A stretch of 49,598 bases of DNA from Sporolactobacillus vineae DSM 21990 = SL153 (GTDB lineage Bacteria > Bacillota > Bacilli > Bacillales > Sporolactobacillaceae). Position 1 is the first letter of the stretch. Every line of letters starts with the position of its first letter. Below, piece by piece: positions 1-49,598 of the stretch. A program made the translations under genes and the position numbers. The stretch covers positions 1 to 49,598 of the forward strand of contig NZ_KB899056.1 in assembly GCF_000377985.1 (NCBI RefSeq), in the 5' to 3' direction. The notes below the pieces were generated by a model, which was not told the origin of the DNA, ran no database searches, and was given only the letters and a program-made list of their open reading frames with translations.

Positions 1-1065
1 TCGGCGAAACGGCTGACGACGCTGAAGAAGGGCAGTACGGTCGAAGTAGTCGGCACGAACGGGGGCTGGCTGCAGATTAAGTATGGCAGCGGTACGGCAT
101 ATGTGTCAGCGGATTTCGTTCAAAAAGAAGGGTCGGTTGCCACACCTTCGCAGCCAGAACAAACGATCACAGGAACAACAGCCAATGGTCTGATCACCGG
201 CTCGGGGGTTCGGTTCAGAAAGAGTCCGGACGGGGAAATCATGACCAGTTTTCAGAGCGGTACAAAGGTAGACTGGCTGACAGTGACTGATGACAAGCAA
301 TGGGTAAAAATCAGTTATAAGGGTACCTACGGCTATGTGTCCAGCGCTTACATTAAACAGGAGACCGTTACAATGGCCAAAGCCGGTGATGTCGCCTATG
401 CTTATACAAAATATCCGCTCTCTTTCGGTCAGGCACTGGCGGCAGAAAAGAAAGTCAATTCATCCTCCCAGCTTGCATACTTTCTGAACCCAAATAATTT
501 CAAGCAGGGCACAGATGATTACTATCAATTTTTGACTCTGTCCACGCATTCAGGCGCTACTGCGGAAGAACTGAATCAGTTCCTTAAGAACATCCTGGCC
601 GGTCATGGATCGGATTTTATATATGCTGCTGATAAGTCCGGTGTAAACGAAGTCTATCTTGCGGCACATGCCATGCTTGAAACAGGAAACGGAACATCAA
701 CACTGGCCAATGGTGTCTACTATAAAGGGAAAAAAGTTTACAACATGTTTGGTGTCGGTGCATACGATCTTGACCCGAAAAATGGTGGTGCGGCACTTGC
801 ATACCAGCAGAAATGGTATTCACCTTCGGATGCAATCATTGGCGGTGCGAAGTGGATCGCAAACCACTACATTTACAACGCAACGTATCAGCAAGACACA
901 TTATACAAGATGCGATGGAATCCGGATGCACTTGTTTCGGGTAGTGCCGCACATCAGTATGCGACTGATCCCGCATGGGCAGACAGCCAGTCTAGGATCA
1001 TCAGTAACATGTACATGAAAATTAAAATAAAAAATCTCATTTTTAATGTGACACAGTACAGCTGA
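1..1065 (+). CDS. SH3b-domain endo-beta-N-acetylglucosaminidase, 5' truncated by window edge
   Basis: The frame is open from base 1, so the N-terminus lies outside; 354 residues are visible. Residues 1-37 are the end of one bacterial SH3 repeat (pattern KGSTVEVVG..GGWLQIKYG..TAYVS), and about residues 63-115 form a second (GVRFRKSPDG..WVKISYKGTYGYVSSAYI). From about residue 200 the protein matches the glucosaminidase family: HAMLETGNGTS carries the expected catalytic Glu, followed by YNMFGVGAYD and GGAKWIANHYI. Such proteins are secreted and cut N-acetylglucosaminyl-muramic acid bonds in peptidoglycan, the SH3b repeats binding the wall. The signal peptide cannot be seen. The C-terminus is a short lysine-rich tail after the domain. 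Assignment to the family is firm; the physiological role (separation, turnover) is inferred. Confidence 0.85.
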   Translation, partial: SAKRLTTLKKGSTVEVVGTNGGWLQIKYGSGTAYVSADFVQKEGSVATPSQPEQTITGTTANGLITGSGVRFRKSPDGEIMTSFQSGTKVDWLTVTDDKQWVKISYKGTYGYVSSAYIKQETVTMAKAGDVAYAYTKYPLSFGQALAAEKKVNSSSQLAYFLNPNNFKQGTDDYYQFLTLSTHSGATAEELNQFLKNILAGHGSDFIYAADKSGVNEVYLAAHAMLETGNGTSTLANGVYYKGKKVYNMFGVGAYDLDPKNGGAALAYQQKWYSPSDAIIGGAKWIANHYIYNATYQQDTLYKMRWNPDALVSGSAAHQYATDPAWADSQSRIISNMYMKIKIKNLIFNVTQYS

Positions 1066-1102
1066 GAGGCTGAATCCTGAACAAATTCAATCAGAATCAA
1101 TA

Positions 1103-1150
1103 TAAAAGCAGGGTCTGCATGAGTAATCAATCGTTGCAAACTCTGCTTTA
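1103..1150. terminator. Inverted repeat between convergent genes, possible weak terminator
   Basis: AAAGCAGGGT and ACTCTGCTTT pair with one G-T wobble across a loop of about 26 bases. It sits between the hydrolase gene and the convergent LOG gene. The T-tract is poor on both strands, so termination is only a suggestion. Confidence 0.35.
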
Positions 1151-1169
1151 TAATTATTGGATCTTTTCT

Positions 1170-1766
1170 TTACCTACCGGACAGCTGCCGCCATTTATTG
1201 CCGAGATTCGGCGGAGTATAGGCATCCATTTTATCGAGCAACTGGTCAGGATCGTCGGAAACACACAGCAGACCGAGATTGGACTGGTTGGCAAATTCAT
1301 GATCAATGCTGTGCTGAATGAGCTGAAGCAAGGGATTGAAATAGCCGTCAATATTCATCAGACCAATGGGTTTATGATGAATGCCAATCTGGGCCCAGCA
1401 AAGGATTTCGAACAACTCATCAAAGGTGCCGATACCTCCCGGAAGAGCAATAAACCCGTCGGAAAGTTCGTTCATTTTATCTTTCCGGGCATGCATATCG
1501 TCGACCTCAATCAAATGAGTGAGACCTGAATGGGCCATTTCACCGAGAATGAGCCCTTTAGGCATCACGCCGGTTACCCTGCCGCCCCTTTCGAGCATCC
1601 GGTCGGCGATGACGCCCATTAATCCGACGGCTGATCCACCGTACACAAGACCGCAGTTTTTGCGGATAATCGTGTCGGCCAGCTGCTTTGCACCGGCTGC
1701 GTATTCGGGATGATCACCAAGATTGGAACCTGCATAGATACATAGAGTACGGATCAAACTGCTCAT
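1170..1766 (-). CDS. LOG family protein (TIGR00730; cytokinin riboside 5'-monophosphate phosphoribohydrolase)
   Basis: The 198-residue product has the Rossmann-like LOG fold signature: CIYAGSNLG near the N-terminus, GLVYGGSAVGLMG, and the nucleotide-binding motif PGGIGTFDELFE. The family releases the free base from nucleoside 5'-monophosphates; in bacteria the physiological substrate is uncertain. It resembles B. subtilis YvdD throughout, including the CWAQIGIHHKPIGL segment. I take the ATG at 1766; an in-frame TTG at 1778 adds four residues, and neither has an ideally spaced ribosome binding site. The gene stands alone and converges on the wall hydrolase gene. Family assignment is secure, function in the cell is not. 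Confidence 0.85.
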   Translation of the reverse strand: MSSLIRTLCIYAGSNLGDHPEYAAGAKQLADTIIRKNCGLVYGGSAVGLMGVIADRMLERGGRVTGVMPKGLILGEMAHSGLTHLIEVDDMHARKDKMNELSDGFIALPGGIGTFDELFEILCWAQIGIHHKPIGLMNIDGYFNPLLQLIQHSIDHEFANQSNLGLLCVSDDPDQLLDKMDAYTPPNLGNKWRQLSGR

Positions 1767-1842
1767 CCCCCCAGACAATGAATTATGATGCTCTTTTCAT
1801 TCTATCGTAAATACTGCGGGATTAGGACAGCAGAGAAAAAAG

Positions 1843-1893
1843 AAAATCCTTCCTGAAAGGGTCATACCGGCACCTTTTCAGAAGGGATTTTTC
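1843..1893 (-). terminator. Intrinsic terminator downstream of uppP
   Basis: AAATCCTTCCTGAAAGG pairs with CCTTTTCAGAAGGGATTT over about 15 positions with a short loop. It has A-rich and T-rich flanks, so it could act in both directions. On the minus strand it follows the uppP stop codon. Confidence 0.7.
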
Positions 1894-1907
1894 TTATTCG
1901 CTCGTGC

Positions 1908-2726
1908 TTATAACTGGTTGCTGAAGATCATGTATGCGGCAAACACGATGGCCAGTGCAAACCGATAGACGGCAAAGGGCACCAGTGTAAACCTTTTTAG
2001 TAATTTCATAAAGGAAACAATAGCCAGCATGGCAACGATAAATGCCACAATAAATCCGACAATAAAGAATCCCAGATCCGCTTTAATGTAGCTGAGGTCC
2101 TTTACAAATTCTACACCGCTGGCGCCGAGCATCATTGGAACGGCGAGGATAAAGGAAAATTCTGCTGCTGTTTTCCGCTCGACACCGGCAATCAGACCGC
2201 CGGACATCGTTGATCCCGACCGTGAGAAGCCGGACCAGAGAGACAGCACCTGGAACAATCCGATGACAAATGCCTGGCCATAGCTCAGCTGCGTTGTTCC
2301 TTTCCCGGGCCGGCTGGCGGCAATTCGTTCAGCGAAAATCATCAGAAGGCCGCCGACAACAAGCGCGACCAGTACGCTGGCCGGTGTGAATAATTTAGAC
2401 GTAATGAAATCCTTCAATAGAATTCCGGAAATGCCCGCGGGTATACCGGCGATAATAATGTGCAGCAGGTTAAGATTGTGCGGCCCGCGTTTGGGCTCAT
2501 TGCGGTAGAACCCGAACAGGCTCCACAGCCTCTTCCAGTAAAGGACAACAACAGCCATGATCGAGCCGAGCTGGATGATGACTTCAAAAGCAGTTGCTGT
2601 TTTACCGGTAAAGTGTAATAAACTTGCGACCAGAATCAGGTGGCCGGTAGATGAAACAGGCGCAAATTCAGTCAAACCCTCAACTGCGCCGAGAATGATC
2701 GCGATCAGAAAAAACAATAGGTTCAC
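1908..2726 (-). CDS. uppP: Undecaprenyl-diphosphatase (UppP/BacA)
   Basis: This 272-residue, strongly hydrophobic protein dephosphorylates undecaprenyl diphosphate, recycling the lipid carrier for cell wall polymers, and its overproduction is linked to bacitracin resistance. The family signatures are present: EGLTEFAPVSSTGHL near residue 17 and SGFSRSGSTMSGG in the middle, which hold the Glu, Ser, Arg and His residues of the active site, with multiple membrane helices. The GTG at 2726 is chosen because it aligns with the usual family N-terminus (MxLxxxFxAIILGxxEGLTE) and follows AAAAGG; a TTG one codon upstream is also possible. It is a single-gene unit closed by the terminator at 1843-1893. 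Confidence 0.95.
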   Translation of the reverse strand: MNLLFFLIAIILGAVEGLTEFAPVSSTGHLILVASLLHFTGKTATAFEVIIQLGSIMAVVVLYWKRLWSLFGFYRNEPKRGPHNLNLLHIIIAGIPAGISGILLKDFITSKLFTPASVLVALVVGGLLMIFAERIAASRPGKGTTQLSYGQAFVIGLFQVLSLWSGFSRSGSTMSGGLIAGVERKTAAEFSFILAVPMMLGASGVEFVKDLSYIKADLGFFIVGFIVAFIVAMLAIVSFMKLLKRFTLVPFAVYRFALAIVFAAYMIFSNQL

Positions 2727-2879
2727 CAACCTTTTAAATTGTTTAATTATATATGTACTTTTCTACCCCTTAAGCTCATTCATTATAGCATAATAACATC
2801 GGGGCTCTGCCGGAAGAAAGATTAAATTTTAATGAGAATAGTACGGATAAAGTTTAGATCAAAAAGTGTTCAGTCAGGG

Positions 2880-2907
2880 TTGACATCTGCATCTGTCCGG
2901 GTATAAT
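2880..2907 (+). promoter_or_regulatory. Sigma-A promoter of the arginine operon
   Basis: A perfect TTGACA (2880-2885) and perfect TATAAT (2902-2907) are separated by 16 bases, just upstream of the T-box leader. No other strong promoter is seen before argC. Confidence 0.88.
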
Positions 2908-2939
2908 AGAAGTCACCAAGTCAGAAGTAACTGGCAATT

Positions 2940-3206
2940 CTAATTAATTGAACGGATAAATTCGATGACGAAGAGAGTAGCAATCAGAATCGTTTAAGCG
3001 AACCGGGATGATGAGAGCCGGTACGGGAATTGATTGTGAACCGCACTTCCGAGAAGGCGGCCTGAAGCATAAGGTAGGGTCGGCCGGGAACTCCCGTTAC
3101 AGAGTCTTAAGCAGATTCCCGAATTAAGGGAATAACCGGAGTGGTACCGCGGGCTATGTGATCAACGCTCGTCTCTTTTATCTAGTAAAAGAGGCGGGCG
3201 TTTTTT
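2940..3206 (+). promoter_or_regulatory. T-box leader, apparent arginine specifier (CGC)
   Basis: The leader has the order of a T-box: a Stem I region with GATGACGAAGAGAGTA (2964-2979) and an AGAG-containing arm near 3013, the 3' side of the specifier loop near 3038-3048, and the T-box sequence GTGGTACCGCGG (3141-3152) whose TGGT pairs with the tRNA acceptor end. Aligned by eye with the B. subtilis tyrS leader (GUAC-ACU), the specifier falls on CGC at 3042-3044 followed by A, an arginine codon. Uncharged tRNA-Arg would then stabilise the antiterminator and permit read-through into argC. T-box identity is near certain; the specifier call is a manual alignment supported by the downstream arginine genes. 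Confidence 0.9.
3164..3206 (+). terminator. T-box-controlled attenuator terminator
   Basis: A 17-bp stem (AACGCTCGTCTCTTTTA against TAAAAGAGGCGGGCGTT) with a small loop is followed by six T residues (3201-3206). It lies directly after the T-box sequence, as expected for the competing terminator. Confidence 0.92.
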
Positions 3207-3405
3207 ATTGTCTCCGTTGCTGCGGCAGGTCTCTGAAATGCAATGCTCCTGGACTAAGAAGGCAGCAGACACGTTGATAAGCCCGTGATAAAGGCGCTTT
3301 TCTACAGCGGCAATTCACTTCGCTGCCGCGGCAGTGCAGGAAAGGATATTTTACTATTTATTATTATTTGAAAAAGGCAAATGTTCATAACTGGAGGCTT
3401 TTCAG

Positions 3406-4443
3406 GTGAAAGCAGGTATTGTTGGCGCAAATGGATACAGCGGAATGGAACTGATCAGGCTGCTGAATAATCATCCGTCGGTCCGTGTGGAGATGCTTAT
3501 CTCGCATACGACTCAGGGGGAAGCGGCATCGGAAGTTCTGCCGCACTTAACGGGCATTCTGGATCAGCCGCTGGAGGCATTTGATCCGGATCAGCTGGCA
3601 GAACGCGTTGATGTGGTCTTCTTCGCCACTCCGGCAGGCGTCAGCAAAGATCTTCTTCCTGAGTGTCTGAAACGCGGTCTCATCTGCATCGATCTGTCGG
3701 GCGACTTTCGTCTGAAGAACCCCGGGGATTATGAAACATGGTATCATCACCCGGCGGCAGATCCCTCGATTCTACAGGATGCGGTTTACGGACTTTCCGA
3801 GGTCAACCGAAGGCAGATTGAGGGCGCACAATTCATTGCCAACCCCGGATGCTATCCGACGGCGAGTCTTCTGGGCCTTGCTCCTGCATTGAAAGACGGG
3901 GCCATTGATCCGGAATCAATCATCATCGACGGCAAGTCAGGGGTATCCGGTTCAGGCAGAAAAGCGGTCATCGGCAATCTGTTCAGTGAAGTGAATGAAA
4001 ATGTCAGGGCATATAAACTCGGCAGGCACCAGCATACACCGGAAATTGAGCAGGAAATTGCCGAGATTGGCGGGCAGGCTGCAGCGGTCACGCTGACGAC
4101 ACATGTCATCCCAATGACCCGGGGACTGATGACGACCATTTATGCCAGCCTGAAAAAAGGCTACTCATCCAAAGAGTTTCTTGAGATCTACCAGCGCTAT
4201 TATGAAAAATCGCCGTTCGTCCGCATCCGACCGCTCGGGACCTGGCCGGCAACCAAAGAGGTGCTTGGTTCAAACTACTGTGATATCGGTTTGAATGTGG
4301 ACGGCAGGACGCGAAGGCTGACCATTATCTCGGTCATCGACAATGTGGTTAAAGGCGCTGCAGGCCAGGCGATCCAGAATCTGAACATCATCAAGGGATG
4401 GGATGAACAGACGGGGCTGGGACTTAGTCCGGTCTATCCGTGA
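3406..4443 (+). CDS. argC: N-acetyl-gamma-glutamyl-phosphate reductase
   Basis: ArgC reduces N-acetyl-glutamyl phosphate to N-acetylglutamate semialdehyde with NADPH, the third step of arginine synthesis. The 345-residue protein opens with the nucleotide-binding GIVGANGYSG and carries the active-site motif ANPGCYPTA with Cys149. Length is normal. The GTG start at 3406 has TGGAGG eight bases upstream. It is the first gene of the operon, about 200 bases after the T-box terminator; the intervening stretch contains a perfect palindrome CTGCCGCGGCAG (3323-3334) but no reading frame I would call. argJ follows after 13 bases. Confidence 0.97.
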   Translation: MKAGIVGANGYSGMELIRLLNNHPSVRVEMLISHTTQGEAASEVLPHLTGILDQPLEAFDPDQLAERVDVVFFATPAGVSKDLLPECLKRGLICIDLSGDFRLKNPGDYETWYHHPAADPSILQDAVYGLSEVNRRQIEGAQFIANPGCYPTASLLGLAPALKDGAIDPESIIIDGKSGVSGSGRKAVIGNLFSEVNENVRAYKLGRHQHTPEIEQEIAEIGGQAAAVTLTTHVIPMTRGLMTTIYASLKKGYSSKEFLEIYQRYYEKSPFVRIRPLGTWPATKEVLGSNYCDIGLNVDGRTRRLTIISVIDNVVKGAAGQAIQNLNIIKGWDEQTGLGLSPVYP

Positions 4444-4456
4444 AAGGAAGATAAAA

Positions 4457-5683
4457 GTGGAAAAAATGATGGAACAGCAAATAAAATTAACAACGATCGA
4501 AAATGGCAGTGTCGGAACGCCGAAGGGCTACATTACCGGCGGTCAGAATATCGGCATGAGAAAGAGCAAACCGGATATGGGCTGGATTTATTCTCAGCAG
4601 CCGGCATCGGCAGCCGGCGTTTATACAACGAATCTTTTTCAGGCGGCACCGCTTCAAGTCAATCAGGCAAGCCTTAAAGAAGGCGGTATGCTTCAGGCCA
4701 TTCTGGTCAACACAGTCAGTGCCAACTCCTGTACCGGAGAGGAAGGTCTGAAGAACGCGTATACCACCCGTTCATGGATGGCGGAACATCTTGACCTCCC
4801 TGAACATCTTGTCGCGGTCGCTTCCACGGGCGTCATCGGGCTTCAGCTGCCGATGGATAAGATGAAAAAAGGCGTGGAAAATATTTCACTGAAGCATGCG
4901 GATGCTCCGTTCGAGAAAGCCATTCTGACAACCGACACACATACCAAACATCTGGCCGTCAGCTTCCAGATTGACGGAAAGACGGTGACGATCGGCGGTG
5001 CCTGCAAAGGATCCGGCATGATCAAGCCGAACATGGCGACGATGCTCGCTTTCGTGACCACCGATGCGGCAGTGGATGCCGGATCACTTCATCAGGCGTT
5101 GAAACAAGTCACGGACCGGACGTTCAACCGGATCACGGTAGATGGTGATACAAGCACCAATGATATGGTTCTGGTCATGGCCAACGGTATGGCGGGCAAC
5201 GCGATGCTGACGGATGCCCATCCGCAATGGGCCGTATTTGTTGCCGGGCTCAAAGCCGTCTGCCAGGGACTGGCCAAGTTGATCGCCGGTGACGGTGAAG
5301 GCGCGACGAAGCTGATTGAAGTTCAGGTAACCGGGGCAAAGGATGAACATGCTGCGGAAGTCATCAGCAAATCGATCGTCGGCTCAAGCCTTGTGAAAAC
5401 CGCTGTATTCGGCAGCGATGCCAACTGGGGCCGCGTGGTTTGCGCCATGGGTTATAGCGGCGAACCTTTTGATCCGGAAAAAGTGACGATGGGCATCGGC
5501 GACACGACCCTGTTTGTTAAAGGGATGCCGGTACCCTTTGATGAAGAAAAAGCAAAGGCACAGCTCGATAAGGATACTGTCGTGATCAAAGCGGATCTGG
5601 GAGAGGGAAACGGCGAAGCAGTCGCCTGGGGCTGTGATCTGACATACAACTACGTCAAAATCAATGCATCCTATCGTTCGTGA
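4457..5683 (+). CDS. argJ: Bifunctional glutamate N-acetyltransferase / ornithine acetyltransferase
   Basis: ArgJ moves the acetyl group from N-acetylornithine to glutamate and, when bifunctional, also uses acetyl-CoA, giving the cyclic arginine pathway. The 408-residue precursor contains KPNMATMLAF, where the family cleaves itself before Thr195 (codon 5039-5041), exposing the catalytic nucleophile and giving alpha and beta chains. The GTG at 4457 is preferred because AGGAAG lies six bases upstream; a nearby ATG (4466) is 15 bases from it. The presence of argJ and absence of argA or argE in the cluster fits recycling of the acetyl group. Bifunctionality cannot be read from sequence by eye. 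Confidence 0.96.
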   Translation: MEKMMEQQIKLTTIENGSVGTPKGYITGGQNIGMRKSKPDMGWIYSQQPASAAGVYTTNLFQAAPLQVNQASLKEGGMLQAILVNTVSANSCTGEEGLKNAYTTRSWMAEHLDLPEHLVAVASTGVIGLQLPMDKMKKGVENISLKHADAPFEKAILTTDTHTKHLAVSFQIDGKTVTIGGACKGSGMIKPNMATMLAFVTTDAAVDAGSLHQALKQVTDRTFNRITVDGDTSTNDMVLVMANGMAGNAMLTDAHPQWAVFVAGLKAVCQGLAKLIAGDGEGATKLIEVQVTGAKDEHAAEVISKSIVGSSLVKTAVFGSDANWGRVVCAMGYSGEPFDPEKVTMGIGDTTLFVKGMPVPFDEEKAKAQLDKDTVVIKADLGEGNGEAVAWGCDLTYNYVKINASYRS

Positions 5684-5710
5684 AATCGGAAAGTGATTCG
5701 GGAGGATAAA

Positions 5711-6514
5711 ATGAACCAATATCTGATTATCAAATGCGGCGGTTCGGTCTTTGACCGCTTAACACCAGATTTTTTCAAAAGCATTCGGGCGATTCAGTCT
5801 GAAGGCGAATGGAAACCGGTCATTGTCCACGGCGGCGGGCCGGCAATTTCCAGAATGCTGAAAAAGATGCAGATCCCGACCGCTTTCCATAACGGGCTGC
5901 GGGTGACGAGTAAAGACGTCCTGAGTGTCGCGGAAATGGTTCTCAGCGGTTCGATGAACAAACAACTGGTCGCAGATCTCAGTGCAGCCGGAGCGAAAGC
6001 TGTCGGACTGAGCGGAATTGACGGCCATACGCTCATGGCGAAACCGTGCACGGATCCGGAACTGGGGTACGTCGGCGAAGTTGCTTCGGCTGACCCGGAA
6101 CTAATCACCTGCCTGTGCGGACAGGGCTACATCCCGGTCATCTCACCGATTTCCATGGATGCGGCCGGTCAGCATTACAACATTAATGCCGACCATGCTG
6201 CCGCAGCGATCGCTTCGTCATTAAACGGAAAACTATGCTTTATCAGCGATGTTCCCGGTATACTGGTCGAACAGAACGGGAAGCTGAAGAAACTGGCAAA
6301 GGTTTCCGATCTGGAAATTGCCAGTCTGATTGAAAACAAAGAGATTAACGGCGGTATGGTTCCGAAAGTCAAAGCTGCCGTCGACAGTCTCCGGCAGCAT
6401 GTCCGGGAAGTTGTGATTGTCAACGGCATGATGCCGGAGTGTCTGATTGATTATACACGAGGTGCCGAAGTCGGTACCCGGATTTTCCTTGAAGGGGAGG
6501 CTCTCCATGCTTAA
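5711..6514 (+). CDS. argB: Acetylglutamate kinase
   Basis: ArgB phosphorylates N-acetylglutamate. The 267-residue protein has amino acid kinase family features: IIKCGGSVF at the N-terminus, HGGGPAIS (substrate and nucleotide loop), and GGMVPKVKAA near the C-terminus. It starts at the ATG at 5711 with GGAGGA five bases upstream, 27 bases after argJ. It lacks the long N-terminal helix usually seen in hexameric arginine-inhibited kinases, so it is probably the dimeric type; that is inferred from length only. Its last eight bases overlap argD. Confidence 0.97.
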   Translation: MNQYLIIKCGGSVFDRLTPDFFKSIRAIQSEGEWKPVIVHGGGPAISRMLKKMQIPTAFHNGLRVTSKDVLSVAEMVLSGSMNKQLVADLSAAGAKAVGLSGIDGHTLMAKPCTDPELGYVGEVASADPELITCLCGQGYIPVISPISMDAAGQHYNINADHAAAAIASSLNGKLCFISDVPGILVEQNGKLKKLAKVSDLEIASLIENKEINGGMVPKVKAAVDSLRQHVREVVIVNGMMPECLIDYTRGAEVGTRIFLEGEALHA

Positions 6515-7703
6515 CACAGAATCTGTTCAAAAAATGTCTCCGGTCATGTCTGCATACGGCCGTTTTCCGCTGAAGATCGTCAAAGGAAAGGGCTGCTATG
6601 TCTGGGATGACACGGGTAAGAAATACCTTGATTTTACGGCAGGCATCGCTGTACTGGCGCTGGGCCACGTTCCCGATGCGGTGGAGGAAGTACTGAAGAA
6701 ACAGCTTGATACGCTCTGGCACTGTTCCAATCTCTTTCATATTCCCTCTCAGGAAAAACTCGCCGGCATGCTGACGTCACTGACTGATTGCGATCAGGTG
6801 TTCTTTTGCAACAGCGGTGCGGAAGCTAATGAGGGCGCCATTAAACTGGCCCGCCTTTATGCCCGTAAGATCAAAGGCAAAAAAGACGGCCACATCGTGA
6901 CGTTCAGCCATTCGTTTCACGGCCGGACAATGGCTACGCTGACGGCAACGGCCCAGAAGAAGATACAGGATGGTTTCGAACCGCTCGTTCCCGGATTCAA
7001 GTATCTGACGTATAACAGTCCGGAGGCGATCCGGGAGCTTGAGAAAGATGACGGCTGCATCGCCGTTCTGCTCGAAATGGTTCAGGGTGAAGGCGGCGTG
7101 ATTCCGGCGGAGCAAGGCTGGGTTACAGAGCTCAGTAAAGTGTGCCATGAGAAGGGCATTCTGCTGATGGTCGACGAAGTGCAGACCGGCATCGGCCGGA
7201 CGGGTACCCTGTTCGCCTATCAGCAATACGGGATCAGCCCGGATGTAGTGACGATGGCCAAGGCACTGGGTTCGGGCATCCCGATCGGCGCATTCATGGC
7301 CAAAAAAGAAGTGTCGCGGGTGATCATACCCGGAACGCATGGATCGACGTTCGGCGGCAATCCCCTGGCAACGACTGCCGGCGTGGCCACGCTGGAAACT
7401 TTTAAAAAGGAACATGTGCTGGAACATTGCGCTCAGAGCGCAAAGTATCTGAACGGAAAACTTCTGGAATTGAAGAATAAACATCCTGAGGCAATTGCTG
7501 ACGTACGCGGAAAGGGGCTTCTGATTGGCGTTGAAACCACATTCCCGGCGATTAATGTTGTGACGGCGCTCAGGGAACAGCATCAGGTTCTCGTCCTGAC
7601 TGCAGGAGATAAAGTATTGCGGATTCTGCCGCCGCTGATTGTTGAAAAACCGGAAATCGACGGGTTCATCCAGGCGCTGGACGATGTACTGAAAAATCAC
7701 TGA
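6507..7703 (+). CDS. argD: Acetylornithine aminotransferase
   Basis: ArgD is a class III pyridoxal-phosphate aminotransferase that converts N-acetylglutamate semialdehyde to N-acetylornithine using glutamate. The 398-residue protein has the expected blocks: NSGAEANEGAIKLAR, SFHGRTMATL, MVDEVQTGIGRTG, and the PLP lysine Lys252 in TMAKALGSG. The ATG at 6507 follows GGGGAGG and overlaps the end of argB by eight bases, which points to translational coupling. Members of this family can also act on succinylornithine or other omega-amino acids; the operon settles the assignment. Confidence 0.96.
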   Translation: MLNTESVQKMSPVMSAYGRFPLKIVKGKGCYVWDDTGKKYLDFTAGIAVLALGHVPDAVEEVLKKQLDTLWHCSNLFHIPSQEKLAGMLTSLTDCDQVFFCNSGAEANEGAIKLARLYARKIKGKKDGHIVTFSHSFHGRTMATLTATAQKKIQDGFEPLVPGFKYLTYNSPEAIRELEKDDGCIAVLLEMVQGEGGVIPAEQGWVTELSKVCHEKGILLMVDEVQTGIGRTGTLFAYQQYGISPDVVTMAKALGSGIPIGAFMAKKEVSRVIIPGTHGSTFGGNPLATTAGVATLETFKKEHVLEHCAQSAKYLNGKLLELKNKHPEAIADVRGKGLLIGVETTFPAINVVTALREQHQVLVLTAGDKVLRILPPLIVEKPEIDGFIQALDDVLKNH

Positions 7704-7719
7704 AAGGGAGGTGCCGGCG

Positions 7720-8808
7720 ATGAAGAAAGGTTATCTGATTCTGGAGTCAGGCAAATGCTTCCCGGGGGTACTTGTCGGCAGTCCTAAATCGGTGATCGGT
7801 GAAATTGTGTTCAATACAAGCATGACCGGCTATCAGGAAATTATGACGGATCCTTCTTATGCGGGACAGATCATGACCTTCTGTTATCCGCTGATCGGCA
7901 ATTACGGAATCAATCTTTCCGACAATGAGAAAAGCCGCATCAGCATGCAGGCTGCCGTTTTCAGTACCCTGTGTGAGCGTCCGAGCCACTATCAGTCGGT
8001 TAAGACGGTGGATCAGTGGCTGAAAGAAGAGGGTATTCCCGGAATTGCCAATGTGGATACGCGTGCGGTTGTCCGGACGGTTCGGAAGAAAGGAACGATG
8101 AAGGCAGCCATCAGTGATCACCCGGACGCCTCATTAATTGACTGGAGCTTCCCCGTTTCCCGCCATGTCGTCCGGAAAGTTTCGGCATCTTCACCAAAAA
8201 CTTATGAGGGTGCCGGCCCGCATGTTGTATTGATCGATTACGGGTATAAAAAATCGATGCTGAGTGCACTGCTTTCCGCCGGTTGCAAGGTAACCGTGGT
8301 TCCTTATAACATGCCGTTTACGAAAATTGCCGCTTTGAATCCGGACGGCGTGATGCTGAGCAACGGTCCCGGCGATCCAGAGGAACTGAGCAGCCAGTAC
8401 GGGGAAATCAAAAAAATCACCGCTCATTTTCCGACACTGGGCATCTGTCTTGGCCATCAGCTGATCGCACTGGCCTATGGCGCAAAAACCGAAAAGCTGC
8501 TTTTCGGGCACCGTGGCGCCAATCATCCGGTCAGAGACCGGGACACCGGAAAGGTCTGGATCACTTCCCAGAACCACAGCTATGTGGTGAAGAAAGACAG
8601 CCTCGACAGCCGAGTCTTTACCGTCACCTATGAGAATGTCAACGACGGGTCCGTGGAAGGGCTGAGACATCGCTATCTTCCGATTGAAACGGTTCAGTTT
8701 CATCCTGAAGCCCATCCGGGACCGGATGATACGCATTTTATCTTTGAACAATTTATCGACATGATCAAACAGAGCAAGGGTGAGGTCAGCCATGCCGCTA
8801 CGTACTGA
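7720..8808 (+). CDS. carA: Carbamoyl-phosphate synthase small (glutaminase) subunit, arginine operon copy
   Basis: CarA hydrolyses glutamine and passes ammonia to CarB. The 362-residue protein has the small-subunit N-terminal domain (GEIVFNTSMTGYQEIMTDPSYAGQ) and a C-terminal class I amidotransferase domain with the nucleophile Cys243 in GICLGHQ and the His-Glu pair in FHPEAHPGP. The start is the ATG at 7720, eight bases after AGGGAGG; a GTG at 7711 overlaps that site and is unlikely. It sits 16 bases after argD. Its position matches the arginine-specific carA of B. subtilis, which implies a second, pyrimidine-linked synthase elsewhere; that copy is not in the window. Confidence 0.96.
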   Translation: MKKGYLILESGKCFPGVLVGSPKSVIGEIVFNTSMTGYQEIMTDPSYAGQIMTFCYPLIGNYGINLSDNEKSRISMQAAVFSTLCERPSHYQSVKTVDQWLKEEGIPGIANVDTRAVVRTVRKKGTMKAAISDHPDASLIDWSFPVSRHVVRKVSASSPKTYEGAGPHVVLIDYGYKKSMLSALLSAGCKVTVVPYNMPFTKIAALNPDGVMLSNGPGDPEELSSQYGEIKKITAHFPTLGICLGHQLIALAYGAKTEKLLFGHRGANHPVRDRDTGKVWITSQNHSYVVKKDSLDSRVFTVTYENVNDGSVEGLRHRYLPIETVQFHPEAHPGPDDTHFIFEQFIDMIKQSKGEVSHAATY

Positions 8809-11800
8809 TATTAAGAAAGTGCTTGTTATCGGATCCGGACCGATTGTGATCGGCCAGGCTGCCGAATTCGATTATGCCGGAACTCAGGCCTGCCTGGCGC
8901 TCAAAGAAGAGGGCATTAAGGTCGTTCTGGTGAACAATAATCCGGCAACGATTATGACTGATGATCCTATCGCCGACCGAACTTATCTTGAGCCGCTGAC
9001 TGTTCCGGCGATTGAAAAAATCATCAGCCGGGAACGGCCGGATGGCCTGATTGGGACACTCGGCGGCCAGACGGGGCTCAATCTTGCCGTGGAACTTTAT
9101 GAGCAGGGCATTCTGGCTAAATATGGTGTGGAACTGCTGGGCACTTCGGTGGCATCGATTCAGCACGGAGAAGACCGGGAACTTTTCAAAAAACTGATGC
9201 TTGAGATTCATGAGCCCGTGCCTGAGTCAAGAATTATCCGCGACTATAATGCCGGGCTCGCGTTCACCGAGGCGATCGGTTATCCGGTGATTATCCGTCC
9301 GGCCTATACTCTGGGCGGCTCCGGCGGCGGATTTGCCAATAACCGGGCTGAACTCGACCTGGTTCTGCACCGCGGGCTGAATCTCAGTCCGATTCATGAA
9401 GTACTGATCGAGAGAAGCATCAGGGGCTGGAAAGAAATCGAATACGAAGTCATGCGCGATGCTAATGATACGTGCATTATTGTCTGCAACATGGAAAATG
9501 TTGACCCGGTCGGCGTACATACGGGGGACAGCGTCGTTGTCGCTCCGTCGCAGACGCTCTCCGATGTTCAGTACCAGATGCTTCGCAATGCTTCAGTTAA
9601 AATTATCCGGGCCCTGAAAATTGTCGGCGGCTGCAACATTCAGTTTGCGCTTAACCCGGCATCTGATGAGTACGCGATCATTGAAGTGAACCCGCGGGTC
9701 AGCCGCTCATCGGCACTTGCCTCCAAGGCAACCGGCTATCCGATTGCCCGGGTGGCCGCCAAGTGTGCGGTCGGATTCCATCTCGATGAAATCCTGAATC
9801 CGATCACCGGGACAACCTATGCTTCCTTTGAACCGGCGATTGATTATCTTGTTGTTAAAATGCCACGCTTTCCTTTTGATAAATTCACGGAAGCCGACCA
9901 CAGCCTGGGCACTCAGATGAAGGCGACCGGTGAAGTCATGGCCATCGACCGGACCTTTGAAGGTGCACTGAACAAGGGCGTCCGCTCAATGGAGATGGGT
10001 TTTACCGGACTGGACCGCAGGGCGGATCACGACCGGACTGACGAGGACTTAAAGCAGCAGCTGACAACGGCAACGGATCTGAGACTGTTTGCGATTGCCG
10101 AACTGATCCGCCGCGGCGTCACGCTGAAAGAGATTCACAGTCTGACCGCCATCGACTACTGGTTCCTGGACGGGATCAAGAATTTGATTGATCTTGAGCA
10201 TCAGATTCAGGCACAGAAGTGGGATCAGATTTCCGATGAACTGCTGCAGCATGCCAAACAGATGAATATCGGCGATCGTCGCCTTGCCGAACTGTCCGGT
10301 GTTACGGAATCTGATGTCCGTAAACGGAGAAAAGAAGCAGGCCTGATTCCTTCCTACCATCTCGTCGACACCTGTGCCGGGGAATTCGAGGCACAGACGC
10401 CGTACTACTATTCAACCTGGCTGGGCGAGGATGAAGCGGCGGTCAGCGATCAGCCGAAGATCCTGATCATCGGCTCAGGCCCGATCCGGATCGGTCAAGG
10501 TATCGAGTTTGACTACTGTTCCGTTCAGGCGACACTTGCTGTCAAAAAGTCCGGTTATAAAGCGATTGTGATCAACAATAATCCGGAAACCGTCAGCACG
10601 GATTATTCCGTGGCGGATCGTCTCTATTTTGAACCGCTGGCGGTTGAAGATATTTTAAATGTTGCCGAAAAGGAACACGTGCAGGGTGCGCTGGTTCAGT
10701 TCGGCGGCCAGACGGCAGTCAATGTTGCCGAGGCTCTGGAGCGTGCAGGGATCCTAGTTCTGGGGACATCGATCTCCGGAATCGACAAGCTGGAAGACCG
10801 GGAACAATTTTATCAGCTGCTGACGGAACTGGATATTCCGCATATCCGCGGTCTGAGTGTCGATCATCTCAGCGAGCTGGCTGAAGCCGGAAACCGGCTG
10901 GGTTATCCGATTCTTGTCCGGCCGTCATTTGTCATCGGCGGCCAGTCGATGTTTCTCTTCCATCGGCCTGAAGAGCTGGATGCCTACGTGCATAGTGAAC
11001 ATCATTTCGGCGCTCAGTCATTTCCCCTGCTGGTGGATCGCTATATGCCCGGCACGGAGTGTGAAGTCGATGCGATCAGCGATGGCGAAGAGGTGTGCAT
11101 TCCCGGAGTTTTTGAACATATCGAGCGGGCCGGAGTCCATTCCGGGGACAGCATCGCCGTTTTCCCGTCGTATACGCTGCCGGACAGTGTGAAGCAGGAA
11201 ATTGAGAAGGATACGGTGAAGATCTGCCGCCGTGTGAAAGTGACCGGTCTCGTGAACATTCAGTTTGTCATTGCGGACGGAACGGTCTATGTCCTTGAAG
11301 TGAATCCGCGGGCCTCGCGCACGGTACCGATCGTCAGTAAAGTGACCGGTATTCCGATGGTTGAAGAAGCGGTACGCATTCAGCTTGGTCAGGCTCCGGG
11401 TCACCGGGAAAGATTTCAGGGCCTCTGTCCGCCGCCCGGGTTTTTTGCGGTCAAGGCCCCGGTCTTCTCATTTACTAAACTGCCGGGCGTCGATCCTGTA
11501 CTTGGTCCGGAAATGAAATCGACCGGTGAACAGCTGGGCATGGGGCGCGCAGTAAGGGAAGCATTTATCAAAGCCTGCTTTTCCGGGCGGCAGAGTCCGT
11601 TCGCAAATCCAGAAAAAAAAGATCTGGTTCTGTGTTCCGTTGCCGACAGGGCAAGAAAAGAAAGTCTGGGTACCGCCCGGCAGCTTCAGTCCAGAGGGTT
11701 TACCATCCTTGCCACTAAGGACACGGCCGGATTCTATCAGACAGCCGGATTGGCTACGGAAAGCATCGGTGAAAGCGAAGACGGCCTGAAGAAGCTGCTT

Positions 11801-12028
11801 TCAGGTAACCGGGTCGCTGCCGTAATCAATGTTCCGACCGCGGGACGCAACCGGCGCTCATTCGGCTTTGAACTGAGGCTGCTGGCGCTCCGGTACAATA
11901 TACCGCTGTACACCTGCCTGGATACGGTGAATGCTGTGCTGGCAGCGGCGGACGCGACCGGGGACCTGCCGGTGCACACACTTGATGAATATCGTCAATT
12001 AAATGTTGTGATTGAGAAGGGGAAGTGA
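8792..12028 (+). CDS. carB: Carbamoyl-phosphate synthase large subunit, arginine operon copy
   Basis: CarB makes carbamoyl phosphate from bicarbonate, ammonia and two ATP. The 1078-residue protein shows the internal duplication of the family: LVIGSGPIVIGQAAEFDYAG near the N-terminus and IIGSGPIRIGQGIEFDYCS around residue 560 each begin an ATP-grasp half, with EVNPRVSRSSALASKATGYP and EVNPRASRTVPIVSKVTGIP in the two halves. The last 140 residues are an MGS-like regulatory domain. Length is like E. coli CarB and longer than the 1030-residue B. subtilis arginine-specific CarB. The ATG at 8792 has GGTGAGG upstream and overlaps carA by 17 bases. Confidence 0.97.
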   Translation: MPLRTDIKKVLVIGSGPIVIGQAAEFDYAGTQACLALKEEGIKVVLVNNNPATIMTDDPIADRTYLEPLTVPAIEKIISRERPDGLIGTLGGQTGLNLAVELYEQGILAKYGVELLGTSVASIQHGEDRELFKKLMLEIHEPVPESRIIRDYNAGLAFTEAIGYPVIIRPAYTLGGSGGGFANNRAELDLVLHRGLNLSPIHEVLIERSIRGWKEIEYEVMRDANDTCIIVCNMENVDPVGVHTGDSVVVAPSQTLSDVQYQMLRNASVKIIRALKIVGGCNIQFALNPASDEYAIIEVNPRVSRSSALASKATGYPIARVAAKCAVGFHLDEILNPITGTTYASFEPAIDYLVVKMPRFPFDKFTEADHSLGTQMKATGEVMAIDRTFEGALNKGVRSMEMGFTGLDRRADHDRTDEDLKQQLTTATDLRLFAIAELIRRGVTLKEIHSLTAIDYWFLDGIKNLIDLEHQIQAQKWDQISDELLQHAKQMNIGDRRLAELSGVTESDVRKRRKEAGLIPSYHLVDTCAGEFEAQTPYYYSTWLGEDEAAVSDQPKILIIGSGPIRIGQGIEFDYCSVQATLAVKKSGYKAIVINNNPETVSTDYSVADRLYFEPLAVEDILNVAEKEHVQGALVQFGGQTAVNVAEALERAGILVLGTSISGIDKLEDREQFYQLLTELDIPHIRGLSVDHLSELAEAGNRLGYPILVRPSFVIGGQSMFLFHRPEELDAYVHSEHHFGAQSFPLLVDRYMPGTECEVDAISDGEEVCIPGVFEHIERAGVHSGDSIAVFPSYTLPDSVKQEIEKDTVKICRRVKVTGLVNIQFVIADGTVYVLEVNPRASRTVPIVSKVTGIPMVEEAVRIQLGQAPGHRERFQGLCPPPGFFAVKAPVFSFTKLPGVDPVLGPEMKSTGEQLGMGRAVREAFIKACFSGRQSPFANPEKKDLVLCSVADRARKESLGTARQLQSRGFTILATKDTAGFYQTAGLATESIGESEDGLKKLLSGNRVAAVINVPTAGRNRRSFGFELRLLALRYNIPLYTCLDTVNAVLAAADATGDLPVHTLDEYRQLNVVIEKGK

Positions 12029-12031
12029 CAG

Positions 12032-12997
12032 ATGGTGACGACGGACAGAGAAACAGCATTTGCATTAAAGGGAAGAGATTACCTGACCATTGCCGACTTT
12101 ACAACTGATGAACTGCATCTGCTCTTGAAGCAGGCGGCGGATATGAAGGCCTTAACGAAGAAACATATTCCGCATCCCTATCTGAGCGGGAAAACACTGG
12201 CGATGATTTTTGAAAAATCATCGACTCGGACAAGAGTGTCGTTTGAAGTCGGCATGTACCAGCTGGGCGGTTCCGCTTTGTTCCTGAGCAGCCGCGACAT
12301 GCAGCTGGGCCGCGGGGAGACGATCGCCGACACGGCGAAGGTCCTGTCACGGTTTGTGGACGGCATTATGATTCGCACATTTGAACATCAAAAGGTAGTT
12401 GGACTGGCGGAACAGGCCAGTGTCCCGGTGATCAACGGACTGACCGATGAGCATCATCCGACACAGGTACTTGCAGACCTGTTGACGATCTATGAACATG
12501 AAGGCCGGCTCAAGGGGCTGAAAGCCTGCTTCATCGGCGACGGGTATAATAATATGGCCCACTCACTGCTTGAGGGTGCCGCTGCTGTCGGTATGGATCT
12601 CACGGTTGCGTCACCTGAAGGTTATGAGCCGGATCAGAAAATTTTTAAAGCTGCGGAAGCACGTGCAGAAGAGAACGGCTGTCACGTAGCTGTGACGCAT
12701 TCCCCTCAGGAAGCAGTTGAAGGCTGTGATATTATCATTACGGATACCTGGCTGAGCATGGGCGATGAGAATGAGCAGGAAAAACGGCTGCATGATTTTC
12801 AGGGCTACCAGGTGAATGACACGCTTGTTGCCCGGGCAAAACCCGACTATCTGTTCCTGCACTGTCTCCCGGCGCATCGCGGCGAAGAAGTCGCGGCCAG
12901 TGTGATCGACGGCCCACACTCGATTGTCTTCGATGAGGCGGAGAACAGGCTTCACGCCCATAAAGCAATTCTCAAATGTCTTCTGGAAAGCAATTAA
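12032..12997 (+). CDS. argF: Ornithine carbamoyltransferase
   Basis: ArgF joins carbamoyl phosphate to ornithine, giving citrulline. The 321-residue protein carries the carbamoyl phosphate motif [13 protein letters not shown], the DEHHPTQ motif, and the ornithine and catalytic motif [11 protein letters not shown]. It starts at the ATG at 12032, three bases after the carB stop, with GGGGAAG upstream. Catabolic carbamoyltransferase (ArcB) is excluded by the operon, which has no arcA or arcC. Confidence 0.96.
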
Positions 12998-13028
12998 CCT
13001 TTTTTCTACTACTAAGGAGGAATTCATA

Positions 13029-14288
13029 ATGGCTAAAGAAAAGATTGTGCTCGCGTATTCCGGTGGTCTGGACACGTCGGTATGCATCAAGTGGCTGCAG
13101 GATAAATACAATTACGACGTCATCGCACTCAGCATCAATGTCGGCGAGGGCAAGGATCTGGCGAAGGTCAAGCAAAAGGCGCTGGATGTCGGTGCGATTA
13201 AGTCCTATGTGGTCGATGCCGAAGATCTGCTGGCGGACGGCTATCTGACTTCCGCCCTGAAAGCAAATGCTTTGTACGAAGGCGTCTATCCGCTGTCTTC
13301 AGGGCTTTCCCGGCCGCTGATCGCCAAGCTGCTCGTCGATGTCGCCCATAAAGAAGGTGCAGTGGCCGTTGCTCATGGCTGCACAGGCAAAGGAAACGAT
13401 CAGGTCCGGTTCGAGGTCTCGATACAGGCACTGGATCCGACACTGAAGGTCGTTGCTCCGGTGCGTGAATGGGGTATGACCCGTGACGAAGAGATTAAAT
13501 ATGCGGCCAAGAACGGGATTCCGATTCCTGTCGATCTGGACAATCCTTTCTCGATCGATGCGAATATCTGGGGCCGTGCCTGCGAAGCCGGTGTGCTAGA
13601 GAACCCGTGGAACGAAGCACCTGAAGCGGCTTTCGACTGGACCAATCCGATTGAAAAGACGCCGGATACGCCGGAGTATATCGAAATTTCTTTTGAAAAA
13701 GGGATTCCGGTCGCACTCAATGGGGAAAAAATGGCTTATGTCGAGATCATCAAAAAACTGAATAAACTGGGCGGACTGCACGGCGTCGGCCGGATCGACC
13801 ACGTCGAAAACCGTCTGGTCGGTATCAAGTCGCGTGAAGTTTATGAAAACCCGGCTGCACTGATCCTGATCAATGCCCACCAGGCGCTTGAGACGATCAC
13901 GCTGACCAAAGAAGTATCGAAATTAAAACCGCTGATCGATAAAGAAATGTCGCAGGTTATCTATGACGGCCTCTGGTACTCACCGATCAGAGAAGCACTG
14001 ATGGCATTTGTCGACCAGACGCAGGAAGTTGTGTCCGGCAAGGTCAAAGTGAAACTGTTCAAAGGCAATCATATTGTTGTCGGCCGTGCATCCGCCAAGA
14101 GCCTGTACAATGAGAAGCTGGCAACCTACACCAAGGGCGATGCGTTCGATCATAATGCAGCGGTCGGCTTCATTAAACTTTGGGGGCTGCCGACGAAGGT
14201 GAACGCCGAAGTGCACAAAGACGATGCGGAAACGGAGGCTAATCATGGCGAAACTGTGGGGCGGCCGGTTTACGAAATCAACCAATAA
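13029..14288 (+). CDS. argG: Argininosuccinate synthase
   Basis: ArgG condenses citrulline and aspartate with ATP. The 419-residue protein begins [19 protein letters not shown] (N-type pyrophosphatase ATP loop) and contains [15 protein letters not shown]. The ATG at 13029 has a near-perfect AAGGAGGAATT site, 31 bases after argF. The C-terminus is unusual: the 403-residue B. subtilis enzyme ends about where [15 protein letters not shown] ends here, while this frame runs on about 20 residues and overlaps argH by 44 bases. In B. subtilis argGH is a separate operon, so its place behind argF is a local arrangement. Confidence 0.96.
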
Positions 14289-15621
14289 GCTGGTTGATGC
14301 GTACACCGCATCCATTTCCTACGATCAGGAACTGGCGAAAGAAGATATCGAAGGCAGCCTGGCCCATGTGAAAATGCTGGGTGAGTGCGGCATCGTGTCG
14401 CCTGAAGAGTCGCAAAAAATTCAGGAGGGTCTGCAAACCATCCTGAAAAAGGTCGAAGCAGGCGAAGCTGAATTTTCTGTCGACCAGGAAGACATCCACA
14501 TGAATATCGAACGGATGCTGATCGACGAGATCGGTCCGGTCGGCGGAAAACTGCACACCGGGCGTAGCCGCAACGATCAGGTGGCTACAGATATGCACCT
14601 GTATCTGCGCAATAAAACGCAGCTGCTGATCTCACTGCTTGAAGACGTCCAGTCTGCGCTGCTTGAAAAGGCGAAGGGCAATGTCGCTACCATCCTGCCC
14701 GGTTACACGCATCTGCAGCGGGCGCAGCCCATCTCTTTCGCCCATCATCTGCTTGCCTATTTCTGGATGTTCGAGCGGGACAAGAGCCGATTGCGGGACA
14801 GTCAGAAACGGATCAATATTCTTCCGCTCGGTGCCGGTGCGCTCGCCGGGACGACATTTCCGATCAATCGCCGCCGGGTGGCGGAACTGCTCGACTTTGA
14901 CGACATCTATCCGAACAGCATGGATGCCGTCAGCGACCGGGACTTTGTGGTCGAAGCGCTGTCCGACTGTTCGCTGATCATGGTGCATCTGTCGCGCCTG
15001 TCGGAAGAGATGGTGCTCTGGAGCAGTCAGGAATTCCAGTTTATCGAACTGGATGACGCATTCTGCACCGGTTCGAGTATCATGCCGCAGAAGAAGAATC
15101 CGGACGTTTCCGAGCTGCTCCGCGGCAAGACCGGCCGTGTCTTCGGCCACCTGATCGGCCTGCTGACGGTTCTGAAAGGCCTTCCGCTTGCTTACAACAA
15201 GGATATGCAGGAAGACAAGGAGGGCATTTTTGATACGGTCAAAACGCTGACCGGGGCACTCCGCCTACTGGCGCCGATTCTCGAAACAATGACGGTTAAA
15301 AAGGACCGGATGCGTCATGCCGTCGAGAAGGATTACTCCAATGCGACCGACATCGCCGACTATCTGGCGCGAAAAGGCATGCCTTTTCGCGAAGCACATG
15401 CGATTACGGGTAAAATGGTGCTTTATGCCATTGAACATAAAAAGTATTTGCTTGACCTCGGACTTGATGAGTACAAACAGTTCAGTCCGTTGTTTGAAGA
15501 AGATATTTTTGAAGATCTGAAACCGGAAAATGTCATGCGGGCCCGTGAGAGCGAAGGCGGCACCGCACCGGATCAGGTTGAAAAGCAGATTGCCCTGGCC
15601 GAAGCCAGACTGAACAGCTGA
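14245..15621 (+). CDS. argH: Argininosuccinate lyase
   Basis: ArgH splits argininosuccinate into arginine and fumarate, the last step of the pathway. The 458-residue protein has [11 protein letters not shown] at the start, [14 protein letters not shown], and the fumarase/aspartase superfamily signature [12 protein letters not shown] holding the catalytic serine loop. The ATG at 14245 follows GGAGG at 14234-14238, and both lie inside the 3' end of argG, so translation of the two is probably coupled. The operon ends with the terminator at 15751-15787. Confidence 0.97.
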
Positions 15622-15710
15622 TCTGCTGGTTTACGGACGCACCTGTCTGATCCGACTGCAACCGTTCATATGCCGGTTAGGGCAGTACGCCCGGTCCGAT
15701 TGTTGACCCC

Positions 15711-15733
15711 CCTATAATTCATTTCATTATAGG
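15711..15733. repeat. Perfect 8-bp inverted repeat between argH and its terminator
   Basis: CCTATAAT and ATTATAGG flank a seven-base spacer. It follows a TTGACC but the spacing to the TATAAT inside the repeat is far too short for a promoter. It could be an operator or a small hairpin; nothing in the sequence decides. Confidence 0.5.
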
Positions 15734-15750
15734 TTTCTCTATATATGGAG

Positions 15751-15787
15751 ACACCGGATACCCAAATGTGTATTCGGTGTTTTTTTG
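15751..15787 (+). terminator. Intrinsic terminator of the arginine operon
   Basis: ACACCGGATAC pairs with GTATTCGGTGT (one wobble) and is followed by seven T residues, about 130 bases after the argH stop. Confidence 0.9.
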
Positions 15788-15868
15788 GCTGCTGTGTTAA
15801 GATTAGATCGGATCGTTATTTCCGGAGCCTGCCGTCACGATCAATCAAATGAGAAGGGTTTGCTTTCT

Positions 15869-17098
15869 TTGCCGCATGCTGTCTCTGATTTACAGATAAA
15901 CAGAATAAAAGGACCGGAACGCCGGTTGCACGCACATCAGATAATCCTGTTAGGCGCACTCAGTGCTTTCGGTCCGCTCTCTATGGATCTGTATCTTCCG
16001 TCACTGCCGACGCTGACTTCAGATTTACATACAGCTGCCTCATATGGGCAGTTGAGCATTACGGCCTGTCTGATCGGGCTGGCTGCCGGTCAGATGCTGA
16101 TCGGCCCTTTCAGTGACAACCATGGACGAAGGGGACCGCTACTCACCGGGCTAATCGTGTTTGCGCTGACTTCATTCTTATGTGCTCAAGTCTCATCAAT
16201 CACACTGCTGATCGTGCTGAGATTTCTTCAGGGCCTTGCAGGTTCCGCCGGGCTGGTGATTTCACGGGCGATCGCGCGTGATTTGTATTCGGGTACCAAA
16301 CTGACCAAATTTTTCTCGATGCTGATGGCGATCAACGGGATTTTCCCGATCCTTGCCCCGATTCTCGGCGGACTGATTCTACGGGCTGCGTCCTGGCGCG
16401 GTGTTTTTATCGTACTGACGGGAATCGGAATTGTTCTGTTTCTCGGCACACTGATCAGCCTTCCGGAAACACTGCCGGTGAAAAAGAGGATCAGCGGCGG
16501 CATGCATGCGACCGTGTCGGAGATGGGCAGGATCTGCCGGGACAGAACGTTTATCGGCTATGCGATTGTGCTGGGCCTGATCATGGGCGCAATGTTCTGC
16601 TACATATCCGGGTCTTCGTTCGTGCTTCAGGACATGTTCGGCGTGTCTCCGCTATTCTTCAGCTTGTTTTTTGCGACAAATGGTCTCGGGATCGTGGCCA
16701 TGTCGCAGCTGGCCGGACCTTTATCGGAAAAAATGGGTGAGAAAAAGGCCTTGAAAATCGGCGTGATGATCGCGGCAGCCGGCAGTATCATCCTCTTCTC
16801 CGGACTGCTTCTTGATCCGCCGCGCCTGATCGCAGTCATGCTGCCCTTGTTTTTTGTCGTTTCCATGGTCGGTCTGGTGAATACGACCGCCTTTTCACTG
16901 GCGATGCAATCGCAGGGGCGTGCCGCCGGTACCGCATCCGCCATTCTCGGGCTTGGCATGAATCTCGTAGGCGGCCTTTTATCCCCGCTGGTCGGCCTGG
17001 GCGGGACAGGCACATATTTCCCGATGGCACTGTTGATCCTTTTATGTGACGTCGGTGCCTTGATTGTTTATCTATTCTGGATGAAAAAAGAAGCATAA
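15869..17098 (+). CDS. Bcr/CflA family multidrug MFS transporter
   Basis: The 409-residue protein is a 12-helix major facilitator of the drug:H+ antiporter type. LGALSAFGPLSMDLYLPSLPTL near the N-terminus is the typical Bcr/CflA opening, and GPFSDNHGRRGPLL is motif A. Members export bicyclomycin, chloramphenicol, sulfonamides or metabolites such as cysteine; the substrate here is unknown. I choose the TTG at 15869, which has GAGAAGG 11 bases upstream; the frame stays open further 5' to 15785 within the arg terminator, so an earlier start is unlikely. It is followed after 27 bases by the small gene at 17126. Confidence 0.85.
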   Translation: MPHAVSDLQINRIKGPERRLHAHQIILLGALSAFGPLSMDLYLPSLPTLTSDLHTAASYGQLSITACLIGLAAGQMLIGPFSDNHGRRGPLLTGLIVFALTSFLCAQVSSITLLIVLRFLQGLAGSAGLVISRAIARDLYSGTKLTKFFSMLMAINGIFPILAPILGGLILRAASWRGVFIVLTGIGIVLFLGTLISLPETLPVKKRISGGMHATVSEMGRICRDRTFIGYAIVLGLIMGAMFCYISGSSFVLQDMFGVSPLFFSLFFATNGLGIVAMSQLAGPLSEKMGEKKALKIGVMIAAAGSIILFSGLLLDPPRLIAVMLPLFFVVSMVGLVNTTAFSLAMQSQGRAAGTASAILGLGMNLVGGLLSPLVGLGGTGTYFPMALLILLCDVGALIVYLFWMKKEA

Positions 17099-17125
17099 TA
17101 ATAGGTGAAAAAGGAAGGACACACG

Positions 17126-17521
17126 GTGCAGAAATTTTTTCTTGACCTGTATCAGATCCGGCCCAGCCAGCTGTATCTGGATCAGTCGAAAATCGATCGG
17201 CTGGAGGGACAGTTTGACCCGATGAATATCAGAAACAATATGCCTTTGCCGGTAAAAAAAATCGGCGGAGAAGTTTTCTTTACCGACGGGCATACGCGCG
17301 CCTACTTATACGATAAAAATAAGATCTCGATGATTCCTGTTTACTGGGACGAGGGCGCAATGGATGCGGATTTGTATCAGGTCTATCTGAAGTGGTGCAG
17401 GGAACAGCAGGTTGTGTTCATCAGCGACCTGGGAGACCGGATTCTGCCGCATGATGAGTTCGTGGAGAAATGGATCAATCGCTGTGAAGCCGAAGAGGAC
17501 AAGTTAAGAAAGAATAAGTGA
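17126..17521 (+). CDS. Small ParB/Srx-fold-like protein of unknown function
   Basis: I do not recognise a named family member. The 131-residue soluble protein has an N-terminal part resembling ParB/sulfiredoxin-like domains: a hydrophobic strand (FFLDLYQIRPSQLYL), then PLPVKKIGGEVFFTDGHTRAYLY, where DGHTR is like the conserved DGxHR element of that fold, then a strand SMIPVYW. The C-terminal third is acidic and helical (WCREQQVVFISDLGDRI to EKWINRCEAEEDKL). Similar proteins are often left as hypothetical or given unsupported labels. The GTG at 17126 has AAGGAAGG eight bases upstream. It is close behind the MFS gene and may be co-transcribed. No catalytic function is claimed. Confidence 0.6.
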   Translation: MQKFFLDLYQIRPSQLYLDQSKIDRLEGQFDPMNIRNNMPLPVKKIGGEVFFTDGHTRAYLYDKNKISMIPVYWDEGAMDADLYQVYLKWCREQQVVFISDLGDRILPHDEFVEKWINRCEAEEDKLRKNK

Positions 17522-17556
17522 AAAAGCATCCTGCTCACCGGAGCAGGATGCTTTTC
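17522..17556. terminator. Bidirectional intrinsic terminator
   Basis: AAAAGCATCCTGCTC and GAGCAGGATGCTTTT are perfectly complementary around a four-base loop, between two convergent genes, with A and T flanks serving both strands. Confidence 0.92.
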
Positions 17557-17587
17557 TACATGTATATGCTTTTTAATTGATTCGCGT

Positions 17588-18115
17588 TCAGGCATTTGGA
17601 TTCTGGGTAATCTCGGCATCTACATTGACTTTTACTTTGTTGCCGACGACCAGACTGCCGTTGGCGATCGACTGGCTCCAGTTCAGGTTGAATTCGCGGC
17701 GGTCAATAGAGAATGAGAGGCTGGCGCCGCTGCGCTTCAGTCCATAGGGATCGTCGACCGGTTCGCCGATTTCTGCAGTGAACGTGATTGATTTAGTGAC
17801 GTCTTTAATCGTCAGATCACCGGTGATCGTGTAATCTTCATCATCGCCTTTAATCGATGTGGCGACAAAATGAATACTTGGATATTTTTCAACTTCAAAG
17901 AAATCGGCACTTTTCAGGTGGTTGTCGCGGTCTTCATTTCGGGTGTCGATGCTGGCTACGTCAATCGTTGCATCGATGCCGGTGATCTTCCCCTGTTCAT
18001 CGGTTGTTACCGTGCCTGAAGTTGTATCAAAATTTCCTCTTACATTTGACAGTCCCATGTGCTTTACAGAGAAAGAAGTTTCCGTGTGTGCCGTATCAAT
18101 CGTCCAGTTTGCCAT
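17588..18115 (-). CDS. YceI family protein (polyisoprenoid-binding-like lipocalin fold)
   Basis: The 175-residue protein is a full YceI domain: WTIDTAHTETSFSVKHMGLSNVRGNFDT at the start, DVASIDTRNEDRDNHLKSADFFEVEKYPSIHF in the middle, and TITGDLTIKDVTKSITF near the end. The fold is a beta-barrel that binds long amphipathic molecules; the bacterial role is poorly defined. There is no signal peptide, so it is probably cytoplasmic. The ATG has AAAGGAG upstream on the minus strand. It lies just downstream of the ywnB-like gene, 72 bases away, in the same orientation. Confidence 0.9.
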   Translation of the reverse strand: MANWTIDTAHTETSFSVKHMGLSNVRGNFDTTSGTVTTDEQGKITGIDATIDVASIDTRNEDRDNHLKSADFFEVEKYPSIHFVATSIKGDDEDYTITGDLTIKDVTKSITFTAEIGEPVDDPYGLKRSGASLSFSIDRREFNLNWSQSIANGSLVVGNKVKVNVDAEITQNPNA

Positions 18116-18187
18116 TTTTCATTCGCTCCTTTAATTAAATAACTTTTCTATTTTAATATTCCCCGAATTCCACGATCACTGAGAGGG

Positions 18188-18823
18188 TCAGCGGGATTCA
18201 GAGACAACCGTGAAACGCTCGTTCAGATGATGCGGTTTTTCAATTTCATCAACGAGAGCGGCAGCGTAATCTTCATAGCTGACATAGCTCTTGCCCTCCG
18301 CGTTGACGAGCAGGCGATCATGCCCTGTTGTGTATTTTCCTGTCCGTCGGCCGACGGCGAAAATCATTGAAGGGCTGAGAAACGTCCAGTTGACCTGTTC
18401 CGAATTTTCCAGATCTTCCAGATTCTTTGCCTGATTAGAAGCTGTGGCATAGAACTGTTTTGGAAAATCAGGACTTTGAATGAGCTGAACCGTCTGCGCC
18501 TCGTCGGTGTACAGACTGCCCGCACCGCCGACGACAATCAGCCGTGTGGCCGTTCCTTTCAGTATACTGATCAGGTGCCTGCCCGCCCGGACATGAAACG
18601 ACTCATCTCCGGCTGGCGCAGATACAGCGTTGACAACAACGTCGAAGCGGGTTAAATCCCCGGCGGTCAGGTCAAGAATATCTTTTTGAATGGCCGGCAC
18701 CTTCAGATCTGCCAGTTTTTCCGGATGGCGGACGATGGCTGTTACCTCATGGCCGCGATGCTGTGCTTCGCGGACAATTCGTGATCCGGCTTTTCCGGCC
18801 GCACCGATAACGGCAATTTTCAT
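18188..18823 (-). CDS. NAD(P)-binding oxidoreductase, YwnB-like
   Basis: The 211-residue protein is an atypical short-chain dehydrogenase of the NAD(P)H-binding type. The Rossmann loop IGAAGKAGSRIVREAQHRGHEV is at the N-terminus, VVNAVSAPAG follows the second strand, and VVGGAGSLY marks the central strand. There is no classical YxxxK pair, as is usual for this group. It is the partner of the Rrf2 regulator gene upstream, a pairing also found for ywnA-ywnB in B. subtilis. A 19-bp operator lies 20 bases before its start. A reductase role in redox or electrophile stress is inferred from the pairing, and the substrate is unknown. Confidence 0.85.
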   Translation of the reverse strand: MKIAVIGAAGKAGSRIVREAQHRGHEVTAIVRHPEKLADLKVPAIQKDILDLTAGDLTRFDVVVNAVSAPAGDESFHVRAGRHLISILKGTATRLIVVGGAGSLYTDEAQTVQLIQSPDFPKQFYATASNQAKNLEDLENSEQVNWTFLSPSMIFAVGRRTGKYTTGHDRLLVNAEGKSYVSYEDYAAALVDEIEKPHHLNERFTVVSESR

Positions 18824-18842
18824 TGCAGTTGACCTCCTTTTT

Positions 18843-18861
18843 TGTAACTGAATTAGTTACA
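18843..18861. promoter_or_regulatory. Rrf2-type operator upstream of ywnB-like gene
   Basis: TGTAACT-gaatt-AGTTACA is a perfect inverted repeat with seven-base arms and a five-base spacer. The same 19-bp layout recurs at 19309-19327 before the regulator gene. Confidence 0.75.
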
Positions 18862-18878
18862 GGATAGAGAATCATAGA

Positions 18879-19295
18879 TCACCCTTCATTAAAAAGATGG
18901 TCCATGATACCTTGAATGTTTTGCGCCGCCAGCTTATTCTCCAGAGCTGACTGGGCGCTGTGAAAAGCTTCGTTAAGGACGGCATTGATCCGTTTTCCAA
19001 CCGGACAGTGCGGGTTCGGGTTCTCATGAACCGCAAACAGTTCAGAATCTTTTTCAACAGCCTGATATACTTCAAGCAGGGAAATCTGAAACGGTTCTTT
19101 CGCCAGCGCCGCACCGGCCTTGCCGACGCTGGTCCGGATCAGGCCTGCTTTGCGCAGCATACCAAGAATGCGGCGAATAACCACCGGATTGGTATTCACG
19201 CTTGATGCGATGTAGTCGGACGGAAGATCGTCGTGCGGTCTGGAAGCAATCAGCGCAAGAATGTGAATAGCGACAGCAACACGCGAATTAATCAA
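18879..19295 (-). CDS. Rrf2 family transcriptional regulator, YwnA-like
   Basis: The 138-residue protein has an N-terminal winged helix of the Rrf2 type (MINSRVAVAIHILALI..LPSDYIASSVNTNPVVIRRILGMLRKAGLI) and a C-terminal helical part. It has only one cysteine (NPNPHCPVG region) and so lacks the three-Cys iron-sulfur cluster set of IscR or NsrR; a thiol or other signal is more likely. I choose the TTG at 19295, which gives the family-like N-terminus MINSRVAV and has AGGTGG eight bases upstream; GTG codons at 19307 and 19304 overlap that site. The two operators around it suggest autoregulation and control of the ywnB-like gene. Confidence 0.85.
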   Translation of the reverse strand: MINSRVAVAIHILALIASRPHDDLPSDYIASSVNTNPVVIRRILGMLRKAGLIRTSVGKAGAALAKEPFQISLLEVYQAVEKDSELFAVHENPNPHCPVGKRINAVLNEAFHSAQSALENKLAAQNIQGIMDHLFNEG

Positions 19296-19308
19296 TATGT
19301 TCACCACC

Positions 19309-19327
19309 TGTAACTATCGTAATTACA
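19309..19327. promoter_or_regulatory. Rrf2-type operator overlapping the regulator's promoter
   Basis: TGTAACT-atcgt-AATTACA has the same arm length and spacer as the operator at 18843-18861, with one arm mismatch. The repeat extends outward to an 8-bp pair ACCTGTAA/TTACAGGT (19306-19330). Confidence 0.72.
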
Positions 19328-19355
19328 GGTTACTCATAATTCACCATTTTGTCAA
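19327..19355 (-). promoter_or_regulatory. Promoter of the Rrf2 regulator gene
   Basis: On the minus strand TTGACA (19350-19355) and TAACCT (19327-19332) are 17 bases apart. The -10 touches the operator, so binding would block initiation. Confidence 0.6.
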
Positions 19356-19386
19356 ACACTTTTTTTTAAAAAAATCCTGATAATGT

Positions 19387-20061
19387 TCAATCCCGGTTCA
19401 GAGTGTCAACATGACCATCAGGGTAACCAATCAGAATCGTGTCAGTCATCCCGACAAACAGACCGTGTTCGACAACTCCCGTGATGTGGTCCAGCTTGTC
19501 GGCCAGTGCGCCGGCATCGGGGATCCTATCGAGATGCAGATCAAGAATATAGTGTCCCGCATCGGTGACATAGGTTTTTCCGGCATCATTCCGGCGAAGT
19601 TCAGGACGATGCCCGTCCTGTTTCAGACGGGTATACACCTTTTTCCAGCCAAATGGGACAACCTCGACAGGAAGCGGGAAGTGCCCAAGCTGGTCGACGT
19701 ACTTCCGGCTGTCGACGATCCAGACACGCCGGTCCGAGGCCTCGGCAACCAGCTTTTCATAGAGCAGCGCGCCGCCGCCGCCCTTGATTCCGTCGAGGGC
19801 AGCGTCACATTCGTCTGCGCCGTCGACCGTCACATCGATGTGGTCCACATCGTTCAGCGATTTCATCGGGATTTTCCAGCTCTCGGCCAGCTCGATCGTT
19901 TTTGTTGAGGTGGCCACACCGGTAATCTTCAGGCCGGACGCGACTTTCCCGGCCAGTGCCTGAAGGAAGTAGTATACAGTTGACCCGGTACCGAGGCCGA
20001 CCGTCATGCCGTCTCTGACCTCACGAATAGCTTCTTTTCCGGCAGCTTCTTTTCCATTCAT
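19387..20061 (-). CDS. rpiA: Ribose-5-phosphate isomerase A
   Basis: RpiA interconverts ribose 5-phosphate and ribulose 5-phosphate in the pentose phosphate pathway. The 224-residue protein has the phosphate loop GLGTGSTVYYFL, the acidic motif TVDGADECD and the loop IKGGGGALLYEKL, the three conserved blocks of the type A enzyme. The ATG at 20061 is chosen because it gives the standard family length; the frame is open for a further 28 residues with weaker homology to the family. The next gene on this strand, glpQ-like, lies upstream and ends in its own terminator, so rpiA is probably transcribed alone. Confidence 0.95.
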   Translation of the reverse strand: MNGKEAAGKEAIREVRDGMTVGLGTGSTVYYFLQALAGKVASGLKITGVATSTKTIELAESWKIPMKSLNDVDHIDVTVDGADECDAALDGIKGGGGALLYEKLVAEASDRRVWIVDSRKYVDQLGHFPLPVEVVPFGWKKVYTRLKQDGHRPELRRNDAGKTYVTDAGHYILDLHLDRIPDAGALADKLDHITGVVEHGLFVGMTDTILIGYPDGHVDTLNRD

Positions 20062-20222
20062 ACCGATCACATCTCTTTCTTTGGGGCTGTGTTTAAAACT
20101 CATGTTGGTTTTTGACATTCTGCTGTTTGCAGCGGAAAACGACAACCGGGTGACACAGCCTTTTTCCCAAGCATTTCCTGTATCCAGTTTATCTTCTCTT
20201 TCGCGGGCGTCAAGCGGGCCGG

Positions 20223-20264
20223 AAAAAGGCCTGAAAACGCAGGGATACGTTTCCAGGCCTTTAT
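20223..20264 (-). terminator. Intrinsic terminator downstream of the glycerophosphodiesterase gene
   Basis: AAAGGCCTGAAAACG pairs with CGTTTCCAGGCCTTT with one mismatch; on the minus strand it ends in a run of T residues, 40 bases after the stop. Confidence 0.85.
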
Positions 20265-20302
20265 TAGGATAAGTGATCTATAATATCGGGAATCTGAAAA
20301 AA

Positions 20303-21055
20303 TTAATCGACGGTATTTTCCGCTTTCTCAAAACTTTTGCGAAGGTCAAGAGCCACTTCCGGATAGTCGGTGATCATGGCATCGATACCCATTTCGAACG
20401 TGCGCTGCATATTCTTCGGCTTGTTGACCGTCCAGGCGCGGACTTTGATGCCGTGCTGCTGGAGCTGTTTTCCAGTTTCAGACAGAGCCGACGGTTCCCA
20501 TAAGTGCTGTGCGGTCGCGCCGACCTGCTCCGTATAAACCCACGGATCAGCCAGACGTTCCCAGAGAAGCAAGGCAACGTCGGCACTGGGATCGATCTTT
20601 TTCATCCGGATCAGCGATTCATGATTGAAGGAAGAATAGACAACAGGCAGATTGGCCCGATACTTGTCAACGAGGCGGGCCACTTTTCCCTCAATGCCCG
20701 GATAGACATTACGATCCGTCTTGAATTCAATATTCAAGGTGCCGGGGAAGTCCGTCAGCAGTTCGAGCACTTCTTTCAGTGTCGGTACGCGCTCCCCGCG
20801 GTATTGCGGGGCAAACCAGCCGCCGGCATCCATTTCTTTAATTTCTTTTAGTGTAAAGTTCTTGATCTGACCTTTTGCATTCGTTGTCCGGTTGACTTTT
20901 TCATCGTGCATGACAACCAGCTGCTGATCCTTGGTCAGGTGCACATCAAGCTCAATACCGTCGCTATGGACGCGCATCGCTTCTCTGAACGCAGCCAGCG
21001 TATTCTCCGGACGGTTTGATTTGCTTCCGCGATGGGCAAAAACAGCAGTATGCAT
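20303..21055 (-). CDS. Glycerophosphodiester phosphodiesterase (GDPD family)
   Basis: The enzyme hydrolyses glycerophosphodiesters to glycerol 3-phosphate and an alcohol. The 250-residue protein is a GDPD TIM barrel: VFAHRGSKSNRPENTLAAFREA supplies the catalytic His and the Arg and Glu metal-site residues, and GIELDVHLTKDQQLVVMHDE supplies the remaining metal ligands and the second His. There is no signal peptide, so it is a cytoplasmic form like B. subtilis YhdW or YqiK rather than secreted GlpQ. The ATG is preceded by CTGGAGG. No glycerol transport gene is adjacent. Confidence 0.93.
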   Translation of the reverse strand: MHTAVFAHRGSKSNRPENTLAAFREAMRVHSDGIELDVHLTKDQQLVVMHDEKVNRTTNAKGQIKNFTLKEIKEMDAGGWFAPQYRGERVPTLKEVLELLTDFPGTLNIEFKTDRNVYPGIEGKVARLVDKYRANLPVVYSSFNHESLIRMKKIDPSADVALLLWERLADPWVYTEQVGATAQHLWEPSALSETGKQLQQHGIKVRAWTVNKPKNMQRTFEMGIDAMITDYPEVALDLRKSFEKAENTVD

Positions 21056-21168
21056 AAACTACCATCCTCCAGATAGAGTGAAATGTTTCTTCTTTTCTAT
21101 ATACTATTCTTTTATTCAATAATAATATATCATAGAAGGCAATTGTGGCACGGGAATCCTCAGATTGC

Positions 21169-21196
21169 CGGGAACAGGGACAGATTTCTGTTCCCG
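21169..21196. repeat. Inverted repeat (hairpin) in the glpQ-like/EamA intergenic region
   Basis: CGGGAACAG and CTGTTCCCG form a perfect 9-bp stem around a 10-base loop. No T-run follows, so it is not a clear terminator. The divergent intergenic stretch 21056-21339 contains nothing else coding. Confidence 0.5.
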
Positions 21197-21206
21197 TATA
21201 AACAAT

Positions 21207-21221
21207 ATATCGTAACGATAT
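21207..21221. promoter_or_regulatory. Palindromic candidate operator upstream of the EamA transporter gene
   Basis: ATATCG-taa-CGATAT is a perfect palindrome about 120 bases before the GTG start. It resembles a regulator site in form only; no adjacent regulator gene exists. Confidence 0.35.
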
Positions 21222-21339
21222 GTCACTATTTGTCGCAGGGGCTGATCGATCGTATCGTTCCGGTCGTCATTCATTAAGAATTGGTTTGCCGTGAATTCGG
21301 CCGGGCCCTGCGGCTGCTGTCAGGAAGAGGTAGGTATCA

Positions 21340-22308
21340 GTGGCTTTTCAGAAAAGTAAGCAATTGCCAGCGTCATCAGCCGCTCATCTGACCGGTGTGG
21401 TTCTGGTTCTCTCCGGCGCTATCCTGTGGGGCGTGTCGGGCAATGTGGCGCAATACTTGTTCCATCAGTTCGCGGTCGATCCGGGCTGGATGACGTCGGT
21501 CCGGATGCTGAGTGCGGGAGCACTGCTTCTGCTTGCCTCCGGAGCGGCCGGCCGAAATCCGGATATTTTTCGGATATGGGCGGACAGATCTTCGCGAAAT
21601 GGGTTGCTCATTTTCGGCATGTTCGGTATGATCGGGGCTCAGTATACCTATTTTGAAGCCGTTGCAGCCGGTAATGCGGCGACAGCGACACTGCTTCAGT
21701 ATCTGAATCCGGCACTGATTATTATTTACCTGTTAATCAGAGGGCGGAGACGTCCGTCAGGGAAAGAACTGTCGGCGATTCTCCTTGCCCTGGCCGGTGT
21801 TTTCCTGATCGTTACAAAAGGTCACCCGGACCAGCTGTCAATCGCCCCGGCTGCTCTGTTCTGGGGCATTTTATCGGCGTTTGGCGGTGCGATCTATTCA
21901 ATGCAGCCGGCGGGCCTGCTGAAGAAATGGGGCGCGGCGGTCGTTGTCGGCTGGGGGATGATGATCGGCGGTGCGATCATGTGCTTCTTTTACCCGCCGT
22001 GGATCACCGGCGTCCGATTTACAGTTCCGGTTCTTTTCTGCCTTTTGTTTGTGATTCTGTTCGGGACATTTGCTGCGTTTTACCTTTATGTGGCCAGTCT
22101 CAAATTTCTGCAGCCGATCGAAACAAGCCTGTTGGGCTGTGCAGAACCGCTTTCTTCTGCTATTGTAAGTGTTCTGTGGCTGCGTGTTCCTTTTACAGGG
22201 TTCGACTGGCTCGGCACAGCCTGCATCATCTCAGTGGTTGCAGTTCTTTCCTGGTCACCACGGAGGCACCGGGAATTTATGACACAAGACAGAAATAATA
22301 GCCGCTGA
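21340..22308 (+). CDS. EamA/DMT superfamily transporter
   Basis: The 322-residue protein is an integral membrane exporter of the drug/metabolite transporter superfamily with two EamA repeats of about five helices each. The first begins LVLSGAILWGVSGNVAQYLF and includes GMIGAQYTYFEAVAAGNAATATLLQYLNPALIIIYLL; the second begins ALFWGILSAFGGAIYSMQP and ends with PIETSLLGCAEPLSSAIVSVLWL. Family members move amino acids, nucleosides or unknown metabolites. The GTG at 21340 follows AGGAAGAGG. The C-terminus is basic and cytoplasmic. Substrate unknown. Confidence 0.88.
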   Translation: MAFQKSKQLPASSAAHLTGVVLVLSGAILWGVSGNVAQYLFHQFAVDPGWMTSVRMLSAGALLLLASGAAGRNPDIFRIWADRSSRNGLLIFGMFGMIGAQYTYFEAVAAGNAATATLLQYLNPALIIIYLLIRGRRRPSGKELSAILLALAGVFLIVTKGHPDQLSIAPAALFWGILSAFGGAIYSMQPAGLLKKWGAAVVVGWGMMIGGAIMCFFYPPWITGVRFTVPVLFCLLFVILFGTFAAFYLYVASLKFLQPIETSLLGCAEPLSSAIVSVLWLRVPFTGFDWLGTACIISVVAVLSWSPRRHREFMTQDRNNSR

Positions 22309-22397
22309 TCCATAATCATTGGAAAATGTTGTCGTTTGCTGTGGATTTCCCGGGAAATGATGCTGACGGATCGATTCGGTGCGATTGATGGAATATC

Positions 22398-22426
22398 TTG
22401 CAAGTTTCAACGGGTTAGCTTAGAAT
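22398..22426 (+). promoter_or_regulatory. Promoter of the KimA-type transporter gene
   Basis: TTGCAA and TAGAAT are separated by 17 bases, about 140 bases upstream of the ATG. The leader between does not show the conserved blocks of the ydaO c-di-AMP riboswitch. Confidence 0.5.
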
Positions 22427-22567
22427 CATTATGCGCCTTGAATCACGGGCATGATAAATTGAATAGTAAGGAATACTAAAAAGGTTGTTCAGATGATTGA
22501 GGTCAATATTCTCGGGCAGCCTTTAATTTTTCATTGATTTACTAAGTTCATTGATGAAGGTGAGAAT

Positions 22568-24400
22568 ATGTATACTAAGATTAAGAGGCTGCTCATCGGT
22601 CGTCCGTTGAAATCAAATGAAATGCACAGCCAGAAATTGAATAAATTAAAAGCACTGGCAGTGCTCTCATCCGATGCCCTGTCGTCTGTTGCTTACGGAC
22701 CGGAACAGATTCTGATTGTGCTGATCGCCGCAGGAGGCGCTGCATTATGGTTTTCACTGCCGATTGCGCTGGGTGTTCTGATTCTGCTGATTGCGCTGGT
22801 GTTGTCCTATCGCCAGATTATTTTTGCTTATCCGCATGGCGGCGGAGCCTATATGGTGTCAAAGGAGAATCTGGGTGTCAATTTCGGACTGACAGCCGGT
22901 GGTGCCTTGCTGGTTGACTATATTATGACGGTTGCAGTCAGTGTTTCAGCCGGTACCGATGCGATCACTTCGGCATTCCCGGCTCTTCGCACACATACGA
23001 TACTGGTTGCGGTAATCATTGTGGTGATCATCACGTTGCTGAATCTGCGCGGGCTGACGGATTCGGCCACATTGCTCTCTTACCCGGTATATTTTTTCGT
23101 ACTGATGATGCTGCTGGCGATCGGCACCGGATTGTTTCAGGCCTTTACCGGGCAAGCTGTTCCTGTTCACCCGCACGCGGCTGTCGGCACGCCGGTGATG
23201 GGTGTCGGCTTATTTCTTCTGTTGCGGGCTTTTTCTTCCGGATGTACGGCACTGACCGGCGTTGAAGCCATTTCCAATTCCATCGCCAGTTTTAAGGATC
23301 CGGCTCCGAAAAATGCGGCGAAAACATTGCTGATGATGGGCGGTATCCTTGCTGTCCTGCTCAGTGGAATCGTCTATCTGTCGTTCTTGTTCGGCATCCA
23401 TCCGATGAGTGATCAGACCGTCCTGTCCCAGCTGGGCAGTTCCATATTCGGAAGAAATATCTTCTATTACCTGATCCAGATTTCCACCGCACTGATTCTG
23501 GTACTGGCAGCAAATACTGGCTATTCGGCGTTCCCGATGCTTGCTTTCAATATGGCAAGCGACAAGTATATGCCGCGGCCGTTCAAAGTGAGAGGGGACC
23601 GGCTCGGCTATTCGAACGGAATCATCACGCTCGGTGTTCTGTCGATTATTCTGATCATCATTTTCAAAGGGAATACGTCCAGTCTGATTCCATTATACGC
23701 AGCAGGTGTTTTTATACCATTTTCATTATCGCAAACAGGTATGATCATCCACTGGATCAGGAAACGCCCTAAGGGATGGATACCGAGACTGTGCATCAAT
23801 CTGGTCGGCGCACTGATCTGTTATCTGATTCTGATCATCTTTTTTATCACTAAATTTGCCCAGATCTGGCCAGTCCTGATCTTTATCCCTTTGCTGATCT
23901 TTACCTTTCATAAAGTTCATCAGCACTATATGCTGGTTGCCAAGCAACTGCGCGTCGATCTGTCGATTCCGCTGCGTTCGATCAACACAACGGATAATGT
24001 CATTGTGGTTCCCGTTGCAGGAATTACGAAAGTTGTCGAACAGTCACTGACGTATGCGAAATCATTGTCCAGCAACGTGGTTGCCGTCTATATCGGTGCC
24101 AGTCCGCAGGCGATTGAAAAAATGGAAAAGGAATGGAAGAAATGGAACACCGGGATCCGTCTCGTCACCATCCACTCTCTGTATCGAAGCATCGTCAATC
24201 CGCTCGACCGGTTTATCGATACGATTAAATATCGTGCAGATAAGAGCGGAGCTACGGTCACCATCGTTTTCCCACAGTTTTATACAAAGAAATGGTGGCA
24301 AAGCCTGCTGCATAACCAGTCCGGCGTACTGATCAAAGCCAGCCTGATCCGCCATGCCGATGTCGTGATCGCCACTGTGCCGTTCCGTTTTAAAGAATAG
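22568..24400 (+). CDS. kimA: KimA (YdaO)-type high-affinity potassium transporter
   Basis: The 610-residue protein is an APC superfamily member close in length and layout to B. subtilis KimA (607 residues). It opens KRLLIGRPLKSNEMHSQKLNKLKALAVLSSDALSSVAYGPEQI, the hallmark of this subfamily, followed by about 12 membrane helices including AYPHGGGAYMVSKENLG and GCTALTGVEAISNSIASF. About 150 C-terminal residues from VDLSIPLRSINTTDNVIVVPVAGI form a cytosolic domain. KimA takes up K+ with protons and is inhibited by c-di-AMP in B. subtilis. The ATG has GAAGGTGAG upstream. Other APC amino acid permeases are possible but lack this N-terminal signature. Confidence 0.85.
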   Translation: MYTKIKRLLIGRPLKSNEMHSQKLNKLKALAVLSSDALSSVAYGPEQILIVLIAAGGAALWFSLPIALGVLILLIALVLSYRQIIFAYPHGGGAYMVSKENLGVNFGLTAGGALLVDYIMTVAVSVSAGTDAITSAFPALRTHTILVAVIIVVIITLLNLRGLTDSATLLSYPVYFFVLMMLLAIGTGLFQAFTGQAVPVHPHAAVGTPVMGVGLFLLLRAFSSGCTALTGVEAISNSIASFKDPAPKNAAKTLLMMGGILAVLLSGIVYLSFLFGIHPMSDQTVLSQLGSSIFGRNIFYYLIQISTALILVLAANTGYSAFPMLAFNMASDKYMPRPFKVRGDRLGYSNGIITLGVLSIILIIIFKGNTSSLIPLYAAGVFIPFSLSQTGMIIHWIRKRPKGWIPRLCINLVGALICYLILIIFFITKFAQIWPVLIFIPLLIFTFHKVHQHYMLVAKQLRVDLSIPLRSINTTDNVIVVPVAGITKVVEQSLTYAKSLSSNVVAVYIGASPQAIEKMEKEWKKWNTGIRLVTIHSLYRSIVNPLDRFIDTIKYRADKSGATVTIVFPQFYTKKWWQSLLHNQSGVLIKASLIRHADVVIATVPFRFKE

Positions 24401-24417
24401 TTGTGCAGAGTCATGAT

Positions 24418-24463
24418 AAAAGGGAGTGAAGTCGCAATCTATGCGGTTTCGCTCCCTTTTTAT
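24418..24463 (+). terminator. Intrinsic terminator downstream of kimA
   Basis: AAAAGGGAGTGAA pairs with TTCGCTCCCTTTT (one wobble) around a loop of about 16 bases and ends in a T-run. Confidence 0.85.
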
Positions 24464-24494
24464 ATTAATCAAAATTTAAGACTGCCTGTCTAAA

Positions 24495-24551
24495 CTGGGA
24501 GCATATGAAGAGCTGAAAGCAAGACTGTCCGCCGTCCTCCGGCGAAGCTCG
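24495..24551 (+). pseudogene. Fragment of an OmpR-type response regulator (receiver C-terminus)
   Basis: Translated from 24495, the stretch reads LGAYEELKARLSAVLRRSS, which is the usual end of an OmpR/PhoB receiver domain (KPFxxEELxARxxAxLRR). Upstream the frame is soon closed by a stop and the receiver body is missing; downstream the DNA-binding domain is missing. It is a remnant, read by eye from a very short piece, but its position directly before a kinase fragment supports it. Confidence 0.55.
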
Positions 24552-24574
24552 CCGATGAAGCTGGATCACACGTT

Positions 24575-24708
24575 GCTATACGAGGAACCGGTCTTGGACT
24601 TTCCATTGCGTACTGGATCATCCAAAGGCATCACGGCAGGATCGATGTCACCAGCAAACTTATGAAGGAACAACATTCACGGTTCATCTGCCGCTGTTAA
24701 AGCAATGA
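24575..24708 (+). pseudogene. Fragment of a sensor histidine kinase (HATPase C-terminus), frameshifted
   Basis: From 24575 the frame reads AIRGTGLGLSIAYWIIQRHHGRIDVTSK, the G2 box and following helix of a histidine kinase ATP-binding domain. A one-base deletion near 24662 breaks the frame; the next frame from 24664 continues EGTTFTVHLPLLKQ and stops, exactly the normal kinase C-terminus. The rest of the kinase is gone. Together with the regulator piece at 24495 this is a two-component operon reduced by a large internal deletion. The stretch 24464-24871 contains no intact gene. Confidence 0.75.
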
Positions 24709-24720
24709 ATAGAATCGGCT

Positions 24721-24751
24721 TAAAATGGTTCCGGTGTCCGGTTCCATTTTA
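24721..24751. terminator. Inverted repeat after the kinase remnant, possible relic terminator
   Basis: TAAAATGG-tt-CCGG and CCGG-tt-CCATTTTA pair except for two central mismatches. It lies where the terminator of the lost two-component operon would be. The T-run is short. Confidence 0.45.
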
Positions 24752-24871
24752 AGGCTGATGCATACCCTCAATTCAGATTAATTGTTATAATAAACTGAAC
24801 CGGCCTACTTTGAATTTTTCATTGCAGCTTGTGAAAACTTCGATGTGCGAATGAAGGAGTGTTGTCTCGAA

Positions 24872-25420
24872 ATGTCAGGAACAGATCATCAAACGGCCGT
24901 AGCTACTTTTGCCGGCGGCTGCTTCTGGTGCATGGTCAAACCGTTTGACACACTGCCGGGTATTGAAAAAGTTGTTTCAGGATATACCGGAGGCCATGTT
25001 GCAGATCCGACTTATCAGCAGGTGAAGTCGGGGAAGACGGGCCATATGGAAGCCATCCAGATCGCATTCGATCCAGGCATTTTTCCTTATGAAAAACTTC
25101 TTAAACTCTACTGGACACAGATTGATCCGACGGACGATGGCGGGCAGTTCTTCGACCGCGGATCGAATTATCGGACAGCGATTTTCTATCATAATGAAAC
25201 GCAGCGGAAGCTGGCAGAGCAGTCGAAAGCAGCGCTGGCAGCGAGCGGCCGCTTTCGGAAACCGATCGTCACACGCATTCTGCCTGCGGCTCCTTTTTAT
25301 CCAGCAGAAGAAGAACATCAGAAATTCTATCAGAAGCACCCTGTCCGTTATCAGGCGGAACGTACAGAATCGGGGCGGGACGCATTTATCCACAGAAACT
25401 GGAGCGCGCAGAAAGGCTGA
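24872..25420 (+). CDS. msrA: Peptide methionine sulfoxide reductase A
   Basis: MsrA reduces the S form of methionine sulfoxide in proteins. The 182-residue protein has the catalytic motif GGCFWC (Cys17 and Cys20), [32 protein letters not shown], and the [17 protein letters not shown] block. The start is taken at the ATG at 24872, with AAGGAG 13 bases upstream; a GTG at 24845 is in frame but has no site. No msrB is fused or adjacent. The next unit downstream is the SAM riboswitch, so the neighbourhood is methionine-related, though msrA itself lies before that switch. Confidence 0.95.
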
Positions 25421-25502
25421 CGTGACACGTCTCCTTGAAAAGATGTGCCTGATGATGTAAACTAGCAAACAATCAATTGAATAAAATCTGAACGTTTTAC
25501 TT

Positions 25503-25617
25503 TCTTATCAAGAGAAGTCGAGGGACTGGCCCGATGACGCTTCAGCAACCGTTGCCTGACAGGACGACATGGTGCTAATTCCAGCAGACGCAGAAGTGCG
25601 GCTGAGGGATAAGAAGA
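25503..25617 (+). promoter_or_regulatory. SAM-I riboswitch (S box)
   Basis: The conserved blocks are all present in order: CTTATCAAGAG at 25503, GAGGGACTGGCCCGATGA, GCTTCAGCAACC, GGTGCTAATTCCAGCAG, and the closing GAGGGATAAGAAG ending at about 25617, which pairs with the first block (P1). Binding of S-adenosylmethionine favours the terminator that follows, switching off yitJ when SAM is plentiful. B. subtilis yitJ has the same control. Confidence 0.97.
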
Positions 25618-25631
25618 TAAGCTTAATGACA

Positions 25632-25664
25632 AAAAAGCCTTCTTCTTACAAGAGGGCTTTTAAT
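25632..25664 (+). terminator. Riboswitch-controlled terminator
   Basis: AAAGCCTTCTT and AAGAGGGCTTT (one wobble) form the stem, followed by a short T-rich run, immediately after the S-box aptamer. Confidence 0.88.
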
Positions 25665-25700
25665 TTTACCAAAAAAATTTTTTGATTGCCAAATCTGTAT

Positions 25701-25765
25701 GTTGTTTTCCGCTGCAGGCGGCTCACTGTTCCCGCAGGAGTCCTGCGCCTTCTGCCCGAAACAAC
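25701..25765. repeat. Truncated copy of a Bacillaceae-type dispersed repeat
   Basis: The 65-base segment is bounded by GTTGTTT and AAACAAC and holds TTCCGCTGCAGGCGG and CCCGCAGGAGTCCTGCGCCTTC, the two ends of a dispersed non-coding repeat seen in many Bacillaceae genomes, with the middle missing. A half copy lies at 39389-39424. It sits between the riboswitch terminator and yitJ. Confidence 0.55.
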
Positions 25766-25845
25766 AGGGGAATAAGCTCTAAAGAGCCATATCACAGGCC
25801 TTTTTTAAGATTCAAGATAAATGTGGAAACCGGGAGTGGGGAAAG

Positions 25846-27723
25846 ATGAAAGCACCTATAAAGATGAAAGTACCCATATTGGAGGAGCTTAAGAACAGAA
25901 TTCTGATTGCAGACGGTGCGATGGGGACGCTGCTCTACTCGTATGGCATTGATCGATGTTTTGAAGAATTGAACCGGTCGCATCCGGAAGAAATTGTCCG
26001 TGTGCATCGGGCCTATATTGACGCCGGGGCGGATGTCATCCAGACAAATACGTATGGTGCCAACGCGATCAAACTGGCACGGTACGGGCTGGAGCATGAG
26101 GTGAGGCCGTTCAATAAAGAGGCGGTCGCCCTGGCGAAGCATGCAGCAGAACCGGGAACGTATATTTTAGGAACTATCGGGGGCATCCGCGGATTCCAGG
26201 AACCCTCACTTCAGCTTGATGAAATCAGGCAGAGCTTCAGGCAGCAGGCTGAGGTACTGCTTTCAGAGAATGTCGACGGACTGCTGCTGGAAACGTATTA
26301 TGACCTTGATGAACTGAAAGAAGTACTGAAAATCGCCAGGAAAATGACATCGCTTCCGATCATCACCCATGTGTCGATGCAGGAACCCGGCGTGCTGATC
26401 AACGGGATGCCGCTGGCGGATGCCCTCAGTCAGCTTGAAGATCTGGGTGCGGATATTGTCGGAACGAATTGCCGTCTCGGCCCGTTTCATATGATCGAAT
26501 CGTTGAAGGGCATCCCCCTTCCGAAGCACGCTTTTCTTTCCGCTTATCCGAACGGCAGTCTTCCGGACTATCGCGACGGCAAGCTCTACTACCAGACCGA
26601 ACCGGGTTATTTCAAAAAATATGCGGCGGAATTTCGTAACGAAGGGATCCGGCTGCTTGGCGGTTGCTGCGGCACAACGCCAGTGCATATCCGGGCGTTC
26701 AAAGAAGGTATTTCCGAACTGGAACCGCTGACGGTCAAGAACGTCAACCGGTCGTCCGACAGAATTGTGATTGCGGATAACCATCCGGACACGCCGCTGT
26801 ATGACAAAGCCAGGAGCGGCCGGTCGGTTTTTGTTGAATTTGATACGCCACGGAATCTGAGTACAGACAACTTCTTTAAAGGTGTGCGTGCACTTGAACA
26901 TGCCGGTGCCGACGCGATCACGATGGCGGATAATTCACTGGCATCGCCGCGGATCAGCAATACGGCCATGGCTCGGCTGATTAAGGAAGAATTCACGATT
27001 CCCCCGCTTGTTCATCTGACCTGCCGCGACCGGAATCTGATCGGACTTCAGTCCCACCTGATGGGGCTGGATGTGCTGGGCCTTCATGACGTGCTGATTG
27101 TCACCGGCGACCCGACGAAAATCGGGGACTTCCCCGGAGCTACATCCGTTTACGACGTTTCATCCATGCAGCTGATCCATCTTGTGAAACAGTTCAACCG
27201 CGGTATTTCTTACTCGGGGCGCAGCCTCAGACGGCCGACGCATTTTCGCGTGGCTGCGGCCTTCAATCCGAACGTACGGAATCTGGACCGTGCCGTTCAG
27301 CGTTTAAAGAGAAAAATCGAGTGCGGTGCAGACTACTTCATCTCGCAGCCTGTGTTTGACCGTGAACGTATCGTTGCCATCAGTCAGGCACTCCGCGGTG
27401 TGACGACGCCGGTATATCTCGGAATTATGCCACTGACCTCATCCAGAAATGCTGAATTTCTTCATAACGAAGTACCGGGAATGTCGCTGCCTGATGATGT
27501 CCGCAGCAGGATGGCCGCCGCGAAGTCCAAAGAAGAAGCGCGCCGGACGAGTCTTCAGATCGCGAAAGAACTGATTGATACGGCCATGGAATATTTCCGG
27601 GGGATTTACCTCATTACACCGATGACGCATTATTCCATGACCGTTGAATTACTTCACTATATCAAGGAAAGGGAGCGTCGGCTGGCTTCCGGTACGGTGC
27701 AGGTGAGCCACCGCATCCGGTAA
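25846..27723 (+). CDS. yitJ: Bifunctional homocysteine S-methyltransferase / 5,10-methylenetetrahydrofolate reductase (YitJ-type)
   Basis: The 625-residue fusion has two parts. Residues 1-310 are a homocysteine S-methyltransferase barrel with ILIADGAMGTLLYSYGI at the start, GTNCRLGP, and the zinc-binding GGCCGTTP near residue 280. Residues 325-610 are a MetF-type reductase (VFVEFDTPRN, HLTCRDRNLIGLQSHLMGL, LIVTGDP, GADYFISQPVF, YLGIMPL). Together they would make methyl-THF and use it to methylate homocysteine. The ATG at 25846 follows GGGAGTGGGG. Expression is under the SAM-I riboswitch. Length is close to B. subtilis YitJ (612). Confidence 0.95.
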   Translation: MKAPIKMKVPILEELKNRILIADGAMGTLLYSYGIDRCFEELNRSHPEEIVRVHRAYIDAGADVIQTNTYGANAIKLARYGLEHEVRPFNKEAVALAKHAAEPGTYILGTIGGIRGFQEPSLQLDEIRQSFRQQAEVLLSENVDGLLLETYYDLDELKEVLKIARKMTSLPIITHVSMQEPGVLINGMPLADALSQLEDLGADIVGTNCRLGPFHMIESLKGIPLPKHAFLSAYPNGSLPDYRDGKLYYQTEPGYFKKYAAEFRNEGIRLLGGCCGTTPVHIRAFKEGISELEPLTVKNVNRSSDRIVIADNHPDTPLYDKARSGRSVFVEFDTPRNLSTDNFFKGVRALEHAGADAITMADNSLASPRISNTAMARLIKEEFTIPPLVHLTCRDRNLIGLQSHLMGLDVLGLHDVLIVTGDPTKIGDFPGATSVYDVSSMQLIHLVKQFNRGISYSGRSLRRPTHFRVAAAFNPNVRNLDRAVQRLKRKIECGADYFISQPVFDRERIVAISQALRGVTTPVYLGIMPLTSSRNAEFLHNEVPGMSLPDDVRSRMAAAKSKEEARRTSLQIAKELIDTAMEYFRGIYLITPMTHYSMTVELLHYIKERERRLASGTVQVSHRIR

Positions 27724-27794
27724 ACGATCTGTTCGCCCGGCGATCGTGTTATGATGAAACTATAGACGGGTATATTCAGAAAAGAGGGGCTACA

Positions 27795-28100
27795 TTGATT
27801 CAGCACATTGTATTATTTAAATTCAATGATCAGACAACGGAAGAACAGAAAGAGGAGGGCGCACGCAGACTGCGTCATTTGATCCATGAACTGCCCGGTA
27901 TCCTGAACATTTACGCCGGGCAGAATTACTCGACAAGAGGCAAGGGCTACTCGATGGCGCTGACTGTTTTGTTCCGTTCCGAGGAAGACCATCAGAATTA
28001 TACACCGTCAAAGGAACATCAGGCTGTGGTCAGCTATCTGAAACAGATCGGGCTGATTGATACGTTGGCAATTGACTTTAAAATCGGCTCTGAGCAGTAA
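27795..28100 (+). CDS. Dabb (stress-responsive alpha/beta barrel) family protein
   Basis: The 101-residue protein is one complete Dabb domain: IQHIVLFKFNDQTTEEQKEEG at the start, LPGILNIYAGQNYS in the middle, and SKEHQAVVSYLKQI near the end. The fold is a ferredoxin-like dimeric barrel found in stress proteins and polyketide cyclases; the bacterial function is mostly unknown. The TTG at 27795 follows AAGAGGGG. It is a single-gene unit with its own terminator. Confidence 0.9.
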   Translation: MIQHIVLFKFNDQTTEEQKEEGARRLRHLIHELPGILNIYAGQNYSTRGKGYSMALTVLFRSEEDHQNYTPSKEHQAVVSYLKQIGLIDTLAIDFKIGSEQ

Positions 28101-28118
28101 ACCAATCTGCACGCACAG

Positions 28119-28160
28119 GCACTTTCCCGCTGGTTTAGGTGGCGAAAGTGCTTTTTTTTT
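28119..28160 (+). terminator. Intrinsic terminator downstream of the Dabb gene
   Basis: GCACTTTC and GAAAGTGC form the stem around a GC-containing loop, followed by nine T residues. Confidence 0.88.
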
Positions 28161-28207
28161 TGCTGATTTTAAATCGGACAGGGAAAATTCACGAATCAGC
28201 AAACACT

Positions 28208-28236
28208 TTGAAAAAATAATTAGTATGTCATAATAG
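28208..28236 (+). promoter_or_regulatory. Promoter of the dicarboxylate symporter gene
   Basis: TTGAAA and TAATAG are 17 bases apart, about 100 bases before the start. A second AT-rich -10-like element follows near 28250. Confidence 0.5.
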
Positions 28237-28302
28237 GATAAATGTGATATTATAAATTCACAGAACGTTCACATTAACTCTGATGGTTTGTGATCAACGT
28301 GA

Positions 28303-28316
28303 TGTAAGCGTTAACA
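28303..28316. promoter_or_regulatory. cre site (CcpA operator)
   Basis: TGTAAGCGTTAACA matches the catabolite-responsive element consensus TGWAANCGNTNWCA at every position. It lies between the promoter and the start codon, where CcpA binding would act as a roadblock. Confidence 0.8.
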
Positions 28317-28336
28317 GAAAAAGGAGATGTTTTTAG

Positions 28337-29644
28337 TTGCGGCTAGTTAAAAACCTGACCTTCCAGGTCGTCGTCGCCATCATTGCCGGTATTCTTGTCG
28401 GCGTACTGTGGCCGGGTGTCGGATCGCATCTTCAGGTTCTCGGAACAACTTTTATCAACGCGGTGAAGATGGTGATCGCGCCGATTATCTTTCTGACCAT
28501 CGTTGTCGGTATTGCCAGAATGGGCAATATGAAGAAGGTCGGTAAAGTCGGCGGCAAGGCGCTGATTTATTTTGAAGTCGTGTCGACTGTTGCTCTGATC
28601 ATCGGCTTACTCGTCGCTCACTTTTTTAAACCGGGGTCCGGCCTTGACCCGGCTAAAATGCCGAGCGGAAATATCTCTCAGTTTACTTCCGGGGCAGGGT
28701 CCCAGATGAACTGGGGCGAGTTCTTCTTCAACATTATCCCCAGTAATGTGGTTGACGCGTTTGCCCGCGGGGATATTCTGCAGGTACTCTTTTTCTCTGT
28801 CCTGTTCGGCGTAGGCCTGTCGGCTTTGGGTAAAAAGGGAGAACCGCTGGTACAGTTCTTTGATCAAGTGTCTCATGTCTTTTTCAAAATCATCGGTTAC
28901 ATCATGTATGCTGCGCCGATCGGGGCATTCGGCGCGATGGCTTACACCATCAGCAATTTCGGCCTTCAGACGATCACGCCGCTGATCAAACTGATGCTGT
29001 CGGTTTACACGACGATGGCCCTGTTCATCTTTGTTGTGCTGATGCTGATCTGCAAAGTTTCAGGATTCAGCTTATTCACCTATCTCAGATATATCAAAGA
29101 TGAGATCCTGATCGTTTTCGGAACCAGTTCTTCGGAGGCCGCGCTGCCGCGAATGATGGACAAAATGGAACGGCTCGGCTGTGAAAAGTCCGTGGTCGGT
29201 CTGGTCATCCCGACCGGCTATTCATTCAACCTTGACGGCACTTCAATTTATCTCACGATGTCGGTAATTTTTCTGGCCCAGGTATTCAACGTTCCGCTGG
29301 GTTTCGGTCAGTTGGTTGCCATTCTGCTTATTCTGATGCTGACCTCAAAAGGTGCAGCCGCGGTGACCGGCGGCGGGTTCATTGTGCTCGCTTCGACGCT
29401 GACCGCCATGCATGTCATTCCGATTGCCGGACTTGGGCTGCTGCTCGGCGTCGACCGGTTTATGAGCGAAGCCCGGGCGATCACCAATCTGATTGGCAAC
29501 GGGATTGCGACGATCGTAATTTCGAAAAGCGAGAAGGCATTCGACAAAGAGAAGGAGAAGCAGGCACTGGCTCAGATGCGCGGACGCGAATCAGTGAATT
29601 CGCTGGAAGGCGCTGTGTCGGTGGAACATCCTCACCTTTCCTGA
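28337..29644 (+). CDS. dctA: C4-dicarboxylate (or glutamate):cation symporter, DAACS family (DctA-like)
   Basis: The 435-residue membrane protein belongs to the dicarboxylate/amino acid:cation symporters. NAVKMVIAPIIFLTIVVGIARMG, the serine-rich hairpin FGTSSSEAALPRMM and the segment PTGYSFNLDGTSIYLTMSVIF are typical of DctA/GltP transporters. The length and GTSSSEAALPRMMDKMERLGC fit DctA (succinate, malate, fumarate uptake) better than GltP, but substrate is inferred. The start is a TTG at 28337, nine bases after AGGAGA. The perfect cre site upstream fits a carboxylic acid uptake gene repressed by sugars. Confidence 0.85.
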   Translation: MRLVKNLTFQVVVAIIAGILVGVLWPGVGSHLQVLGTTFINAVKMVIAPIIFLTIVVGIARMGNMKKVGKVGGKALIYFEVVSTVALIIGLLVAHFFKPGSGLDPAKMPSGNISQFTSGAGSQMNWGEFFFNIIPSNVVDAFARGDILQVLFFSVLFGVGLSALGKKGEPLVQFFDQVSHVFFKIIGYIMYAAPIGAFGAMAYTISNFGLQTITPLIKLMLSVYTTMALFIFVVLMLICKVSGFSLFTYLRYIKDEILIVFGTSSSEAALPRMMDKMERLGCEKSVVGLVIPTGYSFNLDGTSIYLTMSVIFLAQVFNVPLGFGQLVAILLILMLTSKGAAAVTGGGFIVLASTLTAMHVIPIAGLGLLLGVDRFMSEARAITNLIGNGIATIVISKSEKAFDKEKEKQALAQMRGRESVNSLEGAVSVEHPHLS

Positions 29645-29674
29645 TGCATCAACTGCGTGATCCGTGAGAGGAGC

Positions 29675-29726
29675 AAAAAAGCCATTGTACCGGAGGGAGA
29701 GAGCCTCTCCGGCACAATGGCTTTTT
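29675..29726. terminator. Bidirectional intrinsic terminator
   Basis: AAAAAGCCATTGT..CCGGAG pairs with CTCCGG..ACAATGGCTTTTT between the symporter gene and the convergent regulator gene; T-runs serve both strands. Confidence 0.9.
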
Positions 29727-29736
29727 ACTGCGACAC

Positions 29737-30729
29737 TTACTGCGGTGCAGTGACACTGCTGCCCGGCAGGATATCAAAGGACGTAAATGTGGATTTAATG
29801 CTGGTGTGATTAATAAGTATCTGGACACCCCGCCGCCCCATTTCATAAAAAGCCTGCCGGATCGCTGTAAGTTCAGGCCTTACGATATGACATAAGGAGG
29901 TGCCGTCAATGCCTAGAACCGATAATTGATCGGGGACCGTCATCCCTAAATCCAGAGCAGTATTCATGACGCCGATGGCAGCCAGATCACTTGCCCCGAT
30001 GATTGCAGTAAGTTCTGTCGCCCTTCCCCAGCCTTTCATGGCGTTTACGCCGTCCTGATAGGTCCACCTGCCGGATTGAATCCACTCTTTTCGCCAATCT
30101 AAACCAGCTTTCTGAAAGGCGCGCTGATAGCCCCGGAGGCGTAAATCACCCACATAAGTTCCCAAGTTCAGACCTGCGAAGCCGATTTTAACATGACCCA
30201 GTTTCAGCAGATAATCCGCTGCCTGATAGCCGATATCAAAATCATTTGATGAAATAAACGGAAGATCCTTCTTGTCCAGGGCAGTGGCCAGAAAAATGAA
30301 GGGGATATGGCTGGAACGCAGGAGACGGGTATTCTCTTCCCCGGGGACGATGGCGAGTAATAAGATACCACGTACACCGCGTTCAATGACCGTCTTAATC
30401 GCCTGATGCTGCAAGGCCTGATCACTTTCTCCCGCATACACGATCATGACGCTCAGGCGGTTGGTTAAAGCGACGGAATGGATCCCCTGAATGATTTCCT
30501 CTGAAAAGTTTGTTTTGGTTTCAGAGACAATAACAGCCAGCACATTGCTTTTCTGCGTAACCAACTCCGCTGCTGCAGTATTCTTTTGATAGCCCATCTG
30601 AACCGCAATCCGACAAACCCGTTTCACGGTTTTTGAAGCATAATTATCGGTTTGACCCGTCAAAATACGTGAAACGGTAGATGGAGAAACTTTGGCCGTT
30701 TCCGCAATGTCTTTAATGGTCACGCGCAT
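29737..30729 (-). CDS. LacI family transcriptional regulator
   Basis: The 330-residue protein starts with a LacI helix-turn-helix (VTIKDIAETAKVSPSTVSRILTG) and hinge, followed by a periplasmic-binding-protein-like sensor domain (LAVIVSETKTNFSEEIIQGI to GIDGTSLCHIVRPELTAIRQ). The hinge lacks the usual LxxxAxxLR helix in strict form. It is divergent from the sugar transporter and GH13 genes, with three LacI-type operators in the gap, so it most likely represses them and responds to a malto- or isomalto-oligosaccharide signal; the ligand is inferred. The ATG at 30729 has AGAGG upstream. Confidence 0.92.
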   Translation of the reverse strand: MRVTIKDIAETAKVSPSTVSRILTGQTDNYASKTVKRVCRIAVQMGYQKNTAAAELVTQKSNVLAVIVSETKTNFSEEIIQGIHSVALTNRLSVMIVYAGESDQALQHQAIKTVIERGVRGILLLAIVPGEENTRLLRSSHIPFIFLATALDKKDLPFISSNDFDIGYQAADYLLKLGHVKIGFAGLNLGTYVGDLRLRGYQRAFQKAGLDWRKEWIQSGRWTYQDGVNAMKGWGRATELTAIIGASDLAAIGVMNTALDLGMTVPDQLSVLGIDGTSLCHIVRPELTAIRQAFYEMGRRGVQILINHTSIKSTFTSFDILPGSSVTAPQ

Positions 30730-30780
30730 CGAAACTACCTCTTTTCATAGGGGCCGTACGGTTATGAGAATACGGATAGT

Positions 30781-30809
30781 TAAATAATAAGCCACACAAG
30801 TAAATTCAA
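30781..30809 (-). promoter_or_regulatory. Promoter of the LacI regulator gene
   Basis: On the minus strand TTGAAT (30804-30809) and TATTTA (30781-30786) are 17 bases apart. Confidence 0.5.
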
Positions 30810-30818
30810 CAATATTAA

Positions 30819-30846
30819 TTGACTGATTTGCAAACGTTTGTAATAT
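30819..30846 (+). promoter_or_regulatory. Promoter of the sugar transporter/GH13 operon
   Basis: TTGACT and TAATAT are 16 bases apart, and operator 1 (30828-30843) fills the space between them, the classic arrangement for repression. Confidence 0.6.
30828..30843. promoter_or_regulatory. LacI-type operator 1
   Basis: TTGCAAACGTTTGTAA has a perfect 10-bp palindromic core, CAAACGTTTG, with the central CG typical of LacI family sites. Confidence 0.82.
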
Positions 30847-30859
30847 TGATATAAAGGTA

Positions 30860-30875
30860 TTGCAAACGTTTTCCA
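30860..30875. promoter_or_regulatory. LacI-type operator 2
   Basis: TTGCAAACGTTTTCCA shares ten consecutive bases with operator 1. Its centre is 32 bases from that of operator 1, about three helical turns, so both face the same side of the DNA. Confidence 0.75.
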
Positions 30876-30893
30876 AAAGTGCTATATTTCTTC

Positions 30894-30909
30894 TTGTAAA
30901 CGATTGCTA
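30894..30909. promoter_or_regulatory. Candidate LacI-type operator 3 (half-conserved)
   Basis: TTGTAAACGATTGCTA keeps the left half and central CG of operators 1 and 2. Its centre is 34 bases beyond operator 2. It is also near a cre consensus (TGTAAACG), so CcpA is an alternative binder. Confidence 0.45.
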
Positions 30910-30978
30910 CAAGGCATCACCCGGAACTTATTCTCAATGAATGCTTTGCTTTCATAGAACAAAAGGAGGTACCTGATC

Positions 30979-32358
30979 ATGGATACGCACAACGGATCAA
31001 ATTCTTTGCCGCGGCTGTCTTTGATGACGATATTTGCGATGACCTTTGGATTCTTCGGTGTCAATATGGCTTTTTCACTGCAATTCTCCCAGATGGGCCG
31101 GATCTTTCAGACGATCGGCGCAGACCCCACCAGGCTGGGTTATTTCTTTATTTTACCGCCGCTGGCCGGAATGATTGTTCAGCCTTTAGTCGGCAAATAC
31201 TCAGATCTGACCTGGTCCAATAAACTAGGCCGGCGGATGCCTTATCTGCTGATCGGCGCACCCATTGCCGCGCTGGTCATGATCCTTTTGCCGAATTCCG
31301 GATCATTCGGGTTTGGCTATGCTTCATTTGCTGCACTGCTGTTTGGTGCGGTTGCCATTCTGTTTATGGATCTGTCAAGTAATGTTTGCATGCAGCCGTT
31401 CAAAATGATCATCGGGGACATGGTGAATGAAAAACAGAAAGATCTTGCCTGGTCATGGCAACAATCCTTTAGTAACTTAGGCGGCGTGATTGCCACGATC
31501 ATCCCCTTTGTCCTGACGGTATTTGGCGTTGCCAATACAGCGCCGCGCGGTGAAGTTCCGTTATCAGTCCGGCTGGCGTTTTATGTTGGTGCCGGTGTGC
31601 TGTTACTGACCTCACTTTATACGATTATTTCGGTGAAAGAGTATGATCCGAAGACCTATGCTCTTTATCATCACATGAAAGCCGATGAGCATAAAGACAG
31701 TCCTTCGCTCTGGCATCTGGTTAGGAAAGCACCAAGGGCATTCTGGGAAGTATCCCTCGTTCAGTTATTTGACTGGTTTGCTTTCCAGTATCTCTGGACT
31801 TACGCGACGGGCGCTATTGCCCAGAATGTATGGGGGACGGCAGATCCGGCATCTGCCGGCTATCAGGCAGCCGGAAACTGGTATGGCATCCTTACCTGTG
31901 TTTCATCATTGGCTGCAGTAGCATGGGGCTTCTTAGTCCTTTCCCATACAAGTCAGTTCAAACGGAAATTCTGGCTGCGTGTCGGCCTGCTCAGTGGTGC
32001 GCTCGGCTTTATCTGGGTCTTTTTCACCCACAATCAATACCTTCTGATTCTACCGTTCTGTCTGATCGGGATCAGCTACCTGACCATGCAGACAGAGGCG
32101 TTCTCCATCTTCACGTCTTCATTAAACGGCAAAAATGAAGGCGCCTACATGGGCCTGTTCAACTGCGGGATTTGCCTGCCGCAAATCATTGCTTCGGTAG
32201 CGAGCTTTGCACTCTTTCCGCTGATCGGAAAATCAATGTCGGGAATGATCCTGATTGCCGGTATTGCCATGCTGCTGGGAGCCGCAGCAGTGGCTGCCAT
32301 TCATGAAGACAAGCCGCAGCGCAACACAGTCCTGAAGAAAAAATATGCAGATGCTTAA
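30979..32358 (+). CDS. MFS sugar transporter, SLC45/maltose-type
   Basis: The 459-residue 12-helix protein belongs to the MFS group of glycoside transporters related to SLC45 and the maltose transporters of lactic acid bacteria. GFFGVNMAFSLQFSQMGRIFQTIGADP, PPLAGMIVQPLVGKYSDLTWSNKLGRRMPYLLIGA (motif A region) and FMDLSSNVCMQPFKMIIGDMV are characteristic. With a GH13 glucosidase next door it probably imports maltose, isomaltose or related oligosaccharides without phosphorylation. The ATG at 30979 has AAAGGAGG upstream, and the glucosidase follows after 33 bases. Confidence 0.85.
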   Translation: MDTHNGSNSLPRLSLMTIFAMTFGFFGVNMAFSLQFSQMGRIFQTIGADPTRLGYFFILPPLAGMIVQPLVGKYSDLTWSNKLGRRMPYLLIGAPIAALVMILLPNSGSFGFGYASFAALLFGAVAILFMDLSSNVCMQPFKMIIGDMVNEKQKDLAWSWQQSFSNLGGVIATIIPFVLTVFGVANTAPRGEVPLSVRLAFYVGAGVLLLTSLYTIISVKEYDPKTYALYHHMKADEHKDSPSLWHLVRKAPRAFWEVSLVQLFDWFAFQYLWTYATGAIAQNVWGTADPASAGYQAAGNWYGILTCVSSLAAVAWGFLVLSHTSQFKRKFWLRVGLLSGALGFIWVFFTHNQYLLILPFCLIGISYLTMQTEAFSIFTSSLNGKNEGAYMGLFNCGICLPQIIASVASFALFPLIGKSMSGMILIAGIAMLLGAAAVAAIHEDKPQRNTVLKKKYADA

Positions 32359-32391
32359 AGACATCTAATCAGCTAAAAGGAGAGATTTGTC

Positions 32392-34068
32392 ATGGAGAAA
32401 CAAAATTGGTGGCAGAGGGCGGTTGTCTATCAAGTCTACCCTCGCAGTTTTCAAGATAGTAATGGTGACGGTATCGGCGACCTTGGCGGCGTGATCAAGC
32501 GGCTGCCGTACATTAAAAAACTGGGCGCAGATGTGATCTGGCTGAATCCGATTTACAAGTCTCCGGACAAAGATAATGGTTATGACATTAGTGATTATCG
32601 TGATATTCAACCCAAATTTGGTGATATGCAGACTTTCGACACGCTGCTTGCTAAAGCACATGAATTAGGGATAAAAATTCTGATGGATCTGGTTGTCAAT
32701 CATACTTCTGATCAGCATGAGTGGTTTAAAGAGAGCAGAAAATCGAAGGATAATCCGTACCGGGATTTTTACATTTGGCGTGACGGCAAGAAGGGTAGAG
32801 AACCGAATAACTGGGGTTCTTATTTTGGCGGTTCAACCTGGAAATATGATGAAGAAACCGGGCAGTATTATCTTCACCTCTTTGCTGAAGGCCAGCCTGA
32901 TCTGAACTGGGAAAACCCCCGCATGCGTGAACAAGTCTGGGAACTGATGCGCTTCTGGCTGGATAAGGGTGTCGATGGTTTCCGGATGGATGTCATCAAC
33001 TTTATCTCGAAGCCGGAGGGCTTGCCGGATGCACCGAACCCTGAACATGCGCGGTACGGCAATGTCGAACCGCTGGTGGCGGATGGTGCGAAACTGAACG
33101 ACTATTTAAAAGAAATGAATGACAAGGTCCTTTCCCATTACGACGTCATGAGTGTCGGGGAGATGCCGAGTTCCAGACCTGAAGATGCGGTGCAGTACAC
33201 CGGGCTTGACGCCGGAGAGTTAAACATGGTCTTCCAGTTTGATCATGTGTCACTGGCGGCTAATCCTGATCCGCGTCTTGGGAAATGGAATGATCAGCCC
33301 GTGAAGCTGACCGACCTTAAAGCTGCCTTATCTCGCTGGCAATATGCATTGGACGGCAAGGGCTGGAACAGTTTATACTGGAACAATCATGACCAGGCGC
33401 GGGCCGTCTCACGGTTCGGTAATGACAGCCCGGAATACCGGGTGCGCTCCGCCAAGATGCTGGGCACGACGCTTCATATGATGCAGGGTACGCCTTACAT
33501 TTATGAAGGCGAAGAGCTGGGTATGACGAATACCCATTTCACGGATTTGTCCCAGTATGAGGACATTGAGTCGCTCGCCGCGTATCATCAGCTGGTTGAC
33601 CAGGAACACCTGGTGGACCATGATACCATGATGCGTTATCTTGCTACTAAGTCACGGGATAATGCCCGCACACCGATGCAGTGGGATCGTTCACAAAATG
33701 CCGGTTTCACGGATGGCGAGCCCTGGATGTCCGTAAACGCGAATTATCAGACGATCAATGCTCAGGATGAACTTAAAGATACGGACTCCGTTTTCTATTA
33801 CTATCAAAAATTAATTCAGCTGCGTCATCACAGTGATTTGATTGTCTATGGTGATTATCTCGAGCTTGACCCGGACGATAATGAAGTATTCGCCTATAAG
33901 CGCCGGTATCATGGGAAAACGTTGCTCGTGATCAGCAATTTTACCGATCGCAAGCTGACCCGTGACTATGGACAGGACCAGGCACAAGAACAACTCATCA
34001 GCAATTATAATGACGATCTGGGAGTTACTCTCCGGCCATATGAGTCTAAGGTTTATGTGTTCAAATGA
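32392..34068 (+). CDS. GH13 alpha-glucosidase, probable oligo-1,6-glucosidase
   Basis: The 558-residue enzyme is a GH13 subfamily 31 glucosidase: VVYQVYPRSFQDSNGDGIGDLGG at the start, MDLVVNHTSD, the nucleophile Asp200 in GFRMDVIN, the acid/base Glu257 in SVGEMPSS and the transition-state Asp334 in NNHDQAR. The residue after the nucleophile is Val201, which in this subfamily goes with activity on alpha-1,6 links (isomaltose, panose), whereas Ala or Thr goes with alpha-1,4. There is no signal peptide, so it acts on imported sugars in the cytoplasm. The ATG follows AAAAGGAGAG. It shares an operon with the transporter. Confidence 0.92.
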   Translation: MEKQNWWQRAVVYQVYPRSFQDSNGDGIGDLGGVIKRLPYIKKLGADVIWLNPIYKSPDKDNGYDISDYRDIQPKFGDMQTFDTLLAKAHELGIKILMDLVVNHTSDQHEWFKESRKSKDNPYRDFYIWRDGKKGREPNNWGSYFGGSTWKYDEETGQYYLHLFAEGQPDLNWENPRMREQVWELMRFWLDKGVDGFRMDVINFISKPEGLPDAPNPEHARYGNVEPLVADGAKLNDYLKEMNDKVLSHYDVMSVGEMPSSRPEDAVQYTGLDAGELNMVFQFDHVSLAANPDPRLGKWNDQPVKLTDLKAALSRWQYALDGKGWNSLYWNNHDQARAVSRFGNDSPEYRVRSAKMLGTTLHMMQGTPYIYEGEELGMTNTHFTDLSQYEDIESLAAYHQLVDQEHLVDHDTMMRYLATKSRDNARTPMQWDRSQNAGFTDGEPWMSVNANYQTINAQDELKDTDSVFYYYQKLIQLRHHSDLIVYGDYLELDPDDNEVFAYKRRYHGKTLLVISNFTDRKLTRDYGQDQAQEQLISNYNDDLGVTLRPYESKVYVFK

Positions 34069-34110
34069 TTCCCGGTAAGCACTGCACAGCAAATGAGATG
34101 TCATATCAGC

Positions 34111-34152
34111 CGTCTGCACGATATACCCATCGTGCAGACGCTTTTTTTTTTT
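34111..34152 (+). terminator. Intrinsic terminator of the sugar operon
   Basis: CGTCTGCACGAT and ATCGTGCAGACG are perfectly complementary around a short loop, followed by more than nine T residues. Confidence 0.93.
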
Positions 34153-34246
34153 CGCGCAGTCCGACGTCCTTTGAGCTGTCGTCACGTGAATGGTAAAATG
34201 AATGCACTCTCGCAATGAGCCTGTTTCAAGACGTGCAATTAATCCG

Positions 34247-34272
34247 GGTTAACGGCGAATAGAATAGGGTAT
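34247..34272 (+). promoter_or_regulatory. Candidate SigB-type promoter of the DUF1002 gene
   Basis: GGTTAA and GGGTAT are separated by 14 bases. The -10 is a perfect match and the -35 one mismatch to the B. subtilis SigB consensus (GTTTAA-N13 to 15-GGGTAT). It is 58 bases before the start codon. The window also encodes SigB. Confidence 0.55.
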
Positions 34273-34329
34273 CTAGAATAATACCTTCATCAGCATGTTT
34301 GCAAGGGATCAACCGGAGGGAAAAGGGTT

Positions 34330-35220
34330 ATGAAAAAAATTCTCATGTTGGCATTAACCGCATTCATGGCAATCAGTATCTTTGGGCCGGTACGGGCGCT
34401 CGCAGACAGTGCGCCGGGCGACGTCATTGTGACGCTTGGCGCAAATCTGACGGCGGATCAGCGGCAGGCAATGCTGAACGAAATGGGTGTCAGCGGCAGT
34501 CAGGTACAGACTGTGACCGTGACCAACAGTGAAGAGCACAAGTATCTCGACAAGTACCTGTCCCCGTCTCAGATTGGAACCCGCGCGATCAGTTCATCGA
34601 AAATCACGCTGGGCAAGCAGGGTTCAGGATTGACTGCGAGCACGCATAATATTACCTATGTGACAAAGGACATGTACATCAATGCACTGGCAACAGCCGG
34701 AGTGAAAGACGCCGATGTCTATGTGACGGCACCGTTTCCGGTCTCCGGAACGGCTGCGCTGACCGGAATCATCAAAGCATACGAAGCAAAAACGGGCACG
34801 ACCATTCCGGAAGCGAAGAAACAGGTAGCCAATGAAGAAGTGGTGACGACGGCAGAACTCGGCAACCAGAAGGGTGTCGGCAAGGACAAGGCGACGCAGC
34901 TGGTGACGACCATCAAAGACAACCTGGCAAAGAATACGCCTCAGTCCCGTGCCGATGTTGAAAAAGTCGTCCGGAATTCGGCGCAGCAGGTCGGTGTTCA
35001 GCTCAGTGATGCCGACATTCAGAAACTGGTCGACCTGTTTGATAAAATGCGGACGCTGAACATTAACTGGAATCAGGTCGGCAGCCAGATGCAGCAGGTT
35101 AAGGATAAGCTCACGCAACTGACGAATTCGACGCAGGCCGGAGGTTTTCTGAACCAGGTGTTTACCGCCATCGGTGATTTCTTCTCTTCGATTTTCCATG
35201 CGATCGCTTCGCTTTTCTGA
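34330..35220 (+). CDS. Secreted DUF1002 protein, YpuA-like
   Basis: The 296-residue protein has a signal peptide (MKKILMLALTAFMAIS, then a cleavage-like ALADSA). It belongs to the DUF1002 family typified by B. subtilis YpuA: VIVTLGANLTADQRQAMLNEMG at the start, EEHKYLDKYLSPSQIGTRAISSSKI, and TAPFPVSGTAALTGIIKAYEAKTG. The C-terminal part holds a helical segment and ends in a hydrophobic stretch GGFLNQVFTAIGDFFSSIFHAIASLF that could be amphipathic or membrane-associated. Function is unknown; an envelope stress role is suggested only by the SigB-type promoter and location outside the cell. Confidence 0.88.
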   Translation: MKKILMLALTAFMAISIFGPVRALADSAPGDVIVTLGANLTADQRQAMLNEMGVSGSQVQTVTVTNSEEHKYLDKYLSPSQIGTRAISSSKITLGKQGSGLTASTHNITYVTKDMYINALATAGVKDADVYVTAPFPVSGTAALTGIIKAYEAKTGTTIPEAKKQVANEEVVTTAELGNQKGVGKDKATQLVTTIKDNLAKNTPQSRADVEKVVRNSAQQVGVQLSDADIQKLVDLFDKMRTLNINWNQVGSQMQQVKDKLTQLTNSTQAGGFLNQVFTAIGDFFSSIFHAIASLF

Positions 35221-35237
35221 ATACAGTACTGAAATTA

Positions 35238-35276
35238 AAGAAGCAGCAGCCGGCTCATTTCCGGCTGCTGCTTCTT
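35238..35276 (+). terminator. Strong hairpin downstream of the DUF1002 gene
   Basis: AAGAAGCAGCAGCCGG and CCGGCTGCTGCTTCTT are perfectly complementary with a seven-base loop. The T-run is carried within the stem end rather than after it. Confidence 0.75.
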
Positions 35277-35381
35277 GCCTGCATCTTCCCTCCAGGCATT
35301 GACGGGGAAAAACTGATTTTTTATAGAACTTTCTTCATATATTTATTAGTCCTGTCCGGATTTTTCGGTACATTGTGCAAA

Positions 35382-36539
35382 TCAGGCAAATTCGATACGG
35401 CGCGCGGAGGACAGAAATGATTCTGCGGCACGCAGCACGTGATCCGCCGAATAGCCCTGGCGGGAACTGAACCGCTTCATATTTTGGCGCATGACATCAA
35501 GTCCTGCGGGATGGCTGATCAGATCCGTGATATCGTTGATCAGTTCCTGCTTGCCTGGTGCGGCAATCGACAGTCCTGAGGACAGCAGAAATTGCGCATT
35601 ATCCGCTTCCTGGCCGCCCAGCGGTTTATAAATGATCATCGGAAGCTCCGAAACGATCGCTTCAGAAATTGTCAGTCCCCCCGGCTTAGTGACCAGGAGA
35701 TCGGCAACAGCCATCCATTCGCTGATGTTGTCGATAAAGCCCTCGACCTGCACTGTATGGTGCGATGTACGGCTGAAATTTTTGAAGTCTTCATAGGCCT
35801 TCTGGTTATGCCCGCAGATCGTCACAATCCGGAAATTGCTTTTTAACCGATCGACGTTTTTCAGCACAGGCAGCATATTTTTAAAAATACCGCAGCCGCC
35901 GCCCATGATCAGCAGAACTTTCTGGTCAGAAGGAATATTGAGCTTTTTCCTTAACACAGTAATGTTCCGCCTTCCGGAAAAATCCGAAAGAATCGGAATC
36001 CCCGTGGTAATGATCTTTTCGGGTTCCACATTCATCGCAATCATCTTCTCCCGGACGGCGTTCGAGGAGACCAGATAACCGTCGGTGCGGCGGTTGACCC
36101 AGCTGCTGTGCACCGAATAGTCTGTGATCAGTGTCAGAAATGGAGAAGAAGGAAGCCAGCCGCCCTGCTTGATCCGTGACATCATGACGGACGCCATCGG
36201 GAAAGTACTGATGATCAGATCCGGCTGTTCTTTCAGCAGGAAGCTGACCAGCCGGTTGGTACCGAAGTGGTTGATCGATTTGAAAAGCGATGCCGCGGCA
36301 CTGCTGTTCTGCGTTTTCTTATATAAATAATGGTAAAGCGACGGGAAATGAGTCACACCGGAGATGAATGTGTGCTTTTCCAGTGATTCCAGTTTCGACG
36401 GAACAAGCGACGTGACATCCAGCACTCGTGTGGCGAATTTCGAGGGATGTCTGTCAAAGGCCTCAGAGAGCGCAAGAGCAGCCTGTTTATGTCCGCTGCC
36501 GTATGATCCGGTCAATATCAGCACTCTGGCAATACCCAT
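35382..36539 (-). CDS. GT28-type diacylglycerol glycosyltransferase (MGDG synthase/UgtP-like)
   Basis: The 385-residue protein combines an MGDG-synthase-like N-terminal domain (VLILTGSYGSGHKQAALALSEAF; ITDYSVHSSWVNRRTDGYLVSS) with a GT28 C-terminal domain (IMGGGCGIFKNMLPVLKN; VADLLVTKPGGLTISEAIVSELPMIIYKPLGGQEADNAQFL), the latter binding the UDP-sugar. Relatives such as UgtP/YpfP transfer glucose to diacylglycerol, making glycolipids and the anchor of lipoteichoic acid. Several UgtP-like paralogues exist in Bacillales, so the exact acceptor is uncertain. Two adjacent ATG codons follow AGGAGG; the second (36539) is better spaced. It is peripheral to the membrane and stands alone. Confidence 0.85.
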   Translation of the reverse strand: MGIARVLILTGSYGSGHKQAALALSEAFDRHPSKFATRVLDVTSLVPSKLESLEKHTFISGVTHFPSLYHYLYKKTQNSSAAASLFKSINHFGTNRLVSFLLKEQPDLIISTFPMASVMMSRIKQGGWLPSSPFLTLITDYSVHSSWVNRRTDGYLVSSNAVREKMIAMNVEPEKIITTGIPILSDFSGRRNITVLRKKLNIPSDQKVLLIMGGGCGIFKNMLPVLKNVDRLKSNFRIVTICGHNQKAYEDFKNFSRTSHHTVQVEGFIDNISEWMAVADLLVTKPGGLTISEAIVSELPMIIYKPLGGQEADNAQFLLSSGLSIAAPGKQELINDITDLISHPAGLDVMRQNMKRFSSRQGYSADHVLRAAESFLSSARRIEFA

Positions 36540-36671
36540 CATAATCCTCCTCACACTTGCTTCACAAACATACCTTGCAGTTACTGACATTAAGTCTACT
36601 CAACTTATTAACTATTCGTCAAGACAATTCACAAGTTGACGTACCGATATCAAATCATTTTTTGCCTGATA

Positions 36672-37283
36672 TTATCGGCCAGCCTTGCGCAGGCGAATGA
36701 CCGTGATCGTGATAAACCCGATCAGTAAGAGGAGCCCGATCAGAATCACGTGAACCGGACTGAAAGCCAGAAAGCGGCGTGCCTGGCTTCCGGCAAAAAA
36801 TCCAAGCAAAATGAACAGTGTCGCCCAGATCAATGCACCGGTCAGCGAAGCGATGAAAAAGATCAGGTAGCTTGCCCGGCTGAGTCCGGCCAGGTAGGGG
36901 TTGATCTGACGGACGCCGGGAATAAAATAGCCCGCGGCAATCGCCAGAAATGCATGGCGCTGGAAATACGCCCCGGCTTTTTCCCAGCGGGCGGGCGTTA
37001 TCCTGATCAGCCTTCCGTATTTCATCATAAACGGTTTTCCTATATAATAGCCAATGAGAAAAGCTGTGACCATGCCGGATACAGAGCCGAGGACAGCCAT
37101 CGCAATGCAGCCGGCGACGCTGAGTGTCGGGCCGCTGGCAGGCGCCTGTGACAGAGTGACACCGACGAAGATCATAAAAGATTCTTCGGCAGCAGGGATA
37201 CCGATCAGTCCGCAATACATGAAAGCAAAGACAAATGGATAGCCATAGGTAAAAAATAAACTTTGTATCTGTTCCATAAGCAT
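36672..37283 (-). CDS. DedA family membrane protein
   Basis: The 203-residue protein is a DedA/SNARE-associated (VTT domain) membrane protein with about five helices. CGLIGIPAAEESFMIFVGVTL contains the conserved acidic residues, and YFIPGVRQINPYLAGLSR is the family's F/Y-xPGxR motif. Bacterial DedA proteins take part in lipid carrier and phospholipid transport across the membrane, including recycling of undecaprenyl phosphate. An ATG two codons downstream (37277) is also possible. It is near the glycolipid synthase gene but separated by 130 bases. Substrate unknown. Confidence 0.88.
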   Translation of the reverse strand: MLMEQIQSLFFTYGYPFVFAFMYCGLIGIPAAEESFMIFVGVTLSQAPASGPTLSVAGCIAMAVLGSVSGMVTAFLIGYYIGKPFMMKYGRLIRITPARWEKAGAYFQRHAFLAIAAGYFIPGVRQINPYLAGLSRASYLIFFIASLTGALIWATLFILLGFFAGSQARRFLAFSPVHVILIGLLLLIGFITITVIRLRKAGR

Positions 37284-37503
37284 GTTCTTAAATTAGGACG
37301 CCTTTCTTTCCACAGCCGGGAAGGATTATATTTCGGCAGCAACGGGCATGATCCTGATGGGCAGGTCCGGCCCGAAAGTAAGTTCTTTTAATATATTATA
37401 ACAAGTTTTGTGATTGACTCCTGCCTGCAGGATAGACATTCCCTGCCATTTTTAACGGGTCGGAACGAATCTTATGGATATTCCAAGTGAAGAGGTGTGC
37501 CCA

Positions 37504-38256
37504 TTGACCAGGCGAAAGCATCCTGAAGAACCGGAAACAAAGTCGGAGGAATTAAAGCGGGACCGGGGCAGAATGGTGGTCTTCAGTTCCATTATCATTG
37601 TCCTGTTAATCGCTGCCATTGCCGTGATGGTTTACAGAGATCAACAGAGAAATGCCGTAAAGCCGGTAAACCGGCAGGCAACCCACCGAACCGCACAGAC
37701 CGATACGACGAAAATCAATTATGCCATTCAGCCGATACTCGGGAGCACGAACGCACCAGTGAAAATCGCCGAATTTGCCGATTACCGCTGCCCGTACTGC
37801 AAGACTTTTGAGGAGACAGTGGTTCCGCGGCTTCAGCAAGATTACATAAACACGAATAAGGCAAGTTTTTCATTTATTAATTACACCATTCTCGGGCCGG
37901 AGTCATTGCTCGCTGCCGAGGCTTCGGAAGAGGTCTACCACCAAAACCCGAAAGGATTCTGGGCTTTTCACAAGGCTCTGTACCAGGAACAGGGCAGCGA
38001 GAGCAAGCCCTGGGTCACGGAGAAACTGCTGACGGATACCGCCCGGAAGACGGTTCCATCGCTGGATGTGAAGGCCTTCCAGAATGCGCTGACGACACAG
38101 TCCCATAAGCAGGCAATCGCCGCAGACAACGAGCTTGGTGAGGATCTGGGCGTGCCGGGAACGCCCGCCATATTTGTGAACGGAAAATATATCAAAAACG
38201 GTCAGGACTATAAGGTTCTTAAAAAAGCAATCGATCAGGCGCTGAAGAATCCTTAA
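37504..38256 (+). CDS. Membrane-anchored DsbA-like thiol-disulfide oxidoreductase (BdbD-like)
   Basis: The 250-residue protein has a charged cytoplasmic N-terminus, one membrane helix (VVFSSIIIVLLIAAIAVMVY) and an extracytoplasmic thioredoxin-fold domain. The active site is CPYC (Cys96 and Cys99) in FADYRCPYCKTFEE, and the cis-proline loop is GVPGTPAIFVNG. B. subtilis BdbD, with a similar layout, forms disulfides in competence and secreted proteins together with BdbC; no bdbC-like gene is adjacent. I choose the TTG at 37504, which has AAGAGGTG seven bases upstream, over an ATG at 37474 that lacks a clear site. Oxidase versus isomerase role is not visible. Confidence 0.88.
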   Translation: MTRRKHPEEPETKSEELKRDRGRMVVFSSIIIVLLIAAIAVMVYRDQQRNAVKPVNRQATHRTAQTDTTKINYAIQPILGSTNAPVKIAEFADYRCPYCKTFEETVVPRLQQDYINTNKASFSFINYTILGPESLLAAEASEEVYHQNPKGFWAFHKALYQEQGSESKPWVTEKLLTDTARKTVPSLDVKAFQNALTTQSHKQAIAADNELGEDLGVPGTPAIFVNGKYIKNGQDYKVLKKAIDQALKNP

Positions 38257-38367
38257 ATTCTTAAACGTTCCGCTATTGAACGGCGCGTCCTGTCATCTGA
38301 ATGTAACGTATGAATCCATTTTCCCTCTCATAAACGTTAAAAGACTACGCGACAGGGGGAGATGCCC

Positions 38368-39381
38368 ATGTATTACGGGAGCGCGATTGCCAAAAGTGCG
38401 GCGATTGCTGCAACATTCAGCTCGTCGTTCCTTTTTATGCCGCATGATGCCGCGGCGCAGCTGATCCAAAGCGACCGCATTCTGACGAACGGCATGAACA
38501 GTGAAGAGGTTCTGACACTTCAAAGGGTGTTAAAGGCCAATAAGTTATATCAGCCATTCCGGCCGACCGGACATTTTGGAAATGCGACAGAAGGCGCGGT
38601 CAGGCAATTCCAGAAGTTAAGCGGGATAACCATTGACGGGGTTGTCGGCCAGGAAACCAAAAAGGCACTCCTGGCTTCCGTACACCGGAACATGGCGCAG
38701 ATGCAGTATGGTTCGACCGGTGAGGATGTCCGCTATCTTCAGAAATATTTGGACCGATTCGGTTATTATAAAGGCGCCCGGGATGGCATTTTCGGCCGGA
38801 TGACCCGGCATGCGGTCCTTTGGCTGCAGCAGGATACAAAGATTGAGAGGGACGGCATTGTCGGTCCGGAGACATGGGGAAGCATTGAAAAGCTCAGTCA
38901 GCAGCTGGCGGACGGGAAGCACGTCAAACCGACCGGTGCGCCGCCGGGAAGGTCTGCCGCTGCTGCCGGGCGCGGCGTCAGATTGCTGACGAAACATACT
39001 GAACGGGTATCCGCTCCGGCTCCGTCCGTTCAGCAGCAGCATTCTGTGTCCGCAAAACGGCAGGCAAGGCAGACGGTAAAGCATGCGTCGGTCAAAGAAT
39101 TCTACGTCAGCAGTACCGCCTATACCGCAAACTGCTCAGGGTGTTCCGGGACGACAGCTACAGGGATCAATCTTCTGCAGCATCCGAATGCCAGGGTTGT
39201 CGCCGTCGATCCGTCGGTCATCCCGCTCGGTACAAAGCTCTATGTGGAGGGCTACGGTCAGGCCGTTGCCGGGGATACGGGCGGGGCGATCAAGGGGCTT
39301 AAGATCGACGTATTCCTGAACAATAATCAGCAGGCGCTGCAGTGGGGCCGTCGAACTGTAAAAGTCAGGGTTCTGGAATAA
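38368..39381 (+). CDS. Secreted protein with two peptidoglycan-binding domains and a 3D domain
   Basis: The 337-residue protein starts with a signal peptide (SAIAKSAAIAATFSSSFLFMPHDAAA). Two PG_binding_1 domains follow: residues 38-90 (NGMNSEEVLTLQRVLKANKLY..GVVGQETKKALL) and 95-150 (YGSTGEDVRYLQKYLDRFGYY..GIVGPETWGSI). A Ser/Ala/Gln-rich linker leads to a C-terminal 3D domain (STAYTANC.GCSGTTATG; VVAVDPSVIPLGTKLYVEGYG; AGDTGGAIKGLKIDVF), which carries the three conserved aspartates of lytic transglycosylase-like proteins such as YocH. It is predicted to act on or bind the cell wall. The ATG at 38368 has GGGGGAG six bases upstream; the ATG at 38362 abuts it. Confidence 0.9.
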   Translation: MYYGSAIAKSAAIAATFSSSFLFMPHDAAAQLIQSDRILTNGMNSEEVLTLQRVLKANKLYQPFRPTGHFGNATEGAVRQFQKLSGITIDGVVGQETKKALLASVHRNMAQMQYGSTGEDVRYLQKYLDRFGYYKGARDGIFGRMTRHAVLWLQQDTKIERDGIVGPETWGSIEKLSQQLADGKHVKPTGAPPGRSAAAAGRGVRLLTKHTERVSAPAPSVQQQHSVSAKRQARQTVKHASVKEFYVSSTAYTANCSGCSGTTATGINLLQHPNARVVAVDPSVIPLGTKLYVEGYGQAVAGDTGGAIKGLKIDVFLNNNQQALQWGRRTVKVRVLE

Positions 39382-39388
39382 GGCCATG

Positions 39389-39424
39389 TCCCGCAGGAGT
39401 CTCGTACCTTCCGCGCCAATCAAC
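39389..39424. repeat. Half copy of the dispersed repeat
   Basis: TCCCGCAGGAGTC, then ACCTTCCGCGCCAATCAAC, matches the right half of the element at 25701-25765 and the ends of the dispersed repeat family known from Bacillaceae. The left half is absent. Confidence 0.45.
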
Positions 39425-39466
39425 GGTAGTCTATGCGGGAAAACACGGAAAAATTTTAATGTTACC

Positions 39467-39500
39467 GGTGTCTGATTTTAAAATCAGGCACCTTCTTTTT
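39467..39500 (+). terminator. Intrinsic terminator downstream of the 3D-domain gene
   Basis: GGTGTCTGATTTT and AAAATCAGGCACC pair (one wobble) with no extra loop bases beyond the central turn, followed by a T-rich run. Confidence 0.85.
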
Positions 39501-39552
39501 TTATTGGAAAACGGAGGAGCTTTTTGACAGGGACAGACAGCGCGGGCAAAAG

Positions 39553-39581
39553 TTGAGCAGACGTCACTTCTGTGCTACGAT
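39553..39581 (+). promoter_or_regulatory. Promoter of the comFB-like gene
   Basis: TTGAGC and TACGAT are separated by 17 bases, about 47 bases before the start codon. A TTGACA further upstream (near 39524) lacks a matching -10. Confidence 0.5.
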
Positions 39582-39628
39582 TCAGTGGTAAAGATCACAT
39601 CATTTAGGATCAGAGGGAGCCAGCCCCA

Positions 39629-39910
39629 ATGAAAATACATAATGTTATGGAAGAAGCAGTGGCAGATCTGCTCGACAGACAATGGGAGAATCTCACTGTA
39701 TCCTGTCATTGCGACGAATGCAAGACGGACGTGATGGCGCTGAGCCTCAACCGGCTCAAACCTCATTATGTCCGCCAGCAGAAGGGCAGTGCACTGGCAA
39801 AGGCCGATCTCCTGACCGGTCAGGCCAGAGCGACGATCCTGACGGCAATCGTTGAGAGTGCAAAAGTGGTTTCCGCTTACCCGCACCATCATGATCGCCG
39901 GGAAAAATAA
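39629..39910 (+). CDS. comFB: ComFB family protein (late competence)
   Basis: The 93-residue protein matches ComFB: NVMEEAVADLLDRQW at the start, then CHCDECKTDVMALSLNRLKPHYV with a CxCxxC set, and the family ending LTAIVESAKVVSAYPHHH. ComFB proteins have been linked to competence in B. subtilis, where the gene lies between comFA and comFC; more recent work ties related proteins in cyanobacteria to c-di-nucleotide binding. Here it is alone, between a wall protein and ferredoxin, so a link to DNA uptake is not supported by context. Start ATG has GAGGGAG upstream. Confidence 0.88.
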   Translation: MKIHNVMEEAVADLLDRQWENLTVSCHCDECKTDVMALSLNRLKPHYVRQQKGSALAKADLLTGQARATILTAIVESAKVVSAYPHHHDRREK

Positions 39911-39916
39911 AATAAA

Positions 39917-39941
39917 GCCCGGCGCATTCTGTGCGCCGGGC
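39917..39941. terminator. Bidirectional hairpin terminator between comFB and ferredoxin genes
   Basis: GCCCGGCGC and GCGCCGGGC are perfectly complementary around a seven-base loop between convergent genes. The A-rich 5' flank gives a T-rich tail on the minus strand. Confidence 0.75.
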
Positions 39942-39963
39942 CTGACGACCTCATCCAGTCACT

Positions 39964-40203
39964 TCACCTGTTCTTGAAAAAGTCCCTGTTGATCTGAATG
40001 TACTGCTGCTGATCTTCCGGAACTTCATCCTCCGGATAGATGGCTTCAACCGGGCAGACGGCTTCGCATGCGCCGCAGTCGATGCAGACATCCGGATCGA
40101 TATACATCTGCTTTTCGCCCTCCACAATGCAGTCGACCGGGCAGGTCTCAATGCATTCTCCAGCTTTTTCGCCTTCACAGGCATGCGTAATAACAAATGC
40201 CAT
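39964..40203 (-). CDS. Ferredoxin with [3Fe-4S]/[4Fe-4S]-type cysteine motifs
   Basis: The 79-residue protein is a small bacterial ferredoxin. AFVITHACEGEKAGECIETCPVDCI carries the first cluster motif, with wider spacing between the first two cysteines as in seven-iron ferredoxins, and CIDCGACEAVCPVEAI is a canonical CxxCxxCxxxCP motif. It carries single electrons; the partner is unknown. The ATG at 40203 has AAGGAGAT upstream on the minus strand. It resembles the short Fdx of Bacillus and Clostridia and is a one-gene unit. Confidence 0.95.
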   Translation of the reverse strand: MAFVITHACEGEKAGECIETCPVDCIVEGEKQMYIDPDVCIDCGACEAVCPVEAIYPEDEVPEDQQQYIQINRDFFKNR

Positions 40204-40365
40204 ACGATGATCTCCTTCCGCAATAATCGCTTGCAATAAAAATGTTCGAATTGTTGTCACTTAAAACGGTGTTTCCCGGACAATCTGTCGGATCCATTTT
40301 CATTCACTTATTATGAACAACTCCGGTAGGAAATTCAATCCCCGAGGATCCCGGTCCGGCCTGGA

Positions 40366-40977
40366 TCAGCGCTGAAATTTTTTCCCGGAGAAGAGCAGGG
40401 GACCAAGCGCCAGGCCGGAGAGAAGACCTGTCAGATGGCCGACGATATCGATCCCTGTACCAATAAATGAAAAGACAAGCGCCAGCGCCAGCGTCACGAT
40501 AAGAATCGTCTGATCCTGGCTGGTCACCCAGGCGCGCCGGAACACGATCAGGAAGAGGTAAATGCCGAATAGACCGAATACCGCCGCACTGGCACCATAA
40601 TGACTGAAACCAGCCGGCTGCAGGAAGAGTTCGGCGATATTGGCAATGATGCCGGTTCCGAGAAAGGCCAGCAGATAGCGCCCTTTTCCAAGCATGGCTT
40701 CCAGTGCCGGTGCGAAAATAAGAATGGAAAAAGCATTAAAGAGAAAGTGCTGGAACGTGACATGGAGAAAAATCGGGGTGGCGAGCTGCCACAGGGCACC
40801 GTTCCAGATTGCCTGGTTCGAGCCGACCAGGAATTGAAATGCGTTCAGAGCCAGAAAAGGCGCCACTTTCCCGGCGATAAAGAAAAACAGGAAAATCAAC
40901 GTATCAATAGCCAGAATAGCTGAGGTAACCGGGTAATGTCTGAGAAACTGCCTGAATGATTCCGTCCGGATAAACAC
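40366..40977 (-). CDS. Rhomboid family intramembrane serine protease
   Basis: The 203-residue membrane protein has six predicted helices and the catalytic dyad of rhomboids: Ser130 in YGASAAVFG and His181 in DIVGHLTGLLSG, with Asn81 in HFLFNAFS for the oxyanion site. The position after the serine is Ala rather than the more common Gly. It corresponds by position to B. subtilis ydcA, which sits next to acpS. The substrate is unknown. The start ATG has AGGAGGA upstream. It is divergent from acpS across about 160 bases. Confidence 0.9.
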   Translation of the reverse strand: MFIRTESFRQFLRHYPVTSAILAIDTLIFLFFFIAGKVAPFLALNAFQFLVGSNQAIWNGALWQLATPIFLHVTFQHFLFNAFSILIFAPALEAMLGKGRYLLAFLGTGIIANIAELFLQPAGFSHYGASAAVFGLFGIYLFLIVFRRAWVTSQDQTILIVTLALALVFSFIGTGIDIVGHLTGLLSGLALGPLLFSGKKFQR

Positions 40978-41006
40978 AGTATGTCCTCCTCAAAAGCATG
41001 ACCTTC

Positions 41007-41033
41007 TTTTAAGTATAGGTTAAAATAGGGTAT
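41007..41033 (+). promoter_or_regulatory. Weak SigB-like promoter candidate upstream of acpS
   Basis: TTTTAA and GGGTAT are 15 bases apart. The -10 is perfect but the -35 lacks the leading G, and spacing is at the upper limit. It lies 108 bases before acpS. Confidence 0.25.
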
Positions 41034-41140
41034 AGCGGAAGTTTGAGTACGAACGGGAACCCGCGCTTCATGGCGGGAACACGGTGACGATCAGGGGCAT
41101 TGATGCGTCCGGACCGCCAGTTGGTGACGGAGGAAAACAG

Positions 41141-41515
41141 ATGATCAAAGGTGTTGGGATCGATATCGCAGAACTGAAAAGAATCCGGTCGCATATCGAT
41201 GATACGGCTTTTGTCAGGCGTGTGCTGACTCCTGAGGAACGCGACTGCTTCTATTCGCTGGATGATAAGCGAAAAGCGGAATTTCTTGCCGGCCGTTTCT
41301 CCGCGAAAGAGGCCTATGCAAAAGCGAGAGGTACCGGAATCGGTCAGGAGGTATCATTTCAGGATCTGTCGGTGCTGAATGATCCGTCCGGACGGCCTTA
41401 TGCCAGCGCCCCCCTTTTCCGGCGGGAGAAAATACACCTTTCGATCACCCATACGGACCAGATGGTAGCCACGGTGTGTGTCATCGAAGGCTTGTCCGGG
41501 CCTTCTGCATATTAG
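41141..41515 (+). CDS. acpS: Holo-[acyl-carrier-protein] synthase
   Basis: AcpS attaches 4'-phosphopantetheine from coenzyme A to the acyl carrier protein. The 124-residue protein has the two signatures of the family: GVGIDIAELKRI with the Mg-binding Asp near residue 7, and FSAKEAYAKARGTGIG with the second acidic ligand and Lys. The ATG at 41141 follows GGAGGA. It starts a plus-strand run acpS-nnr-ydcC-alr-mazE-mazF, as in Bacillus genomes. Confidence 0.95.
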   Translation: MIKGVGIDIAELKRIRSHIDDTAFVRRVLTPEERDCFYSLDDKRKAEFLAGRFSAKEAYAKARGTGIGQEVSFQDLSVLNDPSGRPYASAPLFRREKIHLSITHTDQMVATVCVIEGLSGPSAY

Positions 41516-41558
41516 ACGGACTTGCCTCATATAGTTTATTACGCTGGGAGGGACTATT

Positions 41559-43052
41559 GTGCATGTCGTGTCACGTGAAGAGATGCAGGCTGTCGACAGA
41601 TACACGATTCAGCAGATCGGCCTTGCAGGGCCGCTGCTGATGGAAAATGCCGGACGGGCAGTCTTCAATGAATTAATGCCGCATCTGAAAAATGGCGAGA
41701 AAATCGTTGTGGTTATTGGAAAAGGAAACAACGGCGGAGATGGTTTTGCAGTTTCCCGGCTGCTGCTTGACAGCACGGCCGATCTGTCTGTCTGGCTGCT
41801 TCCGGAAGAAACAAAAATCAAGGGCGACGCTGCTGTCCATCGAGACGCCTTTCTGAATGCCGGGGGGTCAATCCGGAAGATTCCGGAGAACAAGGAAGCA
41901 TTCAACCGGGTCGTGTCCGAGTCGGATCTGATTATCGACGCGCTGCTTGGCACAGGTGTTCATGGTGCCCCCTATCCGGAATATCTTGAGGTGATCAGGC
42001 AGATTAACGATTCGGCAGCCAGAGTTATTTCTGTGGATCTGCCCAGCGGTGTACCGGCAGACGGGGGGGCGTTCACTCATCCGGCGGTGTCCGCCGACCG
42101 GACGCTGACCCTTCAGTGCCCGAAGCTCGCTCAGTTTCTTCAGCCGGCCGCCCGCTTTTTCGGATCGGTTTGCGTCCTGCCGATTGGTATTCCGGAAGTG
42201 TCGGTCGCCCATGCAGGAATCAGAAGGTCGGTGCGGACAGAAGCGGAAGTACGGCAGACGCTGCCCCGCCGCGACCCGTTTTCCCATAAAGGTTCTCATG
42301 GCCGGGGACTGATCATCGCCGGTTCCGGACAGATGTCCGGCGCGGCTTTCTTTTCCGCAAAGGCGGCGCTGCGTTCCGGGATCGGATTGCTGAAACTGAG
42401 CGTCCCGGAAACCGTTCGGCCGGTGATCGCCGCCCAGCTTCCGGAAGTTATGTATATGCCGAGAAGTGCACTGGATCTGTCCGGACTGTCCGGCATTGCG
42501 ATCGGGCCGGGTCTGGGCCGAGAGGAAGAAGAAGGGATTCTGGTCCGGCAGGTGCTTGAGGCGGACCGTTGTCCGTGCGTGATCGATGCGGATGGGCTTT
42601 ATCACCTCAGCCAGATGAAGGAATTGCTGCTGCACCGGAAAAACCCGGTTGTCCTGACGCCGCATCCCGGAGAAATGGCGATGCTGACAGGTCGGACGGT
42701 GCCGGAAATTGAAGCTGACCGTTTCCATGTCTCGGAACAATTTGCCGGGAAATTCGGAGTCTATCTGGTTCTGAAGGGGAAGTATACGGTGATTACCGCT
42801 CCGGACGGGCGGCAGATTGTCAATCCGACGGGAAATGCCGCTCTGGCAAAAGGCGGATCAGGAGATGTCCTGACAGGCATCGTATTAGCATTTCTGCTTC
42901 AGCATCAGGATCCTTTGGATGCGGTTAGCAATGCGGTTTATCTTCACGGCGCCCTGGCGGATGATCTGGTTCGTACCGATCACTCACAACTGGATGTCCT
43001 GGCTTCGGATCTGATTGACCGGATCCCCGTCCTGCTGCACCGTCTCAGCTGA
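41559..43052 (+). CDS. nnr: Bifunctional NAD(P)H-hydrate epimerase / ADP-dependent NAD(P)H-hydrate dehydratase
   Basis: The 497-residue fusion repairs hydrated NAD(P)H. The N-terminal 215 residues are the YjeF_N epimerase domain (VSREEMQAVDRYTIQ, VVIGKGNNGGDGFAVSRLL, SDLIIDALLGTGVHGAP), which interconverts the R and S hydrates. The C-terminal part is the ribokinase-like dehydratase (SHGRGLIIAGSGQMSGAAFFSAKAALRSG, VLTPHPGEMAMLTG, NPTGNAALAKGGSGDVLTG), which dehydrates the S form with ADP. The GTG at 41559 follows TGGGAGGG, 43 bases after acpS. Confidence 0.94.
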   Translation: MHVVSREEMQAVDRYTIQQIGLAGPLLMENAGRAVFNELMPHLKNGEKIVVVIGKGNNGGDGFAVSRLLLDSTADLSVWLLPEETKIKGDAAVHRDAFLNAGGSIRKIPENKEAFNRVVSESDLIIDALLGTGVHGAPYPEYLEVIRQINDSAARVISVDLPSGVPADGGAFTHPAVSADRTLTLQCPKLAQFLQPAARFFGSVCVLPIGIPEVSVAHAGIRRSVRTEAEVRQTLPRRDPFSHKGSHGRGLIIAGSGQMSGAAFFSAKAALRSGIGLLKLSVPETVRPVIAAQLPEVMYMPRSALDLSGLSGIAIGPGLGREEEEGILVRQVLEADRCPCVIDADGLYHLSQMKELLLHRKNPVVLTPHPGEMAMLTGRTVPEIEADRFHVSEQFAGKFGVYLVLKGKYTVITAPDGRQIVNPTGNAALAKGGSGDVLTGIVLAFLLQHQDPLDAVSNAVYLHGALADDLVRTDHSQLDVLASDLIDRIPVLLHRLS

Positions 43053-43118
43053 AACACGACGTGCACATAAGCATTTCCCTCCTTTGTCGCCGATATGAGA
43101 CAAGGGGGCTGGAACGAA

Positions 43119-44129
43119 ATGAACAAGAAGGTTGTCCTGCTGGTGCTTGCGATGGCGATCGCCGCCGCACTGCTGCTGACCGGCTGCGGTGCGAAAACCG
43201 GGAAAGAGGTCGCCAAGGATCTCAGCAATAAGGTTGAGAAACTGAACAGCTACCGGACCGATGCGACAATGACTTTTCAGCATAACGGAAAATCACAGAC
43301 TTATCAGGCCAATATCACTTTTAAGAAACCTTACTATTACAGGGTCGCGCTGACGGACAGTAAGAACAAGAATAAACAGATGATCCTGCGTAATGCCGAT
43401 GGCGTTTTCGTCCTGACGCCTGAACTGAATAAAAGCTATCAGTTTGAGAGCCAGTGGCCCAATAACCGGAGCCAGGCGTATCTCTACCATTCCTTGAATA
43501 AAGATATCCAGAATGATCCGGATCCGAGCTTCAGCGCGAAAAATAATAAATATGTTTTTGATACGAAAACGAGTTACAACACGACGCAGCTGGCAAACCA
43601 GAGCATCACGCTGAACAAAGATCTGACGCCGGATCAGGTCCAGGTTAAGGACAAGGATCAGAATGTGATCGTGACGGTCAAATTCAGTCATTTCCAGGTC
43701 AACCCGCCGCTGGATAATAAATCGTTTGATGTGAAACAGAATATGGCGGCGGCGCGGATCAAAGGATCGCTTGCCGCGTCGGCTGAAAACGCCACGTTCA
43801 CCGTTAACTATCCGACGGCGAAGATCGCCGGAACCAAACTGGCTGCGGTAAAACCCGAGGTTACGAATACAGGGGAGAAATATGTGCTTCAATACAGCGG
43901 GAAAAAGCCATTCACGCTGATTGAGACGAAAAGCGTGCCATCGCTTTCCATCGTTTCGACACTGGCGACAGGCGATCCTGCCAACCTGGGATTCGCTATC
44001 GGTGCTTCCGGAGACCGGACCCTTTCCTGGTCTGGCGGCGGTACGGATTATTATCTGGCTTCTGATAAACTGACCCAGGATGAGATGGTGGCCGTCGCCC
44101 AGTCGGTCATTGGGAAAATAACAAAATAA
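43119..44129 (+). CDS. ydcC: LolA/YdcC-like lipoprotein
   Basis: The 336-residue protein has a lipoprotein signal peptide with lipobox LLLTGCG, so it should be anchored to the outer face of the membrane. The mature part has a LolA-like beta fold (LNSYRTDATMTFQHNGKSQTYQANITFKKPYYYRVALTD; MILRNADGVFVLTPELNKSYQFESQWPNNRSQAYLYHSL). In Bacillus the gene at this place is ydcC, a sporulation-associated lipoprotein; clostridial relatives act in germination. The ATG at 43119 has AAGGGGG upstream. Position before alr is conserved. Function here is inferred from the family. Confidence 0.88.
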   Translation: MNKKVVLLVLAMAIAAALLLTGCGAKTGKEVAKDLSNKVEKLNSYRTDATMTFQHNGKSQTYQANITFKKPYYYRVALTDSKNKNKQMILRNADGVFVLTPELNKSYQFESQWPNNRSQAYLYHSLNKDIQNDPDPSFSAKNNKYVFDTKTSYNTTQLANQSITLNKDLTPDQVQVKDKDQNVIVTVKFSHFQVNPPLDNKSFDVKQNMAAARIKGSLAASAENATFTVNYPTAKIAGTKLAAVKPEVTNTGEKYVLQYSGKKPFTLIETKSVPSLSIVSTLATGDPANLGFAIGASGDRTLSWSGGGTDYYLASDKLTQDEMVAVAQSVIGKITK

Positions 44130-44179
44130 TCTTCTGTTCCATGCGCTCCGTCCGATACTGGTACGGAGCTTATTTGTCT

Positions 44180-44210
44180 GGCGGCCGATACACCGGCCGC
44201 CTTTCGTTTT
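44180..44210 (+). terminator. Intrinsic terminator downstream of the ydcC-like gene
   Basis: GGCGGCCG and CGGCCGCC form a perfect stem with a six-base loop, followed by a T-rich run, so alr is probably transcribed separately or by read-through. Confidence 0.82.
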
Positions 44211-44330
44211 ATCCCGAATAGTGATTAAATAGAAAAAGAAATTCGTGCCGCAGCCGCCGGAATGCGTCGGATCCGCGGGTGTCCGGCCGAAAATCGATTA
44301 ATCAACAAATAAAAGGTCGGGAAATGACTA

Positions 44331-45515
44331 ATGGGAACATCTTTTTATAGAGATACCTGGGCGGATATTGATCTGGATGCGGTGGCGTGGAATGTGTCTG
44401 AAATGAAGAAACGAATACCGGAAGAAACGGCACTTCTGGCCGTCGTAAAGGCCAACGCGTATGGCCACGGCGCGCTGCAGGTCGCCCGAACGGCGCTGGC
44501 ACATGGAGCGGAATGGCTGGCTGTTGCGATCTTTGATGAGGCACTTGCACTTCGGAAGCAGGGTATCGAGGTACCGATTCTTGTCCTGTCTCCGATCCCT
44601 CCGGAGGACGCCGGCCTGGCTGCCAGATATCACATCTCGCTGACGGCATTTCAGAAAGCGTGGATCCAGGCAGCTGGCCGGTCGTATCAGGGCAGGGAAC
44701 CGATCGCCCTGCATCTGGCCTGTGATACCGGAATGGGCCGGATCGGCATCCGCAGTAAGGAAGAGGCAGAGGATTTTATTAATGCCGTGAAAAAAGATCC
44801 GCGCTTCATCATCGAGGGCCTGTTCACCCATTTTGCGACAGCCGATCAGGATGACGAAGCTTATTTCAATGAACAGTATCAGCGGTTTGAAACGATGATC
44901 GACTGGGTTCATGATCTGGGCGTTCATCCGTCTGTGATTCATTGCGGGAACAGTGCCGCGACGTTGAAATATCCTGCGGAAAAACGGCATCTTTTTAATA
45001 TGGTCCGTTACGGCGTTGCCATGTACGGGATGGCCCCTTCTCCGGAGATGGCTGCCAAGCTCCCGTTCCCGCTGAAACGGGTCCTGTCGCTGCACAGCCG
45101 GCTGGCCAATGTCAAAAGAGTCAGTGCCGGCGCATCGATCGGCTACGGGGCTGCCTATCACGCGGAGCAGGATGAATGGATCGGCACGGTGCCGATCGGC
45201 TATGCCGACGGCTGGCTGCGCGCCCTGTCCGGATCCGATGTGCTGATCGGCGGCGAACGGTGCCGGATCGTCGGCCGGATCTGCATGGACCAGTTTATGT
45301 GCCGGCTGCCTAGTGAATTACCCCTGGGTACCGAAGTGACACTGATCGGCAGAGACGGGGACGACGCGATCACCGCCGACGATCTGGCTGCAAAACTGAA
45401 TACCATCAATTACGAAGTGACCTGCATGATTCATCCGCGTGTGCCCCGGGTATTCTGGAAAGACGGCCGGAAGACCGGTTATGTCAACCCGGTTTTGGAC
45501 GGACAGAAAGAATAG
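44331..45515 (+). CDS. alr: Alanine racemase
   Basis: Alr makes D-alanine for peptidoglycan. The 394-residue PLP enzyme has WADIDLDAVAWNV near the start, the PLP lysine Lys40 in AVVKANAYGHG, and the second catalytic Tyr in SIGYGAAYHAEQ of the C-terminal domain, followed by VPIGYADGWLR and GRICMDQFM. The ATG at 44331 follows an AAAGGTCGGG site. It lies between ydcC and mazE as in B. subtilis. Confidence 0.96.
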   Translation: MGTSFYRDTWADIDLDAVAWNVSEMKKRIPEETALLAVVKANAYGHGALQVARTALAHGAEWLAVAIFDEALALRKQGIEVPILVLSPIPPEDAGLAARYHISLTAFQKAWIQAAGRSYQGREPIALHLACDTGMGRIGIRSKEEAEDFINAVKKDPRFIIEGLFTHFATADQDDEAYFNEQYQRFETMIDWVHDLGVHPSVIHCGNSAATLKYPAEKRHLFNMVRYGVAMYGMAPSPEMAAKLPFPLKRVLSLHSRLANVKRVSAGASIGYGAAYHAEQDEWIGTVPIGYADGWLRALSGSDVLIGGERCRIVGRICMDQFMCRLPSELPLGTEVTLIGRDGDDAITADDLAAKLNTINYEVTCMIHPRVPRVFWKDGRKTGYVNPVLDGQKE

Positions 45516-45596
45516 CTCTTTTTCGTTCATTTTTCAACAAAAACGGCACATTTTTGCCTGAGGAATAAAATTCCACGCTTTTTGGCGAAAATAGCT

Positions 45597-45625
45597 TTGA
45601 AAAACAACGTTGAAAATGATAGGAT
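45597..45625 (+). promoter_or_regulatory. Promoter of mazE-mazF
   Basis: TTGAAA and TAGGAT are separated by 17 bases, about 50 bases before mazE. Confidence 0.6.
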
Positions 45626-45676
45626 ATTTTTTAGATAAAAAAGGATTATTCTGATAATAGTGATGGGGGTACAAGC

Positions 45677-45955
45677 ATGCCGGAGTCGAATCTTAAAGAA
45701 ATCATGCTGAGTCTGCCGCAACATTTGCTGAGTGAAATTGATGGAATGGCAAGCCGTGACAAAATGAACCGTACTGAATTTCTCCATCGCGCAATCAGAG
45801 TGTATCTGCGTGAACGTAACAAGGGCAGCGTCCGTGAGATTATGAGACGAGGATATATGGAAATGGCCAAAATTAATCTCAATATTGCTTCTGAAGCTTT
45901 CCTGGCTGAAGAGGAGGCAGAGGTTACTCTCGAACGCTCCGTCAGCGGGGTGTGA
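45677..45955 (+). CDS. mazE: MazE/EndoAI-type antitoxin, ribbon-helix-helix
   Basis: The 92-residue protein has an N-terminal ribbon-helix-helix domain ([40 protein letters not shown]) for DNA binding and dimerisation, and an acidic C-terminal helix ([30 protein letters not shown]) that in the family wraps and neutralises the toxin. It is the equivalent of B. subtilis ndoAI/ydcD. The ATG has GGGGGT upstream. The toxin gene starts four bases after its stop. Confidence 0.93.
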
Positions 45956-45959
45956 GGCC

Positions 45960-46310
45960 GTGATCGTTAAACGCGGCGATGTTTATTTTGCGGACCTTTC
46001 ACCTGTTGTCGGTTCGGAACAGGGGGGTGTCCGCCCCGTTCTGATTATTCAGAATGATATCGGCAATCGCTTCAGCCCGACCGTTATCGTGGCAGCCATT
46101 ACAGCACAAATCCAGAAAGCAAAATTGCCGACTCATGTCGAAATTGATGCGAGACGCTATGGATTTGACCGTGATTCCGTTATTTTAATGGAACAGATCC
46201 GGACGATTGATAAGCAGCGTCTGACAGACAAGATCACTCATCTGGATGAACAGATGATGAACCGGGTCAATAAGGCGATCCAGATCAGTCTCGGCTTGAT
46301 TAACTTCTAG
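45960..46310 (+). CDS. mazF: MazF/EndoA-type mRNA interferase toxin
   Basis: The 116-residue protein is a complete MazF/PemK toxin: [46 protein letters not shown], then LPTHVEID and [18 protein letters not shown]. subtilis EndoA, of the same length, cuts RNA at UACAU. The GTG at 45960 gives the family length; longer frames to 45885 overlap mazE and are not needed. The pair is chromosomal and syntenic, so it is an old resident rather than a mobile module. Confidence 0.95.
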
Positions 46311-46347
46311 TTGACTGTATCTTCCTGTCGATAATAATTTGAAAAGC

Positions 46348-46375
46348 AATCCGCCGGATGGGGCGGATTTTTTCG
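46348..46375 (+). terminator. Intrinsic terminator downstream of mazF
   Basis: AATCCGCC and GGCGGATT form a perfect stem with a short loop followed by six T residues. It separates mazF from sigB. Confidence 0.88.
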
Positions 46376-46455
46376 TGCATAAAAATTCGATTAAATTCAA
46401 AAAGGCCCCGGTTTTGTAAAAAAATTAATCTTTTTCAGATTTTTCAATAAAAAAT

Positions 46456-46484
46456 TTGCCAAGACAGCGTTCTCATGGAATAAT
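46456..46484 (+). promoter_or_regulatory. Sigma-A-like promoter of sigB
   Basis: TTGCCA and AATAAT are separated by 17 bases, with a very AT-rich stretch upstream (46375-46455). No SigB-type promoter was found in 46311-46611, so autoregulation is not apparent. Confidence 0.5.
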
Positions 46485-46611
46485 AGACTCAGGCAGTAAA
46501 TTTGCTGAAAAATGTTGAAAGAGGAAGATAAGTTTCCGGATGCATGCTGCATATTCAAGTCCCGGCTGAACGGCAATTGAACAATTCTTAATTGAGGTGA
46601 GGTGGAACATT

Positions 46612-47400
46612 GTGCTGACAAAGTCTCTGCCGCAACAAAACGAGATTCATCAATTGATCATTGCTTACCAGAAGTGCCCTGACGACGAAAGCCTGCAAAA
46701 CCGCCTGATCAGTCAATATAAAAATCTGATCGGTTCCCTGTCCGGCAAATATTCCGATCACCGCGAAACCAGAGAAGACCTTTACCAGGTGGGGATGGTG
46801 GGACTGATTTCTGCGCTGAAAAGGTACAACCCTTCCTTTGGACGCAGCTTCGAATCGTTCGCCGTACCGACCATTGTCGGCGAAATAAAACGCTATATCC
46901 GTGACAAGACCTGGAGCGTTCATGTGCCGCGGCGAATCAAAGAGCTCAGTCCACGCGTGCGTAAAATTTCCGAGGAGCTGACAGGCAGCCTGCAGCGTTT
47001 CCCGGATATCCGCGAGATTGCCGACGAGCTCGGCGAAAGTGAAAAAGAAATTCTTGAAACGATGGAAATGACACACAGCTACCGCGCTCTGTCTGTTGAT
47101 TCAGAATTTGAAAACAATCCGGGCAAAGGGACGACCACTTTACTTGATCTGGTAGGCCGCCCGGACCAGGGCTACGAACGTGTGCACAAGAAGATGATGC
47201 TGGAAACCGCTTTTCAGATTCTGTCGAAGCAGGAGAAAGAAGTCTTGCTGTTTACGTATTATGACAATCTGAGCCAGAAAGAGGCCGGGGAGCGCCTTGG
47301 CATTTCCCAGATGCACGCCTCACGGATTCAGCGCCGCGCACTGGACAAGCTTCGCCGTTTTCTGGACTCTGATGGGGTCATGATGCCTTATGCCCGGTAA
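46612..47400 (+). CDS. sigB: RNA polymerase sigma factor SigB (general stress)
   Basis: The 262-residue protein is the same length as B. subtilis SigB and follows it block by block: REDLYQVGMVGLISALKRYNPSFGRSFESFAVPTIVGEIKRYIRDKTWSVHVPRRIKEL (region 2 and the start of region 3), ILETMEMTHSYRALSVDSE, and the region 4 helix-turn-helix SQKEAGERLGISQMHASRIQRRAL. The alternative SigF/SigG lack this METM-YxALSVD segment. The GTG at 46612 has GAGGTGAGGTGG upstream. No rsbR, rsbS, rsbT, rsbU, rsbV, rsbW or rsbX gene flanks it, which is unlike B. subtilis, where six rsb genes separate it from mazF. Confidence 0.9.
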   Translation: MLTKSLPQQNEIHQLIIAYQKCPDDESLQNRLISQYKNLIGSLSGKYSDHRETREDLYQVGMVGLISALKRYNPSFGRSFESFAVPTIVGEIKRYIRDKTWSVHVPRRIKELSPRVRKISEELTGSLQRFPDIREIADELGESEKEILETMEMTHSYRALSVDSEFENNPGKGTTTLLDLVGRPDQGYERVHKKMMLETAFQILSKQEKEVLLFTYYDNLSQKEAGERLGISQMHASRIQRRALDKLRRFLDSDGVMMPYAR

Positions 47401-47428
47401 CGGTGAGATTCCCGACCGAATGCTTCAG

Positions 47429-47459
47429 AACAGCCGCCTGTGCAGGCTGTTTTTCTTTT
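47429..47459 (+). terminator. Intrinsic terminator downstream of sigB
   Basis: AACAGCC and GGCTGTT form the stem, followed by a T-rich run. The remaining 47460-47677 contains an extended -10 (TGCTATGAT near 47579) that may serve the sprT-like gene. Confidence 0.8.
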
Positions 47460-47677
47460 GACGTGGACCGGCTATATTGGCTTCAGCCGTTGATTTTCCA
47501 CAGCAACTCTCTCCAACGAACAAAACCGTTATGAACGTCCCCATGCCTTTTTTCACCATTCATTAGCCAGAGAAAATTTGCTATGATAGAAGTCAGCATT
47601 TAACGAGCAGGAGATTCCGACGGTCCATTTAAGTTAAGGTTAGAGGGATTGCCGGTGAGGCAGGTGACAATTAGTTT

Positions 47678-48181
47678 ATGAACGATGAAGAACTGCAAAC
47701 TTTGGTTGAAAAAGTATCCATCGACAGTTTTCGTCTTCCCTTCGTCCACAAAGCGCTGTTCAACGACCGGTTGCGGACGACCGGCGGGCGCTATTTACTG
47801 CGCAGCCATAATCTTGAATTCAACAGGCGCCAGCTGCAGTATTTTGGACGCACAGCCTTTGTTAAGATTGTCAAACATGAGCTTTGCCACTATCATCTGC
47901 ACCTGGCCGGACGGGGCTACCGGCACCGCGATCCGGATTTTAAAACGCTTCTTCGCCGGGTCGGCGGGACGAGGTTCTGCGGGCTGATTCCCGGGACAGA
48001 AAATCAGGCCGCCTTCTGTTATATCTATCAATGCCTGCAGTGCGGCAACACTTTTGAAAGAAAAAGACGCATGAATTTAAAACGGTATGTATGCGCTCTG
48101 TGTGGCGGGAAGCTTCGTCTCGTGACCAATAATCGGAATCTGGCAAAAAATAGCGAATGTGAAAAAAATGAAAAGGGTTGA
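47678..48181 (+). CDS. SprT-like zinc metalloprotease family protein (YdcK-like)
   Basis: The 167-residue protein has the zinc metallopeptidase motif HELCH (His67, Glu68, His71) in FVKIVKHELCHYHLHLAGRGYRHRDPDF and a C-terminal zinc ribbon with CLQCG and CALCGG. Bacterial SprT-like proteins are of unknown role; the eukaryotic SPRTN relatives remove DNA-protein crosslinks. In B. subtilis the equivalent ydcK also lies between the sigB region and a tRNA cluster. The start ATG has a modest AGGTGA 11 bases upstream. Its stop codon overlaps the first tRNA promoter. Confidence 0.88.
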   Translation: MNDEELQTLVEKVSIDSFRLPFVHKALFNDRLRTTGGRYLLRSHNLEFNRRQLQYFGRTAFVKIVKHELCHYHLHLAGRGYRHRDPDFKTLLRRVGGTRFCGLIPGTENQAAFCYIYQCLQCGNTFERKRRMNLKRYVCALCGGKLRLVTNNRNLAKNSECEKNEKG

Positions 48182-48206
48182 CGCATCATTTGTTTTTGTG
48201 TTAAAT
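48178..48206 (+). promoter_or_regulatory. tRNA cluster promoter P1
   Basis: TTGACG and TTAAAT are separated by 17 bases; the -35 overlaps the stop of the SprT-like gene. Confidence 0.55.
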
Positions 48207-48255
48207 TATTAAGGTCGTCGAAAGGACGAAAGGTTGTTGATTCTCTTTTTGGTCG

Positions 48256-48284
48256 TTGACAATTGGAGAGCAACCGTGTAAAAT
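48256..48284 (+). promoter_or_regulatory. tRNA cluster promoter P2
   Basis: A perfect TTGACA and TAAAAT are separated by 17 bases, about 33 bases before the first tRNA. Tandem strong promoters are usual for stable RNA operons. Confidence 0.82.
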
Positions 48285-48316
48285 ATTCTTCGACTTTGTT
48301 GTGGAAAGTCATTTAT

Positions 48317-48391
48317 TCCACAGTAGCTCAGCGGCAGAGCAATCGGCTGTTAACCGATTGGTCGCAGGTTCGAACCCTGCCTGTGGAGCCA
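48317..48391 (+). tRNA. tRNA-Asn (GTT)
   Basis: Acceptor TCCACAG pairs with CTGTGGA; the anticodon loop CTGTTAA gives GTT; the T-arm GCAGGTTCGAACCCTGC is canonical, and CCA is encoded. First gene of the cluster. Confidence 0.96.
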
Positions 48392-48392
48392 T

Positions 48393-48484
48393 GGAGAAGT
48401 ACCCAAGCTGGCTGAAGGGGCTCCCCTGCTAAGGGAGTAGACGGTGTGAATCGTGCGAGGGTTCGAATCCCTCCTTCTCCGCCA
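48393..48484 (+). tRNA. tRNA-Ser (GCT)
   Basis: Acceptor GGAGAAG pairs with CTTCTCC; anticodon GCT; a long variable arm as in class II tRNAs; discriminator G and encoded CCA. Confidence 0.96.
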
Positions 48485-48494
48485 TTTTATTTGT

Positions 48495-48564
48495 GGCCCG
48501 TTTGTTCGAATGGTCGGGATCCTGCCTGCACGGCAGTCCGCGGGTTCAAGTCCCGCACAGGCCG
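48495..48564 (+). pseudogene. Degenerate tRNA, probably a former tRNA-Glu
   Basis: The 70-base element begins GGCCCGTT, as Bacillus tRNA-Glu does, and has an intact T-arm (GCGGG-TTCAAGT-CCCGC). The anticodon arm is damaged: stem CTGCC/GGCAG encloses only five bases (TGCAC) where tRNA-Glu has seven (CTTTCAC), the variable region is short, the acceptor has a C-A mismatch and CCA is not encoded. Reading the arm with a seven-base loop would give anticodon GCA (Cys) but leaves a two-base variable region. B. subtilis trnD has Glu after Asn-Ser, supporting Glu origin. Confidence 0.7.
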
Positions 48565-48702
48565 CTTTGATTGCATTTTTTGACATGCGGATACAATAGA
48601 TGTGTGCAAATGCGTTTATGCAGCTTTGGCTGATCAAAAATAATGATTCTTTTCTATCTTATAGAGAAATCGTTGACTTGGAATTGGCCGGGTGATCCAC
48701 AT

Positions 48703-48774
48703 GAGCCGCTAGCTCAGGGGTAGAGCATCTGACTTTTAATCAGAGGGTCGAGGGTTCAAATCCCTCGCGGCTCA
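48703..48774 (+). tRNA. tRNA-Lys (TTT)
   Basis: Acceptor GAGCCGC pairs with GCGGCTC; anticodon loop CTTTTAA gives TTT; discriminator A; CCA is not encoded. The 138 bases before it hold a TTGACA near 48579 without a good -10. Confidence 0.95.
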
Positions 48775-48781
48775 TTTTTCA

Positions 48782-48866
48782 GCGGGTGTGGCGGAATTGG
48801 CAGACGCGCTAGATTTAGGATCTAGTGTTTTGCGACGTGGGGGTTCGAGTCCCTTCACCCGCACCA
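48782..48866 (+). tRNA. tRNA-Leu (TAG)
   Basis: Acceptor GCGGGTG pairs with CACCCGC; stem CTAGA/TCTAG encloses TTTAGGA, anticodon TAG; long variable arm; CCA encoded. Confidence 0.96.
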
Positions 48867-48887
48867 TCTTCATTAATTTAATATTAT

Positions 48888-48973
48888 GCGGTAGTGGCGG
48901 AATGGCAGACGCGCTAGCTTGAGGGGCTAGTGGAGGCAACTTCGTGGAGGTTCGAGTCCTCTCTACCGCACCA
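48888..48973 (+). tRNA. tRNA-Leu (GAG)
   Basis: Acceptor GCGGTAG pairs with CTACCGC; stem CTAGC/GCTAG encloses TTGAGGG, anticodon GAG; long variable arm; CCA encoded. Confidence 0.96.
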
Positions 48974-48984
48974 TTTATTTTTTT

Positions 48985-49058
<74 letters not shown>

Positions 49059-49066
49059 TGGCTTTT

Positions 49067-49140
<74 letters not shown>

Positions 49141-49152
49141 TCATTTTCCCCT

Positions 49153-49226
49153 GCGGGTGTAGTTTAGTGGTAAAACAAGAGCCTTCCAAGCTCTGGTCGT
49201 GGGTTCGATTCCCATCACCCGCTCCA
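49153..49226 (+). tRNA. tRNA-Gly (TCC)
   Basis: Acceptor GCGGGTG pairs with CACCCGC; stem AGAGC/GCTCT encloses CTTCCAA, anticodon TCC; CCA encoded. Confidence 0.96.
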
Positions 49227-49240
49227 CTTTATTTGTAAAT

Positions 49241-49317
<77 letters not shown>

Positions 49318-49598
49318 TTTATTTTAAAAATATGGATATTGTTCCTTGAAAACTGGATAAAAGCCAAGCGTGATTGGAAGGGTAAACCCCTTTTAGTCAA
49401 TTCAATTTTGCTGAGGATCGAATGAACGAAAATGTAAGAAACGGAAGCTGAGGCTTTCGCAGGGATCGTTCAAGGGCGAGGACAAAAAGGGCCGAGGAGT
49501 TCGAGGAAGCGAAGGCGCGAGTACCGGAGCGTATTGCGATACGTGAGGAATGAAGCGACAAGCTGACCAAGAAATCCGACAGCCATTTTTCCCGGAGC
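49318..49598 (+). other. Presumed rRNA operon leader or spacer, cut by window edge
   Basis: No gene is seen. After the tRNA-Ile comes TGTTCCTTGAAAACT (49340-49354), a boxA-like antitermination element found in Bacillales rRNA leaders and spacers. The rest is purine-rich and structured, including the hairpin CGTAT-tgcg-ATACG near 49531. Neither the 16S start (GAGAGTTTGATCCTGG) nor the 23S start is reached, so leader versus internal spacer cannot be decided. Confidence 0.55.
49340..49354 (+). promoter_or_regulatory. boxA-like antitermination element
   Basis: TGTTCCTTGAAAACT differs by one base from the TGTTCTTTGAAAACT form common before Bacillus rRNA genes. Confidence 0.6.

Follow-up and report, generated by a model that had tools for sequence, protein, structure and literature searches.

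Sporolactobacillus vineae carries the genes for arginine biosynthesis in a single run that begins behind a leader resembling a T-box riboswitch, which raises the question of how this pathway is controlled in the organism and in its family. In Bacillus subtilis the argCJBD-carAB-argF operon is under the control of the AhrC/ArgR repressor. The order of genes from argC to argF is the same in both organisms, whereas in S. vineae argG and argH continue the same gene run, a T-box precedes it, and no match to ArgR is found. The window analysed here, 49,598 nucleotides in length, is contig C15 of a 2.86-Mb genome assembled in 45 contigs and 99.77% complete. Nine genes lie on its forward strand between 3406 and 15621: argC (3406-4443; TIGR01850, 450.8 bits), argJ (open reading frame 4403-5683; TIGR00120), argB (5693-6514; TIGR00761), argD (open reading frame 6447-7703; TIGR00707), carA (7711-8808; TIGR01368), carB (8780-12028; TIGR01369), argF (12032-12997; TIGR00658), argG (open reading frame 12924-14288; TIGR00032), and argH (14224-15621; TIGR00838). 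The profile match of argJ starts at residue 35 and its true start is therefore probably later than the open reading frame implies; the true starts of argD and argG are probably later as well. The genes argC through argH would be transcribed as one operon. The next gene on the same strand, at 15785-17098, encodes an efflux protein of the Bcr/CflA-type MFS class. Of 13 loci with named relatives of ArgC, 11 are from Sporolactobacillus (S. shoreae, 80% identity) and 2 from Heliobacterium. An exact pattern scan of Heliobacterium loci L028 and L029 found no T-box motif at a distance of up to 1.5 kb from argC.

The original prediction, made for positions 2940-3206, was that a full T-box leader and attenuator precede argC, and it proposed a search with the Rfam model and a comparison of argC leaders as checks. 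The Rfam search bears this out: RF00230 matches the forward strand at 2956-3179, from Stem I to the antiterminator, over model positions 1-219 of 219, and scores 121.4 bits where 93 is the gathering score (E 1.8e-26). Upstream, at 2880-2907, is a σ70-type promoter (TTGACA-N16-TATAAT) that matches the consensus at 12 of 12 positions, and a promoter of the TTGAC..TATAAT type lies ahead of the T-box in 14 of 15 loci of the genus, the S. vineae locus counted in. The Rfam alignment places the antiterminator, formed by GGAGUGGUACCGCGGG with CUCGUCUC, at 3138-3176, and within it the UGGU at 3142-3145 is complementary to the ACCA end of tRNA-Arg. An intrinsic terminator with its T tail follows at 3164-3208, with 18 pairs (3164-3202) closing a 3-nt loop, and the region 3100-3212 folds with a z of -3.99 relative to shuffled sequences. 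The CUCGUCUC strand is common to the terminator and the antiterminator, so arranged that the two structures would be expected to compete in the cell.

This structure is conserved among related leaders. When 28 of the 36 related T-box copies are aligned, the consensus fold has 45 pairs, of which 22 show compensatory change, defined as at least one change on both sides with pairing kept. The RNAalifold consensus differs from a pure T-box fold, in that 9 of the 45 pairs are long-range and fall outside the Rfam structure; 8 of these nine are invariant and none has a compensatory change, and they therefore add nothing to the argument. No other T-box reached the gathering score in a Rfam search of the window, and the S. 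vineae leader holds a single match rather than a tandem pair. Neither folding nor conservation within the genus supports any further T-box or conserved element in the stretch that separates the terminator from argC: the fold of 3205-3410 has a z of -1.35, with 15 of 200 shuffles as good, and mean identity in 25-base bins is 0.07-0.51 across 3207-3381 as compared with 0.57-0.92 across 2957-3206, a difference that leaves no second element indicated. The same comparison bears on the idea that this T-box is a degenerate, non-functional remnant left by descent. Such a remnant would be compatible with a case for function that is drawn from sequence, yet the specifier, the UGGU, the compensatory pairs and the terminator have been kept throughout the family while the stretch immediately downstream has not, and we regard decay as exceedingly improbable.

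Among the other riboswitches of this genome, a SAM riboswitch (RF00162, 87.8 bits) occupies 25502-25615 of the window, before a gene encoding a homocysteine S-methyltransferase/MTHFR fusion (25846-27723), and a T-box with an apparent ATG (Met) specifier (L004:1501-1769, corresponding to G000:C4:123131-123399) lies before a SAM hydroxide adenosyltransferase gene (1797-2681).

The identity of the amino acid that the leader senses depends on the specifier codon in Stem I, which the Rfam model leaves unmarked. The conserved GAA is ambiguous as an anchor by itself and permits two frames, CCG (proline) at 3041-3043, directly after the GAA, or CGC (arginine) at 3042-3044 of the forward strand. The genome as a whole contains 16 T-box matches, and the first downstream gene could be assigned for all 15 of those other than the argC leader. 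A rule by which the codon is followed by 6 nt and then GA[AG] fits 11 of the 12 clear T-boxes, giving a codon that matches the gene for Cys, Tyr, Phe, Ile, Thr, Ser, Trp, Leu (leuS), Pro, Leu (leuA) and Gly, and fails at valS. Under this rule the hisS T-box reads GAC (Asp) and is not decisive, and two further T-boxes precede genes whose names do not fix an amino acid, namely those for the SAM hydroxide adenosyltransferase (ATG) and a class V aminotransferase (AGC). In 7 of the 16 strings two or more GA[AG] triplets follow, and the closing one was chosen by eye; for ten T-boxes, the argC leader among them, the choice coincides with the triplet that the Rfam alignment puts where Stem I ends. At argC the rule gives CGC, the codon named in the original prediction and one that fits the regulated pathway.

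Comparison across the Sporolactobacillaceae leads to the same codon. The 26 genomes of the family contain 36 T-box copies, which share the string GAA-N-CG(C/G)-A-CTT, in which the codon is CGC in 34 copies and CGG in 2, both of them arginine codons, and the base that follows is A in all 36, while the base that precedes is C in 22, G in 7 and A in 7. The constancy of CGC/CGG next to a variable preceding base settles the arginine frame. Both CGG copies form the tandem pair of G003, a genome in which a tRNA-Arg(CCG) is encoded. The alternative, that the T-box reads proline and so ties arginine synthesis to proline, takes its appeal from the position directly after the GAA, which is that of the specifier in eight T-boxes of the same genome. 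Read in that frame, however, the 36 leaders would specify Pro, Ala or Thr according to the first base, the spacing to GA[AG] would be 7 and not 6, and the base after CCG would be C, whereas a purine follows 13 of 14 rule-placed codons of other T-boxes (valS and the argC leader left out), the Cys T-box being the exception. Moreover, proB of this genome has a T-box of its own with a CCU specifier. On the variation among leaders and the wrong spacing we rejected the proline codon, a very improbable reading. The short motif GAANCGNACTT is not significant on its own (1 match against 0.34 expected, with at least one in 31 of 100 shuffles), and the claim therefore rests on the whole structure and on the relatives.

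The predicted effector, tRNA-Arg(ACG), is encoded on the forward strand at 48984-49059 of the window (tRNA gene call; RF00005 match 48985-49058). CGC is read by tRNA-Arg(ACG) through inosine, and the A that precedes CCA in this tRNA stands opposite the U of UGGU, as had been proposed; this tRNA is thus still the likely partner. Its presence in the window, which had been offered as a further point in favor, is real and carries no weight as evidence, because a second gene of identical sequence is found on contig C10 and because A precedes the CCA position in all five tRNA-Arg genes (two ACG, with UCU, CCU and CCG) found in the window and the other stretches scanned. The argument from the discriminator base is therefore right but not selective. 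Across the family this base varies. Among the 11 of 26 genomes for which the base before CCA of tRNA-Arg(ACG) was obtained, it is G in G001, G002, G004, G005, G007, G008, G023 and G025, A in S. vineae itself (G000) and in G003, and one of each in G006. The T-box sequence is UGGU in 33 of 36 copies; the three that have UGGC are the gene-proximal copies of the tandem leaders in G001, G007 and G025 (L038, L043 and L137). UGGC pairs with a G before CCA, as against the G-U wobble that UGGU makes with the same base, and the two sensors of these tandem leaders may be tuned differently. Within a tRNA cluster of the S. vineae genome (L064:289-361, contig C6), ARAGORN called a tRNA-SeC(tca) that has no RF00005 match and whose anticodon loop seems shortened; it may be a decayed tRNA gene.

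Taken together, these features identify the leader almost certainly as a canonical T-box riboswitch of the transcriptional-attenuation type, specific for arginine and heading argCJBD-carAB-argFGH. RNA polymerase would start from the promoter at 2880-2907 and make the leader, in which Stem I would present CGC to tRNA-Arg(ACG). When arginine is scarce and this tRNA uncharged, its ACCA end would pair with UGGU and stabilize an antiterminator that retains the CUCGUCUC strand, and transcription would read through into the nine genes. When the tRNA is charged, the terminator would form instead and the operon would be turned off.

The arrangement recurs across the family. argC scores over the cut-off in all 26 Sporolactobacillaceae genomes and an arginine T-box lies upstream of it in every one, directly before argC in 25. 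In the remaining genome (G007) an ArgH-like open reading frame, recognized by eye, precedes argC and two arginine T-boxes lie farther upstream; argG presumably lies between these and argC. No T-box was found within about 1.1 kb before argC in 40 ArgR-positive genomes representing 40 other families of the order, nor in a further 20 from other orders (G182 and 19 that have ArgR), which makes 0 of 59 ArgR-positive genomes, one per family, for the interval covered; a T-box located farther upstream in an operon would be missed. The view that T-box control of argC is unusual for the order is upheld by this survey. The sole riboswitch among the 40 controls of the order is of the SAM class; it lies about 0.7 kb upstream of argC in G056 (L124:249-354) and probably belongs to another gene.

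The family is further divided by the number of its T-boxes. Sixteen genomes, 15 of the genus of S. vineae and 1 of another genus, have a single T-box, and 10 of the 26, in 8 genera, have tandem T-boxes; these counts are of copies with E below 0.001, a threshold that decayed second copies would escape, and the contig of G009 starts 92 bases before its T-box, where a second copy would be out of view. Tandem T-boxes are known in Bacillota for other amino acids, and the arginine leaders resemble them in having two full-length copies in series, with a terminator hairpin and T run in all 20 copies. In a tree of the 36 leaders the 16 single T-boxes fall on one side of a branch (98/89). The tree leaves upstream and downstream copies unresolved and joins long branches, and we therefore make no claim as to one duplication or many. 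Several peculiarities were observed in individual loci. A T-box match in G011 is stretched to 403 nt (L053:2680-3082), which points to an insertion within the leader; in genus g9 the tandem arginine T-boxes are preceded by matches to the Bacillaceae-1 small RNA (L040:3625-3692; L056:259-326 and 480-547); and argC of G006, a single-contig genome that is 75% complete, is in two adjacent pieces in different frames (L057 and L061).

The distribution of the repressor is the converse of that of the T-box. Profile searches of the S. vineae genome found no match to either ArgR domain, PF01316 or PF02863, and the system is therefore not one in which a T-box has been added to ArgR. Likewise, both PF01316 (over the cut-off) and PF02863 were found in 0 of the 26 Sporolactobacillaceae genomes. 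Matches to PF01316 below the cut-off in G001 and G014 were rejected as ArgR candidates, being to an integrase/transposase and a DeoR-type protein. The same PF01316 search was positive in 115 of 120 genomes of the order and in 196 of 200 of the class. The five negatives of the order are four Sporolactobacillaceae and G058, which has no argC over the cut-off; the four of the class are two members of the S. vineae genus, G151 (84% complete, with no argC over the cut-off), and G182. The last of these has argC with no T-box within about 1.1 kb, but its assembly is in 280 contigs and its congener G164 has ArgR, and its lack of ArgR may therefore be a gap.

Gene order argues that the absence from the Sporolactobacillaceae is not of this kind. 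In five of five ArgR-positive controls the order, read by eye, is tlyA-argR-recN, with ArgR confirmed by profile in one of these loci. recN is present in all 26 Sporolactobacillaceae genomes (in G006 as pieces under the cut-off), and Dxs-like and TlyA-like sequences lie directly before it. In the 26 family loci, as judged by eye from translated open reading frames, tlyA adjoins recN with at most 337 nt between them and no argR in the interval; TlyA was confirmed with a NCBIfam profile for the S. vineae locus. Since argR is missing at the very position that it occupies in the controls, a gap in the assembly would not account for its absence. It is conceivable that the T-box acts jointly with an arginine-responsive regulator, of the ArgR type or another, that escaped the searches: a strongly diverged protein could elude profiles aimed at the ArgR domains, and CodY or other global regulators might contribute. 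The uniform failure of a search that succeeds in nearly all other genomes of the order and class, together with the closed tlyA-recN interval, makes joint control unlikely. We infer that no other arginine-responsive regulator acts on the operon and that the T-box has very probably replaced the ArgR/AhrC repressor in the Sporolactobacillaceae.

T-box control of argC is, as such, not new. A review of riboswitches in Clostridioides difficile lists T-box leaders ahead of the argC gene CD2034, for N-acetyl-gamma-glutamyl-phosphate reductase, and the argG gene CD1785, for argininosuccinate synthase (PMC11477304, Table 2). The likeness to S. vineae lies in the placement of a T-box before argC. C. difficile, a member of the Clostridia, is listed with separate T-boxes before argC and argG, whereas in S. 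vineae one T-box heads nine genes, eight other genera of the Sporolactobacillaceae carry tandem copies, and the family is without detectable ArgR. The main text of a 2025 survey of contiguous riboswitches (PMC12452182) contains neither 'argC' nor 'Sporolactobacill', and that of a 2008 T-box survey (PMC2494555) is without the word arginine and has argS once, in a legend. Among the matches listed in a search of the open-licence literature, supplementary files aside, there was no report on an arginine T-box of Sporolactobacillus. Within the open-licence literature searched, neither the family-wide combination of ArgR loss and T-box control nor the occurrence of arginine T-boxes in tandem seems to have been reported.

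The apparent exchange of ArgR for a T-box is thus of more interest than the T-box itself. From the genome comparisons we lean, by a narrow margin, toward a history in which ArgR was lost in the ancestor of the Sporolactobacillaceae and the arginine operon came entirely under the control of tRNA sensing. The two serial arginine T-boxes of many members, each with its terminator, would then constitute consecutive checkpoints, both of which have to be cleared, and the sensors would have been retuned along with the tRNA: in the codon, where one genome has CGG in both copies, and in the acceptor pairing, where three genomes with a G ahead of CCA in tRNA-Arg have UGGC in their second copy. Free arginine is the signal for ArgR, and the charging of tRNA is that for a T-box; the two wirings of the same pathway are therefore directly comparable. 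If borne out, the Sporolactobacillaceae would provide a clean natural case in which an RNA sensor has taken over from a protein repressor; the tlyA-recN interval retains no argR, and the family-wide T-box can be set against ArgR-bearing neighbors. Species of Sporolactobacillus are used in lactic acid fermentation, and the way in which they switch arginine synthesis may be of practical use there.
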